A stretch of 64,000 nucleotides of DNA from Streptomyces zhihengii (lineage in GTDB: Bacteria > Actinomycetota > Actinomycetes > Streptomycetales > Streptomycetaceae). The stretch is from contig NZ_JAFEJA010000003.1 in the NCBI RefSeq assembly GCF_016919245.1, forward strand, positions 372,001 to 436,000, read 5' to 3'. The translations under genes and the position numbers were made by a program. The notes under the pieces were generated by a model. That model saw only the letters and a list, made by a program, of their open reading frames with translations. It was not told where the DNA came from and ran no database searches. Shown piece after piece: positions 1-64,000 of the stretch; positions within the stretch are counted from its first letter, which is position 1; each line of letters opens with the position of its first letter.

Positions 1-1035
1 GGGAATCCGTATGTCCTGCCATCGGCCGCGAGCCTCCAGTACTGGGTGTTTCAGGAAGTCCTCGATGTCGTTGACGCCGGCGGTGGCGATGCCGATCTCC
101 TCCAGCAGTTGGGTGGCCTCCTGGCTGTCGAGCTCCGCGAACCGGGCGGTCAGGAGGACGTTGAGTTCGGCGCGGTGAGCCACCCGGTCTGACGTGGTGG
201 CGAAGCGCTCGTCTTGGACAAGATCCGGGCGCTGCAGGAACCTCTCGCAGAGGGCAGCCCATTCACGCTCGTTCTGGACCGTGAGGAGGACATCTCTGCC
301 GTCGGCGGCGGTGTAGGCACCGTACGGGGCGATGGTGGCGTGCTGGGTGCCGATGCTCGGGGGCTGGGCTCCACTGTGCCGGGTGTAGTACGCGGGCTGG
401 CTCACCCACTCGGCCAGAGCCTCGAAGAGCGATACCTCGACCGCCCGGGCGATCCCCGTGGTGGCTCTCGTGAACAAGGCGGTGAGGATGCCCGTGTAGG
501 CGTACATGCCGGCGGCGATGTCCGCGATTGACACTCCTACCCGGGCAGATCCGTGCTCGTTGCCGGTGAGCGATACCAGGCCCGTCTGGCACTGCACGAG
601 CAGGTCGTACGCCTTGCGCTCTGCCCAGGGGCCGCTGGTGCCGTAGCCGGAGATGGAGCAGGGGATCAGCGAGGGGAAGCGGTCGGCAAGGGCCTCCGCG
701 CCCAGCCCCATCCGTGCGGCCGCGCCAGGCGCTAGGTTCTGAACGAACACATCTGCCTCGGCGAGCAGTTGCTCCAGAACCGTCAGGCCGACGTCAGACT
801 TGAGGTTGAGCGTCACCGACTCCTTGGAGCGGTTGAGCCATACGAAGTAGCTGGACTCGCCGTGCACGGTGGTGTCGTAGCGGCGGGCGAAGTCGCCGCC
901 TTCTGGGCGCTCCACCTTGATCACCCGGGCGCCGAGGTCGGCCAACTGGCGTGTGGCGAAGGGTGCGGCGACTGCCTGCTCAATGCTGATGACGGTGATT
1001 CCTGCCAGCGGGAGTGGTCCGGACTGGTCAGTCAT
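1..1035 (-). CDS. CaiB/BaiF family CoA-transferase, 3' end outside window
   Basis: The minus-strand frame is open from an ATG at 1035 through to the left edge, 345 codons, so the C-terminus is missing. It begins MTDQSGPLPLAGITVISIEQ and runs into the family's N-terminal pattern (GARVIKVERPEGGDFAR, then FVWLNRSKESV), followed by the central segments ISGYGTSGPW and APYGAYTAADGRDV. Such enzymes move CoA between acyl-CoA and a free carboxylic acid in class III CoA-transfer, using a catalytic Asp. It is divergent from the LysR gene at 1172, the usual arrangement for a regulated catabolic operon. With the downstream hydratase and acyl-CoA dehydrogenase it would activate a dicarboxylic or branched acid; the exact substrate is not visible. 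Confidence 0.9.
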   Translation of the reverse strand, partial: MTDQSGPLPLAGITVISIEQAVAAPFATRQLADLGARVIKVERPEGGDFARRYDTTVHGESSYFVWLNRSKESVTLNLKSDVGLTVLEQLLAEADVFVQNLAPGAAARMGLGAEALADRFPSLIPCSISGYGTSGPWAERKAYDLLVQCQTGLVSLTGNEHGSARVGVSIADIAAGMYAYTGILTALFTRATTGIARAVEVSLFEALAEWVSQPAYYTRHSGAQPPSIGTQHATIAPYGAYTAADGRDVLLTVQNEREWAALCERFLQRPDLVQDERFATTSDRVAHRAELNVLLTARFAELDSQEATQLLEEIGIATAGVNDIEDFLKHPVLEARGRWQDIRIP

Positions 1036-1171
1036 GGGATGCCTCCAGGAGGGCCGGGATTCAGCGCCAGCGGAACCATCATGGAGAGACATGTGCATAT
1101 ATGGGAAATAACAATTGCTGATGCGTCTATGCGTACCTCTAATAGGAATAGGCGTGAAGGGAGGTGCACGG

Positions 1172-2125
1172 GTGGACGTCAGACAGCTCAGAGCGATCGT
1201 CACAGTGGCTGAAGTGGGTAGCGTGACGCGGGCAGCGGAGGTGCTGCATCTGGTACAGCCAGCGGTCACCCGGCAGATCCGCACTCTGGAGCAGGAGCTC
1301 GGTGTTCCGCTCTTCGAGCGGACTGCCCAGGGAATGCGGCCCACAGAGGCCGGCGTGATCATGGTTGACCGGGCTCGGCGGGCGCTCAATGAGTTGGAGC
1401 GGGCCCGTGCCGAGGTCCAGCCGACGCTGGGGGAGGTGACCGGCATCGTCACCGTGGGGCTGCTGGACAGCACCAGCGACCTGCTGGCCGAGCCGCTGGT
1501 GACGGCCGTCGCTCGTGATCACCCCGGAGTGGTGCTGCGGTTGATGACCGCCTACTCCGGGCACCTGCAGCAGTGGCTCGACGACGGGGACCTCGATCTG
1601 GCTTTGCTGTACGACCTGGACAGCACCCCCTCGCTCAACACCAGGATCTTGGTCCGAGAGCGCCTATGGGTGGTCGCCCCGCCGTCGGCCGGTCTGCGTG
1701 CCGACGTTGCGGTGCCGCTCGCGGAAGCTGCCCGGCATCCGCTTGTCATGCCGGCTGCCGGGCATGCGCTACGCGGCCTTGTCGACGCCGCTGCTGCCCG
1801 GGCGGGCGTCGAAGTGAGGGTCGCCGTCCAGACGAACTCCCTGCGGGTGCAGAAGCAGCTTGTCCTGGCGGGCCACGGCTGGACGGTACTGCCCGGCGTG
1901 GGTATCGCCGACGATGCCGCCCTGGGGATCGTGAGCGCCGCCCCGCTGAGTGAGCCGGAAGTGTGGCGCTCGATTGTCCTGGCGGCAGCACGGTCCGGGC
2001 GTACCCCGCCTGCCGTTGTGACCGTCGCGGCCGAACTCGTGCGCCAGGTCGGCTCGGCAGTGGCTGGTGGCAGGTGGCCTTCTGCCTGGATTGAGGGAAC
2101 CGAGGGGCTGGCTGGCGGCGATTGA
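1172..2125 (+). CDS. LysR-family transcriptional regulator
   Basis: 317 aa from a GTG at 1172, chosen because GGGAGG at 1159-1164 sits seven bases upstream; an ATG at 1115 in the same frame has no such site. The N-terminus VDVRQLRAIVTVAEVGSVTR with the following AAEVLHLVQPAVTRQIRTLE is the classical LysR winged helix-turn-helix (residues 1-60). The rest is the two-lobed effector domain. It lies divergently from the CoA-transferase at 1035, with a 136-base intergenic region, and most likely controls it; LysR proteins usually sense a pathway intermediate. In known itaconate-degradation loci a LysR gene sits next to the CoA-transferase, hydratase and lyase genes, which fits this neighbourhood, but the effector is an inference. 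Confidence 0.92.
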   Translation: MDVRQLRAIVTVAEVGSVTRAAEVLHLVQPAVTRQIRTLEQELGVPLFERTAQGMRPTEAGVIMVDRARRALNELERARAEVQPTLGEVTGIVTVGLLDSTSDLLAEPLVTAVARDHPGVVLRLMTAYSGHLQQWLDDGDLDLALLYDLDSTPSLNTRILVRERLWVVAPPSAGLRADVAVPLAEAARHPLVMPAAGHALRGLVDAAAARAGVEVRVAVQTNSLRVQKQLVLAGHGWTVLPGVGIADDAALGIVSAAPLSEPEVWRSIVLAAARSGRTPPAVVTVAAELVRQVGSAVAGGRWPSAWIEGTEGLAGGD

Positions 2126-2312
2126 CACGGCCATGCGTCGTCGGGCATGCCCTCGCCTATAGCGTGTGTGCCCGTCGCGCCTATGCCCACATCTGATGCA
2201 CGCATCATGCCTTTCTATTGTGCGAACGAGGGCGTCGGTGTTCATGATGATTCCGGGTGGGCGGCCGGATCACCTGGTCCCCCGAAACCGTTCTGCACCG
2301 CTTGGAGGCACC

Positions 2313-3200
2313 GTGTCCGCTGTTCCCGGTGCCCGGCCGGAAACGCCGCCACTCAGCTCGTACATCGAGTCATGGTCACCTGGACCTGTGACGGATTCGG
2401 ACTCTCTGTGCAGCGGCCCGGTGGCGGCGCTGTCGGCTCTGCTGAATCTGCCTGCCCCGGTCGCTACCGCCGGTGACCCGCTCCCGCCGCTGTGGCACTG
2501 GCTCCACTTCCCGCGCTGGCCCGCTCATTGCGAACTCGGTGCCGACGGCCATCCGCTGCACGGGCGCTTCCTGCCGCCCGTTCCTCAGCGGCAGCGCATG
2601 TTGGCAGGCGGTCGCTGCGAGATCACCGAACCGCTCCGCCTCGGGGAACCTGCCGAGCGCACCAGTAGTCTGGCCGCGGTGACCAGCAAGCCGGGCCGGA
2701 GCGGCGAAATGCTCTTCGTCACCGAACGCAGAGAGTTCCGGCAGGGCGGCCGCCTGCGGCTGGTCGAGGAACAAGACGTCGTCTACCGCTCCGGGCGCGG
2801 CGCGGGACAGCACCCTCGCGTACTCGACGATTCTGCCTACCCGGATTTTGACGAACCGTGGCATCACTCGCTTCGGCCGGACCCGGCACTTCTGTTCCGC
2901 TTCAGCGCCCTGACCGCGAACGCGCACCGTATCCACTATGACGTCCCGTACTGCCGGGACGAGGAGGGCTATCCCGGGCTGGTCGTCCACGGACCCCTGC
3001 TGGCGCTGCTCATGTTCGAACTCATCCGTCTCCACGTCCCGTCCCGACAGGTGCGGAGCCTCTCCTACCGGCTTCGGATGCCGGTGTTCGCCGGCGAGCA
3101 TCTTGCGGCCTGCGGGGCGCCGTCCGACGACGGTGCCGATCTCCGCGTCGCCACCCATCGGGAGGCACGGCACGCCACGGCGCAGGTGGCCTTCAGATGA
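2313..3200 (+). CDS. FAS1-like/MaoC-type acyl-CoA hydratase (mesaconyl- or itaconyl-CoA hydratase-like)
   Basis: 295 aa from a GTG at 2313, preceded by GGAGG at 2304-2308; the frame is open further upstream but without coding character. The C-terminal half carries the hot-dog-fold hydratase pattern: FSALTANAHRIHYDVPYC followed by GYPGLVVHGPLLALLM, with the conserved Asn/His-Arg-Ile-His segment and the V-H-G-P motif that forms the acyl-CoA pocket. The N-terminal half (LWHWLHFPRW...DGHPLHGRFLPP) matches FAS1-like dehydratase domains of mesaconyl-C4-CoA and itaconyl-CoA hydratases. It would hydrate an enoyl-CoA made by the neighbouring CoA-transferase. Downstream lies a probable lyase relic. Hydroxyacyl-ACP dehydratase-type alternatives cannot be excluded. 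Confidence 0.82.
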   Translation: MSAVPGARPETPPLSSYIESWSPGPVTDSDSLCSGPVAALSALLNLPAPVATAGDPLPPLWHWLHFPRWPAHCELGADGHPLHGRFLPPVPQRQRMLAGGRCEITEPLRLGEPAERTSSLAAVTSKPGRSGEMLFVTERREFRQGGRLRLVEEQDVVYRSGRGAGQHPRVLDDSAYPDFDEPWHHSLRPDPALLFRFSALTANAHRIHYDVPYCRDEEGYPGLVVHGPLLALLMFELIRLHVPSRQVRSLSYRLRMPVFAGEHLAACGAPSDDGADLRVATHREARHATAQVAFR

Positions 3201-3217
3201 GAGGCGCCATGACCGTT

Positions 3218-3420
3218 CACCACCGCCGTACGGGACATTGAGGTGCTGCGCGACGACATCGCCTTCGCCCGGCGACGTGGCTTGACCGGCAAGGTGTGTG
3301 CCCATCCCGCCCGACACCGTCGAGTCCTCGTGGGTTCATGCCTTCGACCGGGATTGCGGGGTGGGCGCTGCAGCCTGGACCCGAGCCCACGGCATGGCGA
3401 CGCGGCGGGGTGGCAGCGGC
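3218..3420 (+). pseudogene. Relic of a CitE/HpcH-type CoA lyase C-terminus
   Basis: Directly after the hydratase, one frame reads TTAVRDIEVLRDDI, then AFARRRGLTGKVCAHP. This resembles the end of the CitE/HpcH aldolase fold, where a D-x-L-x-x-x-x-x-x-A-R-x-x-G-F-x-G-K-x-x-I-H-P segment precedes the last helices. Nothing upstream of it matches the N-terminal barrel and the frame breaks up after about 30 residues, so only a fragment remains. A CoA lyase is the expected third enzyme of an itaconate- or citramalate-type pathway with the neighbouring CoA-transferase and hydratase. The match is short, so the identification is tentative. From here to 3687 I see no other gene. Confidence 0.42.
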
Positions 3421-3687
3421 CACCGGGGTGCTTGACCGGTGGTGGCTCCGTCGTTCGGAGATGGTGTGCGGGCTACGCCGAGAACGCAGGTTCGGCTGGC
3501 GCGCTGCCGGCAGGATCGCTGGTTGCGCACGCAGTGTCGATTGAGCTGCCTGCCGCACCGTGGGGCGAGCATGTCCGACCTATTGCTGGCCGGTCGTCCA
3601 TGCTGCCGCACGCCGCTGCGCCGATTCCCATACGGGTCTGCCCGCGTGCCGGCCGCAGTGCCGGCCCGAGATCCAGCGTCGCGAAAC

Positions 3688-4839
3688 TCAGCGCGGGATG
3701 GGGTTGCGGCCGATGAGCTGCTTGACGATCACGTTGCGCTGGATCTCGTTGGTGCCCTCGCCCACGATCATCAGTGGTGCGTCGCGGAAGTAGCGCTCGA
3801 TGTCGAACTCCGACGAATACCCGTAGCCCCCGTGGATCCTCACGGCGTTGAGGGCGATCTCCATGGCCGTTTCCGAGGCGAACAGCTTCGCCATGCCTGC
3901 CTCCATGTCCACCCGGGCGCCGTCGTCGTAGCGGCGGGCTGCGAACAGAGTGAGCTGTCGGGCGGCTTCGAGCTTGGTGGCCATGTCGGCCAGGTAGTTG
4001 CCGATGGACTGGTGCTTCCAGATCGGTTTCCCGAATGATTCCCTCTCCTGCGCGTAGCGCAGTGAGTCCTCCAGCGCGGCTCGGCCCACGCCCAGGGCGC
4101 GTGCGGCTACCTGGATCCGGCCGATCTCCAGCCCCCGCATCATCTGGGCGAAGCCCTCGCCCTCAGCGGTGCCGAGCAGGGCCTGTGCGGGCACGCGCAT
4201 GTTCTCGAAGACGAGCTCCGATGTCTCCACGCCCTTGTAGCCGAGTTTGTGGAGATCTCTGGAGACTGTCAGGCCCTCTCCCTTCTCGACCAGCAGAAGG
4301 GAGATGCCCTTGTGGGCTGGCTCGGCGGACGGGTCCGTCTTGCAGAGGAGGGCGACGAGGCCTGCGTGTCGGGCGTTGGAGATCCACATCTTGGAACCGT
4401 TGATGACGTATTCGTCGTCTTGGGCGTGCGCGACCGTACGCATGGCCTGGAGGTCGGATCCGCCGCCCGGTTCGGTCAGGGCCATGGTGGCGCGCAGTTC
4501 GCCCGTGGCGAGCCGCGGCAGGTATTTGTCCTTCTGCTCTTGGGTGCCGAAGTCCAGGATCAACTTGGCGACGACAGTGTGACCGCCCATGGCGCCGGAC
4601 AGGCTCATCCAGCCGCGGGCCAGTTCCTCGGTGACCAGTACGTAGCACGCCGCGCTGACGCGTCCGAAACCCCACGGCTCGGGTACGGCGAGTCCGTAGA
4701 TCCCGAGTTCCTTCATGCCGTCGATGAGTTTCTCCGGGTAGACGTCACCCGCTTCGAGGTCGTGCGCCACCGGTTTGACCTCGGAGTCGACGAACCGCTG
4801 GACCACACGTACGAAGTCGTACTCTTCCGTCGAGAGCAC
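3688..4839 (-). CDS. Acyl-CoA dehydrogenase
   Basis: 383 aa, full length for the family. It has the FAD and substrate signatures in order: ATMALTEPGGGSDLQAMRT near residue 120, WISNARHAGL near 155, GFAQMMRGLEIGRIQVAARA near 235, and RIHGGYGYSSEFDIERYFRDA near the C-terminus. The catalytic glutamate is present in IVGEGTNEIQRN. It oxidises an acyl-CoA to the enoyl-CoA and passes electrons to ETF. The gene is convergent with the hydratase/lyase genes and ends about 490 bases from the hydratase. Upstream, 4866-4876 (GATATTGCATC) is a one-mismatch version of the GATA-N3-TATC motif found in the amine cluster, so it might be a weak member of that regulon. Confidence 0.95.
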   Translation of the reverse strand: MLSTEEYDFVRVVQRFVDSEVKPVAHDLEAGDVYPEKLIDGMKELGIYGLAVPEPWGFGRVSAACYVLVTEELARGWMSLSGAMGGHTVVAKLILDFGTQEQKDKYLPRLATGELRATMALTEPGGGSDLQAMRTVAHAQDDEYVINGSKMWISNARHAGLVALLCKTDPSAEPAHKGISLLLVEKGEGLTVSRDLHKLGYKGVETSELVFENMRVPAQALLGTAEGEGFAQMMRGLEIGRIQVAARALGVGRAALEDSLRYAQERESFGKPIWKHQSIGNYLADMATKLEAARQLTLFAARRYDDGARVDMEAGMAKLFASETAMEIALNAVRIHGGYGYSSEFDIERYFRDAPLMIVGEGTNEIQRNVIVKQLIGRNPIPR

Positions 4840-4964
4840 AGGCTACTCCCCTCAAGTCATACCCTGATATTGCATCATTCTGAGAATTGTCCGAATAAGG
4901 GAACTTCCTCGGGAAGTGGCCACGCGCATGCTCCTGGCTCCGTCTCTGGGTGACGGAGCCCCCC

Positions 4965-6233
4965 TCAGCCTGCGAGTTCCGAGGCCAGGGCGTCGTAGAA
5001 GATGGCGATTGCCTGGTCGAGCTCTTCTCGGGAGGCGATGAGCGGGGGCATCCAGCGAACGGCGGTCCCCTGAGTGCCGGCCGTTGTCAGGATGAGATGC
5101 CGTTCGAAGCAGGCTGCGACGATCCGCTGGGTGACGGCGGGGTCGGTGAACTCGATGGCCAGCATCAGCCCGAGACCACGGACATCGGCGACGGCGTCGG
5201 GGTGGGCCGCCTGGATCCTGAGCAACGCGTCGCGCAGGACCTGTGCCAGGGACCGGACGTGTTCGAGTGCACCCGGCGCGGTGAGCACGTCGATGGTGGC
5301 GAGGGCTGCGGCGCAGGCGACCGCGTTTCCGCCGTAGGTGCCGCCGTGAGAACCGGGGATCCATGACCGCATGACGGAGGCTCGCGCGCCAACGGCGCTC
5401 AGCGGCATGCCGGATGCGATGCCCTTTGCCAGGAGCATGATGTCCGGCTCGATGTCGTACTGCTCGATCGCGAACATGGTGCCTGTGCGCCCGAAGCCCG
5501 ATTGGACCTCGTCGATGACGAGCAGGATCCCGTGCTCGTCACAGATCTCGCGGAGTCCGCGAAGGAACGCTGGGGGCGCGGGACGGTAGCCGCCTTCACC
5601 CTGGACGGGTTCGATCACGAATGCCGCGATGTCGGAGGGGTCGCACGTCGACTTCAGGAGCCGGCCCAGGTCGGTGAGGCACCGCTCCGTCTCCACGTCG
5701 GATGCCTGTCCGCCGGTCAGGTCCGGGAACGGGGCGATGAAGACGCCGGCGGGCAGTGGCTGGGCGTTGACCCGGTAGACCGCTTTGGATGTGGTCATCG
5801 CGGCGGTGAGATGGGTGCGGCCGTGGAACGACCCCTGGAAGACCACCACACTGGTCCGGCCGGTCGCCTGCTTCGCGAGCTTGACTCCGGCCTCGACGGC
5901 TTCCGCGCCGGAGTTGCTGAAGAAGAACTGCTCGATGGAATCCGGTGTGAGTTCGGCCAGCCGGTCGGCGAGCGGCGCCAGCAGGTCGTGCTGGTAGCAG
6001 TTGACCTGCGCGTGGATGATCCTCCCCGCCTGCCGGCGGACAGCCTCCACGACGTGGGGGTGGGAGTGGCCGGTGGAACAGACGGCGATGCCGGCGGTGA
6101 AGTCCAGGTAACGCTGTCCGTCGGACGTCTCCACCCAGGCTCCGGATCCGGAGGTGACGTCCAGCTCAGTGATCCGTCCCCATACGCCGGAGAGTGCCGA
6201 GGTCGGCGGCGTGATGTTTTGCGTGGTGGACAT
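4965..6233 (-). CDS. Class III (4-aminobutyrate-type) aminotransferase
   Basis: 422 aa from an ATG at 6233 with GAGGAG just upstream. Class III PLP aminotransferase features appear in order: YLDFTAGIAVCSTGHSHPHV near residue 40, FFFSNSGAEAVEAGVKLAKQ near 95, the PLP-contact segment LVIDEVQSGFGRTG near 225, and the Schiff-base lysine in LLAKGIASGMPLSA. The closest functional type is GABA or omega-amino acid:2-oxoglutarate aminotransferase, which gives a semialdehyde. It is divergent from the GntR gene; a GATA-AAG-TATC palindrome (6276-6286) lies about 43 bases upstream of its start. With the two aldehyde dehydrogenases it would deaminate an amine-derived omega-amino compound and oxidise the product. 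Confidence 0.92.
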   Translation of the reverse strand: MSTTQNITPPTSALSGVWGRITELDVTSGSGAWVETSDGQRYLDFTAGIAVCSTGHSHPHVVEAVRRQAGRIIHAQVNCYQHDLLAPLADRLAELTPDSIEQFFFSNSGAEAVEAGVKLAKQATGRTSVVVFQGSFHGRTHLTAAMTTSKAVYRVNAQPLPAGVFIAPFPDLTGGQASDVETERCLTDLGRLLKSTCDPSDIAAFVIEPVQGEGGYRPAPPAFLRGLREICDEHGILLVIDEVQSGFGRTGTMFAIEQYDIEPDIMLLAKGIASGMPLSAVGARASVMRSWIPGSHGGTYGGNAVACAAALATIDVLTAPGALEHVRSLAQVLRDALLRIQAAHPDAVADVRGLGLMLAIEFTDPAVTQRIVAACFERHLILTTAGTQGTAVRWMPPLIASREELDQAIAIFYDALASELAG

Positions 6234-6274
6234 GGCGGCTCCTCGACGGAAAGCTGGCCCACATGTTTTATATA

Positions 6275-6287
6275 CGATAAAGTATCG
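6275..6287. promoter_or_regulatory. GATA-N3-TATC palindrome, aminotransferase/GntR promoter region
   Basis: CGATAAAGTATCG is a perfect 5-bp inverted repeat around three bases, in an AT-rich patch (TTTATATACGATAAAG) that stands out from the GC-rich surroundings. It lies between the divergent aminotransferase (start 6233) and GntR gene (start 6391). The same core recurs at 8801-8811 and 16988-16998. GntR/FadR-type regulators commonly bind short palindromes near their own gene, so the neighbouring GntR protein is the obvious candidate; the assignment is inferred. Confidence 0.65.
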
Positions 6288-6390
6288 CGGTGAGGCCGAC
6301 ACGGTAGCATGCCCCGTGGTGGCGGTCGATCCGGCCTCCGGGATGTGAGAGATCGCTGCCTCCGACGGCGGACAACGAGATTGCGGAGTG

Positions 6391-7092
6391 ATGGACCGAC
6401 ACGTGCACCTCAAGTCACGGCAACCGGCGCGCCGAGTGCTGCGAGAGGATGTCGCCGACGCCATCCGCAACGGCATCATGGTCGGTGAGCTGCGTCGGGG
6501 TAGTCGCCTTGACGTCACTGGTCTGGCCAATGACCTCGACGTGAGTCAACTCCCCGTCCGTGAGGCTCTCATCTCTCTTGCGGCGGAGGGGCTGGTCCGC
6601 GCAGTGCCTCGCCGCGGGTACTACGTCGAGGAGCTCGCCCCTGTCGACGTCCTCGATCACTACGAGATCTACGGAAAGATCTCGGGCATTGCCGCCGCGC
6701 GCGCGTCGAGGCTGCTGACAGATCAGGACATCGACGAACTGCAGGCACTCAACGACCGCATGCGCACCGTTGAGGACCAGGGCCAGCAGGAAGAACTGAA
6801 CAACGAGATCCACAGCCGGATCAACCGGGCCGGCAGTTCGCGCCGACTGCGGTCGGTGCTCCGTCCCCTGGCGCACGGGATGGACGTGCGTTTCGGCGTG
6901 ATCATCCCCGGGTGGCAGGCCAATGCCGCGGACGAGCACGACGCGATCATCGCTGCGCTTCGGGCGCGGGACACCGAAGCGGTCCGGTCGGCCATGGAGC
7001 ACCACCTCAGCGTCAACGGCCAGCGGGCCGTCGACGCACTCACCCGTGCGGGCTTCTTCGTCACTCATGATGAGGAGGGCGCCGCGCCCTGA
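6391..7092 (+). CDS. GntR-family (FCD type) transcriptional regulator
   Basis: 233 aa from the ATG at 6391; a GTG directly before it (6388) is an equally possible start. Residues about 10-75 form the GntR winged helix (VLREDVADAIRNGIMVGELR, later SQLPVREALISLAAEGLV, then VPRRGYYV). The remainder is an all-helical FCD effector domain with HYEIYGKISGIAAARASRL and a C-terminal DEHDAIIAALRARDTEAVRS helix pair. FCD proteins usually sense small carboxylic acids. It is divergent from the aminotransferase and 14 bases upstream of an aldehyde dehydrogenase, so it probably regulates both and, through the shared palindrome, the oxygenase and gamma-glutamyl ligase operons. Confidence 0.93.
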   Translation: MDRHVHLKSRQPARRVLREDVADAIRNGIMVGELRRGSRLDVTGLANDLDVSQLPVREALISLAAEGLVRAVPRRGYYVEELAPVDVLDHYEIYGKISGIAAARASRLLTDQDIDELQALNDRMRTVEDQGQQEELNNEIHSRINRAGSSRRLRSVLRPLAHGMDVRFGVIIPGWQANAADEHDAIIAALRARDTEAVRSAMEHHLSVNGQRAVDALTRAGFFVTHDEEGAAP

Positions 7093-7106
7093 ACCGAAGG
7101 GCCCTC

Positions 7107-8573
7107 ATGCGCGCGGAACACTGGATCAACGGGAAGGCGACAGCGCCAACCGGATCCCGCTACCTTGCCACCTTCGACCCGATGACGACGCGTCCCTGGG
7201 CTGAGATCGCCCGGGGCGACGCACAGGACGTCGAAGCTGCCGTGCAGGCCGCGAACGACGCCCATCCGGCCTGGCTGGCCCTCGGTCCCTCCCGCCGGGC
7301 AGAGATCCTTTGGCGTATGGGCGATGTCATCGCGGACCACGCCGACGAACTCGCCGCCCTAGAATCACGCGACGCCGGCAAGGTCATCCGTGAGGTCAAG
7401 GGGCAACACCTGAGCATGCGGGCGTGGTTCCACTACTACGCCACGCTGGCACTGCACAACGAGGGCCGCTCGATTCCCCTCGACTCACCCCACATCACGG
7501 CCTATACGACGCGTGAGCCGTTCGGGGTCATCGGAGTCATCCCCGCCTTCAACTCCCCCGTCCTGCTAGGTGCGATGAGCATCGCACCGGGTCTCGCCGC
7601 GGGAAACACCGTGGTGGTCAAGTCCCCCGAGGTCAACGCTCTGTCGCTGAGCCGCGTGGCAGAACTGTCCAAGCAGGCCGGACTCCCCGACGGCTGTCTG
7701 AACGTGGTGCACGGCTACGGAGCCGAAGCCGGGGACGCACTTGTCGTGCACCCGCTCGTACGCAAGATCTTCTTCACCGGCGGGCCGGACTCGGCCAGGA
7801 TCGTCACCGGACGGGCAGCTGAACACCTCAAGCCTGTCGTTACTGAACTCGGCGGCAAGTCCGCCAACATCTTCTTCCCCGACGTACGGGTCGACGACGT
7901 CGCCAACGGTGTGATCGCCGGCATCTTCGCCGCGGCGGGGCAGACGTGTGTCGCGGGCTCCCGCCTGCTGGTTCACCGGAGCATCGCCGATGAACTGGTC
8001 TCGGCGGTCGCCGCGCGGGCACGGCGAATCGTTCTCGGCGACCCGACCGATCCGTCGACCGAGATGGGCCCGATCTCGCAGGAGAAGATCCTCACGGGCG
8101 TACGGGCAGGTGTCACGGCTGCCCTGGACCAAGGCGCGGAACTGGTGGCCGGGGGACCCGACAGCCCGACCCCGGGCGGTGGCTGGTTCTACGCACCGAC
8201 CGTACTGGGCGATGTCACCACCACGATGGACGTGTTCTCGCAGGAACTCTTCGGGCCGGTGCTCGCCGTGACGACCTTCGACACGGAGGAGGAAGCGGTC
8301 GCGATCGCCAACGCCACCGAGTTCGGTCTCGCCGCCGGAATCTGGACCAACGACCTCGGGCGTGCACATCGTGTGGCTCGCCAGATGGTCGCCGGCACCG
8401 CCTGGATCAACACCTACCGGGCCATGAACTTCTCGATGCCGTTCGGCGGTACCAAGGCGTCCGGCTACGGCAGGGTCAACGGCATGGACGGGTTCGCAGA
8501 GTTCACTCAGTCGAAGGCGATCTGGGTCAACACCGATCCCACCCCTGTAGGCGACCCGTTCGTGCTGCGCTAG
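7107..8573 (+). CDS. NAD(P)-dependent aldehyde dehydrogenase
   Basis: 488 aa, complete. The fold signatures are in order: PAFNSPVLLGAMSIAPGLAA (equivalent of the P-W-N-x-P segment), the cofactor-site lysine in NTVVVKSPE, FTGGPDSARIV, the general base Glu in VTELGGKSANIFF, and the catalytic Cys in AAGQTCVAGSRLLVH. C-terminal QELFGPVLAVTTFD and MPFGGTKASGYGR are also standard. It would oxidise an aldehyde made by the aminotransferase, alcohol dehydrogenase or oxygenase nearby. It starts 14 bases after the GntR gene and is probably cotranscribed with it. The substrate cannot be read from sequence; benzaldehyde, semialdehyde and betaine-aldehyde types all have this pattern. Confidence 0.95.
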   Translation: MRAEHWINGKATAPTGSRYLATFDPMTTRPWAEIARGDAQDVEAAVQAANDAHPAWLALGPSRRAEILWRMGDVIADHADELAALESRDAGKVIREVKGQHLSMRAWFHYYATLALHNEGRSIPLDSPHITAYTTREPFGVIGVIPAFNSPVLLGAMSIAPGLAAGNTVVVKSPEVNALSLSRVAELSKQAGLPDGCLNVVHGYGAEAGDALVVHPLVRKIFFTGGPDSARIVTGRAAEHLKPVVTELGGKSANIFFPDVRVDDVANGVIAGIFAAAGQTCVAGSRLLVHRSIADELVSAVAARARRIVLGDPTDPSTEMGPISQEKILTGVRAGVTAALDQGAELVAGGPDSPTPGGGWFYAPTVLGDVTTTMDVFSQELFGPVLAVTTFDTEEEAVAIANATEFGLAAGIWTNDLGRAHRVARQMVAGTAWINTYRAMNFSMPFGGTKASGYGRVNGMDGFAEFTQSKAIWVNTDPTPVGDPFVLR

Positions 8574-8800
8574 TCGCCCCTGGCCGGTAGCGGCAGGGCG
8601 CAGTGAGTGCCCCGGGGGCCTTGTGCCCGGTCGGTATGCCCGTTACCGGCCAGGTCCACGCGGTCCTTCTGCAGGGCGGTATTGACAGCGGCCAGAGGAG
8701 GGAGGGCCTCCGGCCCCTGGTGGCGTCAGCGGTACCCCCGATCAGATCACCCCGCCTGTTGGCCTGCAGAAGTCGGACCTGCGTGCGGACCGCGATGTTT

Positions 8801-8811
8801 GATATCTTATC
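8801..8811. promoter_or_regulatory. GATA-N3-TATC palindrome upstream of the reductase/oxygenase operon
   Basis: GATATCTTATC, centred about 39 bases before the reductase start, repeats the palindrome seen at 6275-6287 and 16988-16998. The position suits an operator over the promoter or transcription start. The segment is AT-rich inside a GC-rich intergenic region of about 270 bases. Confidence 0.62.
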
Positions 8812-8844
8812 GAGATTCGTTTGCGAACGAAGGGGCCTCCCGTG

Positions 8845-9822
8845 ATGATGTTCGCCGAGACCGTGCTTCATGAACCCGAACTGGACCTGGTGGTTCGTTC
8901 GGCCCGAGCCGAGTCCGACGGAGTCCGCTCGCTCGAACTCACCCCGGTCAACGACGGCGAGCGGCTCCCGCGCTGGACCCCCGGCGCGCACATCGACGTC
9001 ATGCTGGGCACCGGGCCCAACGCTTTGGTACGGCAGTACTCGCTCTGCGGCGACACCGCGACGGTCGACAGCTGGCAGATCGCGGTTCTGAGGACAACCG
9101 ACTCGCGCGGCGGCTCCCAGTACATCCACGAACGGATCCAGGTGGGAGACGTCGTCAGGGTCCGCGGGCCACGCAATCATTTCGCACTGGCCGGAAGCCC
9201 CCGGTACCTCTTCATCGCGGGCGGGATCGGAATCACCCCGATCCTTCCGATGATCACCGAGGTCGAGGCAGCAGGCGCCGACTGGCACCTGGTCTACGGA
9301 GGCCGCAACCGGGACTCGATGGCCTTCGTCGACCGGCTGGCGGCACACAGCGAGAAGGTCACCCTGGTTCCGCAGGACGAGCGGGGGCCGATCGACCTCG
9401 ATGCGCTCCTGGGCACGCCCGAGCCGGACACCCTGGTCTACTGCTGTGGACCCGCCGGGCTGCTCGATGCCGTCGAAGCCAAGTGCCGCTCCTGGCCCTC
9501 ATCAGCACTGCGCGTGGAACGGTTCGCGCCCGTCGCGACAGACGGCGCGGAGAACCGGGCGTTCACGGTGGTCCTGCAACGATCGGGCCTGACCCTCACC
9601 GTGCCCAGCGACAAGTCCATCTACAGCGTGTGCCGTGAGAACGACGTATCGGTGCTCGCCTCCTGTCTGGAGGGTATCTGCGGGACCTGCGAGACCGAGG
9701 TCCTGGACGGTGAGGTGGAGCACCGTGACGCGATCCTCGACGAGGACGAGCGGGCCAGCAACACCACCATGATGATCTGTGTCTCCCGTTGCCACGGCGA
9801 CAAGCTCACCCTGGACCTGTGA
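8845..9822 (+). CDS. Phthalate-dioxygenase-type ferredoxin reductase (oxygenase reductase component)
   Basis: 325 aa from ATG at 8845 (a GTG at 8842 and ATG at 8848 are alternatives; AAGGGG lies upstream). Domain order is that of VanB/phthalate dioxygenase reductases: a flavin-binding barrel with VRQYSLCG, an NAD-binding domain with YLFIAGGIGITPILPM and LVYCCGPAGLLDAV, and a C-terminal plant-type [2Fe-2S] domain with the C-x4-C-x2-C motif in LASCLEGICGTCETEV plus a distal cysteine in MMICVSRC. It transfers electrons from NAD(P)H to the oxygenase encoded 14 bases downstream. All Fe-S ligands are intact here, in contrast to its partner. Confidence 0.95.
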   Translation: MMFAETVLHEPELDLVVRSARAESDGVRSLELTPVNDGERLPRWTPGAHIDVMLGTGPNALVRQYSLCGDTATVDSWQIAVLRTTDSRGGSQYIHERIQVGDVVRVRGPRNHFALAGSPRYLFIAGGIGITPILPMITEVEAAGADWHLVYGGRNRDSMAFVDRLAAHSEKVTLVPQDERGPIDLDALLGTPEPDTLVYCCGPAGLLDAVEAKCRSWPSSALRVERFAPVATDGAENRAFTVVLQRSGLTLTVPSDKSIYSVCRENDVSVLASCLEGICGTCETEVLDGEVEHRDAILDEDERASNTTMMICVSRCHGDKLTLDL

Positions 9823-9836
9823 CCCGGAGGGCACGA

Positions 9837-10862
9837 ATGAAGTCAAGCAACGGAAGCGTGACCCGTTTCCCGTTCGACGCCTGGTACGCGGTTGCACACT
9901 CGGAGGAGGTCGGCAGGTCACCGGTGGGCCGGATCGCCCACGGGGCAGGCATCGTGCTCTACCGCACGTCGGGGGGCGGCGTCGTCGCGCTCGCCGACCG
10001 GTGTGCGCACCGGCCGTACCCCCTCAGCCTCGGCAGAGTCGAGGGCGACCTGATCGTCTCCTCCTACTCCGGCTTCGCCTACGGCCCCGACGGGCGCGTT
10101 GTCTCGGTGCCGACGCAGCAGCAGGTGCCTGTCGGCGCCGCCGTACGCGCCTACCCGTCCGTGGAGTACGCCGGCCTGCTGTGGGTCTGGACCGGCAATC
10201 CAGGTCTCGCGGAGCGGCGCCCGCTCACGGCCCTGCCGTGGCTGACCGAGCCGGGCTGGACGACTTTTGGCGCCGACTGGGAGACCGCTGCTTCCGGCGG
10301 CCTGCTCCAGGACAATTTCGCTGACATCACGCACGTGCCCCATCTGCACCCGGTGCTCTCGCCGCCGGTGCTGCGGCGCACACCGCCCAGGCTCCATGTC
10401 GAGGTGAGCGAGCAACAAGTGCGCTTCTGGCGTGACTTCCCCGCTGCACACTTGCAGACCTGGCAGAGCGAAGCCACCGGCCTGTCCGCCGAGGCCGAGT
10501 TCGAACAACATGAGGAGGGCCTTTTCGCCAGCCCCGGCCTGTGGACGGACCGCTGGGACGTGCTGACCTCTCACGGCCCCAAGACCATGCACTTCACGCA
10601 TGCGATCACGCCCGTCGACGACCGTCGTACACAACACTTCTGGACGGTCAGCCGCAATTTCGCTTTGGACCGCGAAACCACCGGCATTCTGCGGCCGCTG
10701 CTCGAGGGCTACTACCGCACAGTCAAGGAAGCTCTCGAAGTGATGCAGACGCTCATCGACCGCGAAGGCCCTGCCAAAGAGGTAAGTGTGCGCGCCGATG
10801 CCGCCATGCTGGAGGTGCGACGGGTCATGCGCCGGCTCCTCAAGGAAGACACGACGCGATGA
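9837..10862 (+). CDS. Rieske-type oxygenase large subunit with altered Rieske site
   Basis: 341 aa from ATG 9837 behind GGAGGG. It is laid out like vanillate demethylase oxygenase subunits: N-terminal Rieske domain, then a catalytic domain. The first Rieske ligand pair is present (C56, H58 in DRCAHRPYPLSLGRVEGD). The second pair, normally C-x2-H in a CPYHGW-like turn, reads SSYSGF: both the Cys and the His are Ser (S75, S78; bases 10059-10070). The mononuclear iron site is kept (D163, H166, H171 in FADITHVPHLHP). The reductase is immediately upstream and an aldehyde dehydrogenase overlaps its stop, so it is in a three-gene operon. Whether it still binds a cluster is uncertain; as written, it should not form a normal Rieske centre. 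Confidence 0.88.
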   Translation: MKSSNGSVTRFPFDAWYAVAHSEEVGRSPVGRIAHGAGIVLYRTSGGGVVALADRCAHRPYPLSLGRVEGDLIVSSYSGFAYGPDGRVVSVPTQQQVPVGAAVRAYPSVEYAGLLWVWTGNPGLAERRPLTALPWLTEPGWTTFGADWETAASGGLLQDNFADITHVPHLHPVLSPPVLRRTPPRLHVEVSEQQVRFWRDFPAAHLQTWQSEATGLSAEAEFEQHEEGLFASPGLWTDRWDVLTSHGPKTMHFTHAITPVDDRRTQHFWTVSRNFALDRETTGILRPLLEGYYRTVKEALEVMQTLIDREGPAKEVSVRADAAMLEVRRVMRRLLKEDTTR

Positions 10863-12232
10863 GCGACTACAGAATCGTCAATCCCGCGACCGGCGAGAGC
10901 GAGGCGCCGCATCCGCAGGCGAGCGCCGAGGACATCGAGTCCGCTCTCGCCTCGGCAACGGACGCATTCCACGCCTGGCGCCGCACCTCGATCGCCGAAC
11001 GCCAGGATTTGCTGCGCCGGTTGGCGTACCTGCACGAGGAGCGGGCGCCGGAGCTGGCAGCTGTCATGGCCAGAGAGATGGGCAAGCCAGTGCGTTCCGG
11101 CCGCGGCGAGATCGGTCTGTGTGCCGAGATCTTCCGCTATTACGCGGATCACGCAGAGGAGTTCCTTGCAGACGAGGTCCTCCCGCAGCAGGACGGCTCC
11201 ACGGCCCTTCTCCGCACGGCTCCGCTAGGGCCCCTTCTGGGCATCATGCCGTGGAACTACCCCTACTATCAGGTGGCCCGTTTTGCGGCGCCGAACCTGC
11301 TCCTCGGCAACGTCATCCTCCTCAAGCACGCCCCTCAGTGCCCCGAGTCGGCACTGAGGATGGCGGCCATGTTCGCCGACGCGGGCCTGTTGTCCGGCGG
11401 CTACACCAACCTGTTTGTGGACAATGACCAGGCCGCGAGGATCATTGCTGATCCTCGCGTTCAGGGGGTGTCGCTGACCGGATCGGAGCGCGCCGGCGCC
11501 AGCGTCGCCGAGGTGGCGGGACGCCATGTGAAAAAGGTCGTGCTCGAGCTCGGGGGATCGGACCCCTTCATCGTCTTGGACACCGACGACCTCGAAGGCC
11601 TGGTGGCCGAGGCGATTGTGGGCCGTATGGGCAACTGCGGGCAGGCATGCAACGCAGCCAAGCGGTTTGTGGTCCTCGCCGAGGTCTACGACGCGTTCGT
11701 GGAGCGGTTCGCGGAGGGCGTGGCGGCGATCCGGGTGGGCGATCCGCTGGACGAGGGCACCACGATGGGGCCATTGTCCTCTTTTGCCGCGCGGGACGAG
11801 GTTGCCGCGCAGGTGGATGATGCCCTGGCGAAGGGAGCGGTGGCGATGGCGGGGGGCGGCATCGTCCCCGGGCCCGGAGCATACTTCCAGCCGACTGTGC
11901 TGACCGGAGTTGGGCCGGGTATGCGCGCTTGGGGCGAGGAGATCTTCGGTCCTGTTGCTGTGGTTCACAAGGTGGCCGATACAGCCGAAGCGATCCGGGT
12001 CGCCAATGACTCCCCCTACGGTCTGTCGGCGTCCGTGCACACGACCGATCCGGATAGAGCTCTGGAGCTGGTGGATCTCCTTGACGCCGGAATGGTGTAC
12101 ATCAATGAGTCGCCGTCGACGGCAGCTGACCTGCCCTTCGGTGGTGTCAAGCGCAGTGGCTACGGCCGTGAGCTGGGCCGTCTGGGCATCCTTGAGTTCG
12201 CCAACCGCAAGCTGATCAAGCTACGCAAGTAG
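10859..12232 (+). CDS. Aldehyde dehydrogenase, succinate-semialdehyde dehydrogenase type
   Basis: 457 aa; its ATG overlaps the oxygenase stop codon (ATGA), so the two are translationally coupled. Signatures: GIMPWNYPYYQVARFAAPNL, the cofactor lysine in VILLKHAPQCP, VSLTGSERAG, the base Glu in VLELGGSDPFIVL, and the catalytic Cys in GNCGQACNAAKRF. The length (about 455) and the N-terminal YRIVNPATGES start fit the GabD1/succinate-semialdehyde branch. It probably oxidises the semialdehyde from the class III aminotransferase or an aldehyde released by oxidative dealkylation. It is the last gene of the reductase-oxygenase operon. Confidence 0.93.
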   Translation: MSDYRIVNPATGESEAPHPQASAEDIESALASATDAFHAWRRTSIAERQDLLRRLAYLHEERAPELAAVMAREMGKPVRSGRGEIGLCAEIFRYYADHAEEFLADEVLPQQDGSTALLRTAPLGPLLGIMPWNYPYYQVARFAAPNLLLGNVILLKHAPQCPESALRMAAMFADAGLLSGGYTNLFVDNDQAARIIADPRVQGVSLTGSERAGASVAEVAGRHVKKVVLELGGSDPFIVLDTDDLEGLVAEAIVGRMGNCGQACNAAKRFVVLAEVYDAFVERFAEGVAAIRVGDPLDEGTTMGPLSSFAARDEVAAQVDDALAKGAVAMAGGGIVPGPGAYFQPTVLTGVGPGMRAWGEEIFGPVAVVHKVADTAEAIRVANDSPYGLSASVHTTDPDRALELVDLLDAGMVYINESPSTAADLPFGGVKRSGYGRELGRLGILEFANRKLIKLRK

Positions 12233-12455
12233 CCGAACCTGTGTGAAGTCCAGGGGTGTTTCGTGGGACCCACCCCCGGGCCGTGTAAGCCTGGGGCGGG
12301 GGAGACCCCGCGGCAGCCCACTGTTCTCCTGCGGTTGGGTCTCGAAGAGGCGAGCGTGCGGTCCGGGGGTTCCTCAAGGGGCTATAGGGCCTGTCCGATG
12401 GGTCAACAAGAGGGATGCCCATCCAGGCCGCCATGAGCGCTTTAATGCCCAGGTG

Positions 12456-13178
12456 GTGAACTGGACACAGATGCACGACTGCTACGGGGACGTCGATCGA
12501 GTCCCCGCGCTTCTGGAACAGGTGGAGCTGAAGGACGACGCCGAAGCATGGAAGGAGCTGGGATACCGGCTAGTCCTCGAACACGACCTCGTCTTCCCCG
12601 CCAGCTTTGCCGCCTTGCCGCGCCTGATGTGTCTTGCCTCCAGGAGCGCACGGGCGCGTGGACTGGCTGGAACGATCCTGCGGCGCGCGGCAGGACACCA
12701 TGGCTGCGATGATCTGCTGGGGGACTGCGCCGACGAGATCCCCGGGTTCCGTGAGTTGCTGGACCGGTACCTGCAATCGCGGCCGGTCGACTACCTCCCG
12801 GCCTTCCTCGATTCGCTCGCGGCCATGGAGGAGTACCACTGGAGTGCCGCCCTGGGGGACTTCACGGACGACTTCTACCACCTGGAGTGCCCCCACTGCG
12901 CCGTGGAAGTGACGATCGCCATCGGGGACCACGGGCGCTATTCAGCGATCCGGGACTGGAACCTGGGCGATGTGGACCGCCGTGACCTATGGCCGGCGCC
13001 CTCCGAGGCGCTCTTTGGGACCGGCCGGTGGATGTACGAGACTGCCGTCCGTGACGGGCGAGAGGCACTCGCTGACGGAATCGCCTACCTCTTCGGCAAG
13101 GCTGAATGCCCACGCTGTGCCAGCGTGTTCGACATCGCGGACGAGTACACATCCGCCAACCGACCCGTCCTGCGGTAG
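12456..13178 (+). CDS. Passenger gene: uncharacterised protein with two CxxC pairs
   Basis: About 240 aa from a GTG at 12456 (GTG 12453 and ATG 12471 are alternatives; no strong ribosome site decides). I recognise no function. The first 130 residues look like helical repeats (RVPALLEQVELKDDAEAWKE, SRSARARGLAGTILRRAA, PAFLDSLAAMEEYHWSAAL), as in HEAT-like scaffolds. Two Cys pairs, CPHC and CPRC about 95 residues apart, could form a zinc ribbon. It lies wholly inside the terminal repeats of the IS element and convergent with the transposase, 33 bases apart, so it probably moves with it. Codon use is typical for the region. Confidence 0.7.
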   Translation: MNWTQMHDCYGDVDRVPALLEQVELKDDAEAWKELGYRLVLEHDLVFPASFAALPRLMCLASRSARARGLAGTILRRAAGHHGCDDLLGDCADEIPGFRELLDRYLQSRPVDYLPAFLDSLAAMEEYHWSAALGDFTDDFYHLECPHCAVEVTIAIGDHGRYSAIRDWNLGDVDRRDLWPAPSEALFGTGRWMYETAVRDGREALADGIAYLFGKAECPRCASVFDIADEYTSANRPVLR

Positions 13179-13211
13179 GCCAGGGTGGGTCGGAAGCAGG
13201 CGAGAAGGAGC

Positions 13212-14093
13212 TCAGGAGCGGAGCCAGAGCCGGATCGCGGTGACGGTTACCGTGCCGTGGAAGACGTAAGCCCGTTTGTCGAATCGAGTGGCCACGGCAC
13301 GGAAGCCCTTGAGGGCGTTGATCGTGCGCTCGACCTCGTTCCTGCGGGTATACCAGGCCCGGTCGAAGCCGGTGGGCCGCCCGCCCCTGCTACCGCGGGT
13401 TTGCCGGTGGGCCTGCTGGTCGCGGCGCTCGGGGATGGTGTGCCAGATCTGTCTGCGTCGCAGATAGCGGCGGTTGAGGCGGGAGCTGTGCCTTGTCGCC
13501 GCTGAGATGCTCCGGCCGAGTGCGAGGACGCTCGCCGGCCCAGCGCGGCACGCGGACGCGCTCCAGTACCGGGATCATCTGCGGTCCATCGCCTGCCTGC
13601 CCCGGTGTGATCAGCACGGCCAGCGGACGCCGTCCGCCTTCACCTACCAAATGGATCTTCGTGGTCAGTCCTCCTCGGGAACGGCCCAGCCCTTCGTCGT
13701 CCCGATGATGAGCGGGCCGACTTCGCCTGCCGGGGACGCGTGGAGGCTGCTTGCGTGCACCGGCCGCATGCTGATGTGCCCGGCAGACCGTCGAGTCCAC
13801 CCCCGCCATCGTCCAGTCGAGACGGCCCTCGCTATCGGCATCGGCTTGGACGGCCTGCAGGATCTTGTCCCAGGTACCGTCCGCCGACCACCTGCGGTGC
13901 CTGTCATGCACCGTCTTCCACTTGCCGAATCGCATGGGCAGGTCCCGCCATGGGATGCCGGTCCGTTGCCGGAAGAGAATGCCGTTGATCACCACCCGGT
14001 GGCTCTTCCACCGCCCGCCTCGGCCTGCGCTCTTCGGCAGGTGTGCGGTTCCAGCCGGGCCCACTCCGCATCTGTCAGATCACCCCGCCTCAC
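13212..14093 (-). pseudogene. IS5-family transposase, broken by two frameshifts
   Basis: Reading from a GTG at 14093 gives VRRGDLTDAEWARLEPH, then two extra bases near 14050 shift the frame into LPKSAGRGGRWKSHRVVING. The middle part is intact, with the insertion-domain/DDE features WTMAGVDSTVCRAHQHAAGA and GGLTTKIHLVGEGGRRPLAV. A second shift near 13485 (two bases missing at GGCACAGCTCC) leads to SRLNRRYLRRRQIWHTIPER and finally NEVERTINALKGFRAVATRF with the third catalytic acid region, ending IRLWLRS. Three reading frames are needed for the whole protein, so it is probably inactive unless the changes are sequencing errors. It belongs to the element bounded at 12387 and 14147. Confidence 0.85.
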
Positions 14094-14382
14094 AACGAAC
14101 GGAACGATTCACCAGTCAGCCTGTCACGCGACCCATCGGACAGGCCCTAGCCGCGCTGGGGTAAGCCTTCCAGGTGTGTCCGGCGGCTTGCTCCTTCACC
14201 CCGCTGTGGTCGAAGCGATGCGGCCGGGGATGGCTCCGCGGCGGCCACAGAGGCGCCCGCGGGCCGCAGACAACTCAGCAGGTCACCCCACTTCACCGGG
14301 GTTTACCTTGCTCATGATGCGGCCCTGAGACGTCGAGGCGAGGTACGGTGTCGCTGTCAATCGCCCTGCACTCTCTGTGGGA

Positions 14383-15888
14383 TCAGCTCACGAACTCCCT
14401 CAGCATCTCGTCGCTGGGGCGCCGTTTGGCAGTGATAGTGCTGTAGAGCATGGCGGCGACGAACACGATCAGCGGGGACAGCGCGAGTGCCCAGCCGGTG
14501 GCCGACATATGCCATGCCGCCAGGCTGGTGCCGGCCGTGCCGCTGATGAGTCCGAACCGGCTCAGCAGCAGGTAGAGGATCCAGATCATGGCGACCAGGC
14601 TCAGGGCGGGGGCGATGAGCACGTTCCACGTCCGGGAGTCTTCGCCGGTCCGCCTGAAGTAGACGATGACGGCGATGCTCACAATGGCCTGTACGAAGGT
14701 GAGCGCCACGATCGCGGTGATCGCGAACCAGTAGAAGAGGTTGATGACCGGGTCCAGCCCGAGCAGGGCGAAGGCCGCGATCACGAGGACGGCCACCGCT
14801 GTCTGGAGGAACGATGCGTTGGCCGGGACTCCGCGGCCGTTGGCCCGGCCGAAGGCCTGCGGCAGCAGCTGGGCGCGTCCCATCGCGAAGAAGTAGCGTG
14901 TGGCGGAGTTGTGGAAGGCGAGGACGCATGCGAAGGCGCTGCTGATCAGCAGCCACTTCATCAGTTCGGGCAGCCATGAGCCGACGTATACGTCAGCTAT
15001 GTGGAAGAGCACCTGCGAGGGGTCGGCGAGGGGGACGTTGTCGACCGTGGTCAGCCGCAGAGTCTCGTCGGCCACGTGGGCGTGCCCGATTCCGCTCACC
15101 ATGCCGAACGACACGACCGCGAAGAGTCCCGTGATGATGCCGACGGCGAGGTAGGTGGCTCGTGGAACGGTGCGTCTGGGGTTCCGTGACTCTTCGCCGT
15201 AGATGGCGGTTGCCTCGAAGCCGATGAAGCCGGCGAACGCGAAGGCGAAGGCGATGCCGGGTGCGCCGTTCATGATCGCCGATGGACTGAACGATGCGCC
15301 CATGTCGATGCCGTCGGGGCCGCCGCCTCGGGCGAAGACCGCGATTGCGGTGAGCACCATGGAGCCGACTTCGAGGACCAGGAGGAGCCCGAGGAGCTTG
15401 GCTCCGAATTCGACGTGTAGGAGGCCGAGTACCTGGACAAGGGCTACCGCGATCAGGGACCACGCCCACCATGGCACGGACGAGGGGAACGTCCCGGCGA
15501 GGATGGCGCCCAGGTAGCCGTACACGGCGGTCTGTACAAGGCAGTAGGACATCACGGTGACGAAGGCGGACGACACGCCCCATCGGATGCCCAGGCCTCG
15601 TCCGATGTAGGCGAAGAAGGCGCCAGTGTGCACCACGTGATTGCTCATAGCGGCGTATCCGACGGAGAACAGGGCGAATATCAGGCCGGCGACGAGGAAT
15701 GTCCCTGGGGCGGCGGCGCCGTTGCCGATCACGAGGATGCTGGGTACCAGCCCCGTCATGCCCGCGATCGGCGCGGCGGCTGCGATGACGAAGAAGCAGA
15801 TTCCGAAGACCCCGATGGCATTCTTGGTGAGCGAGGAGCCGGACGACTTCGCGGGTTCCGCTGTTGCGTCGGCCTGTGACTGGCTCAT
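14383..15888 (-). CDS. APC-superfamily amino acid/amine permease
   Basis: 501 aa from ATG 15888 with GGGAGGAA upstream. The N-terminus (KNAIGVFGICFFVIAAAAPI) and about twelve hydrophobic segments are those of the amino acid-polyamine-organocation superfamily; GFIGFEATAIYGEESRNPRR after the fifth or sixth segment is a conserved APC loop. It is an inner-membrane importer. It is in the same direction as the alcohol dehydrogenase upstream (start of the latter 16924), separated by 67 bases, and would be cotranscribed with it. Its place in the cluster makes it the probable uptake system for the amine or amino acid substrate. Confidence 0.92.
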   Translation of the reverse strand: MSQSQADATAEPAKSSGSSLTKNAIGVFGICFFVIAAAAPIAGMTGLVPSILVIGNGAAAPGTFLVAGLIFALFSVGYAAMSNHVVHTGAFFAYIGRGLGIRWGVSSAFVTVMSYCLVQTAVYGYLGAILAGTFPSSVPWWAWSLIAVALVQVLGLLHVEFGAKLLGLLLVLEVGSMVLTAIAVFARGGGPDGIDMGASFSPSAIMNGAPGIAFAFAFAGFIGFEATAIYGEESRNPRRTVPRATYLAVGIITGLFAVVSFGMVSGIGHAHVADETLRLTTVDNVPLADPSQVLFHIADVYVGSWLPELMKWLLISSAFACVLAFHNSATRYFFAMGRAQLLPQAFGRANGRGVPANASFLQTAVAVLVIAAFALLGLDPVINLFYWFAITAIVALTFVQAIVSIAVIVYFRRTGEDSRTWNVLIAPALSLVAMIWILYLLLSRFGLISGTAGTSLAAWHMSATGWALALSPLIVFVAAMLYSTITAKRRPSDEMLREFVS

Positions 15889-15955
15889 GGGTTCCTCCCA
15901 GGGGAGATGGTGAGGTGGCGCGATTCCCGGAGTACCGGGCCGGGCGCGCACGTCG

Positions 15956-16924
15956 TCACGCGATGGTGAGGACGATGCGGCCCCGTGACTGACCGGAGCG
16001 CAGCAACTCGTGCGCCCGGTTCGCCTGGTCGAGCGGAAGGTGCTCGACTACGTGACGCAGCGGCTCGCGCTGTGCCAGGTCGAGCAGGGCCCGCAAGTCA
16101 GCGGGACTTCCCCAGATACTTGTCGTCAGCCAGGCTTCACTGGGCAGACGGCCGAGGCCGAAAGGGACGGCTCCTCCGAACAGGCCCACCAGCACGACGA
16201 CTCCTCCACGCCGTACGGCCATCACGGCGGATTGCAGCGTCGATTCGGCGCCGACGAAGTCGATCACGGAGTCGTACGGTTCCCCGCCGATGTCGTCCGG
16301 AGCCAGCGTTACGTCGGCTCCCAGCTCCCGCGCGACGGCGAGCCTGGCCGGCAGGGGATCGGTCACGGTCACGTGTGCGCCTGTGCTCCGGGTGAGGAAC
16401 TGAACGGCGTACTGTCCGAGGCCCCCCGCGCCGATCACGAGTGCCCGTGCCCGGCGGCCGGACTCCCACCGGGAGGTGGCTCGCCGCACGGCGCGGAAGG
16501 CGGTCAGCCCGCCGCACGCCAGAGGTGCGACTTGGAGGGGGTCGAGGCCTTCTATCGGGATCAGGTAGTCCCGCTGCGGCACGAGCATCTTCTCGGCGTA
16601 GCCGCCGTTGTCAAGGACTCCCGCTTCATGACTGTCCGGACAGGTCATCTCTTTGCCCGATGAGCACTCCCGACATTCGGGACGGCGACAGCCCCATGGA
16701 GCATAGACCATGACCGGTCCGATCCGGTTGTCTACGCCCACCACTTCGTGACCCAAGATGATCGGCGTCCGACCGATGTGCCCATCAGCTACGTGGAGGT
16801 CTGAATGGCAGACCCCGCACCCGAGGACATCGATCACGGCCTCGTTGGGGGAGGTGGCCACCGGGTCGGCCACCTCGCACTCGACAAGTCGTTCCCCCGG
16901 ACCTGTAAGGAGCATTGTCCGCAT
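15956..16924 (-). CDS. Zinc-dependent alcohol dehydrogenase (MDR superfamily)
   Basis: 322 aa from ATG 16924; a TTG at 16954 would add ten residues. Catalytic zinc ligands are seen in LGCGVCHSDLHVADGHIG and ILGHEVVGVD, and a four-Cys structural zinc lobe in CRRPECRECSSGKEMTCPD. The NAD(P) fold follows with ALVIGAGGLGQYAVQF. It interconverts an alcohol and aldehyde, feeding or draining the aldehyde dehydrogenases. It heads the minus-strand pair with the permease and is divergent from the gamma-glutamyl ligase; a GATA-N3-TATC palindrome lies in the shared 86-base gap. Confidence 0.93.
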   Translation of the reverse strand: MRTMLLTGPGERLVECEVADPVATSPNEAVIDVLGCGVCHSDLHVADGHIGRTPIILGHEVVGVDNRIGPVMVYAPWGCRRPECRECSSGKEMTCPDSHEAGVLDNGGYAEKMLVPQRDYLIPIEGLDPLQVAPLACGGLTAFRAVRRATSRWESGRRARALVIGAGGLGQYAVQFLTRSTGAHVTVTDPLPARLAVARELGADVTLAPDDIGGEPYDSVIDFVGAESTLQSAVMAVRRGGVVVLVGLFGGAVPFGLGRLPSEAWLTTSIWGSPADLRALLDLAQREPLRHVVEHLPLDQANRAHELLRSGQSRGRIVLTIA

Positions 16925-16987
16925 AGGGAGGCCTCTCTCGTTGACCCTTGCCAATCACCCATTCCGGACACTATATAACTGATAGAC

Positions 16988-16998
16988 GATAATTTATC
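16988..16998. promoter_or_regulatory. GATA-N3-TATC palindrome between alcohol dehydrogenase and gamma-glutamyl ligase
   Basis: GATAATTTATC is the third copy of the palindrome. It ends two bases before the GGAGG ribosome site (17001-17005) of the ligase and 64 bases from the divergent dehydrogenase start, so one site could control both directions. The flanks (ACTATATAACTGATAGACGA) are also AT-rich. Confidence 0.62.
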
Positions 16999-17010
16999 TA
17001 GGAGGTGGCG

Positions 17011-18348
17011 ATGGCAGTCGAGCCGGCTCGAACCCTCGACGAATGCGCGAAGATCGCCGAAGCCGCAGGGGTCCACACCGTTGCCTGCGTGTTCAGCGAC
17101 ACCTGGGGCGTCGCGCGCGGGAAGCACCTGCCGATCCGCCAGTTCCTCCGAGACGGACGGTTCAGCACCGCCGCCGTCGCGTTGTCGTGGAACCCGCGCT
17201 CCGACGTCCAGCCCACGCCCTGGGCGGAGATGGACAGCGAGTTCAAGGACATGGCGGTCGTACCCGACCTCGACACCTTCCGAGTCGCCGGCTGGACCGA
17301 AGGGACAGCGGTCGTCATCTGCGACACGGTGGACCCACAGACCGGTGAGCCGACCGCCATGGACGCACGCGCGATGCTCAAACGGACGCTCCGCGATTAC
17401 GCCGACCTCGGCCTGACCGTCCATCAGGCACCGGAGCTGGAATTCCATCTCTTCGACACCGCCTGGCAGCCGATCTCCACTAAGACGTGGTGCTACTCCA
17501 TCGACCGCGCCGACGAACTCGAACCAGTACTCGGAGCCATCCGCGAAGCCATGCTGAGGACCGGCATCGACTGCGAGGCGAGCAACGTGGAGTACGGTCC
17601 GTCACAGGTCGAGATCAACCTCCGCTACGCCACGGGGATGACCGCCATCGACGAGACCATCCTGTTTCGTCTCCTCACCCGCGTCATCGCGCGCAGGCAC
17701 GGCTACAACGCAACCTTCATGGTCAAGCCGATCAACAGCGGTGCCGGCTCGGGCATGCACATCCATCAGAGCCTGGTCGACGCGGACGGGCGCAACATCT
17801 TCGCCGAGCACGACGACCCGGGGCACGCACTGCGGTCCACAGCCATGAAGGGCTACGTCGCCGGACTGCTGCGCCGCCAACTGGAACTCCAAGCGCTGGC
17901 CATGCCCACAGTCACCGCCTACCGACGGGCGGAGGACTACTCGTTCTCCCCGACCCAGGTCTGCTGGGGACTCGACAACAGACTCGTCGGAGTGCGCTGT
18001 CTGACCCCCAACGCCTCCGGAACCCGCGTCGAGGTCCGGTGGGCCGCCGCGGACGCCAACCCCTACCTCCTCGCGCACGGCTATCTCCAGGCCGGACTCG
18101 AAGGAATGCGCGATGATGCCGTCCTGCAGCCGGTGTCGACCGGCGACCCCCACGCAGACACCACTCTCGCCCGGGTCGCGCCAAGCCTCGACAAGGCTGT
18201 CGAGGCGTTCCACGGCAGTGCGTTCGCCCGTCGCATCTACGGCGACATGTTCGTGGACACGTTCACGGTCATGCAGCGCAACGAACTCGCCGCTTTCGGC
18301 GCACACGTCACCGACTGGGAGTTCAAGCGCTATGCCGATGTCTTCTGA
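17011..18348 (+). CDS. Glutamine synthetase-like gamma-glutamyl-amine ligase
   Basis: 445 aa from ATG 17011 with GGAGG six bases upstream; the GTG at 17005 overlaps that site and is unlikely. It has the glutamine synthetase catalytic core: ELEFHLFD (metal ligands), NVEYGPSQVEINLRYATG, NATFMVKPINSGAGSGMHIHQSL (ATP/metal loop), and AYRRAEDYSFSP with ERRxxD-like region in place of the true GS arginine cluster. The N-terminal part (VACVFSDTWGVARGKHLPIR) is that of PuuA/GlnA3/GlnA4-type enzymes that join glutamate to an amine rather than ammonia. It is followed, with overlapping stop/start, by two glutamine-amidotransferase-fold genes, the arrangement of the aniline (atdA1/A2, tdnQ/T) and putrescine pathways. 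Confidence 0.88.
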   Translation: MAVEPARTLDECAKIAEAAGVHTVACVFSDTWGVARGKHLPIRQFLRDGRFSTAAVALSWNPRSDVQPTPWAEMDSEFKDMAVVPDLDTFRVAGWTEGTAVVICDTVDPQTGEPTAMDARAMLKRTLRDYADLGLTVHQAPELEFHLFDTAWQPISTKTWCYSIDRADELEPVLGAIREAMLRTGIDCEASNVEYGPSQVEINLRYATGMTAIDETILFRLLTRVIARRHGYNATFMVKPINSGAGSGMHIHQSLVDADGRNIFAEHDDPGHALRSTAMKGYVAGLLRRQLELQALAMPTVTAYRRAEDYSFSPTQVCWGLDNRLVGVRCLTPNASGTRVEVRWAAADANPYLLAHGYLQAGLEGMRDDAVLQPVSTGDPHADTTLARVAPSLDKAVEAFHGSAFARRIYGDMFVDTFTVMQRNELAAFGAHVTDWEFKRYADVF

Positions 18349-19072
18349 GAGCGGCGAGCCGGTAGGACCAGCCGACCAGCGCAGGAGCGCAGTCCTGGTC
18401 ACGCACGAGGCCTACGGCGCCGACGACACCGGCGCGATCCGACGGTACCTTGTGGACCGCGGCTTCAGCGTTGCCCATCACTCCGTCTTCCCGCACGGAG
18501 AGATCCGCGACCCGGACCTGGCACTGCCCGACACGGCGGCAGCCGACCTGGTCGTCGTCTTCGGCTCCTTCGCGCACGCGTGGCAGCAGGAACACCAAGA
18601 CTGGGTCGAGGCGGAGATCAGCTGGGTCCGACGCGTGGTGGAGTCGGACATTGCCTATGTCGGCGTCTGCTTCGGCGGCCAACTCCTGACCCGCGCCTGG
18701 GGCGGTCGCGTGGAGCCCGGCAACGGCCACGAGATCGGGATGCTGACCTTCCAGACAACTCCGGACTGCCCGATCCCAGGCGGCCCCTGGTTCTCCTGGC
18801 ACAGCGACCGCGTGGTACTTCCGCCCGACGTCACCGTGTGGTCCCGCAGCGACTTCGGGCCCCAGATCTTCACCCGCGGCCGCTCGATCGGTGTCCAGTT
18901 CCATCCGGAGATCACCCACGCGTTGGTCGACTCGTGGATCCGGGCCGAGCAGGCCACGGTGGACAAGGCCTACGGGTCGGAACGACTGCGCGCGGAGGTG
19001 GACGCCGACATCGGGGCCTCGCAGACAAACCTCGGCACGTTCCTGAACTGGGTGATCGAAGCGTGGGTATGA
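18332..19072 (+). CDS. Class I glutamine amidotransferase-fold hydrolase (gamma-glutamylamide type)
   Basis: About 246 aa; start ATG 18332 or 18338, both inside the end of the ligase gene. The GATase1 triad is visible: nucleophile Cys in YVGVCFGGQLLTRAWGG, and the His-x-Glu pair in SIGVQFHPEITHA. The domain resembles GMP-synthase-type amidotransferases of 230-250 aa, including AtdA2/TdnT of aniline degradation, which hydrolyse gamma-glutamylanilide. Here it would act on the product of the upstream ligase, or release ammonia from glutamine. Its stop overlaps the next start (ATGA at 19069), so ligase, this gene and the next form one coupled unit. Confidence 0.82.
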   Translation: MPMSSESGEPVGPADQRRSAVLVTHEAYGADDTGAIRRYLVDRGFSVAHHSVFPHGEIRDPDLALPDTAAADLVVVFGSFAHAWQQEHQDWVEAEISWVRRVVESDIAYVGVCFGGQLLTRAWGGRVEPGNGHEIGMLTFQTTPDCPIPGGPWFSWHSDRVVLPPDVTVWSRSDFGPQIFTRGRSIGVQFHPEITHALVDSWIRAEQATVDKAYGSERLRAEVDADIGASQTNLGTFLNWVIEAWV

Positions 19073-19809
19073 GGACGAGACCCCTTATCGCCATACCGGG
19101 ACGGTTCAGCCGGTCGGCCTCCGCCCTGCGATTCCGGGCCGTGGTCAACGCGCAGGCCCTGCTGGAGGCGGTATGGACAGCGGGCGGCGACCCCGTCACC
19201 CTGCTTCCCACCGACGCGACCACGCCCGCGGAGATCACGGCGAGGCTCGACGGCTATCACGGAGTGCTCCTTCCTGGCGGCGCTGACATCAACCCGGCCC
19301 TCTACGGGGCCGCCCCCGCTCCCGGTACCGACCCGCCCGACGACCTACAGGACGACTTCGACCTGGCCGTACTCCGCCACGCGCTGGACCACGCGATGCC
19401 ACTGCTCACCGTCTGCAGAGGGACGCAGCTCCTCAACGCCTTCCTCGGCGGCACCTTGGAACAGGACATGGCCGCAGGGCACATCCACACGGTACAGACG
19501 GTCACTCCGGTCGAGCCGACCCTCTTCGGACCCGACCCCATCCCCGTCAGCTGCTACCACCATCAGCGCATCGACATCCTGGCAGAGGTGTTGGAACCGT
19601 TCGCCCGCGCGGACGACGGGACCGTCGAGGCAGTGCGGTACCGCACCGCCCCGGGCTGGGTCTTCGGCGTGCAGTGGCATCCCGAGGACACGGCCGCCGA
19701 GGACCCCCACCAGCAGCTCCTCCTCGCCACCTTTGTGGAAGCAGCACGGACATCGCTTCCGAGTAACCCCGTTGAAGGAGCGCCATGCACCCCGACGACA
19801 TCGACCTGA
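19069..19809 (+). CDS. PuuD-like gamma-glutamyl-GABA hydrolase (peptidase C26)
   Basis: 246 aa; ATG 19069 overlaps the stop of the upstream amidotransferase. It is the C26 class: RPLIAIPGRFSR at the start, GVLLPGGADINPALYG (the G-G-x-D-I-x-P loop), nucleophile Cys in LLTVCRGTQLLNAFLGGTL, VSCYHHQRID, and catalytic His/Glu in VFGVQWHPEDTA. PuuD proteins cleave gamma-glutamyl amides such as gamma-glutamyl-GABA, returning glutamate. With the ligase upstream this closes a glutamylation cycle: attach, oxidise, release. Its last 25 bases overlap the P450 start, indicating cotranslation. Confidence 0.9.
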   Translation: MRTRPLIAIPGRFSRSASALRFRAVVNAQALLEAVWTAGGDPVTLLPTDATTPAEITARLDGYHGVLLPGGADINPALYGAAPAPGTDPPDDLQDDFDLAVLRHALDHAMPLLTVCRGTQLLNAFLGGTLEQDMAAGHIHTVQTVTPVEPTLFGPDPIPVSCYHHQRIDILAEVLEPFARADDGTVEAVRYRTAPGWVFGVQWHPEDTAAEDPHQQLLLATFVEAARTSLPSNPVEGAPCTPTTST

Positions 19810-21053
19810 CCGACCTCGACCTCTACCAGGACGGAATCCCCCACGAGGCGTTCCGCACCCTGCGCGACCAGGCCCCTCTGTTCTGGAACGACGAGACCGA
19901 CGGCAACAAAGGCTTCTGGTCCGTCACCCGGTACGAAGACGTCGCGGCGGTCGACAGAGACGCTGAGACGTACTCCTCAGAACAACAGGTCACACTCGAG
20001 GAGCTCGACGAGGAGCAGCTCCTCGTCCGCAGGTCCCTGATCGACACCGACGGAGCCCGGCACTGGGCGCTGCGCAAGGTGCTGGCTCGAGAGTTCAGTC
20101 CTCGTTCGGTGGCTCTGTACAGCGACTTCCTCACAAAGCTGACCGAAGCGACCCTCGACCGCGCTCTCGCGCTCGGCGAATTCGACTTCGTCGAGCAGAT
20201 CAGTGCCGACATTCCGATCCGCCTGCTGGCGCGCATGCTCGACGTGCCGATCGAGGACACTGACAAGCTGATCGACTGGGGCAACCAGATGATCGCGAAT
20301 TCCGATCCCGACTACACGGACGTCCTCGCCGGCAGTCCCGAGTCGGAGCAGTACCGCAACCTCCCCTTCCGCTCCCCGGCTGCTCTTGAGGTCTTCGAGT
20401 ACGGTTTCAGACTCGCCGCGCACCGCAGGGGTGGCGCGGGGACCGACCTGGTGTCCAAGCTGGTCAACACCATCCCCGAGGACGGTGTCCCGCTCACCGA
20501 TCTGGACTACCAGAACTACTTCTCCCTTCTGATCATCGCCGGCAACGAGACCACCCGGCACACCATCTCGCACACGGTTCGAGCGCTCGCCTCGCATCCG
20601 CAGGCCTGGGCCGACCTGAAGAAGGATCCGTCCCTGGTGCAGAACGCGGTCGAGGAGTTCCTTCGCTGGGCCAGTCCGATCCTCCACTTCCGCCGCACCG
20701 CGACCCGTGACATCGAGCTCCACGAGCAGCAGATCCGCGAGGGTGACAAGGTCGTGATGTGGTTCGGGTCGGCCAACTACGACGACCGAAAATTTCAGAA
20801 CCCCGAAGTCTTCGATGTCCATCGCAAGAACGTCGAGCATGTGTCGTTCGGCAAAGGCAGCCCGCACTTCTGCCTCGGTAACGCGCTGGCGCGGCTGGAG
20901 ATCAGGATCGTCATCACCGCGCTACTCGAGCGGCTGGAGAGCATCGAGCTGCTGAGCGAGCCGCGGATGGTGCGTTCGAACCTTGTGCACGGCATCAAGC
21001 AGATGCCGGTGCGGGTGCACCCTGCTCCGTCCTACCGAGGCACTGCCGGCTGA
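19785..21053 (+). CDS. Cytochrome P450
   Basis: 422 aa, starting inside the PuuD-like gene. All P450 signatures are present: I-helix oxygen-activation motif AGNETTR near residue 255, the K-helix E-x-x-R in EEFLRWASPI near 290, and the heme-thiolate loop FGKGSPHFCLGNALAR near 355. The overall style resembles the CYP124/125/142 group (long N-terminal loop, FRRTATRDIEL), soluble and dependent on separate redox partners. No ferredoxin gene adjoins it, although the reductase at 8845 carries its own [2Fe-2S] domain. Coupling to the ligase operon suggests it oxidises the gamma-glutamylated amine or a later intermediate. Confidence 0.95.
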   Translation: MHPDDIDLTDLDLYQDGIPHEAFRTLRDQAPLFWNDETDGNKGFWSVTRYEDVAAVDRDAETYSSEQQVTLEELDEEQLLVRRSLIDTDGARHWALRKVLAREFSPRSVALYSDFLTKLTEATLDRALALGEFDFVEQISADIPIRLLARMLDVPIEDTDKLIDWGNQMIANSDPDYTDVLAGSPESEQYRNLPFRSPAALEVFEYGFRLAAHRRGGAGTDLVSKLVNTIPEDGVPLTDLDYQNYFSLLIIAGNETTRHTISHTVRALASHPQAWADLKKDPSLVQNAVEEFLRWASPILHFRRTATRDIELHEQQIREGDKVVMWFGSANYDDRKFQNPEVFDVHRKNVEHVSFGKGSPHFCLGNALARLEIRIVITALLERLESIELLSEPRMVRSNLVHGIKQMPVRVHPAPSYRGTAG

Positions 21054-22027
21054 AGGCCGCAGCCCCGGTCCTCTGGTCCGTGCGTTACAGCGCACGGTTC
21101 CGCAAAGGCTCCTCTACCGGATGATCACGGATCGCCCGTTCACAACAACGGCAGCGAGGCACCGAGTACCAACTCGTACCGAGGCCGGAGGACTTCGTAC
21201 GGTGCAGCTACGGTCGTCATGGTGCTGACCGGTGCCACTGTCGGTGCGCTGCGGCGGCCTTGTCTGGCGCGACCATGATCATGATCGAGAATGGGGTGAC
21301 TCTCTGGGTTGGCTCTGCCGGAGACCGCTGGCCGGGCGGGCCACCCCTGCCCGCAGAGAACGTCTGGCCGCATCAGCATCGTGACGGCCACGCAGGGACC
21401 ACTAGCGTGTTGTCGTTCAGGTCGGCCGGCGGTGCCGATCCGCGGGAGCTGGTCGACTGTTCACGGACAGCGGGACACCCGGGTGCGCGGACGCTTCGGC
21501 TGGGCCGCCGGTACCTGCCCGCCCGACATCCAGCCCGACTGGCACCCGGGCAATCCGGCCGTCCGTCATGGACGCCGAGGGAAAGCTTGCGCTTCACGCC
21601 GCAGCTTGCGGCACCCCACCAGGAAGTCGTCGGAGACCAGCAAGTCCACAAGGTCGTAGCCGAGCACGACCGTGGTCAGGGACTCGGTGTCCGCGCTTCC
21701 AACGGCAACGCGTGCGACCTCGCGCTTCTGCTGCACCACCGCGCCGGGCTGTGCACGCACTGACACCCGACGTAGCAGGTTGTCGTCGACATTGCCTGTC
21801 CGTGGGCGACGCTGAATGTGTCAGCGGTGCCTTCGTCTCTTGAGTCCTGGCCTGTGGGGGAGAACGGCACGTCCGGGTGTCTCGGGACAGGGTCGCAGAT
21901 CGTGAGTCGGACGCAAAAAACGGCAGACCTACCGATGCGCAGAGCCGTAGCAACACGCAACCCTGGTCCTACCGGAACCGGAGGCGGTGCGCCGAGCGGT
22001 TCCCGCAACGGACGCGAGGAGCAGGTC
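21054..22027. other. Long intergenic region without a recognisable gene
   Basis: Between the P450 and the amidase no frame shows a family pattern, a ribosome site and sustained GC-rich third positions together. A minus-strand stretch at 21566-21690 reads VVLGYDLVDLLVSDDFLVGC, which looks protein-like but short; it could be a gene relic. The amidase promoter should lie near the right end. Confidence 0.4.
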
Positions 22028-23449
22028 ATGAACCCCGAGGACATTCCTTGGACGCCGGCGGTGGAACTGGCGGCGAAGATCAAGGCTCGTGAAGTCTCCG
22101 CGGCTGAGGTGGCGGAGGTCATCGTCGAGCGAGTCGGGAGTCTGAACCCTGAGCTCAACGCCTTCATCAGTTTTGATCCCGAGCAGGTGCTCGCCGATGC
22201 CAAGGACTGCGACCGGAAGACGGTCGCGGGCGAAGAAGTCGGGCCGCTTCACGGGGTTCCCTACTCCATCAAGGAACTCACCTCGATGAAGGGCCAGCCC
22301 CTCGCGTTCGGGCTCAAGCCGCTCGCTGGCGGGATCGGCCAGCGCGACGCTGCCGTCGTGACACGGATGCGAGATGCCGGCGGAGTGTTCCTGGGGAAGA
22401 CCAACACTCCGGAGAGCGGCTACTGGGGTGGAACGGAAGGCCACCTCTACGGAGCGACCCACAACCCCTGGAAGCGGGACTACAGCGCTGGCGGGTCGAG
22501 CGGTGGCGCCGCAGCCGCTGTCGCCGCGGGTCTGGGCCCTCTGGCGGAGGGCAGCGACGGTGCAGGATCGGTTCGCATCCCGTCCTCGCTGTGCGGCGTG
22601 GTCGGGCTCAAGCCGTCGATGGGCCGGATCCCCCAGACGATTCTCGCAGGCCGGTACTACACCTGGGCCTACCACGGGCCGATCACGAGGACCGTCGCTG
22701 ACAGCGCGCTGATGATGAGCGTGGTGTCAGGCCCTCACCGCGAAGACCCCATGACACTGCCTGACGACGGCACCGACTACCTTGCCGAGACGCAGAGGGA
22801 CATCTCCGGCTGGCGGATCGCCTACTCACCAGACCTCGGCTTGAGTACACAGGTTGACCCAGAGGTAGCAGCCATCTGTGCCGACGCCGTGACGGCGTTC
22901 ACGGACCTCGGTGCTGTCGTCGAGGAGGCCACACCCGGCTGGGGCGACCCCGAATGGGCGATGTGGCATGGTGTCTGGGTGCCCGGATTCGCATCCGAGC
23001 ACGACTTGCTGGACTGGGAAAGCCTGCACGGTGAAGTCGACGACGACCTGATCGGCCTGATGCAGGAAGCCGAGCAGCTGACCGGCGTGCAGAAGGGGAA
23101 CGCAGACGCCTTCCGCGGCGGGATGTGGGACACCTACACAACCTTCATGGAGCGATACGACCTCCTGGTTTCCCCCACCCTCGGGGAAGCATCCTTCCCG
23201 CACGGTCAGTTCTGTCCGGACTGGCTGCAGGGTGAATCCCTTCAGCGGCGCCTGCTCGGCTGGCTGCTGACATACCCCTACAACATGCTGACAACGCCAG
23301 CAATCACCGTCCCTGCTGGCGTCACCTCTGATGGCCGCCCGGTCGGGCTGCAGATCGCCGGTGGCCTGCATGCCGACGGGGCCGTACTCCGGGCAGCCGC
23401 TAACTTTGAATCGGCCCGTCCCTGGGCCGACCGCCGGCCGAGCCTCTAA
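22028..23449 (+). CDS. Amidase (amidase signature family)
   Basis: 473 aa from ATG 22028 behind GAGGAGCAGG. The Ser-cisSer-Lys triad is present: catalytic Lys in [11 protein letters not shown], cis-Ser in [20 protein letters not shown] and the nucleophile Ser in [19 protein letters not shown]. It hydrolyses a carboxamide. The C-terminal [20 protein letters not shown] is also typical. The frame is open upstream to 21818 but without a ribosome site. It follows the P450 after a gap of 974 bases and a strong terminator comes directly after it, so it may have its own promoter. It may cleave an amide formed in, or feeding, the amine pathway. Confidence 0.94.
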
Positions 23450-23460
23450 CCAGGTGCACA

Positions 23461-23504
23461 CCCTCGGGGTCGGAGACTTCCGTACGCGTCTCCGACCCCG
23501 AGGG
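23461..23504 (+). terminator. Strong hairpin terminator after the amidase
   Basis: A perfect 17-bp stem (23461-23477 pairing with 23488-23504) encloses a 10-base loop, 11 bases after the amidase stop. It closes the catabolic region and separates it from the convergent lanthipeptide cluster. Confidence 0.85.
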
Positions 23505-23623
23505 CGGGTTCGAACGCGCCAGTGCGTGGCACCCGGGGCGATGTCGGCGACTCGGGTCTATCGATGATCGCGGCTGCCGACTGCCCCTGATCCGAATTTT
23601 AGTGCGACGACGGTGCGCACCTG

Positions 23624-23777
23624 CTAGAGGAAGTCCCGCTCACCGTTGCGGCCATCGACACCGTGGGTGGAGGACAGCTTGGTAAGGACGGCGGCGTCGC
23701 TGTTCTCCTGGGCGGCCACCCATGCGGCCTGTCGGCGGGAGCGGTCCGGTGAGGCGTGCTGTGCGTTGAACAGCATC
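23624..23777 (-). pseudogene. N-terminal fragment of an endonuclease/exonuclease/phosphatase-family gene
   Basis: A minus-strand frame reads LMLFNAQHASPDRSRRQA, WVAAQENSDAAVLTKL, then ends at a TAG (23624-23626) after about 50 residues. The start resembles endonuclease/exonuclease/phosphatase proteins of Streptomyces, in which a beta-strand with Phe-Asn leads to an ...AD-x-x-x-L-T-E segment; that catalytic Glu position is Lys here. The rest of the fold is missing, so this is a truncated remnant. Its upstream end runs into the TPR gene in another frame and no clear start is visible. Confidence 0.42.
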
Positions 23778-23781
23778 AGCC

Positions 23782-25005
23782 TTACGGCCTTGTCGGTCGA
23801 CGACGTGCGAGGGTTCGTCCGCGTAACCAGCCCGGTGAGTGCGCTCTTCGGTCGGCGCCCATTTCATCGAGGAACGCCTGGCTCTGGGGCGTCTCCTGAA
23901 CGGCGGGTCGTAGGGACGCCAGGCTGTCACGGATCACTCCGCTGCTGGCCCGAAGTGCATGTGCCAACTTGGCGGCCAAGGCTGGAGGTAGCCCTCCGTC
24001 GTTCAGCCCGCACGCGTGGACCAAGTCGTGGGCATCGTTCGCCTTCCCGGAGGAGACCAGGCTGGTGAAGCGGGGGTTGGCCAGGCACTCGCGGGCAGCG
24101 TAGCCGTCGGTCGCGACCGTGGTTCGACGGTGCAGTTCCTCGGCGACGAGGTGTGCTGCAGAGCTGTCGGACTGATCGAGGAGGTCCAGGACGGTGAGCC
24201 CGAGGCGCGTGTCGAAGACAGCCGTACCGGTGGCGGGTTCGCGCTGCAAGTAGCTATTCACCATATCGGGGAGCAGGTCGTCGACGGAGCGGTGGGCGGC
24301 TCGGTGACACATCACGGCCAGGCAGGTGGTGACGGCGTTCTCCCAGGATTCGCCAGGTGTCGTCTCGGCGACGAGGCGGGTGGCGTGCTCCGGGTCGCCG
24401 TGGAGGGTGGCGAGTACGGCGACCTGCCGACCGTCCAGCATCCGCAGTCCGAGGCCGTGGTGCTTCTCGATGTGGGCGAGGGCCTCAGTCCAGCGGCCGG
24501 CGGTGGTCAGAGTGCGGGTGCCGTCGGCGAGAATCACCCGCCACAGCCACGCGCGTACCTCGTGCCGATCGGTGTCGCTGGTGGTCAGCTTTGCAGGGAT
24601 GCGAACGCCTTCGAACCCGACGGGGGCGGCGTTACTGACGGCGTCGAAGAGGTTGAGGAGGCGCTGGCGACCGTCGTCTGTGTTCCCAGCGCGGATCTGG
24701 AGCCGGGCGAGGTTGACGACGGGTTCCAGGGCTCGGATTGCGGTCATGCCGGGGAGGGGGGTGGCGTTGAGGTAGGCGACGGCGTGCTGGTGGCACCAGC
24801 GGCGGGCGAGGTAGGGCAGGCCGAGGTCGGAGGCGAGGAGTGCGGCCTGGTTGTAGACCGCGGACGCCAGGCCTTGGTCCGCCTTCGTTTGGGCTGTGGC
24901 GGAAAGCTCGACCAGGGCGCGGACGCGCTGCGGGAGCGGCAGGCAGGCGGGGCGGAAGCGGGAGATGAGGGGGAAGCGCCGGGCTATGGAGGCGTTCGGG
25001 TCCAT
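23782..25005 (-). CDS. TPR-like helical protein of the lanthipeptide cluster
   Basis: 407 aa, no catalytic motif. It is helical throughout with degenerate TPR-style pairs (ASAVYNQAALLASDLGLPYL, AIRALEPVVNLARLQIRAGN, WENAVTTCLAVMCHRAAHRS), and resembles uncharacterised TPR proteins found beside Streptomyces lanthipeptide genes. The ATG at 25005 has GGGAG upstream. A hairpin (25036-25074) separates it from the methyltransferase, so it may be expressed at a lower level. A TTA codon lies at 23824-23826 near the 3' end, where the sequence becomes Arg-rich (LRGRTLARRRPTRP) and may be a read-in beyond the original C-terminus. Function unknown; a regulatory or scaffold role is only a guess. Confidence 0.75.
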   Translation of the reverse strand: MDPNASIARRFPLISRFRPACLPLPQRVRALVELSATAQTKADQGLASAVYNQAALLASDLGLPYLARRWCHQHAVAYLNATPLPGMTAIRALEPVVNLARLQIRAGNTDDGRQRLLNLFDAVSNAAPVGFEGVRIPAKLTTSDTDRHEVRAWLWRVILADGTRTLTTAGRWTEALAHIEKHHGLGLRMLDGRQVAVLATLHGDPEHATRLVAETTPGESWENAVTTCLAVMCHRAAHRSVDDLLPDMVNSYLQREPATGTAVFDTRLGLTVLDLLDQSDSSAAHLVAEELHRRTTVATDGYAARECLANPRFTSLVSSGKANDAHDLVHACGLNDGGLPPALAAKLAHALRASSGVIRDSLASLRPAVQETPQSQAFLDEMGADRRAHSPGWLRGRTLARRRPTRP

Positions 25006-25035
25006 GGGGACTCCCGGAGAAGGGAACGGCGAATG

Positions 25036-25074
25036 CGGCTGCGGGCCCGCCGTTGGAAGGCGGGCTCGCAGCCG
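25036..25074 (-). terminator. Hairpin between methyltransferase and TPR genes
   Basis: CGGCTGCGGGCCCGCC at 25036-25051 pairs, with one or two imperfect positions, with 25059-25074 around a 7-base loop. It starts a few bases after the methyltransferase stop and can end or attenuate the lanthipeptide transcript before the TPR gene. Confidence 0.65.
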
Positions 25075-25079
25075 AGGGG

Positions 25080-27149
25080 CTACTGCCAGGTGACGAGGAC
25101 GCGGTTGAGCGGGGTGTCGAGGAGGAACGTGCCGGATCGCTGGTCGACGGGCGGCGCGTCGAGCGGCAGGAGCTCGAAGTCGGCTTCCCGGCCGCGGTAC
25201 TCGCGGTCCCAGGTGCGGATAGCGTGGGCGGTCTGAGAGGCGAGATCCTCGCTGCCGGGGCCGTGACCGATGACGCCGAACTCCCAGAGTTTGCCGCCCT
25301 CGGGTGTCATTTCGTCCAGCAGGCGCCGGGTGAGGTAGATGAGCGCGCCCTTGTCCACGGCGGCTGTGGAGGAGGGGTAGGGGTCATCGGTGAGCACGGT
25401 GCCCTTGGCGCTCTGGGGGAACAGCATGCGGATCAGGCCGGAGGGCAAAGAGCAGGAAACGAAGAGCTCCATCCACTCCGGGCTCTCCATGGCGCGGACC
25501 TTCATCCCGGTCCATTGTTCGGTCCGCGGCTGTTCCAGGACGCCAGCGAGGGCGTCGGCGTCGATCTGCTGTCCGGCGGGGGCTTGGAGGCGCACAGTGC
25601 TCTGCGTGGAGAGGGGGATGACGCGGCGGTCGTCGTCGGCGATGCCGCATCGCAGGGGCATGAAGGTGTTCATCTGAGAGCCGGACGAGATCCAGCGGCC
25701 GTCGCGCTCTTGGTAGACGATGGAGCGCGAGACGCTGCCTTTGAGGCGCTGGGGGGTGACGAGCCGACCGCCGGGGGCGAGCTGCTCGAGCCAGGCGGGC
25801 GGAATGCCGTGTGCGCCGACTGTGGCGACGATCCGGTCGTAGGGTGCTCCTTCGGCGTGGCCCAGGGCGCCGTCGCAGGTGAGGGCTTGGACGTTGGTGA
25901 AACCAGTGTCGGCGAGGTGGGCGCGCGCGCCTTCGACGAGGTCGTCGTCGACGTCGATCGTGGTGACGTGTCCGTCAGGGCCGACGAGGTGTCCGATGAG
26001 GGCGGCGTTGTAGCCGGTGCCGGCGCCGAGTTCGAGGATGCGATCGCCGGGCTGGGCCTGCAGCTGGTCGAGCATGAGGGCGACGACGCTGGGCTGGGAG
26101 GCGCAGGAGATTGAGGTGCCGTCGGTGTCGTACTTGATGTTTACCGGCGCGTTGGCGTAGGCGTCGGTGAGCGACGCGTCGGGGACGAACCTGTGCCTCG
26201 GGACCGTGCGCAGCGCGCTTTCGACCTCGGAGGTGCGGGCGTGGCCCTCGGTTTTGATCTGGTCGACCAGGGCGTTGCGCAGGCACTCGGCCTCGGGTGT
26301 GGTGAGCGTGTCGGTGTTCACCGCGCTGACGTTATCGGCGGCGGGGGTGTTGGCCTTGGTGGGCGCGGTGTCGTCGCTCGATCCCATGACTGCCTCTCGT
26401 GCGATGTGGAACAGGGTGTGCTGGTCTGCGGCCGGTAGGCCGGCCCGGTTGGCGTGGAAGATGACGTGGTGGGTGATGACAGTGCGCAGGCCGCGAGTCA
26501 GTTCGCCCTGCGCGGCGAGGTGGGCGAGGGTCATGCCCGCCCGTTCGAAGGCGGCGATCCACTGCGTGTGGCCGTCCAGCGGCCCGCCCGCCCGGCACAG
26601 GCTGCGTGCCTCGATGGCCATCAGCTTCCGCATCGACGGCAGAAGGCTCTCGGACAAGTCGGGTGTCGGGGTGCCGGGGCGCAGGGCGGCGGCCTTGCTC
26701 CACACGTCGCCTTGCTCGAACCAGTCGAGGTTCGCGGCCCGCATCATGCTGCTCAGCAGCAGGACGGCCATCTCCGGACGGTCCAGGTGGCCGGGGCCTA
26801 TCTGGTAGGCGAGGAGGTGGCGGCTGTCCTCGTGGAAGAGGTCGTGCGCGGTCGCCATGGCGGGCCAGCCGCCGAAGGCGTGCATCTCAGGCTCGTAGAT
26901 CCCGGTCGTCCAGGAGGACGCGACGCCGTCTGCGACCAGGTCGTCCAGCAGCGCCGTTACGGCCGGGGCGGGTTGATCGGCCAGGTACCGCAGCGGCCAG
27001 GGCTGTTTGTTCATGAACCACCAGCCGCTGAGCTGCCGGGTGGCCTCTGCCTCGTGCAGGACAGAGGCGAGGCGGTCGGTGATGGCGGCGCGCGCGGTCT
27101 GCCGGTCGGGGAAGGTGATCTGGTGCTGCTGCCAATGGTCGGCGGGCAT
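25080..27149 (-). CDS. FxLD-system methyltransferase: SpaB_C-like domain fused to PCMT-type O-methyltransferase
   Basis: 689 aa from ATG 27149 (GAGAGGA upstream). Residues 1 to about 270 match the thiopeptide-type bacteriocin/SpaB C-terminal domain (WWFMNKQPWPLRYLADQ, AHDLFHEDSRHLLAY). Residues about 300-689 are a protein-L-isoaspartate O-methyltransferase-like domain: VPRHRFVP, motif I ILELGAGTGYNAALIG, VTTIDVDDDLVEGAR and RIVATVGAHGIPPAWLEQL, ending in a C-terminal extension. Such LanS_A-type enzymes methylate a peptide Asp and lead to isoaspartate or aspartimide. It is 17 bases downstream of the LanC-like gene in the same operon. The Asp residues of the precursor core are the likely targets. 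Confidence 0.9.
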   Translation of the reverse strand: MPADHWQQHQITFPDRQTARAAITDRLASVLHEAEATRQLSGWWFMNKQPWPLRYLADQPAPAVTALLDDLVADGVASSWTTGIYEPEMHAFGGWPAMATAHDLFHEDSRHLLAYQIGPGHLDRPEMAVLLLSSMMRAANLDWFEQGDVWSKAAALRPGTPTPDLSESLLPSMRKLMAIEARSLCRAGGPLDGHTQWIAAFERAGMTLAHLAAQGELTRGLRTVITHHVIFHANRAGLPAADQHTLFHIAREAVMGSSDDTAPTKANTPAADNVSAVNTDTLTTPEAECLRNALVDQIKTEGHARTSEVESALRTVPRHRFVPDASLTDAYANAPVNIKYDTDGTSISCASQPSVVALMLDQLQAQPGDRILELGAGTGYNAALIGHLVGPDGHVTTIDVDDDLVEGARAHLADTGFTNVQALTCDGALGHAEGAPYDRIVATVGAHGIPPAWLEQLAPGGRLVTPQRLKGSVSRSIVYQERDGRWISSGSQMNTFMPLRCGIADDDRRVIPLSTQSTVRLQAPAGQQIDADALAGVLEQPRTEQWTGMKVRAMESPEWMELFVSCSLPSGLIRMLFPQSAKGTVLTDDPYPSSTAAVDKGALIYLTRRLLDEMTPEGGKLWEFGVIGHGPGSEDLASQTAHAIRTWDREYRGREADFELLPLDAPPVDQRSGTFLLDTPLNRVLVTWQ

Positions 27150-27166
27150 CAAGGTCCTCTCGGAGG

Positions 27167-28435
27167 TCAGGCGACGAGCAGGAAGGCATCCCAGTGGGTG
27201 CGCGGCGGGGCGGTGCCGGAAGTGGAGAGGAGGCCGAGCCCGATACCGGCGGCGCCGTCAAGGAGACCGGCGCCGGGAGCGCCATCGATGAGTGCCGTGC
27301 CCGCGTCCTCCGGTTTCGAGCCGGGCGGCAGCAGGGTGGCCAGCAGGTCGGGCAGAACGGCGCGGAGCTGGTTCGCGGTCTCGGGCGCGGCGTCGGCGGC
27401 GGCCCGGCCGGTGATGTGGGCGAGTCCGGCGAAGCCGTGGCACAGGCCGGTGTCCGTGGTGGCCCACAGCTGCTCGGGGTCGGTGAGAGCGTTCAGGAAG
27501 GCGTTCTCGGCGACCGCTCGGCGGGTGGGATCGCCGAGCGCGAGGGCGGCAAGCTGCTGGGCGCGCGCTATGCCGGCGGTGCCGTAGCACCACGAGGGAC
27601 GCCGGGGACCGGCGGGCGCGAGCTGCCCGGTGCGCAGCTCGTCGCGGGTGACCCAGTACGGCCAGGTCCCGTCGTGCGTGGTGGCAGTAGCCCAGTGGTC
27701 GAGCCAGGCCAGGATGGTGCGCAGGGCCTGGCTGTGGCCGCTGACCTTGGTGCCGCGGCGGGCGCAGAGCGCGAGCAGGGCCAGAACGGAGCCGACGCCG
27801 TGGGCCATGCCGGTGTTGCTGTGGCCGCCGGGGAATTGGTCGTCCGGCCGTCCGGAGGGCCCGCTGAGCGTCCACCACCCCGGCAGAGTGTCCCCTTGAT
27901 GAGTGAGCGGTTCGGTCAGGCGTACGCAGTAGTCGAGGATCGATTGCAGGGCCGGGCCCGCCGGGTCGCGGCGCAGGAGGTAGCCGCCGAAGCCGGTCAG
28001 TCCGCGGATCGCGTCGAACTCGGCGAGCGCCGGGAGTTGTCCGGCGTCGACTCGGCGGTGCGCGTCGTCCAGGCGGCGTTGGACGTCGTCGAAGATCCGG
28101 CGGTCCAGGAGGGCGAGTTCGCGTGCATAGGCGCCGGGTAGCCCTTCGGCGGCGCAGGCCAGGACGTGCGCGAGTGCGGGGGCGCCGTAGAAGGGGTGGC
28201 TGTCGGCGCCGCTGGTGAACGGGCGGCGGGTGGCGGCCGCGAGCCAGTCGTGGGCGCGCTGCCACGGGCCGAGGCCAGCCGCGGCCCGCTCGATGTGCAG
28301 CAGAGCGATACCGATCGGCCCGAGTGCGAGGTGCTGCCGGGCGGCCTGCGTGCTCACCGTGGGTGGCGCGGTGCCGGGGTGGGCGAGGCGGTCGGCGATG
28401 CTCGCGGACAGGCCGAGGGCGGTGTCGTTGTTCAC
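27167..28435 (-). CDS. LanC-like lanthipeptide cyclase
   Basis: 422 aa from GTG 28435, which overlaps the LanB stop (GTGA). The alpha-toroid features of LanC proteins are present: LGPIGIALLHIERAAAGLG, SHPFYGAPALAHVLACA, NTGMAHGVGSVLALLAL, the zinc ligand Cys in PSWCYGTAGIARAQQLAAL, and the Cys-His pair in DTGLCHGFAGLAHITGRA, with GAAGIGLGLLS near the end. LanC enzymes bind zinc and add Cys thiols to dehydro-residues to make thioether rings. The zinc ligands look complete, so it should be active on the precursor encoded at 31609. Confidence 0.92.
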   Translation of the reverse strand: MNNDTALGLSASIADRLAHPGTAPPTVSTQAARQHLALGPIGIALLHIERAAAGLGPWQRAHDWLAAATRRPFTSGADSHPFYGAPALAHVLACAAEGLPGAYARELALLDRRIFDDVQRRLDDAHRRVDAGQLPALAEFDAIRGLTGFGGYLLRRDPAGPALQSILDYCVRLTEPLTHQGDTLPGWWTLSGPSGRPDDQFPGGHSNTGMAHGVGSVLALLALCARRGTKVSGHSQALRTILAWLDHWATATTHDGTWPYWVTRDELRTGQLAPAGPRRPSWCYGTAGIARAQQLAALALGDPTRRAVAENAFLNALTDPEQLWATTDTGLCHGFAGLAHITGRAAADAAPETANQLRAVLPDLLATLLPPGSKPEDAGTALIDGAPGAGLLDGAAGIGLGLLSTSGTAPPRTHWDAFLLVA

Positions 28436-31400
28436 CGGGTCCTCCTGGGACGGGCGTTGAAGGCTTGGGCGGCGGCGCGGGCGAGGTGGAGGCAGATCTC
28501 CTCCTCGGGGAAGTTGACCGCGACGTGCCGTACGAAGTGGGTGTGCAATAAGGAGGTGAGGACGTCGTCCAAGGCGATGCCTTCGGTGTCCGGGCCCGGC
28601 AGGTGCTTGCGGTAGGCGGCCAGTGCGACGGCACGGTCGGCCCAGCCCGCGACGATCGCCTTGCCGCCGGGGACCGCACGGAGCGCGGCCCAGCCGTCGT
28701 GGGGGTCGGCCAGGCGGACGGCCTCGGTGAACTGCTGCCTTGGGATCGGCTTCGGCGCTCGGTGCGGGATGTGGTCGATCAGCCAGCGCGCGCCGGCCTG
28801 CGGGCTGCCGAGGAACGCTGAGGTGATCGCTAAGGTGTGGGCGGCCACCAGAGCGCGTTGCTGTGGGCGCCTGGGCTGGGAGAGCTGGGTGATGACGGCT
28901 CGAGAGTCGGCCCGGAATACCTTTTCGGCGGCGTCCCATGCGCTTGCGGAGCCCCAGCGGCCCATCTCCCGGTAGGAGGTGGGGTAGCGCAGGTCTGCCA
29001 GAAGCCCGTCCGTGCGCAGTTCGTCGGCCCACGCGCTCACCGTACGGGCGGCGTCCGCGAAGCCAGCCGGGTCAGGCAGGGCGATGCGCAGGCGCAGGTG
29101 CTGGTCGGGGTCGCGGAAGCGGATGAACCACCATGGGGGAGAGCCGAGCCGGTCAAGGAGTTCGGGGATGTGCCGGGTGAGCACGGCGTCCTGGCGGCGT
29201 AGGTCTCCATACAGGGTGGCCAGCAGCACCGAGGACGTGCCCGGCGTCTGGGTCTGGGGCCGGGTGAGGGTGCGGGCCGGGGTCGGCTGGGGAAGCGGCG
29301 GCCACGCTGCGGACCTGGTTGCGTTGAGGGGGATGATGATGTCGTGGGCCCGGCCCTGGCTCCAGCCGTATGCCTGCGGGCCCGGCGCCTCGGTGAGCAC
29401 CACGGCGGAGGCGCGGTCGAGCTGCTGGCGTAGCAGACTGCGGTGGGCGGCCTGGTCGAGGTCGAGTGGGAGGAGCCGGTCGCCCTGGACGAGCCGCACG
29501 TGCTGAGGCAGGCGTCGGCGGCTGTGCCATTCGTCGAGCGCGAGGTTCCACTCTGCCGTCGCCCGGTCCTGGCCGGGTAGGTCGGCCGCTTCCAGCCGCC
29601 ACCGGGCCGGGGAGAGCACGATGCGGCCGTAGCGCAGGCGCGGGAGGAACGGCGCTGTCGCGGCAACTCCCCAGTCGAAGGCGGTCACCCGGGCGCACTG
29701 GCCGCGCGAGAGCTCGGTGAGCAGCCGGGCCAGTGGCGGGGTGTGCTCGGTGAGATTAAGCGCGTGCATGCCCACGGCCTCGATGCGGCGGCCAAGACCC
29801 GGGGCGGCCAGGTACATCCGGCGGCCGTCGCAGGCCACGGCGAGATCGGCCGGAGTGAGAACGTCCGGGGCGGGTGGCCGGTGTTCTTGCAGGCTGATCA
29901 GCAGCGGCAGGATGCGGGGGGTCCGAGTGACGTGCGCGGTATCGGGCAGCAGCGGAGGGAAGGAGAGCTGGGCGGGATCAGTGCCGAAATCGGCGGTGGG
30001 CAGGTCGGTCAGCTCCGCGCACAGCGCCTTACGCGCGGCGGGATCCAGGACGCTGGCGAAGCGGCCGGTGCTGACCCCGGCGCCACGGGACACGCTCGTG
30101 ACCGCCAGGGTGAACCGGCCGTGCTGCACCTCTTCGACGCTCGTCGCGTGCAGCCGTATGCCGATCTCCAGGTGCGGCGGCATCCGCGGTTCCTTCGGCC
30201 CCATGTTCAGGGCTTCCACCATCTTGTCGGAGAGCACCACTTCGTCGTGCCCGTCGAGCGCGGCGGCCTGGGCCAGTCGGAGGAGTATGTCGTCCCGTGG
30301 GGAGATCCGCCGTTGGCCGGCGCCGGCCGGGGCACCGGGGTAACCGGCGGGGTAGCCGATGCCGTTGTCGGCGACGACATCGAGGAGGGGCACCATCGTG
30401 CCGATGCCGTACCGCTCATAGAATCGCTGGTGATACTCGCCCAGTCCGCGGCCCCCGTACGGGCGGGCACTGAGCCGGGTGAGGACGGTGGCGGCGCGCT
30501 CAATCTCGCGCGCCACTTCATCGGGCAGCCGGAGATGTGCGTCGAGACGGAGGTCGAGCGCCAAGGGGTGGCGGCGAAGGCCCGGCACCAGCTGCTGCAT
30601 CAGCGCGGCCACTGCCTCCCGGTCATCCGGCGAGGCGCACTGGAGCAGCCCTGCGTGGACGGCGCGAAGGTCTCTGACCATCCCAGCGAGCGGGACGAGG
30701 GCGCCGCCCCGGGCCGTGTCGAGCTGGGCGAGGACGTAGCCGAGGGCGTCGGGTTCGGTGGCCGGTGCTTGGAGGTTCGTGATCAGCACGCGCCGCCTGA
30801 TCAGGCCTGCCAGCAGCCCGTGGACCCGCTCGGGGACCACGCCGGGGAACTCTGCGCCCAGCTTCTCGGCCAGGTCCTCGAACCGGACCGGCTCCTTTGC
30901 TGCGGCAAGGGCACTGCGCACTGGGGAGGACAGCTCGATCGACGCCTCCACCGCCCGCCGACCGTCGTCCTGGTACGGGACGATCAGGCGACCGTCCCTT
31001 ACGAAGGCCGTGTTGTTCACCATGACGGACAACCACGGCAACAGCTCTCCGCTTCTCTCCAGTTGCTCGACCAGCCGGGACAGCCACTCGGCGCCGACCC
31101 GCGCGACAACCACATGATCCTCGCCCCAGACGGCGGCAGTCCTGTCACCGAAGGCGGCGGTGGTCACGCCGGCGAACAGACCGAACGGTGTGGCCCGGTG
31201 CCTTGCCCGAAGCAGGTAACGGACCAGGGAGAGGCCGACGCGCCGGACGTCGCGCCTGGAGGGTGCCGGGGACTCGCACAGATTATCGACCTGGGTCCCC
31301 AGGTCCGAGCTGGCGTGTCGCACGGCCTCGACCAGGGCTGCGTTGCTCCAGACGGCGCGCACCCAGGCGAGACGGCTGGCGGTGATGTCTTCCTGACCGG

Positions 31401-31515
31401 CGTCGGGGAGGGGGCGGTCGTCGAAGTCGGGGAAGGGATCCTCGGCCGGTGCCGGTCGTGCTACGGCGCGGACGAGGGCGGTCGTGCCGGCCCGGAATAA
31501 GGGTGGTGCGGTCAC
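28432..31515 (-). CDS. Full-length lantibiotic dehydratase (LanB)
   Basis: 1027 aa from GTG 31515, chosen because AAGGAGG lies six bases upstream. The N-terminal two thirds form the glutamylation domain (LSLVRYLLRARHRATPFGLF, YHQRFYERYGIGTMVPLLDV, VSRGAGVSTGRFASVLDP). The C-terminal third is the glutamate-elimination/SpaB_C domain (LYGDLRRQDAVLTRHIPELL, WWFIRFRDPDQHLRLRIALP, YPTSYREMGRWG). It dehydrates Ser/Thr of the precursor using glutamyl-tRNA. Three rare TTA leucine codons occur (31498-31500, codon 6; 28831-28833; 28549-28551), which ties translation to the bldA tRNA. A hairpin separates it from the precursor gene. Confidence 0.95.
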   Translation of the reverse strand: MTAPPLFRAGTTALVRAVARPAPAEDPFPDFDDRPLPDAGQEDITASRLAWVRAVWSNAALVEAVRHASSDLGTQVDNLCESPAPSRRDVRRVGLSLVRYLLRARHRATPFGLFAGVTTAAFGDRTAAVWGEDHVVVARVGAEWLSRLVEQLERSGELLPWLSVMVNNTAFVRDGRLIVPYQDDGRRAVEASIELSSPVRSALAAAKEPVRFEDLAEKLGAEFPGVVPERVHGLLAGLIRRRVLITNLQAPATEPDALGYVLAQLDTARGGALVPLAGMVRDLRAVHAGLLQCASPDDREAVAALMQQLVPGLRRHPLALDLRLDAHLRLPDEVAREIERAATVLTRLSARPYGGRGLGEYHQRFYERYGIGTMVPLLDVVADNGIGYPAGYPGAPAGAGQRRISPRDDILLRLAQAAALDGHDEVVLSDKMVEALNMGPKEPRMPPHLEIGIRLHATSVEEVQHGRFTLAVTSVSRGAGVSTGRFASVLDPAARKALCAELTDLPTADFGTDPAQLSFPPLLPDTAHVTRTPRILPLLISLQEHRPPAPDVLTPADLAVACDGRRMYLAAPGLGRRIEAVGMHALNLTEHTPPLARLLTELSRGQCARVTAFDWGVAATAPFLPRLRYGRIVLSPARWRLEAADLPGQDRATAEWNLALDEWHSRRRLPQHVRLVQGDRLLPLDLDQAAHRSLLRQQLDRASAVVLTEAPGPQAYGWSQGRAHDIIIPLNATRSAAWPPLPQPTPARTLTRPQTQTPGTSSVLLATLYGDLRRQDAVLTRHIPELLDRLGSPPWWFIRFRDPDQHLRLRIALPDPAGFADAARTVSAWADELRTDGLLADLRYPTSYREMGRWGSASAWDAAEKVFRADSRAVITQLSQPRRPQQRALVAAHTLAITSAFLGSPQAGARWLIDHIPHRAPKPIPRQQFTEAVRLADPHDGWAALRAVPGGKAIVAGWADRAVALAAYRKHLPGPDTEGIALDDVLTSLLHTHFVRHVAVNFPEEEICLHLARAAAQAFNARPRRTR

Positions 31516-31545
31516 GAATGCCTCCTTGAGCCGGGCGGGAAGGGC

Positions 31546-31585
31546 GGCCGGGGCCCGCCGCACCATCGGTGTGGCGGCCCCGGCC
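31546..31585 (-). terminator. Hairpin between lanthipeptide precursor and LanB (attenuator)
   Basis: GGCCGGGGCCCGCC (31546-31559) pairs with GGCGGCCCCGGCC (31573-31585) with one bulged base around a 13-base loop. It lies in the 93-base gap after the precursor stop. In lanthipeptide operons such partial terminators allow more precursor than enzyme mRNA. Confidence 0.7.
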
Positions 31586-31608
31586 AGGTGCGGGCTAGAT
31601 GGGTCAGG

Positions 31609-31782
31609 TCAGGCGACGTTGGTGGTGCAGGCGCCGCAGGTGGTGCCGCAGTTGTCGTCGGTCAGGTTGGTCAGTCCGATGGCATCGGAGACCTCCAGCA
31701 AACCGACGTTCAGGGTGAACCCGTCCTCCTGGGCGAGGGGCTCCTGAGCCTGAGTGGTGCTCTGCGCGATGTTGCGCGTCAT
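31609..31782 (-). CDS. FxLD-family lanthipeptide precursor peptide (FTLN variant)
   Basis: 57 aa from ATG 31782 with AGAGGA upstream. The leader MTRNIAQSTTQAQEPLAQED is followed by GFTLNVGLLEVSDAIGL, the position of the F-x-L-D motif that names the family; here the Asp is Asn. The C-terminal core TNLTDDNCGTTCGACTTNVA has three Cys (45, 49, 52) and five or more Thr, allowing up to three thioether rings. It lies directly upstream of LanB, a LanC-like cyclase and an FxLD-type methyltransferase on the same strand, which fixes its identity. The paired Asp (42-43) before Asn are candidates for methylation or isoaspartate formation. No dedicated protease or exporter is seen nearby. Confidence 0.92.
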   Translation of the reverse strand: MTRNIAQSTTQAQEPLAQEDGFTLNVGLLEVSDAIGLTNLTDDNCGTTCGACTTNVA

Positions 31783-32216
31783 GTCAATTCCTCTTTCATG
31801 GTTGGGTGTTGTTGGCTTGATGGCTCTGCCGTATGCAGGAGGCCGGAGAGTGGCCGGTGGGCTGGCTCCGTCGGCCCGGGTCTGGCCACCCCGACGCGAA
31901 GCCGCGGCGGGAAGCTTTTCGGTGTCACCTGTGCAGGCGAGTCAGCCACTGGGTGGAGCGAGCGGTCACTGCTCAGGGCAAGGGACAGCACGGCTTGACA
32001 TCCGTCCTCACCGACCAGCGTGCGCCCAGGCCAACCTCGTAGTCGGGCGACGATCCAGAGTGGCGCCTGCGTGTCTCCGGCTATGGTGTGTCGGGCTGCC
32101 TGCGCGACCTCTTCTGGAGCAGCGTTCCGGCAGTCCGTCGGGGCACCCCACGTGGTGTTCGCGTCGGCCTTGACCTCGCCGATCAGATCCAGCGCGATGT
32201 CGGGTCGGGCGGTCAT
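31779..32216 (-). CDS. Possible small gene coupled to the lanthipeptide precursor
   Basis: 145 aa frame with GGAGAG upstream of its ATG and a stop that overlaps the precursor start (ATGA). The first 85 residues (TARPDIALDLIGEVKADANT, EEVAQAARHTIAGDTQAPLW, IVARLRGWPGRTLVGEDGC) show GC-rich third positions and protein-like composition; the rest is less convincing. I recognise no family. The overlap suggests translational coupling to the precursor, but the precursor has its own ribosome site inside this frame, so the arrangement may be accidental. It could also be the 3' remainder of a decayed gene. Confidence 0.35.
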   Translation of the reverse strand: MTARPDIALDLIGEVKADANTTWGAPTDCRNAAPEEVAQAARHTIAGDTQAPLWIVARLRGWPGRTLVGEDGCQAVLSLALSSDRSLHPVADSPAQVTPKSFPPRLRVGVARPGPTEPAHRPLSGLLHTAEPSSQQHPTMKEELT

Positions 32217-32546
32217 CTGGAGCTCTCCAGTTTGGCGCCGCCAGCAGAGTCGAGACGGCGCGTAGCGTCGGTCTGTGCTGGGAGGACGACGGTCAAGGGC
32301 TCCACGGGAGATCCTTCGGGATAACTGGGCACGCGATTGGTGGTGATGGATGGCCTGTACGGCAGACCGTCAGCCCAGGCGTTGAGGCCGGGGTAGCCGA
32401 CCTCGGCCTTTCGTGGGCAACGTCGGCGTATGAGGCCGCTGAGATGACCGAGTGTCGGTCAACTGTGCGTGCACGGCCTAGTAGTTGATGGGAGTCTTGC
32501 GGGAGTCCCGTCTCTGCGGCGGTACGCTCAGGCTGTGCCTGCCTGA

Positions 32547-33881
32547 TTGGATTTCGTCGTGGACGAGGATGAGCGCACACCCCACCCGCTGGCTGCAGTC
32601 CGCAGCGCGCGCGGGTTCAACCGTGTCGAGTTCGCCCAAGCGATACACGGCGCTGCCCGCCGTCGCGGTCTGCGCACCGGCGTCGATAAGGCCCGGGTGC
32701 GCAAATGGGAGGTCAACGGCGTACGACCTGACGTCGTCTCCCAGACCTACATCGCGGAAGTCCTGGGCATCTCGGCCGATGACGTTGACCCTGCTGTCTG
32801 GCCCGCCTGGCTTCCTCGCATCGACCAGGGTGTCGTGCCGCTCGGCCTTGCGAACGTTGTACCTGCTCTGCGAGAGGCCCTGCACACTATGGACCGCCGT
32901 AACCTGCTCAGCGCTATCCCCGGATCCGCGCTCGTTGCCCTGGCCGGAAGCTGGACTGGAGCCCAACCGACCGCTCTTGCCCATGGCCCTTCCGGCCCGG
33001 GCGCCATAGTGGGCGAGGATGTCGTAGCCCTGCTGGAGGAGACCAGCGCCCGCCTGAACGCACTGGCGACGGAACAACGCCAGCACATTGCGCCTCTCTA
33101 CGACGCCCACCTCGCGCGCGTCACCGATCTGATCGGGGAGCAGCGCTACCCCCGCGTCCTAGGAGTGCGCCTGCACAAGCTCGCCGCCAGCCTCGCCCAG
33201 ACAGTCGCCTGGATCCGCTTCGACCATGGTCAGCACAGCGCCGCCAGCCGATACTGGATTGCCGGACTGCACAACGCTTACGTCAGTAGCGACCGTGATA
33301 TGGGCGCGGCCCTCCTCAGCGACCTCGCTTACCAAGCCTCCTGGCGGGATGACCCCACCACCGCCGCTGGCATCCTCACCAAGGCCCTCAGCCGCACCAC
33401 GCACCCCGCAGCCAGTTCCTTGCTGCACTTGCGACTGGCACGCGCCCAAGCCGCGCGCGGCGAACGGCGCGCCACGATGCAATCCCTGCATGCCGCAGAA
33501 CGCCTGCTCGATGCCGGGGACGTAGACGACACCCCGCACTGGTGCTCGTAGATGTCATCCGCCGACCTGGCCGTGGACTCAGGCCGCTGCCTGCTCGACC
33601 TCGGCGACACCACCCAGGCACACCGCCTCATCGCCGAGGGTCAAGCGCTCCTGCCCGTCAGCCGCGACAAAACCCGCGGAATCTTCCTTGCCTACCGGGC
33701 GCAGGGGCATCTCAGTCGTCGCGAACCCGAGGCAGCAGCTGCCGACGCCCTCGAAGCTCTTCGCCTGGCTGAACGGATTGGAGCCCCACGATGCGTGCAG
33801 CTCGTCCGGAATTTAGCTCCCTCCTTCGCGCCGTACAGCACTGCAGAGGGTGTGCCCGAACTGCTGCAGGCTGTCGCATAG
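32547..33881 (+). pseudogene. HTH/TPR transcriptional regulator interrupted by an in-frame amber codon
   Basis: A single frame runs from TTG 32547 (or GTG 32559) to 33881 and is broken only by TAG at 33549-33551. The N-terminus has an XRE-type helix-turn-helix (RSARGFNRVEFAQAIHGAAR, KARVRKWEVNGVRPDVVSQT, YIAEVLGISADD); the rest is TPR-like (RFDHGQHSAASRYWIAGLHN, AARGERRATMQSLHAAERLL). The join reads HWCS-stop-MSSADLAVDSGRCLL; related regulators have Trp at this place (HWCAWMSPADLAVDSG), so a TGG-to-TAG change is the simplest cause. A TTA codon lies at 33813-33815. It faces away from the lanthipeptide genes and may once have controlled them. Confidence 0.82.
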
Positions 33882-34179
33882 TCCGGACATCAGATGCGCA
33901 CGCCCATCGGCTCGTCACCGGATACGTCGCTGCCCCCTCGTACTGCACGACCAGCTCGACACCACGGGCGTACGGCTCCGACCAGGACGTGTTCGGCGAC
34001 CGGGCCCTGACCGCCGTCTCCGCTACGGATGTCAGGTCACGATGGGGCCGCAGTCATCACCTTCGCCGCCTGGCCAAGAGTTCGACTAGGGCGAGCTGCA
34101 CAGCAGGAGGCTTGTTTTCGGACATTTAGGTGGCATTCTGCGGTTCGACTCACCTGAAGGCCCGTACGGTGAACTGCGT

Positions 34180-34215
34180 CTGAGGCGGGATGTCTCCCCC
34201 GTCATCCCGCCTCAG
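34180..34215. terminator. 13-bp inverted repeat, bidirectional terminator-like
   Basis: CTGAGGCGGGATG at 34180-34192 pairs perfectly with 34203-34215 around a 10-base C-rich loop. No U-run follows, as is common in Streptomyces. Confidence 0.6.
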
Positions 34216-34490
34216 ATGTCTGTCTGGCGAGGGCGCTTGCGTCGTCTCTCTGTACTCGGCTGTCGCGGTGGGCCACGAGACGGTCGGCCACCAGGCGGTG
34301 GGCAGTGGAACACCATGACGAAAGTGACCGCAGCGGATACCCTCCCCGTATCTCCTGGTCGACCCCCCTGTCCTGCGGGTGCAGCTCCCCGGGGCTCAGT
34401 TGGTACCCGCCCCGGCCTTGATACGTCTTTTCCGGCCGCATCCAGGCCCGTCGTGGTGGCTCGAACGTGAGCGGGTCTGGGCCCGAACTT

Positions 34491-34535
34491 CTGCACCGCA
34501 CAGTCCTTCCCGACGGGAAGGACTGTGCGGTGCAG
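34491..34535. repeat. 21-bp perfect palindrome with three-base loop
   Basis: Bases 34491-34511 are perfectly complementary to 34515-34535 with only GAC between. Such a long perfect stem with a minimal loop is stronger than ordinary terminators in this window. No gene adjoins it closely. It could be a terminator, an element end or a replication/recombination structure. Confidence 0.75.
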
Positions 34536-34865
34536 GCACCTGGCCAAGAGCACGCTGAGCTCGGTCAAGAGTTCGCCTCGTTGAAACCGGTGCTGGGCGC
34601 CCACGCCGGTACACCAGATGCTTGTCCCGGAGCAACCACGCGACTGTGTCCGCACCGCCGCTGGCCCCATGACGCCCACCGAGTCGTCGCCGGGTAGCCG
34701 GCGGCTCTCTTGTCGTCGGGCACGTGGCGGGTGAGCCACTGCCCGCGAGTCTCGGACGGGGTCCTTGGCTGCCCGCGCGAGGGCCGGGGCCCACGGTCGC
34801 TTTCCTTGGGTATACCCGAGAGGTGCACTGAGGGCGGTGGGGGGTGGTGCCGGGGGCAGAGGAGT

Positions 34866-35369
34866 TCATCGCCCTGCTTCGGCCGGTCCGTTCGGCGGTG
34901 GCGTGGCGGTGGTGGGTTCCTCGGCTCCGAGGATGCCGTCGGTGTGGGCCAGGCCGATGAGATGGGGGACGTTCGCGGCGCCGGCCTGGCGCACGAGTAC
35001 GTCGGTGCGGGTACGCAGGGCCCCTGTGGGGATGCCCGTGGCGCGGGCGATGTCGCCTCGCTGGGAGTGCTCGGCGAGGGCGTGGATGAGCCGTCGCCCG
35101 TCGGCGTCCGGCACGAAGGAGTGCCGCACGGTGAGTTCGGGCGGTGGAACCTGCTTGAGACGCAGGAGGGTGTGGGCGAGAACCGCGCGGGATGCGCGGG
35201 GCGGGCAGTGCAGGCGCAGGCGCATCGTGCCGATGTAGGAGCGCACGGTCTCCAGAGTCAGGTGCTCCGCTTCGGCGATTTCGCTGTTGGAGAGCCCCCA
35301 GACGTTGTGGGCGCCGATCTTCCTTTGGGTGGTGGTGAGTGGAGTGATCAGGGTGGTGCTGCGGGTCAT
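34866..35369 (-). CDS. LuxR-type helix-turn-helix protein
   Basis: 167 aa. Residues about 12-60 are a LuxR/GerE-type helix-turn-helix (LTTTQRKIGAHNVWGLSNSE, IAEAEHLTLETVRSYIGTMR). A second helical part (RRLIHALAEHSQRGDIARAT, GIPTGALRTRTDVLVRQAGA) looks like another winged-helix or a duplicated LuxR motif ending in RAGAANVPHLI style, where LuxR domains usually have R-x-x-L-x-x. It is 39 bases after the acyl-CoA dehydrogenase stop and is the last gene of the minus-strand conservon unit. No receiver or ligand domain is present. Its targets are unknown. Confidence 0.75.
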   Translation of the reverse strand: MTRSTTLITPLTTTQRKIGAHNVWGLSNSEIAEAEHLTLETVRSYIGTMRLRLHCPPRASRAVLAHTLLRLKQVPPPELTVRHSFVPDADGRRLIHALAEHSQRGDIARATGIPTGALRTRTDVLVRQAGAANVPHLIGLAHTDGILGAEEPTTATPPPNGPAEAGR

Positions 35370-35408
35370 CAGATGTCCAGGTAGGTAGGGAGGTGAAGGG
35401 CGCTCGAT

Positions 35409-36686
35409 CTACTGCGCGGGTCCGGGCAGGGCTGTGTGGGGTGCTGGGTGGCTGTCCGGTCCGGGGGCGGGGATGTGCGGGACCGGGAGGGCAGGCGTCC
35501 GATGGGGGGAGAGGACGGTGGACAGTCGTTGTGACCATTGGCCTTTGCTTTGGCCGAGTGCGACTTCGGCGAGGCGTAGGAGTTGGATGTCGGATGTTCC
35601 TGCGGGGGCGGGGATGTGGTGGGCGTCGCGCAGGTATCGGTTGATGGGTGTGTCGGTCAGCAGGCCGGCTGCGGCGTGGATTTCCATGGCGGCGCGGGCG
35701 GAGTCCAGGGCGAGTTCTGTGTTGATGAGTTTGGCGTTTATCAGTTCGGTGTCGCAGGCTGCGCGGGTGTCCAGGAGGTGGGCGGCGTGGTAGGCGGCGA
35801 GGCGTGCTGTCATCAGACGGGACTGCATCTGCCCGATTTTGATGGTGATGTTGGGCAGGTGGTGGAGTTGTTTGCCGTAGCGGACGCGTTCGCTGGTGAA
35901 GCGGGTGGTCTGTTCCAGGATCGCCTGGTGGATGCCGAGGGCGACGGCGGTGAGGTTGGGGCGCCCGTACAGGACGCTGGAGGAGTAGGCGATGTCGCGG
36001 CCGTCTCCCTCATCGCCGAGGCGGTTGCTGACGGGTATGCGGCAGTCGGTGAAGTGCAGTTCGCCGAAGCTGAACCCGTGGAGTCCCAGGGCTCGGACAA
36101 GTGGGGGCAGGGTGAGGCCGGGGCGGTCGGCTTCGACGAGGAAGCCGGTGAGGCCTCTCGAGCCGTCGCCGGTGCGTGCGACGACTCCGTGGAGGTGCCC
36201 GATGTGGGAGTTGCCGATGTAGATTTTGCGGCCGTTGAGGACGTAGTGGCGTCCCTCGCGGCGTGCGGTCGTCTGCATGCCGAGCACGTGGCTGCCGGCG
36301 TCGGGTTCGGTGACGGCGATGGTGGGCAGGCATGTGCCGTTGGCGATCTTGGGGAGCCAGGTCTGCTTCTGCCGTGCGTTGCCGAAGTGGATGATCTTTG
36401 CGACGCCGAGCTGGGATGCCTGTGCGACGGCGCCCATGGCTCCGCTGACCCGGGACAGTTCCTCGATGATGAGGGTCTTGGCGAGGTGCCCGGCGCCCAT
36501 GCCGCCGTACGTCGTGTCGACGGTGACGCCGATCCACCCCTGGAGGGCGATGGCTTCCGCCAGCTGTGTCTCGACCGCGCCGGTGTCCTCCATGTCCGCG
36601 ACCCGTGGGGCGATGTGGGACTCGGCGAAGGCACGGACCTGCGCGCGCAGTTGGTGATGGCGTTCTTCGAGATAGGCGTCGGACAT
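35409..36686 (-). CDS. Acyl-CoA dehydrogenase-like protein lacking the usual catalytic Glu
   Basis: 425 aa from ATG 36686 (GGGAGGGAG upstream). ACAD domains are clear: helical N-terminus (RHHQLRAQVRAFAESHIAPR), TIAVTEPDAGSHVLGMQTTA, LNGRKIYIGNSHIGHLHGVV, and VRYGKQLHHLPNITIKIGQM. The C-terminal site that normally reads Y/G-E-G-T-x-E-I is HIPAPAGTSDIQ, with Ala in place of the base Glu. Some ACADs (isovaleryl- or long-chain type) carry the base elsewhere, and some biosynthetic or oxygenase-like members lack it. It belongs to the conservon operon rather than a catabolic operon and has a Pro-rich tail of about 35 residues. The reaction is uncertain. Confidence 0.88.
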   Translation of the reverse strand: MSDAYLEERHHQLRAQVRAFAESHIAPRVADMEDTGAVETQLAEAIALQGWIGVTVDTTYGGMGAGHLAKTLIIEELSRVSGAMGAVAQASQLGVAKIIHFGNARQKQTWLPKIANGTCLPTIAVTEPDAGSHVLGMQTTARREGRHYVLNGRKIYIGNSHIGHLHGVVARTGDGSRGLTGFLVEADRPGLTLPPLVRALGLHGFSFGELHFTDCRIPVSNRLGDEGDGRDIAYSSSVLYGRPNLTAVALGIHQAILEQTTRFTSERVRYGKQLHHLPNITIKIGQMQSRLMTARLAAYHAAHLLDTRAACDTELINAKLINTELALDSARAAMEIHAAAGLLTDTPINRYLRDAHHIPAPAGTSDIQLLRLAEVALGQSKGQWSQRLSTVLSPHRTPALPVPHIPAPGPDSHPAPHTALPGPAQ

Positions 36687-36737
36687 GGGGGCTCCCTCCC
36701 TGGTGGCTGCTCGTGGCATGGGGTGGTGCGGGGTTGT

Positions 36738-37263
36738 CTACGGCTGGATGCCGGCGCGCTGGTGGAGAAAGGCCATGACATGGTCGCGGTGCTGCTTGAT
36801 CAGGGCGAGAGAGTCGCGGCCGGTGCTCAGGTCGCGTTCCACCGGGCCGACGAAGCACACGGTGCCGAGGACCGTGTCGCCGTGCACGAGGGGGGCCGGC
36901 GTAGGTGCGGATGCCGATCAGGTCGACGACGGTGTTCCCGGCGAACCGGGGCGAGGAGAACACGTCGGGGAGGACCAGGGCCTTCTTGCGGGCGACGACT
37001 TCGGGGCAGAAGCCGTGGTCGAGGGGCATGCTCCGGCCGACGGTCGGCAGGTCACTGTCCTCCCCGGGGGTGTGGAGCCCGAAGAACTGCTGCCGGTCGC
37101 CGAAAATGTTGACCATGGCGTAGGGGGCGCCCGCCGCCTGGGCCAGGCGCGCGGCGAAGGCATCAAGTTCGGGCGTAGGGCCGGTCAGGCCGAGGGCGCG
37201 CAGGAGGGCGTCCTGTTCGGGGTGCGGCGTGCCCGTGTGCGGGTGGCCCGGGGTGTTCGTCAT
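36738..37263 (-). pseudogene. GAF-domain protein with a frameshift
   Basis: From ATG 37263 the frame reads LTGPTPELDAFAARLAQAAG, APYAMVNIFGDRQQFFGLHT, SMPLDHGFCPEVVARKKALV and FAGNTVVDLIGIRTYAG, a typical GAF sensor as found beside Streptomyces conservons. Near 36900, in a C-rich run, the frame shifts; the expected continuation PLVHGDTVLGTVCFVGPVER, DSLALIKQHRDHVMAFLHQR is in another frame ending at TAG 36738-36740. Intact it would be about 175 aa. It overlaps the CvnD stop and precedes the acyl-CoA dehydrogenase. A two-base loss or one-base gain explains it; a homopolymer sequencing error is equally possible. Confidence 0.78.
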
Positions 37264-37874
37264 GTGCAGGCTCCAGAAAAAAGGTCGCGGGGTCGCATGC
37301 TGTGTTCGACGAGGCGGATCAGTACGGTCATGGCGGACCTTCGATCGCGGACGTCGCAGGTGAGGACGGGGACTTCCCTGTCGAGATCGAGTGCCCGCCG
37401 CACTTCCGCCGGCGTATAGCGGTACGCGTGGTCGAACTCGTTGACTGCGACGACGAACGGCGTCCGCAATTGTTCGAAGTAGCTCACGGCGGCGAAGGAG
37501 GCGTCCAGGCGGCGCGTGTCGGCGAGGACGACAGCGCCGACCGCGCCATAGGACACGTCGGGCCAGGCGAACCAGAATCGCTCCTGCCCGGGCGTGCCGA
37601 ACAGGAAAAGGATCATGGGGTGGGGTGGTTCGGCGAACGTGATGCGGCCGAAGTCCAGGGCCACCGTGGTGGTCGTCTTCTCCGCCACACCGGTCAGGTC
37701 GTCGACGCCCTGACTTGCGGCGGTCAGGACTTCCTCGGTCGTCAGAGGCGGAATCTCGCTGAGCGTGGCGACCATCGTCGTCTTGCCGACAGCGAAGCCG
37801 CCGGCCACGACAATCTTCAGCTCCGCTGACGGGAGGAGCGTCGCCTCTGGTTCAGAGGCGTGTGCGTAGGCCAT
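37260..37874 (-). CDS. cvnD: Conservon GTP/ATP-binding protein CvnD
   Basis: 204 aa from ATG 37874, inside the end of CvnC. It is a small Ras-like GTPase: P-loop IVVAGGFAVGKTTMVATLSE near residue 20, a switch region with TVALDFGRI, the D-x-x-G equivalent in LFLFGTPGQERFWFAW, and the N-x-x-D motif read here as VVAVNEFDHAY. CvnD proteins work with CvnA-C at the membrane in a complex resembling eukaryotic G-protein signalling. The four conservon genes overlap or abut in the order A-B-C-D. Confidence 0.94.
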   Translation of the reverse strand: MAYAHASEPEATLLPSAELKIVVAGGFAVGKTTMVATLSEIPPLTTEEVLTAASQGVDDLTGVAEKTTTTVALDFGRITFAEPPHPMILFLFGTPGQERFWFAWPDVSYGAVGAVVLADTRRLDASFAAVSYFEQLRTPFVVAVNEFDHAYRYTPAEVRRALDLDREVPVLTCDVRDRRSAMTVLIRLVEHSMRPRDLFSGACT

Positions 37875-38217
37875 GAAGGAGTGCCTCCAAGAGATATACG
37901 TCGGGGTCGGCTTCGGTGCTGGCCGGGTTGGCCCGGGCCAGTGCGTCGCAGTCGAGCAGGTCACCGATGAGCACCTTCACCACCTGAACAGGCTGGTGGG
38001 AGAGTGCGGCGAGTTCGGCTACGGAGCGGGGCGCACCGCTGCAGTGCAGCAGCAGTGCTTCGCCTTCGGGGCTCGGGTGGACGGTGCCAGGGGAGGCCGG
38101 TCGGGTGATCAGGCAGGTGGTGAGCTGGAGCGTGTGGTTGGCGCGGGTGCGGCCGCCGGTGATCGTGTAGGGGCGGACGTCCCCTAATGAACCGTCGGCC
38201 CAGCCGCTCGTCCCCAC
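37852..38217 (-). CDS. cvnC: Conservon DUF742 protein CvnC
   Basis: 121 aa. DUF742 pattern: DVRPYTITGGRTRANHTLQL, then RSVAELAALSHQPVQVVKVL with IGDLLDCDALARANP, a winged-helix-like fold. A TTA codon at 38185-38187 (codon 11, in GSLGDV) makes its translation dependent on the bldA tRNA. It overlaps CvnD by 23 bases and starts one base after the CvnB stop. Confidence 0.94.
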   Translation of the reverse strand: MGTSGWADGSLGDVRPYTITGGRTRANHTLQLTTCLITRPASPGTVHPSPEGEALLLHCSGAPRSVAELAALSHQPVQVVKVLIGDLLDCDALARANPASTEADPDVYLLEALLHGLRTRL

Positions 38218-38218
38218 G

Positions 38219-38677
38219 TCACAGTCCTTGCCCGTTGAACGGGCTGGGCCGGGCTGCTACGACGAGGTGCTCGTTCAACCCGCGGATGAAGGTCTCCATT
38301 TCGTAGCCGACCTGGCCGGGGCTCGCGTCGGGCGTGGCGACGACGGCCAGCACGGTGTTCACTGCTGCGTTGTTGGTGAACTCTGTGCCGGCGCTCATGA
38401 CGAAGAGGCTGCCGCCGTCGTGTTCGACGACGACCTGGCGGATTCCGCCCGGCATGTCCCTGAATTGCTGTCGCCCGAGCGAGTACAGGCCGGAGATGAC
38501 GGCTGCGAGGTTGTCGGCGTCGTCGGTCGGCTGTTCGGTGTGGGCCAGTTTGAGGCCGTCACCGGAGGCGAGAACGGCGCTGGTCGTGAAGGGGACTTTC
38601 CGCAGGAGCGCGTTGAGTAGTCCGTTGAGCTGCTCACGCGCGGTGTGGAAGTGCGTGGTGGAGTTGTCAGAAGTCAT
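38219..38677 (-). CDS. cvnB: Conservon roadblock/LC7 protein CvnB
   Basis: 152 aa from ATG 38677, with AGGAAA upstream; a GTG at 38716 overlapping the CvnA stop would add 13 residues. It is a roadblock/LC7 domain: LNGLLNALLRKVPFTTSAVL, ASGDGLKLAHTE, NLAAVISGLYSLGRQQFRDM and GGSLFVMSAGTEFTNNAAVN. CvnB acts as a GTPase-activating-like partner of CvnD in the conservon complex. Confidence 0.93.
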   Translation of the reverse strand: MTSDNSTTHFHTAREQLNGLLNALLRKVPFTTSAVLASGDGLKLAHTEQPTDDADNLAAVISGLYSLGRQQFRDMPGGIRQVVVEHDGGSLFVMSAGTEFTNNAAVNTVLAVVATPDASPGQVGYEMETFIRGLNEHLVVAARPSPFNGQGL

Positions 38678-38712
38678 GTGGTTTTCCTGGTCAGGGATGT
38701 GCTGGGGTGCGG

Positions 38713-40260
38713 TCACGGATATGCCTGGGGGTTCGGCGGGGTCGGGTCAGCAGGTGGCTGTCCGTTTCCGGTGGGCTTGCGGGAGCGGAAGCTGGCCATC
38801 AGTCCGCCGGTGGCACGCCCCGCCGGTGCAGGTGGAGTCAGAGGTGGGGTGCGTCGTTCGGCGGCGCCTCGCCGGGGTAGTTGCGGTCGGCTGGCGCCTT
38901 GAGGCGGGGGCGCGGTCGCGCTGTCGTGCGCCGTGCCGGGCCGGATGCGCCGGGGGAGTTCGGCGGTATCGTCCGGGCCCGGCAGTGTGTGGGCTCGGAG
39001 TGTCGGACCGGGCGCCGTGGGCGTTGGCCTGCGTGGGGTGTGTGGGGGCTGGATGGGCGGGTTGTGCGGTTCGGTGGGGACGAGTAGTCCGGTGGGGATG
39101 ATGACGACGGCCTGGGTGCCGCCGACGATGTTGGGGCCGAGCCGGATGGCGATGTTGTGCTGTCGCGCGAGGAGGGCGGCTACGAGGAGCCCGATGTGGC
39201 CTTCGCGCAGGCGGGTCCGTGGGTCCGCGCTCTCGGGCGCGGCCAGCAGCCGGTTGAGCGCTTCCCGCTTGTGCTGTGTCATGCCGGTTCCCCGGTCGAG
39301 TACTTCGATGGCGATCCCGCCGTCCGTCTGAAGGACGTGGACCTCCACTCGGTCGTTGGAGAAGCCTGTCGCGTTCTCCATCAGAGCAGCGAGCAGGTGG
39401 ACCACGCTCGGGCTGATGTATCCGGGCAGGGCGGCGGAGGAATGGTGTGAGGGCGCCACGCGGACGCGCTGGTACTCGGGGATCTCCTGGACTGCCCGCC
39501 GGATCACGGTGGCCAGCAGAACCGGTGCACTGACACGGGGAGGGAGGCTGCCGCCCAGGACGGTGAGGCTTTCGACCTCGCGGCGGATCTGGGTCAGCAG
39601 ATGGTCGACCCGGAAGAGGTCGGCCATCAGCTCCGGATCCTCGACGTCCCGTTCGACGTCGGAGATCACGGTGAGGCTGCGATTGACCAGACTCTGCAGA
39701 CGCGGCGCGATGGATTTGAAGACTTCCGCGAGCTCCGCCTGCGCGTGGAGCTGCTGGTGCTGCCGGGTTGCGACGGACATCACCGCCCGCCACGCCTCGT
39801 CGAAGGCCGTCTCCAGGTCGTCAGCGGCGGCGGAGGGCACGGCCGCGCGGCGGGGTGGGGATGGCGGCGGCATGCTGCTGGAGGCAGCAGTACCTTGTTC
39901 AGCCTGGTCCACTGCCCAGCGCACCTGCGCACGGCCCCTGCCGATAGCGGTCCTGACATCGTGAAGGGCCTGGTGGGCGGCGTCTGTCTGTCGCCGGGCT
40001 TCCGCTACGTGCCCGAGCAGGTGGCGGCGGGCTCGAGCTGTTCTCGCTGCGGCCCACCACAGCGAGCAGGCGGTGGTGGCGACAGCTGTTGCCATGCTCA
40101 GCGTGGTGGGCAGGATCTCGGTGCGATCAAGCAGCCAGCCAGCAGCCACTGCAGCCGCAGTGAGCGCGTTCGCCTGTATGGCCGGTGCAGGTGCCGCGTT
40201 CTCGCTGGCGTGCGCGCGGTGCCGCCGGGCAGTCCTGGCCGGGGTTGGGGAGTCACGCAT
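38713..40260 (-). CDS. cvnA: Conservon sensor kinase-like protein CvnA
   Basis: 515 aa from ATG 40260 with AGGAG upstream. Two hydrophobic segments near the N-terminus (ANALTAAAVAAGWLLDRTEI, LSMATAVATTACSLWWAAAR) anchor it in the membrane. A helical dimerisation region (FKSIAPRLQSLVNRSLTVIS, DLFRVDHLLTQIRREVESL) leads to a HATPase with the N-box VVHLLAALMENATGFSNDRV, and IEVLDRGTGMTQHKREALNR and EGHIGLLVAALLARQHNIAI. The Pro-rich C-terminal 130 residues are typical of these proteins. It starts ten bases after the small gene at 40271, which in turn overlaps the HTH gene, so the operon probably begins at 41409. Confidence 0.92.
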   Translation of the reverse strand: MRDSPTPARTARRHRAHASENAAPAPAIQANALTAAAVAAGWLLDRTEILPTTLSMATAVATTACSLWWAAARTARARRHLLGHVAEARRQTDAAHQALHDVRTAIGRGRAQVRWAVDQAEQGTAASSSMPPPSPPRRAAVPSAAADDLETAFDEAWRAVMSVATRQHQQLHAQAELAEVFKSIAPRLQSLVNRSLTVISDVERDVEDPELMADLFRVDHLLTQIRREVESLTVLGGSLPPRVSAPVLLATVIRRAVQEIPEYQRVRVAPSHHSSAALPGYISPSVVHLLAALMENATGFSNDRVEVHVLQTDGGIAIEVLDRGTGMTQHKREALNRLLAAPESADPRTRLREGHIGLLVAALLARQHNIAIRLGPNIVGGTQAVVIIPTGLLVPTEPHNPPIQPPHTPRRPTPTAPGPTLRAHTLPGPDDTAELPRRIRPGTAHDSATAPPPQGASRPQLPRRGAAERRTPPLTPPAPAGRATGGLMASFRSRKPTGNGQPPADPTPPNPQAYP

Positions 40261-40270
40261 CGCACCGCTC

Positions 40271-40489
40271 CTACTTGGCAATTCCCTGCGGCAGGACAGC
40301 GCTCGTGGTGTGCTGCTCCGCATCGGCGACCGGTCGTGCGGCGGGATCGGTGTTTCTGTGCCGGCAGACCAGCCAGGCCCCGACATGGTGGGCGAAGGCC
40401 ATCTCGTCGAGAGCGAGGAGTCTGCTCATGGGCTTCTGCGGCGATGGGAGAACGAGTAGGAAGGCAAGCGGTCGCGAGGCAGCGGTCAT
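40271..40489 (-). CDS. Small uncharacterised protein in the conservon operon
   Basis: 72 aa. Its ATG overlaps the stop of the HTH gene (ATGA at 40486-40489) and it ends ten bases before CvnA, so spacing supports a real gene. The centre MAFAHHVGAWLVCRHRNTDP has a possible metal-binding His-His...Cys-x-His set. I recognise no family; DUF5753 regulators are often followed by a small partner such as DUF397, but this does not match DUF397. Confidence 0.55.
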   Translation of the reverse strand: MTAASRPLAFLLVLPSPQKPMSRLLALDEMAFAHHVGAWLVCRHRNTDPAARPVADAEQHTTSAVLPQGIAK

Positions 40490-41409
40490 GAGATGGACTT
40501 CCGCTCCATGTCCTCGGCAGCGCTCATGAGCGCCCCGTGAGTGGCGTCACGGCTCCAGGCGGCATCGGCGGCCTCGCGCAGTCCGGCGCTGATGACACGT
40601 GCGGTGCGGGAACCGGTCTCGTAGCAGGGGAAGAGACTGTTGCGCACCACCATGCGGTGTCCGTGGAGCGTTACTTCGGCGGCCGGGCCGACTGATTGGA
40701 TGAACAGCACCTCGCTCAGCGGCAGGATGCGGATGGTGGCGCCCGGCCCGGTGGGGGTCTCTTGGGCGGTGAGGTTGGCCAGATGCCGCAGTTGGCTGGC
40801 CAGCGTTGCGGGACGCGCGCGCCGTCCTCGGGTCAGCACGGTCTCGTCCAGCAGCACGGTCCACCGCTGATCCGAGGCCCAGGGCACGTGGTGCACCCAT
40901 GCCGGCAGCCCGGGGGCCGGCTCATCGGGGGAGATGCACACTGCCGGGTCCAGCAGGGCCTGCTGGTAGTCCCGGGTGCGCAGGCGGACGGGTACCACCA
41001 TGCAGTACTGCACGACCGTGGTTGCCGAGCGCATCAGGCTGATGAGACGGGCTGCCGCTTCGTCACCTGCCACGTCCGCCCACCGGTCGTGCGCGGTGCT
41101 TCGGCAGCTGCCCTGCGTCTCGTACCTGCTGTGGTTGTCGTCCAGGGGCGGAAGACTCCGCACCATGAAGTCCAATTCGTCGTCCGCCACGCCGTAGTGA
41201 CGTAGCAGGGTGGTGAGCGCGTCCGGGCGGATGGGGGAGTGGGCCCGCTCCCACCGGCTGACGGCTGCCGGGGACACCCGGACTGTGAGGGCTGCCTCCT
41301 CCAGCCCGATGCGATACGCCTCGCGCAGGCACTGCAGGTAGAGGCCCGTCATGATCTGAGCGGGCGCCTGTGGCACCTCGGCCGGTGGCGACGGAACAGC
41401 GTGAAGCAT
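40486..41409 (-). CDS. XRE helix-turn-helix regulator with DUF5753-type effector domain
   Basis: 307 aa from ATG 41409 with AAGGA upstream. N-terminal HTH (GLYLQCLREAYRIGLEEAAL, TVRVSPAAVSRWERAHSPIR, DALTTLLRHYGVADDELDF), then a domain like DUF5753 (ISLMRSATTVVQYCMVVPVR, LLDETVLTRGRRARPATLAS, QLRHLANLTAQETPTGPGAT, IRILPLSEVLFIQSVGPAAE). Proteins of this kind act as regulators paired with small antagonists in Streptomyces. It is the probable first gene of the conservon transcription unit. Confidence 0.88.
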   Translation of the reverse strand: MLHAVPSPPAEVPQAPAQIMTGLYLQCLREAYRIGLEEAALTVRVSPAAVSRWERAHSPIRPDALTTLLRHYGVADDELDFMVRSLPPLDDNHSRYETQGSCRSTAHDRWADVAGDEAAARLISLMRSATTVVQYCMVVPVRLRTRDYQQALLDPAVCISPDEPAPGLPAWVHHVPWASDQRWTVLLDETVLTRGRRARPATLASQLRHLANLTAQETPTGPGATIRILPLSEVLFIQSVGPAAEVTLHGHRMVVRNSLFPCYETGSRTARVISAGLREAADAAWSRDATHGALMSAAEDMERKSIS

Positions 41410-41510
41410 GGCGATGAGTTCCTTGCGTGGATGGTTGAGCCGGGGCAGAACGGCGCAGAGAAGGGGCGGCGGGGCGGAAGGCCATCGGCGGGGGCCTTCG
41501 AACGAGCGAT

Positions 41511-42147
41511 TCAAAGCCGGCGCGCAGCCGGGCAGCTCTGCCCCGGGGCATCACCCAGTCGGGTGGCCAGTCCGGAGACGCTGACCACTGCCTCGTACGG
41601 ATCCGGCGAGGGGCGGGGGCTCACCGAGACGGCGAACGTCGGGGCGAAGAGGTGACCGCGGTCAGCGCGGCAGATCCGCCAGAGGTCTGCTGCCTGACGC
41701 GGGGTCTCGTCGCAGCGTGTGTGCGGGTGTGACGGGGAGGGCATGCCAGCTGCCGTTTCGCAGCCGGGCACGGGTCAGGCTGAGTGCATCGTGCAGCGCG
41801 TCGGCCGGGGTGACCACGGCCCGTTCTGATCCAGGGCTGGTCACCCACAAACCCGTACAGCCGCGGTATCCGCCCGCACCACAGCTTCGGGACCGGGCCG
41901 TGGGGATGCAGTCGGAGTGCGCGGCCCTCCACCGGTGAACCGTCTCCGGCTCCACTGGCACGACGAGTTGGCGATGGATCATGCAGTACTTGAACGGTCC
42001 GACGTTGATGCCCTGCGCAACGAGCGCGTCGATAGCGGGCAAGCCGAGGGCCACACCCACCCGGACTGAGGATAGGCCCACTGCCAGTTCAAAGGGCGGT
42101 TGCTCAGCGACAGCGATACGCCACAGATGGTTGCTACGTAACGTCAT
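41511..42147 (-). pseudogene. Uncharacterised Streptomyces protein split by a probable frameshift
   Basis: From ATG 42147 (GGAGATC upstream) one frame reads TLRSNHLWRIAVAEQPPFEL, AVGLSSVRVGVALGLPAIDA, VGPFKYCMIHRQLVVPVEPE, VHRWRAAHSDCIPTARSRSC, ending at 41662 with a low-complexity tail. In the overlapping frame 41511-41730 the text TPRQAADLWRICRADRGHLF, APTFAVSVSPRPSPDPYEAV, VSVSGLATRLGDA has strongly GC-rich third positions and looks like the true C-terminus. A single shift near 41710-41740 would join them into about 200 aa. If the sequence is right, two separate overlapping proteins result. The four Cys suggest a metal site; the function is unknown. Confidence 0.55.
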
Positions 42148-42466
42148 GAAGATCTCCAACAAATGATGGGATCTGGTGCCCCGACTGGCGGGGGCGGCTT
42201 GCGCGGCACCAGATCAGGGAAGGCCGCATGGGCCGGGGGCGAGTGTGACGCCAGCCCTGACGCAACCCCGGGGAGGGGTGAGCTGTCGGCCGGGCAGGCA
42301 GCCCGGGCGCGGGAGGCAGGTCGCCGATGTCCACGGCCGGAGCCACGGTCACCGCGCCGGGCAGGAGGCTGGGGGCCACGAGCCGGTCCCCAGCAGTCGG
42401 AGTCGCTCGCAGCGGGGAGTGGCGGCACCCTTGGAAGCCGCCCGGCAGGCATCGGAGAGAGGTCAT
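42134..42466 (-). CDS. Possible small protein filling the operon gap
   Basis: 110 aa. Its ATG overlaps the stop of the DUF6415/DUF5999 gene (ATGA at 42463-42466) and its end overlaps the next start, as expected of a tightly packed operon. The central LVAPSLLPGAVTVAPAVDIG looks protein-like and third positions are fairly GC-rich, but no family is recognised and the ends are low in complexity. If it is not real, this is a 315-base gap. Confidence 0.35.
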   Translation of the reverse strand: MTSLRCLPGGFQGCRHSPLRATPTAGDRLVAPSLLPGAVTVAPAVDIGDLPPAPGLPARPTAHPSPGLRQGWRHTRPRPMRPSLIWCRASRPRQSGHQIPSFVGDLHDVT

Positions 42467-42999
42467 GTCACCGCCGCCTCGCGCGGCAGAGGACGCTGCG
42501 GTACACAGATGTCACCGGACGGCAGGAGGTACCCGGTGTCCTCGAAGGTCACCACGCCGTTGCACAGCAAGCTCCATCCGGCCTCGGGTGACGCGGTGTA
42601 GACGCTGGCCGCCAGGCGGTCGGCAGCAGTGGCCGACGGACACTTGGGCGAGTGCTCACACAAAACTCCTGCGGCGCGTAGCGCCCAGAGCACCGCACGG
42701 ACGGCGAACGCGAACCTGACCAGCGGCATCAGGGCTTGGGCGTGCCTTCCCGGCACCTGAGCCTCACAGGCCCAGGCCGTCTCCAGCGCTTTGGTCACAG
42801 GCTCGCTTCGGGTGGGTACGAGTGTCCCAAGCTGCATGAGGTGACCGCGCAGCCGGAGCATCAGGTCTTGGATGTCCTGATCGGTCCCAGGAATGGGGCG
42901 GCCGTCCGTCAGGACCATGGCCAGGGTCTCCCGGGCGGCGGAGACGACGCACCGTGTGGGGGTGGAGTGGCGGCCGGTGCGGATGCGGGCAAGAATCAC
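42463..42999 (-). CDS. DUF6415-DUF5999 fusion protein
   Basis: 178 aa from GTG 42999, which overlaps the anti-sigma gene stop (GTGA) and follows GGGGAGG. The first 110 residues fit DUF6415 (VSAARETLAMVLTDGRPIPG, LMLRLRGHLMQLGTLVPTRS, ALMPLVRFAFAVRAVLWALR). The rest is a complete DUF5999 unit: VLCEHSPKCPSATAADRLAA, EAGWSLLCNGVVTFEDTGYL, LPSGDICVP, with its conserved Cys set. The two are normally separate small Streptomyces proteins. Functions of both families are unknown; the DUF5999 Cys-His pattern suggests metal binding. Confidence 0.82.
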   Translation of the reverse strand: MILARIRTGRHSTPTRCVVSAARETLAMVLTDGRPIPGTDQDIQDLMLRLRGHLMQLGTLVPTRSEPVTKALETAWACEAQVPGRHAQALMPLVRFAFAVRAVLWALRAAGVLCEHSPKCPSATAADRLAASVYTASPEAGWSLLCNGVVTFEDTGYLLPSGDICVPQRPLPREAAVT

Positions 43000-43535
43000 G
43001 ACGCAGCCTCCCCAGAAACGAGATCCAGTTCGAACCACACCGTCTTGCCGGTCTGGCTTGGCGAGGAGAGGTCCGCTCCCAAGCGTGTGACCAGGGCATC
43101 GAGCAGGTGGAGCCCTCGGCCGGCCTCCTCATCCACTGTCGCGGTCCGCGGATGCGGCTGTTTGGGGGACGGGTCCTCCACCTCCACCCGCAGGCACCCG
43201 CGCCCATGCATGGCCCTCATGGCGAACCGGCCCTCCGACTGGTTCTCGCACCCGTGCACCATGGCGTTCACCATCAACTCCTGGGCGACGAGCACGATCG
43301 TGTCCGCGTACTCGGTGAGCCCCGAACTTTGGAGCAGGCTGGCGAGCTGACGCCGCGCACCGGCGACAGCGTCCGCCCGGGCAGACACCACCATCGCCAC
43401 CTGGAAGTCACGCGCGCGGCAGGTCGGTACGCTCTCGCCTCCGGACGGACATCCGTCTACCGGTCGGCCGCTCGGCGCCAGCGGATCGTTGGCGCGCGTG
43501 CTCCGAAGGCCGGTAATCGTGTACTGCAGTTTCAT
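42996..43535 (-). CDS. RsbW-like ATP-binding (anti-sigma type) protein
   Basis: 179 aa from ATG 43535 with AAGGGCAG upstream. It is a GHKL ATPase fold of the anti-sigma/serine kinase kind: RADAVAGARRQLASLLQSSG, N-box IVLVAQELMVNAMVHGCENQ, D-x-S-P in RVEVEDPSPKQPHPRT, and the second glycine box EEAGRGLHLLDALVTRLGAD. Such proteins bind sigma factors or act as soluble kinase partners of STAS proteins. It is divergent from the regulator at 43745 and coupled to the DUF6415/DUF5999 gene. Confidence 0.9.
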   Translation of the reverse strand: MKLQYTITGLRSTRANDPLAPSGRPVDGCPSGGESVPTCRARDFQVAMVVSARADAVAGARRQLASLLQSSGLTEYADTIVLVAQELMVNAMVHGCENQSEGRFAMRAMHGRGCLRVEVEDPSPKQPHPRTATVDEEAGRGLHLLDALVTRLGADLSSPSQTGKTVWFELDLVSGEAAS

Positions 43536-43744
43536 CAGCTGCCCTTCCCGGCCCCGCAGGAGCCATTTCCGGTCACCAGCCGCACGTATGGCCAGGAGAC
43601 GGCCGGTTCCGGTACGCCGCCTGGGGGTTCGAGGAATATCGTCTTCACGAGACAACCGCGTGCCGAGGCCGGTGGGAACGCAGGCGAGCTCGGCAAGGCG
43701 ATGCACGTGATGCAAGATCGTTTCAGGGACAGGGGCGCACACCC

Positions 43745-45130
43745 ATGGGGCGCACACGCAACACCCGGCTGGAAGCCGCAATCCAGGAATGGGGCCTCTC
43801 GCAGCGGCAACTGGCTGCCCGCTTCAGGGCTGTTGCCGCAGAGAACGGTGCAGTGGAACTCCTGCGGTACGACCAGTCCCGTATCGCTCGCTGGATCGGT
43901 GGCGCCGTCCCGGAGGGTCGTGCAGCGCATATCTTGGCCGAGACGCTCTCCCGTGGCCTCGGTCGCACCATCACGCTGACGGACATCGGGCTGGCACCGG
44001 ACGACACCGCTGACCCGCAGGCGCAGGCGTGGAGCTTTGACACCCTCGCGACACTGGCGAACCTTGGGAGCACGGACATGGACATAGCTCGGCGCCAGGT
44101 GCTGGCGCAGTCGGCCTACTCGGTCGCCGGTCTGGCCCTGCCCTCCGAGACCTGGTGGCAGGAGGCCGCCGAACGCGCACGCACCCGCAAGCCGCTGTCG
44201 CAGCACACGGTCACGGCAGAGGACGTTGCAAGCGTGCGCGAGATGACAGCCTTCTTGTCTCAGCGCGACCAGCAGCGCGGCGGCCGGGGCATGGGCCGTG
44301 CTGCCCTGGTCGCATACCTGCGCACCGACGTCGCCATTCTCTTGGCCGCACGATTCCCGTCCGACAGTCTGCGCCAGGACATGACGTCGGCTGCTGCCGA
44401 ACTGGCCTACCTTGCGGGCTGGACGAGCTTTGACGCGGGAGAGCACCCCATCGCGCTTCGGTGGCTCACCCTCGCAACGCAGCTCGCCGAGGAGGCCGGC
44501 GACGCGCCGCTCGCTGGTCACGCGCTGCGGGCCATGGCCCACCAAGCCGTGGACCTGCACCAGCCAACGGAAGCCGTCCGCCTGGCCGAGGGATCCCTCT
44601 CCAGCCGCCGCTACACCGAAGCCTGCTGGCGGGAGAAGGCCTTGTTGGGTGTTGTCCACGCGCGCGGGCTTGCCGCCGCCGGAGACAAGAAGCGGGCTGT
44701 GGTCGCACTTAACCGCGCGGAGTCCGACCTGGCGCGCGCCAGTGCCAGCGGTGACGAGCCCGCCCGGGTGTGGTTCTTCGGAGAGGCGAGCCTCGCTCAT
44801 GAAACCGCGGCTACGCTCCGGGATCTGGGGGACCTCAAAGGCGCCGAACGCGAGTTCAAGCGCAGTGTCCGCACCCGGCGCAAGCAGTTCAACAGAACTC
44901 ACTCCGTCACCTTGGGATACCTCGGTGAGGTTCAGGTCCGGCAGGGGCAACTCGATGCGGCCTGTGCGACCTGGCATCAAGCCCTCGATACGATGACCGG
45001 CGTCCAGTCCGGACGGGCACGGGAGACTGTGGTGCAGATGCGCCGAGTGCTGCACCCCGTCCTCCGTCGAGGTGGTGGGTCTGCCGCAGCCCTCGACGCG
45101 CGAGCCCGAGCGGCCCTCGCGGACACGTGA
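43745..45130 (+). CDS. HTH/TPR transcriptional regulator
   Basis: 461 aa. It opens with a helix-turn-helix (RLEAAIQEWGLSQRQLAARF, YDQSRIARWIGGAVPEGRAA, HILAETLSRGLGRTITLTDI) and continues with TPR units (SFDAGEHPIALRWLTLATQL, AGHALRAMAHQAVDLHQPTE, AAAGDKKRAVVALNRAESDL, LRDLGDLKGAEREFKRSVRT). It resembles Streptomyces regulators of this architecture that sense peptides or small molecules by the TPR part. It is divergent from the anti-sigma-like gene; the TsaA-domain gene follows. Confidence 0.87.
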   Translation: MGRTRNTRLEAAIQEWGLSQRQLAARFRAVAAENGAVELLRYDQSRIARWIGGAVPEGRAAHILAETLSRGLGRTITLTDIGLAPDDTADPQAQAWSFDTLATLANLGSTDMDIARRQVLAQSAYSVAGLALPSETWWQEAAERARTRKPLSQHTVTAEDVASVREMTAFLSQRDQQRGGRGMGRAALVAYLRTDVAILLAARFPSDSLRQDMTSAAAELAYLAGWTSFDAGEHPIALRWLTLATQLAEEAGDAPLAGHALRAMAHQAVDLHQPTEAVRLAEGSLSSRRYTEACWREKALLGVVHARGLAAAGDKKRAVVALNRAESDLARASASGDEPARVWFFGEASLAHETAATLRDLGDLKGAEREFKRSVRTRRKQFNRTHSVTLGYLGEVQVRQGQLDAACATWHQALDTMTGVQSGRARETVVQMRRVLHPVLRRGGGSAAALDARARAALADT

Positions 45131-45205
45131 CCCGTACGGTAGGGAAGCCCGGTGCAGAGAACCCTTCTCGCGGCGCCGAGGGAGAAGACCCACGAGAGGT
45201 GGAGC

Positions 45206-45694
45206 GTGTTCGACCAGTACATCCAGGTTCCGGTGATTGCCACGGTCGTGGGCGGCCAGACTGGCCGGCTCGACGACTACAAGGCCGGAGTCGAGTCGGT
45301 CATCCGCCTCGTGCCGAGCATCCCGGAGAGTGCCCTGCAGGGCATCGAGGAGTTCAGCCACCTGGAGGTCGTCTGGCACTTCAGCCTGGGGTCGGACGAC
45401 GACGTCGAGCTCGATCCGCGAAGTTCTCGCGGCAATCCGGACTGGCCAGCCACCGGAGGCCTCGTCCACCGCAACCACAGGCGACCAGCCCGAATCGGCA
45501 TCTCCTACCCGCGTCTGATGCGAATCGAGGGTCGGGACCTGCACGTCACGGACCTGGACGCCGACGCCGGAACTCCCGTTATCGACCTGGCGCCTGTCTT
45601 CCAGGAAATGCTGCCCCGCGGACCTGTGCACCAGCCGGAATGGCCTACTGACATGCTGCGGAACTACTGGACGCGAGCAGACGAGCGTCCTTGA
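45206..45694 (+). CDS. TsaA/TrmO-like domain protein (SAM-dependent methyltransferase)
   Basis: About 162 aa from GTG 45206, preceded by GAGGTGGA; a GTG at 45152 would add 18 residues. The TsaA beta-barrel pattern is present: VIATVVGGQTGRLDDYKAGV, ALQGIEEFSHLEVVWHFSLG, NPDWPATGGLVHRNHRRPAR, IGISYPRLMRIEGRDLHVTD, and TPVIDLAPVFQEMLPRGPVH. TrmO methylates N6-threonylcarbamoyl-adenosine in tRNA, but this branch is shorter and its substrate is unknown. Confidence 0.85.
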   Translation: MFDQYIQVPVIATVVGGQTGRLDDYKAGVESVIRLVPSIPESALQGIEEFSHLEVVWHFSLGSDDDVELDPRSSRGNPDWPATGGLVHRNHRRPARIGISYPRLMRIEGRDLHVTDLDADAGTPVIDLAPVFQEMLPRGPVHQPEWPTDMLRNYWTRADERP

Positions 45695-45806
45695 GCTCCC
45701 CTGCTTCCAAGCCGCCCGCCTGGACAGGGTTAGGCGAAGCCCGTCCATGCACGTTGCCGCTATCAGGGTATTCTGAACGACAGCAGAACGAGATTGCACT
45801 GTCACA

Positions 45807-46297
45807 GCCTGGCATGGGCTCGTCAGGAGCGATTCCTTGCCGATCGCTTCCTCGTCTTCGGGTGGGACGAGCCACTGAACGGCCACGAGAATGAGCCCGC
45901 GCCCGTGCTCCTCATTGACGCCCGTGGGGCGCGGCAACGGGCAGTCGTTGCTCACAATGATCCTGAGCCGGCGGTCACCTTGGCGTCGGACCCAAGCATC
46001 TACGTGGCTGGCCGATGCACGCGCAAAGGCGTTGACCATTGACTCACGGCACAGCAGTTGTGTGTCACCCCTCGGGTCGAGGCGGCTCCAACGGTTCAGT
46101 CGCGCCGGGGGAGTTTTCCTGAGGCGTGGGGTCCAGGCGGCCCCCTCGGGCCTCCCTATGAATACGGGATCCGGACGCCGCTCGTCAGACCGGTTCACGG
46201 CCGACGGGGCCTCTACGCGCTGTGCCACTACGACGTCGGAGTCAGGTGTGCGCCGACAGGTGCGCTCCTGGTCCACGAGGTGTGCAGCCATGCTCAC
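45807..46297 (-). pseudogene. Decayed GHKL ATPase (anti-sigma-like) relic
   Basis: A minus-strand frame contains CRESMVNAFARASASHVDAW (N-box E...N), RRLRIIVSNDCPLPRPTGVN (D-x-x-L-P-x-P) and EEHGRGLILVAVQWLV (second glycine box), in the right order and spacing for an RsbW-like ATPase. Flanking text does not match the rest of the fold and there is no convincing start or stop. The frame continues far downstream only because it lies antisense to a GC-rich gene. The remainder of the 45695-46479 gap holds no gene I can support. Confidence 0.5.
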
Positions 46298-46479
46298 GGG
46301 GCTTTTCCTCCGGCTTGAGTTGCCCGGCCCGACGGGGTGGCAGAACCGGGCGTCCCTCCATGCGCACCGTCACTCTGATGCCGCATGACCCAGATAACAC
46401 CTGTTCCTGGAAAGGGGGTTAGGGGATCTGACGCCGAACATCCGTGAGTACCCTAGGGGATTTTGACTAGTGCTTTACC

Positions 46480-47787
46480 TTGCGATGTCTTCGCAACGGA
46501 ACTACCTTGCGTTCATGGAACCCGCGCAACGGAGCTCTCGAAGCGTGGATGAGAGAGCAACAGCACAGCGCCAACAGCCTGGCTAGAGCCGTAAATTCAG
46601 GGCTCGAAGCACTCACTGGGAAGCTTGGAACGTACGACGGTCGCCATGTCCGCGAGTGGCGTGCCGGACGGGTCCGCTGGCCTAGTGCAGCCACTCGCCA
46701 TGTCTTAGCTGACCTCTCCGGAAGGTCCGCCGTCGACTTAGGGTTCGTGCCACGGAGCCGCACATCGTTGGCAGCCGCACCGCAGGAGGACCCCATGTAC
46801 CGCCGCGCACTCGTTACCGGAGCCATCTCAGTCGCCGTTGCTGCTGCTGCACCGGGAACAGCCTCGCCCCGCAAGATCGGCATGAGCGACGTCGGCCGTC
46901 TCCAGGAGAAAATCGCCGCGATTATCGCCAGCGACCACAAGCGTGGCGGCCAGCGTGATATCGAGCAGCAGGCTGCGGCCCTAGCCGACACGGCCTTGAA
47001 CCTACAGAACTCCGGAAGTGCCACACAGCGCGTACGCAGCAGCCTCTACGCCACCGCTGCCGGCTTCCGCTCGTCAGCGATGTGGGCAGCCATCGACGGA
47101 CGCCGCTTCAAGGAAGCCATTGCCCACATGCGGGAGGCGCAGACCCTCGCGGAACTCTCCGGCGACCAGGCAATCAAGTTCCGGATCTGGTCTCACGCCG
47201 GCACTCTCTACCGACACATGGGACGTCCCGCAGACGCTCACGCAGCCAACGATGTCGCCCGCACCCTGCACATCACCCGTCGCGACCCCATGTTTGCCTC
47301 CCTCGGCATGGCCCGCCAGATGGCCATCCAGGGCGTGTCGCACGAAGTGCGAAGCCTCCCTCGCATATTCGACCGGGCGCATGAAGCTATGCTACGCGCC
47401 AATCCGAACGACTTCCGCCCGGTCTGGCTCCTGGCCTTCTGGGACGAGGCGGAGCTTCACTCCCTCGCCCTCAGCGCCCACCTGGCCGCCGGCGATTGGC
47501 CAACCGCCGAGTACCACGCACACCGGTGCCTTGCCTCACTCCGACCGCACATGCAGCGCTCACGTGCCATCGCCACCAGTCGCCTCGCGCAAGCGCAGCT
47601 TGCACAAGGCGACGCCGACACCGCCACCTATACCGCGATGAATGTGAATTCAGAAGCGGCTATCCAACACCCGCGTGTATCGAGGATGCTGCAGGAGTTC
47701 GGTGCTGCCCTGCGGGCTACGGCACCAGGCGGCGTGAACGCGCGCACGTGGACCGAGCACACAGCCGCCTGGAGGGCCCCCGCATGA
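46480..47787 (+). CDS. Regulator-like TPR protein with two TTA codons
   Basis: 435 aa if started at TTG 46480; TTG 46507 is also possible and neither has a strong ribosome site. The N-terminus RSWNPRNGALEAWMREQQHS, ANSLARAVNSGLEALTGKLG and DGRHVREWRAGRVRWPSAAT forms an HTH-like domain of a Streptomyces family, followed by a hydrophobic linker (RALVTGAISVAVAAAAPGTA) and TPR-like helices. TTA codons lie at 46705-46707 and 46738-46740. The first 150 bases are less GC-rich than the surroundings, which may mark transfer. Its stop overlaps the GNAT gene (ATGA), so the pair is coupled. Confidence 0.78.
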   Translation: MRCLRNGTTLRSWNPRNGALEAWMREQQHSANSLARAVNSGLEALTGKLGTYDGRHVREWRAGRVRWPSAATRHVLADLSGRSAVDLGFVPRSRTSLAAAPQEDPMYRRALVTGAISVAVAAAAPGTASPRKIGMSDVGRLQEKIAAIIASDHKRGGQRDIEQQAAALADTALNLQNSGSATQRVRSSLYATAAGFRSSAMWAAIDGRRFKEAIAHMREAQTLAELSGDQAIKFRIWSHAGTLYRHMGRPADAHAANDVARTLHITRRDPMFASLGMARQMAIQGVSHEVRSLPRIFDRAHEAMLRANPNDFRPVWLLAFWDEAELHSLALSAHLAAGDWPTAEYHAHRCLASLRPHMQRSRAIATSRLAQAQLAQGDADTATYTAMNVNSEAAIQHPRVSRMLQEFGAALRATAPGGVNARTWTEHTAAWRAPA

Positions 47788-48323
47788 CTTCGGCAACCGC
47801 CATCGAACTCCGCTCCTTCAATGATCTGTTCGCCGTCCGCGGTGACCTGCTCGACGTATACGCAGAAGTTCGCGCGCCCCTGCTCCACCTTGCCAACTAC
47901 GCGGTGAGCAGCTTTGGCGAGCGGCTGGACAGACACGGGGCCGAAGACGGTTTCCAGGCTGTCCTCGCGTACGAGGATGGGCACCCGGTGGGCTACGCCT
48001 ACGGAAACCGAATTGAGGACGGGGACCGCTACTGGCAGCGAATGGACCCAGAGCCCAGCGAAAGGTACACAACGTGCGCGACCGTTGCCCTGAAAGAGAT
48101 AGGTGTTCGGCCCGCCTGGCGCGGACTCGGTGTAGCGCGGAGCGTCCACGACGCCTTCCTCGCCAGCCGCTGCGAGCCGTACGTGACCCTGATGGTCAAT
48201 CCGGCGGCCGGCGGTGGGAAGGTCCACGCCCTGTACCGGTCGTGGGGGTACGAAGACCTTGGCCATAGCCAGCCGTCACCCGCGTCACCTCGACTCGCGG
48301 TGATGATCCGACCAACGGCATGA
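47784..48323 (+). CDS. GNAT-family acetyltransferase
   Basis: 179 aa; ATG 47784 overlaps the stop of the upstream regulator. GNAT features: DGFQAVLAYEDGHPVGYAYG (motif C/D strand), ATVALKEIGVRPAWRGLGVA with the R-x-x-G-x-G/A acetyl-CoA loop, and VHALYRSWGYEDLGHSQP near the end. Substrate unknown. A related protein is encoded at 48557. Confidence 0.9.
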   Translation: MTSATAIELRSFNDLFAVRGDLLDVYAEVRAPLLHLANYAVSSFGERLDRHGAEDGFQAVLAYEDGHPVGYAYGNRIEDGDRYWQRMDPEPSERYTTCATVALKEIGVRPAWRGLGVARSVHDAFLASRCEPYVTLMVNPAAGGGKVHALYRSWGYEDLGHSQPSPASPRLAVMIRPTA

Positions 48324-48556
48324 ATTTGGGTGAGTCATCCCGACTTCGTCGGGTCGTGCAGGGGGAGATGTATTGCGCACCCAGGACCGTGCTTGAGGTT
48401 GGCCGCAGAGTCGAGGTGTCCTCGGGGTGACACCGATCTCGTGTGCAGCACCTGTGAGCAGGCAGGTCTGGTTACACCCCGATGGCGCTCTCCTGCATGG
48501 AAGGCGCCGAGAACGGCGTAGGTCCACGACTGGGCAGACCGTATGCGAGATGGAGC

Positions 48557-49084
48557 GTGACCAGGGTGATCGACCTTCGGCATTTCGGCCATGGATGCCT
48601 CCCGGAGGGCTTCAAGCACATGCTGATTGAGGTGCATGCCGACTCCTACTCCGAAGCGATGGACGACGAGTTCAACCAGCGGTTTCCCTGGTTCGTCGAA
48701 CACTGGTCAGGGAAGGACGGCTTCACCTGTGTTGTGGCCTACGACGGAGATGAGCCGACCGGCTTCGCGTATGGTGCGCCGCTTCAGCCAGGTCGCGAAT
48801 GGTGGCGCTCTACCGAGTTCGAACCGACCAACGGCTACACCTCGACCTATGCCGTCTCCGAGGTCATGGTGAGGCCGCAATGGCGGAAATGGGGCATCTC
48901 GGATCGCCTGCACGAGGCCCTGCTGCAGGAGCGGAGCGAGGACCTTGCCGTTCTCCTGGTCGACGTGACCCACCCGAAGGTCCAAGAGCTTTACGAGAGC
49001 TGGGGCTATGAGAAGACCGGCGAGCAGCAGCCGTTCGCTGACTCTCCGCTGTACGCCGTCATGGTGAAGACACTGCACGCCTGA
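48557..49084 (+). CDS. GNAT-family acetyltransferase
   Basis: 175 aa from GTG 48557, preceded by GAGATGGAG. FTCVVAYDGDEPTGFAYGAP, YAVSEVMVRPQWRKWGISDR and VQELYESWGYEKTGEQQPFA give the GNAT fold; the acetyl-CoA loop is R-K-W-G-I, a slight departure from R-G-x-G. It is about 35% similar by eye to the product of 47784, so the two may be an old duplication. Confidence 0.86.
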   Translation: MTRVIDLRHFGHGCLPEGFKHMLIEVHADSYSEAMDDEFNQRFPWFVEHWSGKDGFTCVVAYDGDEPTGFAYGAPLQPGREWWRSTEFEPTNGYTSTYAVSEVMVRPQWRKWGISDRLHEALLQERSEDLAVLLVDVTHPKVQELYESWGYEKTGEQQPFADSPLYAVMVKTLHA

Positions 49085-50397
49085 ACGCCGTCGCAGCGAG
49101 GAAGGCAAGGGGGGCGGAATGCGGGAGTGCTGGGAAGCTCAACGCATGCACAGCGAGCGGGTCCGGTCGGCGATGCCGTACGCACCGTGCCGCAGGTCGG
49201 CGATGACGACGTTCAGTAAGCGCCACTCGATCGGCTCGGGGGCCAGGGAGACGTCCGGCCGTTCCCCCCACGGGCCCTAGGAACTGCGGGAACCGTAGAT
49301 GAGCGGCTGCACCTGCTGTCGGCTCGGAAGTCGGAACGCCTGACCAACCAGGCCGAGTGGGTTCGCTTCGAGGGATCCGGGGACGCTAGCGAGACCAGCC
49401 GCGCACACCCGTACCGGCTCCCTTACCTCCACCGAGACCGGGGCCAGCGGGGGCGAGGGTGCTGCGTTCAGGATTCTCAATACGGGGCTCAGCTCGCCAG
49501 CCTCCATGTTGTCGCACGCTGTGGGGGGCGGAATCGGCATGGCTAGTGCTCGCTCCCGCCTTCCCTCAGAGCACACAAGCGGAACGATCCTGCGGTGGAG
49601 CTTGGAAGAATGGGCTTGGCCCCGGGGAGGTTAGGCAGCCGCATGCGGAGATTGGATCGTCCGAAGGGCCGCAAGTCCTTCTGCCGACGAACTCGGGGTG
49701 GAAATTACCCACCGACGCCGACACGCAGAGTGTGGCGCGCAGGCCGGCGGCGTATGGTCACACGATGACACGCAAGCTACTGGTACGAGGGGATGCGGGA
49801 GCGGCAGGGCAGAGCACGCTTCTCACGTCTCGTCCGCACGGTAGCAGCGCTCCTCAGACCAAGCAGGCGCTGGCTCGCCACCTCAGTCGTTGAGATGCGA
49901 GCACGGCACTGTCCAAGCTGTCGCCGACCTGGAATCTCGTCAGAAGACCGCAGACCTGACGTCGATACAGCAGGGCTGCTGAACACCAGGACCTACCGCT
50001 GTCCTCGCCATCCAACTACTTACCGTGCACCAGATTGTCAGCCTGCTGGTGCATCGCGCTTCGCGCGGGCTCGGTCTACGAGGGCACCAAGTATTGGCAG
50101 TGTAAGGCCAGCGAAAAGGAACAGTACGGCCATGTCGCAGGCTGTCGTCGGTGAACGTGCTGACCACGCTCTTGAAGACGAGTCAACGCGTCACGGCTGC
50201 CATCCCCATGGCTCGCTGGACGGCGGCCGCCCATTCCGCCCCCTCCATGAGGAGCCACTCAGCGTTCCTCGGGCCCCTTCACTCGTCCGGCCGTCTCGCC
50301 CCCGCTCCCTGCGACCACCGACCTCATGGAGCATCCGTCCATGCGGACCGCCGTCTCGGCGGCAGCGCGTCGCGCCCGCTCCGACAGCGCTACCGCG
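49085..50397. other. Gene-poor region with gene fragments
   Basis: About 1.3 kb without a supported gene. On the minus strand 49143-49262 reads VSLAPEPIEWRLLNVVIADL, RHGAYGIADRTRSLCMR-stop, a protein-like tail of unknown family preceded in frame by a stop. A minus-strand frame at 49277-49576 (99 aa) lacks recognisable features. The right end joins abruptly to the truncated ATPase, so a recombination junction is likely near 50390. Confidence 0.45.
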
Positions 50398-51022
50398 AGC
50401 GTCAATCAGGAACTCGACCAGGCGGGCGCGGAGTCGGCGGTCCCGGCCCGCGGCACTGCCCGGTCCCTGCTGGACCAGCTGGCCCCGGGCATCGCGGACA
50501 CCACCCACCCGCGCGATCTCTCGGAGGGCCAGAAGCTCGCCCTGGTGCTCGCGATCCAACTGGCGGCCGCACCGCGGGTGGTGCTGCTGGACGAGCCCAC
50601 GCGCGGCCTGGACTACCGGGCCAAGTCGGAGCTGATCCGCATCGTGGACCGGCTCGCGGCCGAGGGCCGGGCGGTGGTGATCTCCACGCACGAGGTGGAG
50701 TTCGTCGCCCGCGCGGCGGACCGGGTGGTCGTGATGGCGGAGGGGAACGTCGTGGCGGACGGCCCGACGGAGGAGGTCATCGTCGCCTCCCCCGTCTTCG
50801 CCCCGCAGACGGGCGAAGATCCTCGGCCCGCTGCCCTTCCTGACGGTGAACCAGCTGACCGCCGTCCTCCCCGCCTCAGCGGCCTCGGACGCGGCGGACG
50901 CCGGAACCGGGGGCGCGGGTCGCACCGGGGCCGGGACCGCGGGTCACGCCGGACACGCCCGGCCCACGGACGAGGCACCCGGGGGCGCGGCGCCCTCCGG
51001 GGCCGCGGGAGGTCCCGCGTGA
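50398..51022 (+). pseudogene. ECF-transporter ATPase, N-terminally truncated and frameshifted
   Basis: Only the second half of an ABC ATPase remains: signature motif HPRDLSEGQKLALVLAIQLA, Walker B RVVLLDEPTRGLDYRAKSEL, and the switch His in RAVVISTHEVEFVARAADRV. There is no Walker A. An extra G near 50812-50816 (CAGACGGGCGAAG) shifts the frame; the expected tail AKILGPLPFLTVNQLTAVLP is found in the next frame, ending at TGA 51020-51022 and overlapping the S-component start. The gene powered an ECF vitamin or metal importer with the next gene. The N-terminal loss looks like a recombination break at about 50390. Confidence 0.82.
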
Positions 51023-51846
51023 AGCGTCCCGCGGCGGCCATCCGCATCCGTCCCCGCGCGGGCGTCGTCATCGCCATGGCGGCCTTCCTCGGCGCCGTCG
51101 CCTTCTTCTGGCCGTTCCTGGTGGCCCCGGGGACGTTCGGGTCCCACTACGCCCCGCCCCTGATCTTCGGCGTGCTGCTGGTGATCGTGCTCTGCGTGGT
51201 GATCTCGGAGATCGCCGAGGGCGGGATCGACTCCAAGGCGCTCGCGATGCTGGGCGTGCTCTCCGCCGTCAACGCGGCGATCCGTCCGCTCGGCGCGGGC
51301 ACGGCCGGGATCGAGACGGTGTTCTTCATCCTGGTCCTCGCGGGCCGGGTGTACGGGCCGGGCTTCGGCTTCACCCTCGGCTGCACCTCGCTGTTCGCCT
51401 CCGCGCTGATCACCGGCGGGGTCGGCCCGTGGATGCCGTACCAGATGTTCGGCTGCGCCTTCGTCGGCATGCTCGCCGGATACCTGCCCCGGGCGACCGG
51501 CCGCCTGGAGGTCATGCTGCTGGCCGTCTACGGATCGCTGTCCGGCTATCTGTTCGGCTTCCTGCTCAACCTCTCCTTCTGGCCGTTCTCCCTCGACCCG
51601 AACAGCTCGATCGCCTATCTTCCCGGCCTGCCGTTCACCGAGCAGTTCCAGCGCTACCTCGCCTTCGACGTGGCCACCTCGCTGGGCTGGGACACCGGCC
51701 GGGCCGTCACCAACTTCGTGTGCATCACGCTGGCCGGCCCCGCCGTGCTCACCGTCTTCCGCCGCGCCGCCCGCAAGGCGAGGTTCCAGGCGCCGGTCCG
51801 ATTCGCGCCGCGCTCCGGGGCCTCTCCGGACTCCGCGGCCGGCTGA
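51019..51846 (+). CDS. ECF transporter S component
   Basis: 275 aa from GTG 51019 overlapping the ATPase stop (GTGA). Seven or so membrane segments: PRAGVVIAMAAFLGAVAFFW, PPLIFGVLLVIVLCVVISEI, ALAMLGVLSAVNAAIRPLGA, TVFFILVLAGRVYGPGFGFT, MPYQMFGCAFVGMLAGYLPR and GYLFGFLLNLSFWPFSLDPN. The NAAIRPLGAGTAGIETVFF and GWDTGRAVTNFVCITLAGPA segments are typical of actinobacterial ECF S components encoded with an EcfA and a DUF4430 protein. With both partners broken it is unlikely to transport on its own. The ligand is unknown; cobalamin- or metal-type has been suggested for such sets. Confidence 0.88.
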   Translation: MKRPAAAIRIRPRAGVVIAMAAFLGAVAFFWPFLVAPGTFGSHYAPPLIFGVLLVIVLCVVISEIAEGGIDSKALAMLGVLSAVNAAIRPLGAGTAGIETVFFILVLAGRVYGPGFGFTLGCTSLFASALITGGVGPWMPYQMFGCAFVGMLAGYLPRATGRLEVMLLAVYGSLSGYLFGFLLNLSFWPFSLDPNSSIAYLPGLPFTEQFQRYLAFDVATSLGWDTGRAVTNFVCITLAGPAVLTVFRRAARKARFQAPVRFAPRSGASPDSAAG

Positions 51847-51938
51847 ACCCGTCCGGCGGCGTCCCGCCGCCGGACGCGCACCACGTCGTCACCACGGACA
51901 CCACCGACACCACCGACACCACCGTCGAGAGGATTCCC

Positions 51939-52423
51939 ATGCGCTCCACGTTGCTCCGCCGTGCCGCCGTGACCACCGCCGTGCTCGGCCTCACGCTGAC
52001 CGCCGCCCCCGCCGCGCAGGCGGACACCCACGCCGCCGCACAGGCGTTCACCAACGCCCCGGTGAGAGTCACCGTCACCGTCCAGGGGCCTGACGGCCTG
52101 CTGTTCGAGAAGAAGATCTTCACCTGGGGGCACGACTTGACCACCGCGACCGGCGGCACCCACACGTGCGACGGCACCAACGGCGGCGCACACGCCACGA
52201 AGGTGCCCACGCCCACGGCCGCCCTGGACCACGCGGCGAAGCGCAACGGCTTCACCTGGGACGGCGCCTGGTACGACTTCTCCGTGGACACCGTGAAGGG
52301 CATCAGCGGCGGCCCGTCCGCCTACTGGAACATCTCCGTCAACGGCACACCACGCCGGTGGGCGGCTGCCAGTTCGAGATCGAGCACGGCGACCAAGTGG
52401 CCTTCACCTGGACCTCGTTCTGA
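51939..52423 (+). pseudogene. Secreted DUF4430 protein with a C-terminal frameshift
   Basis: From ATG 51939 (GAGAGGA upstream): signal peptide RSTLLRRAAVTTAVLGLTLT ending AAPAAQA, then VRVTVTVQGPDGLLFEKKIF, a Cys at GGTHTCDGTNGG, and NGFTWDGAWYDFSVDTVKGI with SAYWNISVNGT, the DUF4430 core. One base is lost near 52348-52356; the expected end TPVGGCQFEIEHGDQVAFTW-TSF-stop is in another frame at 52421-52423. As written the protein runs on to 52535 with unrelated residues. DUF4430 proteins are extracellular partners of ECF importers. The conserved Cys of the C-terminus is lost in the frame as written. Confidence 0.8.
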
Positions 52424-53029
52424 CACAGGCACCCGGCCGGACGACTGCTTCCGCGACCCGGCCGGGTCCGTCCTGCCCGGACACGGCGAGCTCGCTTACA
52501 CCGGGCCCCGTCGGTCCGGTGGGCGGCAGACCTAACCGCATTCGTGGCAGGGATGCCGCGATGTCGGCGTTGGCATCACCCCGTGCGAGGTCGATCAGGA
52601 CGTCGCGCTAGCGAGGGGCGAGCCGTTCGAGCCAGCGGCGACCAAATGCACGGCGCGCAAGATCGCTGCGGGGCCCTGTCCTTGTGGAGAAAGCGTCGAG
52701 GCCGACGGCGAGAGCACCTGCACCCTCGGGGATGCGGCGAACTCCCCGCGTGCACCGCCTCGGCGCGCCGTGCTGCCGGACACGCTACGCAGCTGTCGTG
52801 GCCGCGACCGCTGACAGGAAACGACCCGCCGGAAATGCCGCCTGGCTGCTGGACGCGCCCCTGTCGGGGCGGCGCCCGGCGCCCTGAGGCACCTTGCGCC
52901 GGGAACTGAGCCGCCCCGAGGGGCGCCGGCGAGCACGCTCCTGGCACCTGCCCACGTGATCATCAGAACCCGCCCGTAGCCACCACTGGCGGCGATAGCA
53001 TCCTGATCCACAACGACCCTGGGGGGATC
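52424..53029. other. Intergenic region without a supported gene
   Basis: About 600 bases after the DUF4430 gene. Open frames on both strands are Arg/Pro-rich and typical of non-coding GC-rich DNA. AGGGG (53014-53020 area) just before 53030 is the ribosome site of the next gene. Confidence 0.4.
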
Positions 53030-53566
53030 ATGACAGAAGAACATAGCCAGCCCGAACCACCCGTACCCCCCACGACGCCGCCACCGCCGATCGATGCCCC
53101 GCCCGTGCCCCACACGCCACAAACGCCCCCGAAGAAGCGCCTCACCCCCCTGGCCGCAGGCCTCCTCGGCCTCATCGTCGGCGCCGGACTTGTCGGCGCC
53201 ACCTGGGCGGTCACCGCCAACCAAGACCCTGAGACCTTCACTCTCGAAGGCGCCTTCGCCCTCACCGACGAGGTCTACAGCGAACCTGGCTCAGAGAATT
53301 GCCGCGGCTCCGTCACCTCCGGCTACGACGACATTGCCGAGGGCACCAGTGTCACCGTCTACGGCGCCGGCGACGACGTCATAGCCACTGGTCATCTCGG
53401 CCCCTCGGAGCCGAACGACTCCGGGACCATCTGCACTTTTGAGGTCGTCATCGAAGACGTCCCCAAGGGTGAGAAGTTCTACAAGGTGGAGGTTTCCCAC
53501 CGCGGTACCGTTCAACTCACCGCAGAGGAAGCAGAGAACGGCGAACTATTCGCCAGCCTCGGATAG
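53030..53566 (+). CDS. Membrane-anchored protein with proline-rich N-terminus
   Basis: 178 aa. A cytoplasmic Pro-rich region (EPPVPPTTPPPPIDAPPVPH, then TPPKKR) precedes one membrane segment (LTPLAAGLLGLIVGAGLVGA) near residue 40. The outside part has two Cys (NCRGSVTSGYDDIAEGTSVT and SGTICTFEVVIEDVPKGEKF) that could form a disulfide, and a beta-rich look, similar to small exported Streptomyces proteins of unknown function. A good GGGGG site precedes the ATG. Confidence 0.82.
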   Translation: MTEEHSQPEPPVPPTTPPPPIDAPPVPHTPQTPPKKRLTPLAAGLLGLIVGAGLVGATWAVTANQDPETFTLEGAFALTDEVYSEPGSENCRGSVTSGYDDIAEGTSVTVYGAGDDVIATGHLGPSEPNDSGTICTFEVVIEDVPKGEKFYKVEVSHRGTVQLTAEEAENGELFASLG

Positions 53567-53837
53567 CCGGACAAGAGTCATGCCCTACAGGAGCATCAAG
53601 TAGCGCGAAAGGGCAGAGCCCAGCTCACCCGCTGCGACGGCGCCGACGAGCACCGCACCGCGAACGTCGTGTGCGCGAACCGCTGGACGTCCAGATGCGG
53701 CTGCTAGCCACGCGATTCGCCTTCCGATGGAGGGGAATCGCTCCTCGGATCCCTCCCGGGACGGACTGGGGAAAGGCGAATGAAAGCGGTCTACCCGCCG
53801 TAGATCCGGGCCGAAACGAGACCGTTTCTGATCACTC

Positions 53838-54272
53838 TTGACCGGGATGCATAGTGTGACAAGAATGGATTTTCGCGGAGGGCTCTACGGCCCTGAAAAC
53901 CCCTGCGCGGACGGTAGTTTCAGTCCGGGCCCCACCGACGAGGGCCCGCCCGGGAGAGTGTTACAGCACCTTCCCGGGGACGATGAGTCCGAAAGAAACA
54001 GGCAAATGCTCGAACCAATTCGCCGAGGGCGCCTGCAGCTGCCCCCCGGGCAAATTCACGGTACCAGTTTCAACATCAGTTCTGCAGAGGTTCCCCCCTC
54101 TCCCGGCGGCCAGGCGGTCGTTCGGCTGAGCGCTCTGCTCGCCGCGTTCGTCCTCATCTGGACCCTGGTCACGGAAACCACCGTGGACACCGCCGAGTCC
54201 GCCTTCATCGCCGCCATGCTGGGCTTCACATGGCACGCCGGCGTGCACATCACCTGGGACTCCCGCCGGTAA
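53838..54272 (+). CDS. Small membrane protein, unknown function
   Basis: Up to 144 aa; an internal ATG at 54006 gives 88 aa and may be the better start. The C-terminal part RLSALLAAFVLIWTLVTETT and AESAFIAAMLGFTWHAGVHI holds two hydrophobic helices. A terminator follows at 54288. No family recognised; the N-terminal 56 residues have no clear features. Confidence 0.5.
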   Translation: MTGMHSVTRMDFRGGLYGPENPCADGSFSPGPTDEGPPGRVLQHLPGDDESERNRQMLEPIRRGRLQLPPGQIHGTSFNISSAEVPPSPGGQAVVRLSALLAAFVLIWTLVTETTVDTAESAFIAAMLGFTWHAGVHITWDSRR

Positions 54273-54287
54273 CTCCAGCCGGCCGCC

Positions 54288-54310
54288 GGCCCCGCGCCTC
54301 GCGCGGGGCC
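54288..54310 (+). terminator. GC-rich hairpin terminator
   Basis: GGCCCCGCGC at 54288-54297 pairs perfectly with 54301-54310 around a CTC loop, 15 bases after the small membrane protein gene. Confidence 0.75.
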
Positions 54311-54445
54311 CTTCCCCCTCCACCACCGCCCAGCGCGGTATCGCGTACACGGGCCGGGCGCAGCGGCCCGCATGCCCGAGGAGTTCTCATCCTCTTCACT
54401 CCCCGATCGAGTGCGCCCTCCGGCAGCGCCCCTGTTCACTCGTCC

Positions 54446-54901
54446 GTGCGGCCCCGAGCCGCCCTTGCCGCGACCGACCTCGGCTACGCCGCCTTCACCG
54501 AACGCAACCATCCCCGCTACACCCGCTACGCCCACGCCCGCCTGGCGCAAGCCGCCCACGTGACCGCCGCGGTAAACGCCACCCTGATGTACGCACAGGA
54601 GGACTGGTACTGGCTGCTGGGCCAGCCCAGCCTCGCGGCCGACGTCTGGGAAGAGCTCCGCTACCAGGTCAGGGCCGTTTCCGGAGCTGGTTCGGCACAG
54701 GATCCCGACGTGAACAGGCTGTACGACAGGCTGCCCGAGAACAGCGCCGACAGTGTGCTGCTATGCCACCGTCTCGGCTTCGCCGTCGGCGAGGCCGCCG
54801 AACTCATGGGTCTGGAGATCGCGACGGTTCACGCTGGTCTTGCTGTCGCCCACCGCGCTCTTCCGCAACCGGCCGAGAGGGGGTCTCGGACGCACTCCTG
54901 A
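54446..54901 (+). CDS. Sigma-70-like protein, short and atypical
   Basis: About 151 aa from a GTG at 54446; the start is uncertain as no clear ribosome site is seen. LGYAAFTERNHPRYTRYAHA resembles region 2 of ECF sigma factors, and LPENSADSVLLCHRLGFAVG, EAAELMGLEIATVHAGLAVA, HRAL resembles region 4. The promoter-melting acidic/aromatic residues and the usual linker are poorly kept. It could be a divergent regulator or a decaying sigma factor. The next gene is a PF04672-type methyltransferase. Confidence 0.6.
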   Translation: MRPRAALAATDLGYAAFTERNHPRYTRYAHARLAQAAHVTAAVNATLMYAQEDWYWLLGQPSLAADVWEELRYQVRAVSGAGSAQDPDVNRLYDRLPENSADSVLLCHRLGFAVGEAAELMGLEIATVHAGLAVAHRALPQPAERGSRTHS

Positions 54902-55014
54902 ACGCGCCCCGCGTGAACGTTCGCCGGCGAAACACTCGCCGCCGCTACTTCTCGCCACCCCACGCCACCCTTCACCCGAACTGACGGTGGTGCGGTGTGT
55001 GCTGCCCTCATAAG

Positions 55015-55875
55015 ATGGGAAACCACTTTGAGCGCGGCGGAATCGGCGAGGGGACACGTCCGTTGGCGGAAGAAAGACCCGTGGTCGATCTGTCGGTGCC
55101 CAGTGCTGCACGCATGTACGACTGGCTCCTCGGCGGCAGCAGCAACTTCGAAGTCGACCAGACAGCCTGCGAGATGCTCCTGCAGGTCGCCCCGACGTCC
55201 CGTGAGATCGCACGCAACAACCGCTGGTTCCTCCAACGCGTGGTCCGCGACATCGCACAAGAGCACGGGATAAGGCAGTTCATCGACTTCGGATCCGGAC
55301 TTCCCACGCAGCGCAACGTGCACCAGATCGCCCAAGAGGTCGACCCCGAGGCCCGCGTCGTCTACATCGACAACGACCCCGTCGTCCTAGCACTGGGCCA
55401 GTCGCTTCTCAACGAGAACGACAAGACCGCGATCCTACCCGTCGACATGACGGACACCGAGACCATCTTCGCGCACACGGAGGTCGCCCGGCTCATCGAC
55501 TTTACCCAGCCGGTGGCAGCCCTCTTCGTCTCCGTCCTCCACTGCCTGCCCGACAGCGCCAGGCCCAAGCAACTGGTCCAGCGAGTCGTGGACAAACTCG
55601 CGCCCGGCAGCTGCGTCGTAGTGTGCCAGCTCGTCAGCGACGACCCGCAGGTCCGCCAGGACGTCACCGAACTCATGCGCGTCCAGACTCACGGCAACTG
55701 GGGCCGCGTAAGGGAAAAGAAGGACGTCGAGGACATCTTCGAAGACCTCATCACAGAGGATCCAGGTCTTGTCGATGTGACCGACTGGCGACCTGACTCC
55801 GAACTCCAGCAGCGCCAACGCAGCATCGAATGGACAGAGTACGGCGGTCTGGGAAAGGTGCCGCCCCGGGACTAA
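55015..55875 (+). CDS. SAM-dependent methyltransferase, PF04672 (DUF574) type
   Basis: 286 aa from ATG 55015. Streptomyces-specific family: VPSAARMYDWLLGGSSNFEV (N-terminal signature), GIRQFIDFGSGLPTQRNVHQ (motif I), ARVVYIDNDPVVLALGQSLL, DMTDTETIF, and AALFVSVLHCLPDSARPKQL. These proteins have a SAM-binding Rossmann fold; substrate unknown. They are often located beside DUF5753/DUF397 regulator pairs, as here. Confidence 0.93.
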   Translation: MGNHFERGGIGEGTRPLAEERPVVDLSVPSAARMYDWLLGGSSNFEVDQTACEMLLQVAPTSREIARNNRWFLQRVVRDIAQEHGIRQFIDFGSGLPTQRNVHQIAQEVDPEARVVYIDNDPVVLALGQSLLNENDKTAILPVDMTDTETIFAHTEVARLIDFTQPVAALFVSVLHCLPDSARPKQLVQRVVDKLAPGSCVVVCQLVSDDPQVRQDVTELMRVQTHGNWGRVREKKDVEDIFEDLITEDPGLVDVTDWRPDSELQQRQRSIEWTEYGGLGKVPPRD

Positions 55876-55899
55876 GTGACCGGGAGCACGCCCCGCTTC

Positions 55900-56877
55900 C
55901 TACGAGAAGTGCTTGATCGCCTGCTCCAGCATCCTGCGGCTCCGCTCCGGCGACGCACACGCTTCACCCTGGATCCGCAGAAGCAGTTGCAGGTGCCGCT
56001 CGTAGTCCCGGTCCTTGTGCGACGAGGACTTGACCTGCTCCTGCGAGTCCCGGGTGCGGACGGGCTTGCTGAAGTAGTCGGCCTTGCCATAGCCCTCGGA
56101 GTAGACCAGGTCGGGAAGACCACCACGTCCGAACTGCAACTGCGCCATCGAGCCGGCCATCGACGCCTCATTACCGGCGATCAGCGCATCCAGCAACACA
56201 AAGCGGATAACGACATACGGCAGGTCGGCCAACTCGCGCATCCGGGCCATCTGCGCCCGCATGACCTCGTCGGAGCCGACACGGCGCCGCAGAACAGACT
56301 CGTCCATCAAGAAGACCGACATGGGCGGTTCGGCCTGCCCGAGAACCCGCTCCTGCCGCTCCACGCGCTGCGCGAGACGCAACTCCAACTTCCCGTCATC
56401 CCACTCACTGCGGTGCAGGCCGGTCCGGATGAGGCAGGCCGCGTACTCGGGGATCTGCAGTAGCCCCGACACCAGCCGCACATCGTAGGCGGTGAGGGAG
56501 ATGGCCATCGACTCCAGGCCGAGCAGTCGCTTCAGGTAGCCCGGGGTGATGTCGTTGAACCGGTGCTGAAACCACTCGGGTTCCTCAGCCCGGGCGGCCA
56601 GCACCTTCAGCAGGTCGTAGGTGGTGTCGTTGACCTTCAGGGCCTTCGCCGCCGCCTCGATCGTACGGCGCTGCGGGGTGCCCTCCCCCGTCTCCAGACG
56701 GCTGACCGTGGGCGTCGACACGAGGATGGCTTTGGCCAGCTGTGTCTGGCTCAGATCGGCCTCGATGCGCAGATCTTTGATAGCCAGACCCAGCATGATC
56801 GTGGCAGCCGTCTTCGTCGTGTCTGGCCCGGCCGCCGGCCGGGCCAGACGATTGATCGGAATTGGGTCGGCGGACAC
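55900..56877 (-). CDS. XRE HTH regulator with DUF5753 domain (Scr1 type)
   Basis: 325 aa. N-terminal helix-turn-helix LGLAIKDLRIEADLSQTQLA, KAILVSTPTVSRLETGEGTP, then DUF5753: WFQHRFNDITPGYLKRLLGL, YDVRLVSGLLQIPEYAACLI, MSVFLMDESVLRRRVGSDEV, LPYVVIRFVLLDALIAGNEA, DLVYSEGYGKADYF. It pairs with the DUF397 gene upstream at 57199, separated by 79 bases. Such pairs act as regulator/antagonist systems in Streptomyces. Confidence 0.93.
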   Translation of the reverse strand: MSADPIPINRLARPAAGPDTTKTAATIMLGLAIKDLRIEADLSQTQLAKAILVSTPTVSRLETGEGTPQRRTIEAAAKALKVNDTTYDLLKVLAARAEEPEWFQHRFNDITPGYLKRLLGLESMAISLTAYDVRLVSGLLQIPEYAACLIRTGLHRSEWDDGKLELRLAQRVERQERVLGQAEPPMSVFLMDESVLRRRVGSDEVMRAQMARMRELADLPYVVIRFVLLDALIAGNEASMAGSMAQLQFGRGGLPDLVYSEGYGKADYFSKPVRTRDSQEQVKSSSHKDRDYERHLQLLLRIQGEACASPERSRRMLEQAIKHFS

Positions 56878-56956
56878 TCTCTCTCCTCAAAGCGTGGACA
56901 TATGCCAATCATGACACGCCCGGGAGAAGGGTGACGTTAGAACTTGCTTTCCCCGA

Positions 56957-57199
56957 CTACCTGTTGTGAGTGACCAGGTCGTTGAAATCGCCGTTCCTGA
57001 CGCCGTCGAAGAAGGCGTCCATCTCGTCGGCGGTAAAGACCAACGCAGGGCCGCCTGCGTCGGTCGAGTTGGCCATGGCGTAGCCACCCTGCGGCAGTGC
57101 GGCGAGCTGCACACACATGCCGGCGGCCTCGGACTTGCGGCTCTTGACCCAAGGCCCCCGGATCAGGCTAGCAGCCATACCGTTCGTAAAGTTCTGCAT
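56957..57199 (-). CDS. DUF397-domain protein
   Basis: 80 aa from ATG 57199 (AGAGGGA upstream; TTG/ATG further up possible). The DUF397 core is complete: GPWVKSRKSEAAGMCVQLAA, GGYAMANSTDAGGPALVFTA, DEMDAFFDGVRNGDFNDLV. Partner of the DUF5753 regulator downstream. Confidence 0.9.
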   Translation of the reverse strand: MQNFTNGMAASLIRGPWVKSRKSEAAGMCVQLAALPQGGYAMANSTDAGGPALVFTADEMDAFFDGVRNGDFNDLVTHNR

Positions 57200-57232
57200 C
57201 AACGAAGATCCCTCTCTGTTCGATAATCCCAT

Positions 57233-57842
57233 TAGTCTTGCTCCCTCGTGGCACGCCGGTAAGCCTCACAGGTGAGGGGCTCGTGAAAACCCGTCATGCA
57301 ATTTCATAGACCGGCGCGAAGGAATGCTAGCCCTCCGGATTCGAACAGTGCCGTCCCGCTAACGGGTGGCGCGGCCCCCAGCCCGGGCGGTACCGGGCTC
57401 CATTCCCGGACGTGCACGACCTCGACGCTGCTTCGTGGCGCCGAAGTTCATCCCCTGGAGTGAGGCGCGAAGCTGCCCTACCACCGAACCCTCTCGAGCT
57501 GCCGACCCCCGAGCCTTGATGCCTGTCTGTCAAGAGCGCGGGCTGAAGCGGCATGGCGGCCTCACCGTGAGCTGATGCGAACTCACGGTGATCCTCGGCA
57601 CCCTGCTCGTGGCGCCGCTGCTCGCACTCCTCGGAAGCCGAACCCCTTCAACCAGCGGACGCTCATGCGCCACTACAGCGAGCCCATGCCGTCCGAGACC
57701 GACGCCGCCGCGTCGAACGATGAGGCGGTCGGTCTCCTCGGTGAGGCTGGGGAGACGCAGGCGACGCACTGCATGCCAAATACGTCGACGACCTGAAAAC
57801 GCACACGGCCGCAAACCACCCACTACGGAGTAGCATCCACGC
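57233..57842. other. Intergenic region between DUF397 and SUKH-4 genes
   Basis: Some 600 bases. A plus-strand piece at 57583-57635 reads LTVILGTLLVAPLLALLGS, a membrane-segment-like fragment without a start. The minus strand at 57330-57345 has a T-arm-like TTCGAATCC but no tRNA fold. Nothing else supported. Confidence 0.4.
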
Positions 57843-58392
57843 ATGCACTATGCAGTCAGCTCAGACAGGATCGTCCGTCTGTTCGGACTTCGAGGGATCG
57901 TCATGTTCCCCCCTGACGCACAGCACGCCGGAGAACAGAGCCGTTCCCTGTGCATCCTCCACGAAGTTGGCCTCCCTCACGACGAACTCTTCCTCTCTCG
58001 CATATCTGTCGAGAGCCCAGGCAAGGACTCCGCCTACCTTGGCGAGTTCCTCGCCTCCATTCAACGCGCACACCCCCCCCGAGGCACAGAAGTGGCTCGT
58101 CCTCGGCTACTTCAACGACTCAGTACTGGCCCTTGACCCCACGACGGAACACGTCTACGCCTTCCCGGAAGACACCTCACGTCATCTCCTCATGCACCGG
58201 GATGTGGAGTCCTTGATCTACAGCCTCTGCGCGCTGCAGGCATACCACTCCGAACGCGACGAGGCCGAGGACGAGGAGGCACTCGCCCAGCAAACACGAG
58301 CAGCTGTCGAACAGTTCGACAACACTCCTTTCGAGGACCCCATCTCTGAATGGAACATCATCTTCGAAGAGATCTTCGAGGGGTCCTGGTAG
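57843..58392 (+). pseudogene. SUKH-4 immunity protein gene, frameshifted at a C8 run
   Basis: From ATG 57843 the frame reads VRLFGLRGIVMFPPDAQHAG, SRSLCILHEVGLPHDELFLS, GKDSAYLGEFLASIQRAH, then meets eight C (58073-58080). Seven C would continue into PPEAQKWLVLGYFNDSVLAL, DPTTEHVYAFPEDTSRHLLM, HRDVESLIYSLCALQAYHSE and the stop at 58392. Together this is a complete SUKH-4 protein of about 182 aa. Such proteins neutralise polymorphic toxins. No toxin gene is seen beside it. As written the product is cut short at 58136. The C-run allows slippage, decay or a sequencing error. Confidence 0.82.
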
Positions 58393-58835
58393 CTGTTGCT
58401 ACCGGCAAAGACGACCGCGTTCCGGCACGTGCAGTCCAACCTCTGATGGCGAGCGAAGTGTCAGCCAAGCTCTGCGGATGATCGGCACTTCCTGGCAAGA
58501 GCTGCGTGCCACTGGCGATGGCCCAGCATCAGCATCCGTGCACGCCGAGCCTCACGATTGACAAGAGCCCCACCATTCAGCCAAAGCATCCGACCGACGC
58601 ACCTCGCGATCATTGTCGCCGAACACTGACCCACTACAGGCGACCGTGGGTGCGATGGCGATCGTGCACTGGCAGCCGGAGCGGGCGATGCCGATCGCGG
58701 AGACGCCCTCCGAGCGCCTCCGCCGCGATCTGCCCCCTCCCGTCGATCTGGTGCAGTCAGTCCAGGGCGTGTGTCTGAGCACTGTCGCGGTGGTGGTCGT
58801 GGACAGTTCTTGGGGCGGGGCCGCGAGACTTTGGA
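58393..58835. other. Intergenic region, possible relic sequence
   Basis: About 440 bases before the transposase relic. A plus-strand piece near 58660-58790 (GAMAIVHWQPERAMPIAETP, SERLRRDLPPPVDLVQ) looks protein-like but has no start, stop or family match I can name. Confidence 0.35.
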
Positions 58836-59625
58836 TTGCTCCGGACGAACCATGGGGAGATCACAAAACCGCTGATCCCGCCGTCGAAGGTGCGGATGCA
58901 AGAAGACAGGACGCCGGACACACGCGATCACGCACTGTTCGAGCCCCAGCCACCACGTGCTGGTCAGCCTGCTGCGCAGAGCGAGCTTTGTCCCCGCGCT
59001 CCGGGACATCGAAGTCGACAGAGCACCGCGGCGCCGTGACCTGCTCCCGGGCCGGCATGTGGGGACGCCTGCACAAGACAGTGTTCGACCGGATCGCGAG
59101 TGCGTCCCGCTCGACCTGTCCGGCACGGTTCCCGACCTGCGCACGTGCAGGCCAAAACAGGGCGAACCTGAAGGTCCGAGCCCCGCGGACAGGAGCAAGG
59201 TACGCGCCGAGACGTACCTCGCATCGGACGCGAACGGACTGCGTTTGACCTTCGTCGTCTCGTCGGCCTGCACCTACGACAATTTCGGGCTGGAGCCCAC
59301 GCTCGCTGGGCTCCAAGCGAGCGTCGAACCTGACCGCGGCTGACGATACGAGTCCCGCAACTCCATGCCGACGACGTCTACGGCATACCTGAAGTGGGAA
59401 GATGGCTGCGCGGCGAACATAGCGCCGACTGGACCGCCCGCAGAGGTATCGACTCCGGCGGACGTCTCGGCCGATGTTGCTGAGCCATCGAGCGCACGAT
59501 GTCGTGGCTCACCTACTACCGAAGACAAACCACCGGCACGAGCACCATCCGCACACCTATCTGGCCTTCCTCAGCTTGGCTGCCGCCCTCTGCTACTACA
59601 AAGGAGTGTCCGCCTCACCACTTAA
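58836..59625 (+). pseudogene. IS5-type transposase relic
   Basis: Pieces of one transposase occur in order but in several frames: LRTNHGEITKPLIPPSKVRM, then SRAGMWGRLHKTVFDRIAS near 59050, GPSPADRSKVRAETYLASDA and NGLRLTFVVSSACTYDNFGL near 59180-59300 (normally GPSPVDRGKxGSKxHVLSDANGLPL), LHADDVYGIPEVGRWLRGEH near 59355, an in-frame stop, AIERTMSWLTYYRR near 59490 and HPHTYLAFLSLAAALCYYKG near 59545. At least three frameshifts and one stop exclude function. No clear terminal repeats were found. It is a different lineage from the element at 12387. Confidence 0.78.
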
Positions 59626-59783
59626 GGACATGGTCTTGAGCCCGACCGGCGGTGGGCCTGCCCTGGGGTCACTCCGCAAGCGCGAGGACCACCACGTGGC
59701 AGATGTCGCGTCGTGCGTGTGATCGGGTCAGACCTCCCATCTGTAGGAGGTATGGACCGTTGCCCCTGCACCGACGGTTTCGA

Positions 59784-60172
59784 GGGGCCATCCCGCAGGT
59801 ATGGGAACCACTCTGCGTTGATTAGTGGCCGCGGCCGCCGCAGGGACCACCCCCGCAGGCACGGGGACCATAAACTTTCAGGTCAGTGAGGTGCGGCTGT
59901 TCCGGGACCACCCCCGCCAGTGCAGGGACCACCTCTATGCGTGCATGGACGACGACGATTTGATGGAACCACCCCCGCAGGCGTGATGACAACCCTGCAA
60001 CCGTGGTGGCCCACGGCGAACCGAGACCACCCCCGCAACCGCGGGACCACGCCTCGTGCCGGACGGGCCCGGGTTCCCAGACGAGACCACCCCCGCAGCC
60101 GTAGGGGCCACAGGTATGGCGTGCTGGCCACCCCGCTCGGTAAGGGACCACACCCGCTGTGGCCGTGTTTGG
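59784..60172 (-). CRISPR. Degenerate type I-E-like CRISPR array, seven repeats
   Basis: Repeats of 28-29 bases begin at 59784, 59843, 59904, 59965, 60023, 60083 and 60144. On the plus strand the best copy starts GGGACCACCCCCGCAGG; on the minus strand it is GTGGTCCCCG...CGGGGGTGGTCCC, like actinobacterial I-E repeats. Five of the seven keep the core CCACCCCCGC; every copy has its own substitutions. Spacers are 31, 32, 32, 29, 32 and 32 bases, all different. The regular 61-base period with 32-base spacers is that of type I-E. No cas gene is in the window. It looks like a decayed, unselected array just downstream of the Wadjet genes. Confidence 0.8.
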
Positions 60173-60188
60173 TGTGGGGATGGTGTCT

Positions 60189-61460
60189 TCATGCTCGGCG
60201 TGACAGGTCGGCCATCAAGAGGTCGAGTGTGATCTCCTCGTGCAGTGCGGCGCCGAGGGCGGTCATGGCGGGAGCCAGACCCGGGTCCCAGTCCGCGTTG
60301 ACGGGCTGGCCTTCGAGCGGCAGCTGGGGGATTCCATCGGCGTGGCTACGAGCAACCAGGTGCTCGTAGTCGTCGGCACCCATGCGCCAGGGCTGTGCTT
60401 CGTAGCGGCGGATGATCCGGTTCGCGAGAGCAATGCCGGGCCAGTCGAAATCCCCGTGGTAGGCGAAGCGGCTGCCTGTGGCAGCGAGCGCATCGAGGAG
60501 TGTGAGGACGACCGTGGCGGCGCTGCCGGAGGTGCACACCAGGGCGTGGACGCAGTTTGCGTCCGCCGCAGCCTCCACCACGCGCGGATTCTCACAGATG
60601 TGAATCTTGGTGCCGGCAGGCAGTTGCAGCTGCAGGTCGTGCAGGTCCCGTGCGGTGAGGTGGGCTTCGGCGTGGTGGTCGGCTCGCTGCCTCAGGGCCT
60701 GCTCCCGCCAGCCGCCGCCGACGGGTCGCAACCCGTAGGTCAGCACGGTGCTGGAAACCTCGTCCGGCGTGACGGACACCAGACGCCATAGCGCACGTCG
60801 GCCGGCTGCGTCGCTGGGAAACGGGGTGCCGTGGGCGAAGGAGATGCCGCGCTGGACGAGGCGAGCGAGCCAGGTGCCGTCGTCCAGGCCGTGTGCGGAC
60901 CCGGTCGCCGCAGCGGCGAGATCTCCACGGCCGCGTGTGCCACGTCCTTCCGGGCCGAGCAGCACGGTGAGGACCTGGACAGCCTGCTGAAGCGTTCGTA
61001 CTGCCGACTCAGGTGTCACCCCTCTCGGGACGCCGGTACGGCGGAGCAGATCGCACCACGGGCCGGTCCACTCCTGACCTGCGAGCGGCGAGGAGCCCAG
61101 CGCCGAGGCGAGCGACGACCAGATATGGTCGCGCCGTGCCGTGACGCCCGCCCGAACGGCACGGCGGTCGGTAAGCGGGGGCCCGAGTTCCTCCACGATG
61201 TCCCGGAGTCCGCGTCCGGCCGCCGAGGCGCGCAGTCGCGTGTCGAGGGCCTCGAGGCCCACCGTTGCGGCAGCACCCGTGATGGGTTTGCCCAGCAGGA
61301 GCGAAAGGTCGTTGCGTTCCTGGGCGCTGGGTGCGGTCAGCCGGACGGAACCGGTGGCCTGCACGCCATTGCCTTCCAGGCGCTTGCGTACCGCTTCCCA
61401 AAGCCTGGTGAGCCCAGGGCCGGCCAGCCAGTCCCGTGTCTCCGCAGGCAGCTTGCTCAT
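60189..61460 (-). CDS. jetD: Wadjet JetD-type nuclease subunit (TIGR02679 family)
   Basis: 423 aa from ATG 61460, overlapping the JetC stop (ATGA). The N-terminal helical part (LPAETRDWLAGPGLTRLWEA, NDLSLLLGKPITGAAATVG) and a C-terminal Toprim-like domain with acidic motif HICENPRVVEAAADANCVHA and D-x-D in FAYHGDFDWPGIALANRIIR identify it. JetD cuts plasmid DNA that has been extruded into loops by the SMC-like JetABC complex. The metal-binding acids are intact. It is the last gene of the operon, next to the CRISPR relic. Confidence 0.88.
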   Translation of the reverse strand: MSKLPAETRDWLAGPGLTRLWEAVRKRLEGNGVQATGSVRLTAPSAQERNDLSLLLGKPITGAAATVGLEALDTRLRASAAGRGLRDIVEELGPPLTDRRAVRAGVTARRDHIWSSLASALGSSPLAGQEWTGPWCDLLRRTGVPRGVTPESAVRTLQQAVQVLTVLLGPEGRGTRGRGDLAAAATGSAHGLDDGTWLARLVQRGISFAHGTPFPSDAAGRRALWRLVSVTPDEVSSTVLTYGLRPVGGGWREQALRQRADHHAEAHLTARDLHDLQLQLPAGTKIHICENPRVVEAAADANCVHALVCTSGSAATVVLTLLDALAATGSRFAYHGDFDWPGIALANRIIRRYEAQPWRMGADDYEHLVARSHADGIPQLPLEGQPVNADWDPGLAPAMTALGAALHEEITLDLLMADLSRRA

Positions 61461-64000
61461 ATGGACACCAGACGCCGGTGCCGGCCGTTCCAGGTGTAGT
61501 GCAGGGTGGCCACCCCACGAACGTGGGGGTCGCGGAGACACTCGTAGATGTGCAGGGAGGGCACCTCTGTCCAGTTCCCCATGAGCCGCTCGCTGGTGAG
61601 GATGAAGTCGAGGTCGAGATCGACAAGGATCCGCCCCAGCCGCCCGTGGGTGGGTTCGTCAACCTTGGCGAAGGCGTCGTCGAGCAGAATCAGCCGCGGC
61701 GCGTGGGGCGCGGACTCGGCAAGGCTGGTGAAGTGGGCGGCGGCCGCCGCGAAGAGCACGAGGTAGGAGAGCACCCTCTGCTCACCCTGGCTGAGCCCGG
61801 TGCGGCCGGTCAGTTTCCGTCTCCGTCCCGGGGCGGCGTCGTCAACGACGAAGGTGTGGAAGCGATACCAGTCACGGTAGTCGAGCGCGGTCCGCAGATG
61901 TGTGGCGTAGCCAGCTGAGGGATCGGCCCTTCGGGCATCCTCGATCCTGCGTTGCAGCACTTCGCGGAGCTGTTCGGTCTGCTCACGCGTGCGCAGGCTC
62001 GACGGGCTGCGCAGCAGTTCCACAGCCGCCCTTACGTCTGCGTCCACATCCTCGTCCAGCTTCCACAGCAGCTCCACGCCGAGCCCGTGGGACGTGCGTA
62101 CGGTCCGCAGGGTGTCGTTGAGAGCCGCGACCAGGTTCGCTGCGGTGATGACCTGACCCGAGAGATGGTCGCCGAGCTCGCCGGTCAGAAACCGCTGAAA
62201 GACGTCACGTTCCCGCTCGGTGAGCCGGCCCCGTGCCTCTGCGGCCTGGACGGCGATCCGCTCGCCCACGTCCGCGACATCGTGGGATCCGTGGTCGTCG
62301 ACCAGGCGACACACCTTGATCCCGTCGCGTTCCGCCAGCTGCGCGTCATAGCCGCCGGCCAGTTGGTCGCGCAGGAGGTTGTGCCGATTGAGTAGCGTGC
62401 TGTCCGACACCTCGTGCCGCGGACGGCCGAGAGCCTCTTTCACAGCGTCGGCCAGTGCCTGTAGCGCTCGCAGACGGCTGCGGACGCTTGAGCTGGGATC
62501 GTCCACCACGTTCTCGGGCAACAAGGACCGGTCCAGCCCGGCGCCGCGCACCACCTCCGGTCGGCCGAGTGCACCGCGCAGAGTGCCGCCGGTGATGATG
62601 ACTGCTGTCTCCTGGCCGGTCAGATCCTCCCGCAAACGCTTCTCCTCCTCTTCCGCGCGCACGCGCAGGTCGTGGAAGCCATTGCGTTCCCGCCGTGCAG
62701 CCAGCCGGCCCTGGACTGCCTGCGCGATGCGCTCTCTTGTTTCCTGCTCGCGGGTGAGGATCTCTTCTTCAGTCGCCCCGATGGCCTCCTCGCGGGTGCG
62801 CAAGTCCTGCTGCGCGGTGCGCAGCTCGGTGAGGTGGAGCTGGTAACTCTCCTCCGCGGACAGGCGGGTTTTCCGGGCGCGTTCGTAGCCATCGGCATCG
62901 GCGCGATGGGTGCCGAGTCGCTCGGCCGTACTGCCGACCGTCCTGCGAAGATGTCCTATGCCGGTGAGCAGGCCAGCCAGCGCGGTGCGTACACGTTCCA
63001 GTTCGGCCGGGTTGCTGGGCAGATCATGGGCGGTGGCGGTAGCGTCCGCTTCGGTGCGAGCCGCTACGGCGAGAGCGCGGGTTTCCTCGGCCAGCCGTGC
63101 CGCGCTGGTCGCCTTGGCGGTCAGGTTCCGCAGAGTCCCCTCGTCCGACTCGACCCTGCTCCAGGCGTCGGCGAGAGCGCGTGCCCGGGGAAAGTCCTGC
63201 TCCGCGAGCCTGAGGGCCCGACGCCGGGCATCGGCCTCGACGAGTTCGTGACGAGCATCGGACAGCCGCTGTCCCGTCTGCGTGAGCTGATCTTCCAGCT
63301 CGGCCAGCATGCGCCGCCGGGTCTCGGCCCGTACCGCGGCCCCCACGTACTCGGCGTCGCTCTTGTGATGCCGTCCAGTAAGAATGCCCAGACGCCAGGT
63401 TCCGTCGTAGTACACCGTGTCATGAGCGGCCGTCTCCTCGGCTGGTGCGAGCGCAACGCCAGCCAGCAGCAGTTCCACTTGCTCGGCGGTGACTCCGCAC
63501 CCCGGTTGAGGTGCCGGGCGTAGGGCAGAGGCGAGAGTCGGCATGCCCGGCAGCGCGGAACCGGCACGCAGCAGAGTGTCCAGAGTGCCGGGATCGACAA
63601 GAGCACCGTCCGTGCCGACCCACGCGTCCAGAATCCCGCTGGCTTCCAGAGCCGCTTCCAGACCGGCCCGATCGGCGGGGCTCAGATCATCCGTGAAGTC
63701 CACCAGCCGGTAGAAAGGCGCCCCGGTGCCCGGCCTCCTTCCGGTGACGCGGTGATAAGGAACCGGCGGCTCGGGGTCGGTCCGCAGCTCACAGTCACGC
63801 CTCTCATCCGTCAGGCGGTCGCATTCTTCCCCGAGTCGGCCGACGCTCAGTGCGAGGGCGTCGCGGCGCTCGGTGAGCTTCTCGCCGTACGGCTCCAGCG
63901 CGGCATGGGCAGCCTGCCACGCCGGCCCGTCGATGTCGGGCGGGAGAGTACGGTCCGCGAACGGGGCGTCGGTGGAGTTCTCACGGCCGACCGTGGCTAG
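61457..64000 (-). CDS. jetC: Wadjet JetC SMC-like ATPase (TIGR02680 family), 5' end outside window
   Basis: 847 codons visible; the frame is open to the right edge, so the N-terminus with Walker A lies beyond it. The visible part has long coiled coils (RRRMLAELEDQLTQTGQRLS, ETRERIAQAVQGRLAARRER, VRAEEEEKRLREDLTGQET) and the head's C-terminal half: ABC signature TGLSQGEQRVLSYLVLFAAA, Walker B PRLILLDDAFAKVDEPTHGR, and LDFILTSERLMGNW. This matches the SbcC/MukB-like motor of Wadjet anti-plasmid systems. It overlaps jetD by four bases. JetA and JetB genes should lie beyond 64000. Confidence 0.9.
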   Translation of the reverse strand, partial: LATVGRENSTDAPFADRTLPPDIDGPAWQAAHAALEPYGEKLTERRDALALSVGRLGEECDRLTDERRDCELRTDPEPPVPYHRVTGRRPGTGAPFYRLVDFTDDLSPADRAGLEAALEASGILDAWVGTDGALVDPGTLDTLLRAGSALPGMPTLASALRPAPQPGCGVTAEQVELLLAGVALAPAEETAAHDTVYYDGTWRLGILTGRHHKSDAEYVGAAVRAETRRRMLAELEDQLTQTGQRLSDARHELVEADARRRALRLAEQDFPRARALADAWSRVESDEGTLRNLTAKATSAARLAEETRALAVAARTEADATATAHDLPSNPAELERVRTALAGLLTGIGHLRRTVGSTAERLGTHRADADGYERARKTRLSAEESYQLHLTELRTAQQDLRTREEAIGATEEEILTREQETRERIAQAVQGRLAARRERNGFHDLRVRAEEEEKRLREDLTGQETAVIITGGTLRGALGRPEVVRGAGLDRSLLPENVVDDPSSSVRSRLRALQALADAVKEALGRPRHEVSDSTLLNRHNLLRDQLAGGYDAQLAERDGIKVCRLVDDHGSHDVADVGERIAVQAAEARGRLTERERDVFQRFLTGELGDHLSGQVITAANLVAALNDTLRTVRTSHGLGVELLWKLDEDVDADVRAAVELLRSPSSLRTREQTEQLREVLQRRIEDARRADPSAGYATHLRTALDYRDWYRFHTFVVDDAAPGRRRKLTGRTGLSQGEQRVLSYLVLFAAAAAHFTSLAESAPHAPRLILLDDAFAKVDEPTHGRLGRILVDLDLDFILTSERLMGNWTEVPSLHIYECLRDPHVRGVATLHYTWNGRHRRLVSI

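Follow-up and report, generated by a model that had tools for sequence, protein, structure and literature searches.

A conserved Rieske-oxygenase-fold protein without Rieske ligands or a third iron ligand, encoded next to a VanB-type reductase and commonly near a cytochrome P450

Locus and gene content

The window analysed is a stretch of 64,000 nucleotides of Streptomyces zhihengii DNA, and the features discussed here are collated in Table 1. The reading frame of the central gene, OXY, contains no internal stop codon. It starts 14 bases downstream of the reductase gene RED, and its own stop codon is overlapped by the ATG of the following aldehyde dehydrogenase gene (ATGA). In RED, the Fer2, NAD-binding and FAD-binding domains score above the Pfam cut-offs, these being the only families found at E ≤ 0.001, with no match to a Rieske family. 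The C-x4-C-x2-C..C motif is present in 18 of 19 aligned reductase rows, the nineteenth being truncated at a contig end, and RED is thus as normal as had been stated in the original prediction.

Table 1. Positions of genes and sequence features in the window.
Feature	Position	Strand	Length	Remarks
GntR/FCD-family regulator	6388..7092	+		
Aldehyde dehydrogenase (HpaE/BADH-like)	7107..8573	+		upstream, same direction
RED, VanB-type reductase	8848..9822	+		FAD, NAD, C-terminal [2Fe-2S]
OXY, Rieske-oxygenase-fold protein without Rieske ligands or third iron ligand	9837..10862	+	341 aa	
Half Rieske motif left in OXY	10002..10010	+		C56, TGT 10002-10004; H58, CAC 10008-10010
S75-S-Y-S78 of OXY	10059..10070	+		Ser in both second-pair ligand places; S75, TCC 10059-10061; S78, TCC 10068-10070
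D163, H166, H171 of OXY	10323..10349	+		bridging Asp and two His of mononuclear site, retained; H171, 10347-10349
Y292-Y293-x-x-V296 of OXY	10710..10724	+		third-iron-ligand column, Val for canonical Asp
Aldehyde dehydrogenase (succinic-semialdehyde-type)	10859..12232	+		
Amino-acid/amine permease	14383..15951	-		
Alcohol dehydrogenase	15956..16954	-		
GS, glutamine-synthetase-like, gamma-glutamyl-amide-synthetase type	17005..18348	+		below NCBIfam cut-offs
Class-I glutamine amidotransferase-like hydrolase	18338..19072	+		
Peptidase C26 (PuuD-like gamma-glutamyl hydrolase)	19069..19809	+		
Cytochrome P450 (P450-A)	19785..21053	+		proposed true oxygenase; heme loop FGKGSPHFCLG, I-helix AGNETT

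The heme loop of the cluster P450 is intact. Its pattern was found in 16 of 17 sequences, the window's included (L024 gave no match), and AGNETT in all 17. From Gly to His the loop is one residue longer than the textbook P450 pattern, and this extra spacing is common to the relatives.

Between the second aldehyde dehydrogenase gene and the permease gene (12243-14064) lie two open reading frames, one (12243-13178) with no counterpart in Pfam and the other (13390-14064, minus strand) for an IS4/5-type transposase; two other loci, L009 and L010, have the gene order of the window with far less space at this point. An amidase gene (22028-23449) lies downstream of the P450 gene, with weak counterparts (31-33%) beside the clusters of L014, L017, L026 and L175.

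Loss of the Rieske ligands

Relatives of OXY were collected by protein search at E ≤ 1e-20, the best 120 of 400 being retained, and were aligned with 18 loci (named genome contigs) and the window; the resulting window-type alignment comprises 139 rows, 136 of them distinct. Ligand loss, conservation, purifying selection and gene linkage are read from the sequences, and the fold from prediction.

OXY matches PF00355 (Rieske) with 50.4 bits and PF19112 (VanA_C) with 81 bits, and has the make-up of the Rieske-oxygenase fold, a Rieske domain followed by a helix-grip catalytic domain. Its predicted fold is still that of a dicamba-monooxygenase-like protein, and the VIA and Foldseek matches listed for it were Rieske oxygenases of the usual kind only. 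At the sites of the expected second Cys and His stand S75 and S78, each encoded by TCC, with C56 and H58 retained, and the alignment runs smoothly around the site with no frameshift or deletion, exactly as first described. C56 is the sole cysteine of the protein, which is therefore unable to hold a Rieske cluster; for the same reason a [2Fe-2S] cluster was ruled out, and a Cys3His1 set (three Cys and one His) is lacking at the cluster site.

The C-x-H..C-x2-H set is found in none of the 136 distinct window-type relatives listed, as against all 26 canonical outgroup proteins. The four cluster positions of the listed sequences read DHSS in 52, CHST in 32, CHSS in 21, CHAT in 13, CHCS in nine and CNDT in four, four further patterns share five sequences, and CHCH occurs in none. 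Loss of the same kind recurs in separate assemblies, on 18 named contigs of which two belong to one strain. Because none of the listed relatives and all of the canonical proteins keep the set, the loss is old and common to the family, and the substitutions in OXY go beyond chance or sequencing error. OXY is under purifying selection, with dN/dS values of 0.10-0.32 in seven pairs.

Mononuclear iron site

Ligands were assigned by sequence alignment. Among the 136 window-type sequences listed, the bridging Asp (D163) and H166 are each invariant, and column 171 is occupied by Asp in 124, by His in 11 (including the window) and by Ala in one. The His variants at this column are dispersed over the family tree. 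In the third-ligand column, where 25 of the 26 canonical rows carry Asp and one has a gap, the listed sequences have Val (134, Val296 of the window among them) or Met (two). Of the 2-His-1-carboxylate triad, both His would accordingly be present in OXY, with Val aligned at the third place; the initial statement that the non-heme iron ligands are intact stands for D163, H166 and H171, and falls on this third ligand. In a quick alignment with the Cys3His1 subclade described below, the same column was shifted for distant canonical rows, and the third-ligand claim therefore rests on the other alignments.

Residues newly invariant in all 136 listed sequences include R199, E226, H255 and the pair Tyr292-Tyr293, the latter one helical turn ahead of the lost Asp column. 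The conservation of H166 (136 of 136 listed) and of Asp or His at 171 (135 of 136 listed) would be compatible with a residual metal or structural site. By alignment, OXY lacks two defining features of a Rieske oxygenase, the cluster ligands and the iron triad, and the database names given to the family (ring-hydroxylating dioxygenase, vanillate demethylase subunits) are very likely wrong.

Phylogeny and the Cys3His1 sister subclade

The 63 window-type rows of the tree group as a single clade (support 100/100), neighboured by canonical CHCH oxygenases of the same genus. In a tree that includes a second subclade, support is 100/100 for the whole family (58 rows), 100/100 for the second group and 88/89 for the window-type fork. 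This second subclade of Rieske-oxygenase relatives (L139:11511-12563, L137:7264-8277 and P0121-P0240) carries a Cys3His1 set. L137 and L139 surfaced among the P450-centred loci fetched, and a search with both furnished the set used here, the best 120 of 437 relatives. All 120 have C-x-H..C-x2-C at the cluster site and the conserved Tyr-Tyr pair; the H166 column is Gln or Lys in every one, and column 171 is Ala in 111. A mononuclear iron site is apparently absent from the subclade, one member of which gave a confident model (pLDDT 91.6). A Cys3His1 Rieske site without catalytic iron would have the look of an electron carrier, not of an oxygenase. The unusual cluster once suggested for OXY, untenable for the window protein with its single Cys, is thus a live possibility for this subclade.

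RED is 51-56% identical to the reductases of the canonical sister oxygenases (37% to the most distant one) and 43% identical to the P450 fusion; the reductase tree, with a bootstrap correlation of 0.981 and long branches, is not settled.

Gene neighbourhood

RED lies directly upstream of OXY on the same strand in all 28 family loci, so that a dedicated flavin/[2Fe-2S] reductase accompanies OXY throughout; the four canonical sister loci that were fetched have OXY ahead of RED. A P450 gene is in view in 24 of the 28 loci and a GS gene in 22. No P450 is in view at L019, L023, L175 and L179: L023 and L179 end close by, L019 extends just 3.5 kb on one side, and the genome of L175 has a P450 on another contig (L134). 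P450, RED and OXY are consecutive on one strand in all six Cys3His1 loci with a P450 in view, and the P450 is on the opposite strand in 13 of the 18 such window-type loci. Further cluster genes encode a permease, an aldehyde dehydrogenase and PuuD-like and GATase hydrolases; many loci outside Streptomyces add a LigB/HpaD-like dioxygenase, an FAA hydrolase and an acetoacetate-decarboxylase-family protein. The canonical sister oxygenases do not accompany P450-A, which was found in two of the eight same-genus members having such an oxygenase. In a plasmid search with OXY, nothing above 38% identity was found among the best 15 of 295 records.

Redox partners of the P450

The surroundings of P450-A were surveyed in 40 P450-centred loci, fetched from 81 distinct listed places (the window's own omitted). 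A ferredoxin with a ferredoxin reductase was found in 31 loci, RED with OXY in three, RED alone in one, neither in five and both in none (Fisher p 0.0014; this value and the next are a guide only, related genomes being within the sample). Addition of the listed and at first unfetched G646 and G614, which have both systems, gives 42 loci with two "both" cases and p 0.013. A strict swap of ferredoxin and its reductase for RED and OXY, which held in the 40 loci, is weakened by the four of seven Cys3His1 loci that have RED, OXY and ferredoxin reductase together, G646 and G614 among them. No separate ferredoxin reductase stands beside the P450 in the 21 window-type loci in view. The five loci with neither system show that the partners may be encoded outside the cluster; for two of these loci, L125 and L147, the fetched stretch or the contig is short.

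A related HpaD-type cluster on a Streptomyces canus plasmid (L061, NZ_CP107732.1 48999-74243) carries a ferredoxin, an FAD-dependent ferredoxin reductase and a second P450; both RED and OXY are missing from it. The ferredoxin clusters are set apart only by the ferredoxin reductase, the ferredoxin and a TetR-type regulator (the name TetR being taken from annotation); a second P450 is present in seven of 30.

One genome, G307 (L132, G307:C11:50300-70200), has the P450 together with a RED that is placed within the window-type reductases (support 93/77), on a long branch (0.97). OXY was sought in the whole genome and none was found, the best match having an E-value of 9e-8, which suggests that OXY is dispensable. 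A P450-reductase fusion of the RED reductase type occurs in G520. At L164:2067-4277 (minus strand), a 737-aa open frame fuses a P450 to a VanB-type reductase about 15 kb from the OXY-RED-P450 locus (L122) of the same genome. CYP116 P450s have a phthalate-dioxygenase-type reductase (PMC7260179), and the reductase GcoB, which serves the P450 GcoA, has an architecture in common with BenC (PMC6021390).

Interpretation

On balance, we favour the view that OXY is a subunit derived from a VanA/DdmC-type Rieske oxygenase which would have lost catalysis and been retained for a reductase-P450 system. Among the roles first proposed, a non-oxidative one fits best, OXY working otherwise than a Rieske oxygenase. 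Comparative genomics points to electron flow from RED to the P450, to a helper role of OXY and to an amine substrate. A VanA/DdmC-type two-component oxygenase would have kept its fold and its old reductase and parted with its Rieske cluster and its iron site of three ligands. The permease would import an amine, which the GS-like enzyme would convert into a gamma-glutamyl amide. RED, through FAD and [2Fe-2S], would supply electrons to the neighbouring P450, and OXY, docked to RED, may aid the transfer by docking, stabilising or gating. The P450 would then oxidise the gamma-glutamylated amine, the dehydrogenases would process the product further, and the amidotransferase-type hydrolases would strip off the glutamate.

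Several observations count against such a helper: the Cys3His1 loci with both redox systems, G307 without OXY, the conservation of H166 and Asp/His171, the opposite-strand P450 in 13 of 18 loci, and the closer resemblance of RED to the reductases of canonical sisters than to the P450 fusion. We offer only tentatively, and with some doubt, a fuller history in which a P450 captured a Rieske oxygenase lineage: the iron site would have been lost, one subclade would have become a Cys3His1 [2Fe-2S] carrier, and the window subclade, having lost the cluster as well, would have turned into a cofactor-free docking subunit through which the reductase of an oxygenase can supply a P450. If OXY does serve the P450, it would show how one oxygenase system can take over another and retain the former catalytic subunit as a scaffold; two natural stages, one with a Cys3His1 cluster and no iron site and one with no cluster, would probe the electron-transfer role of that scaffold, and the family may also be a natural source of single-reductase partners for P450s. 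Were the capture itself true, a P450 redox system would possess a third component derived from a rival oxygenase.

An alternative that we consider unlikely is a mononuclear metal site in remodelled form (with H166 and Asp/His171 and perhaps Tyr292/293 or D163), OXY being an enzyme in its own right for another step of the pathway, with electrons directly from RED or with none. The retention of H166 and of Asp or His at column 171, the invariance of Tyr292-Tyr293, H255, R199 and E226 among the 136 listed sequences, and the constant adjacency of RED speak for such an enzyme; against it stand a third-ligand column devoid of carboxylate in all 136, a sister subclade in which H166 is replaced by Gln or Lys (120/120, best 120 of 437) in the same P450 and RED context, the absence of OXY from G307, and ferredoxin clusters that lack OXY and have gained no extra catalytic gene in step (a further P450 in 7/30).

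Distinctly less probable is a substrate-handling subunit, the old pocket of OXY binding the gamma-glutamyl amide or the P450 product with no role in electron transfer. The invariant residues on the pocket side agree with this, and H255 was aligned by phmmer to DdmC H251, which presumably binds the carboxylate of dicamba, but the linkage of OXY is primarily to RED (28/28) and less to GS (22/28).

We regard it as very improbable that OXY is a functional oxygenase with mononuclear iron and no Rieske centre, reduced directly by the [2Fe-2S] domain of the reductase. The window protein retains H-x4-H next to a normal reductase, and NdmC is an oxygenase without a Rieske cluster of its own (PMC4408171); there, however, the Rieske cluster comes on the NdmD reductase (same source), and RED is composed of FAD, NAD and Fer2 domains only. 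Direct transfer to an intact iron, as first envisaged, is not supported because all 136 listed sequences have lost the third ligand and 124 of them carry Asp in place of the second His. Provision of a Rieske cluster in trans, in the manner of NdmC, was rejected, RED having no Rieske family match. When the window and the 18 loci were scanned with a regular expression for C-x-H..C-x2-H, seven ferredoxin- or Rieske-like strings came up; as judged by eye, most fall within short reading frames or antisense to a known gene, and none was accepted as a gene.

The loss of four cofactor ligands might be cited for a pseudogene in decay or an error of sequencing. This reading hardly merits belief and was rejected, together with a frameshift, on the dN/dS values, the family-wide invariant residues, the conservation over 136 distinct listed sequences and the many independent contigs.

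Comparison with known systems

OXY looks like DdmC. It differs from the Rieske oxygenases of the VanA/DdmC type (dicamba monooxygenase DdmC, guaiacol demethylase 7qwt) in having neither the Cys2His2 Rieske set nor the third iron ligand, and in being linked to a P450. In the open-access literature searched for Rieske oxygenases without Rieske ligands and for Cys3His1 in an oxygenase, no paper was recognised as dealing with this family. Among oxygenases that lack a Rieske cluster of their own, NdmC, the methylxanthine N7-demethylase, comes closest as a precedent and is likewise an oxygenase relative in a multi-protein system; it is a non-heme iron enzyme with the Rieske cluster on its reductase (PMC4408171). 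OXY, by comparison, keeps the fold of the Rieske domain without its ligands and without the iron triad, and RED carries no extra Rieske domain. NEET proteins hold their [2Fe-2S] cluster with a Cys3His1 set (PMC8463382), and the sister subclade has similar ligands (120/120, best 120 of 437); the NEET fold is unrelated, and the window protein itself is without such a set.

GcoA/GcoB and the self-sufficient CYP116B resemble the proposed system in that a single-chain flavin/NAD/[2Fe-2S] reductase, of a type common to Rieske oxygenase reductases, serves a P450; no oxygenase-fold helper protein appears in either within the accessible parts of these reports (PMC6021390, PMC7260179). The gamma-glutamylation pathways for aniline and 1-naphthylamine (AtdA, NpaA) likewise group a GS-like enzyme, a GAT-like hydrolase and a reductase around an oxygenase (PMC11335346), and the first steps proposed here are similar to theirs. 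In those pathways a true Rieske dioxygenase carries out the oxidation (same source), whereas the present cluster combines a P450 with a relative of such an enzyme that has no cofactors.
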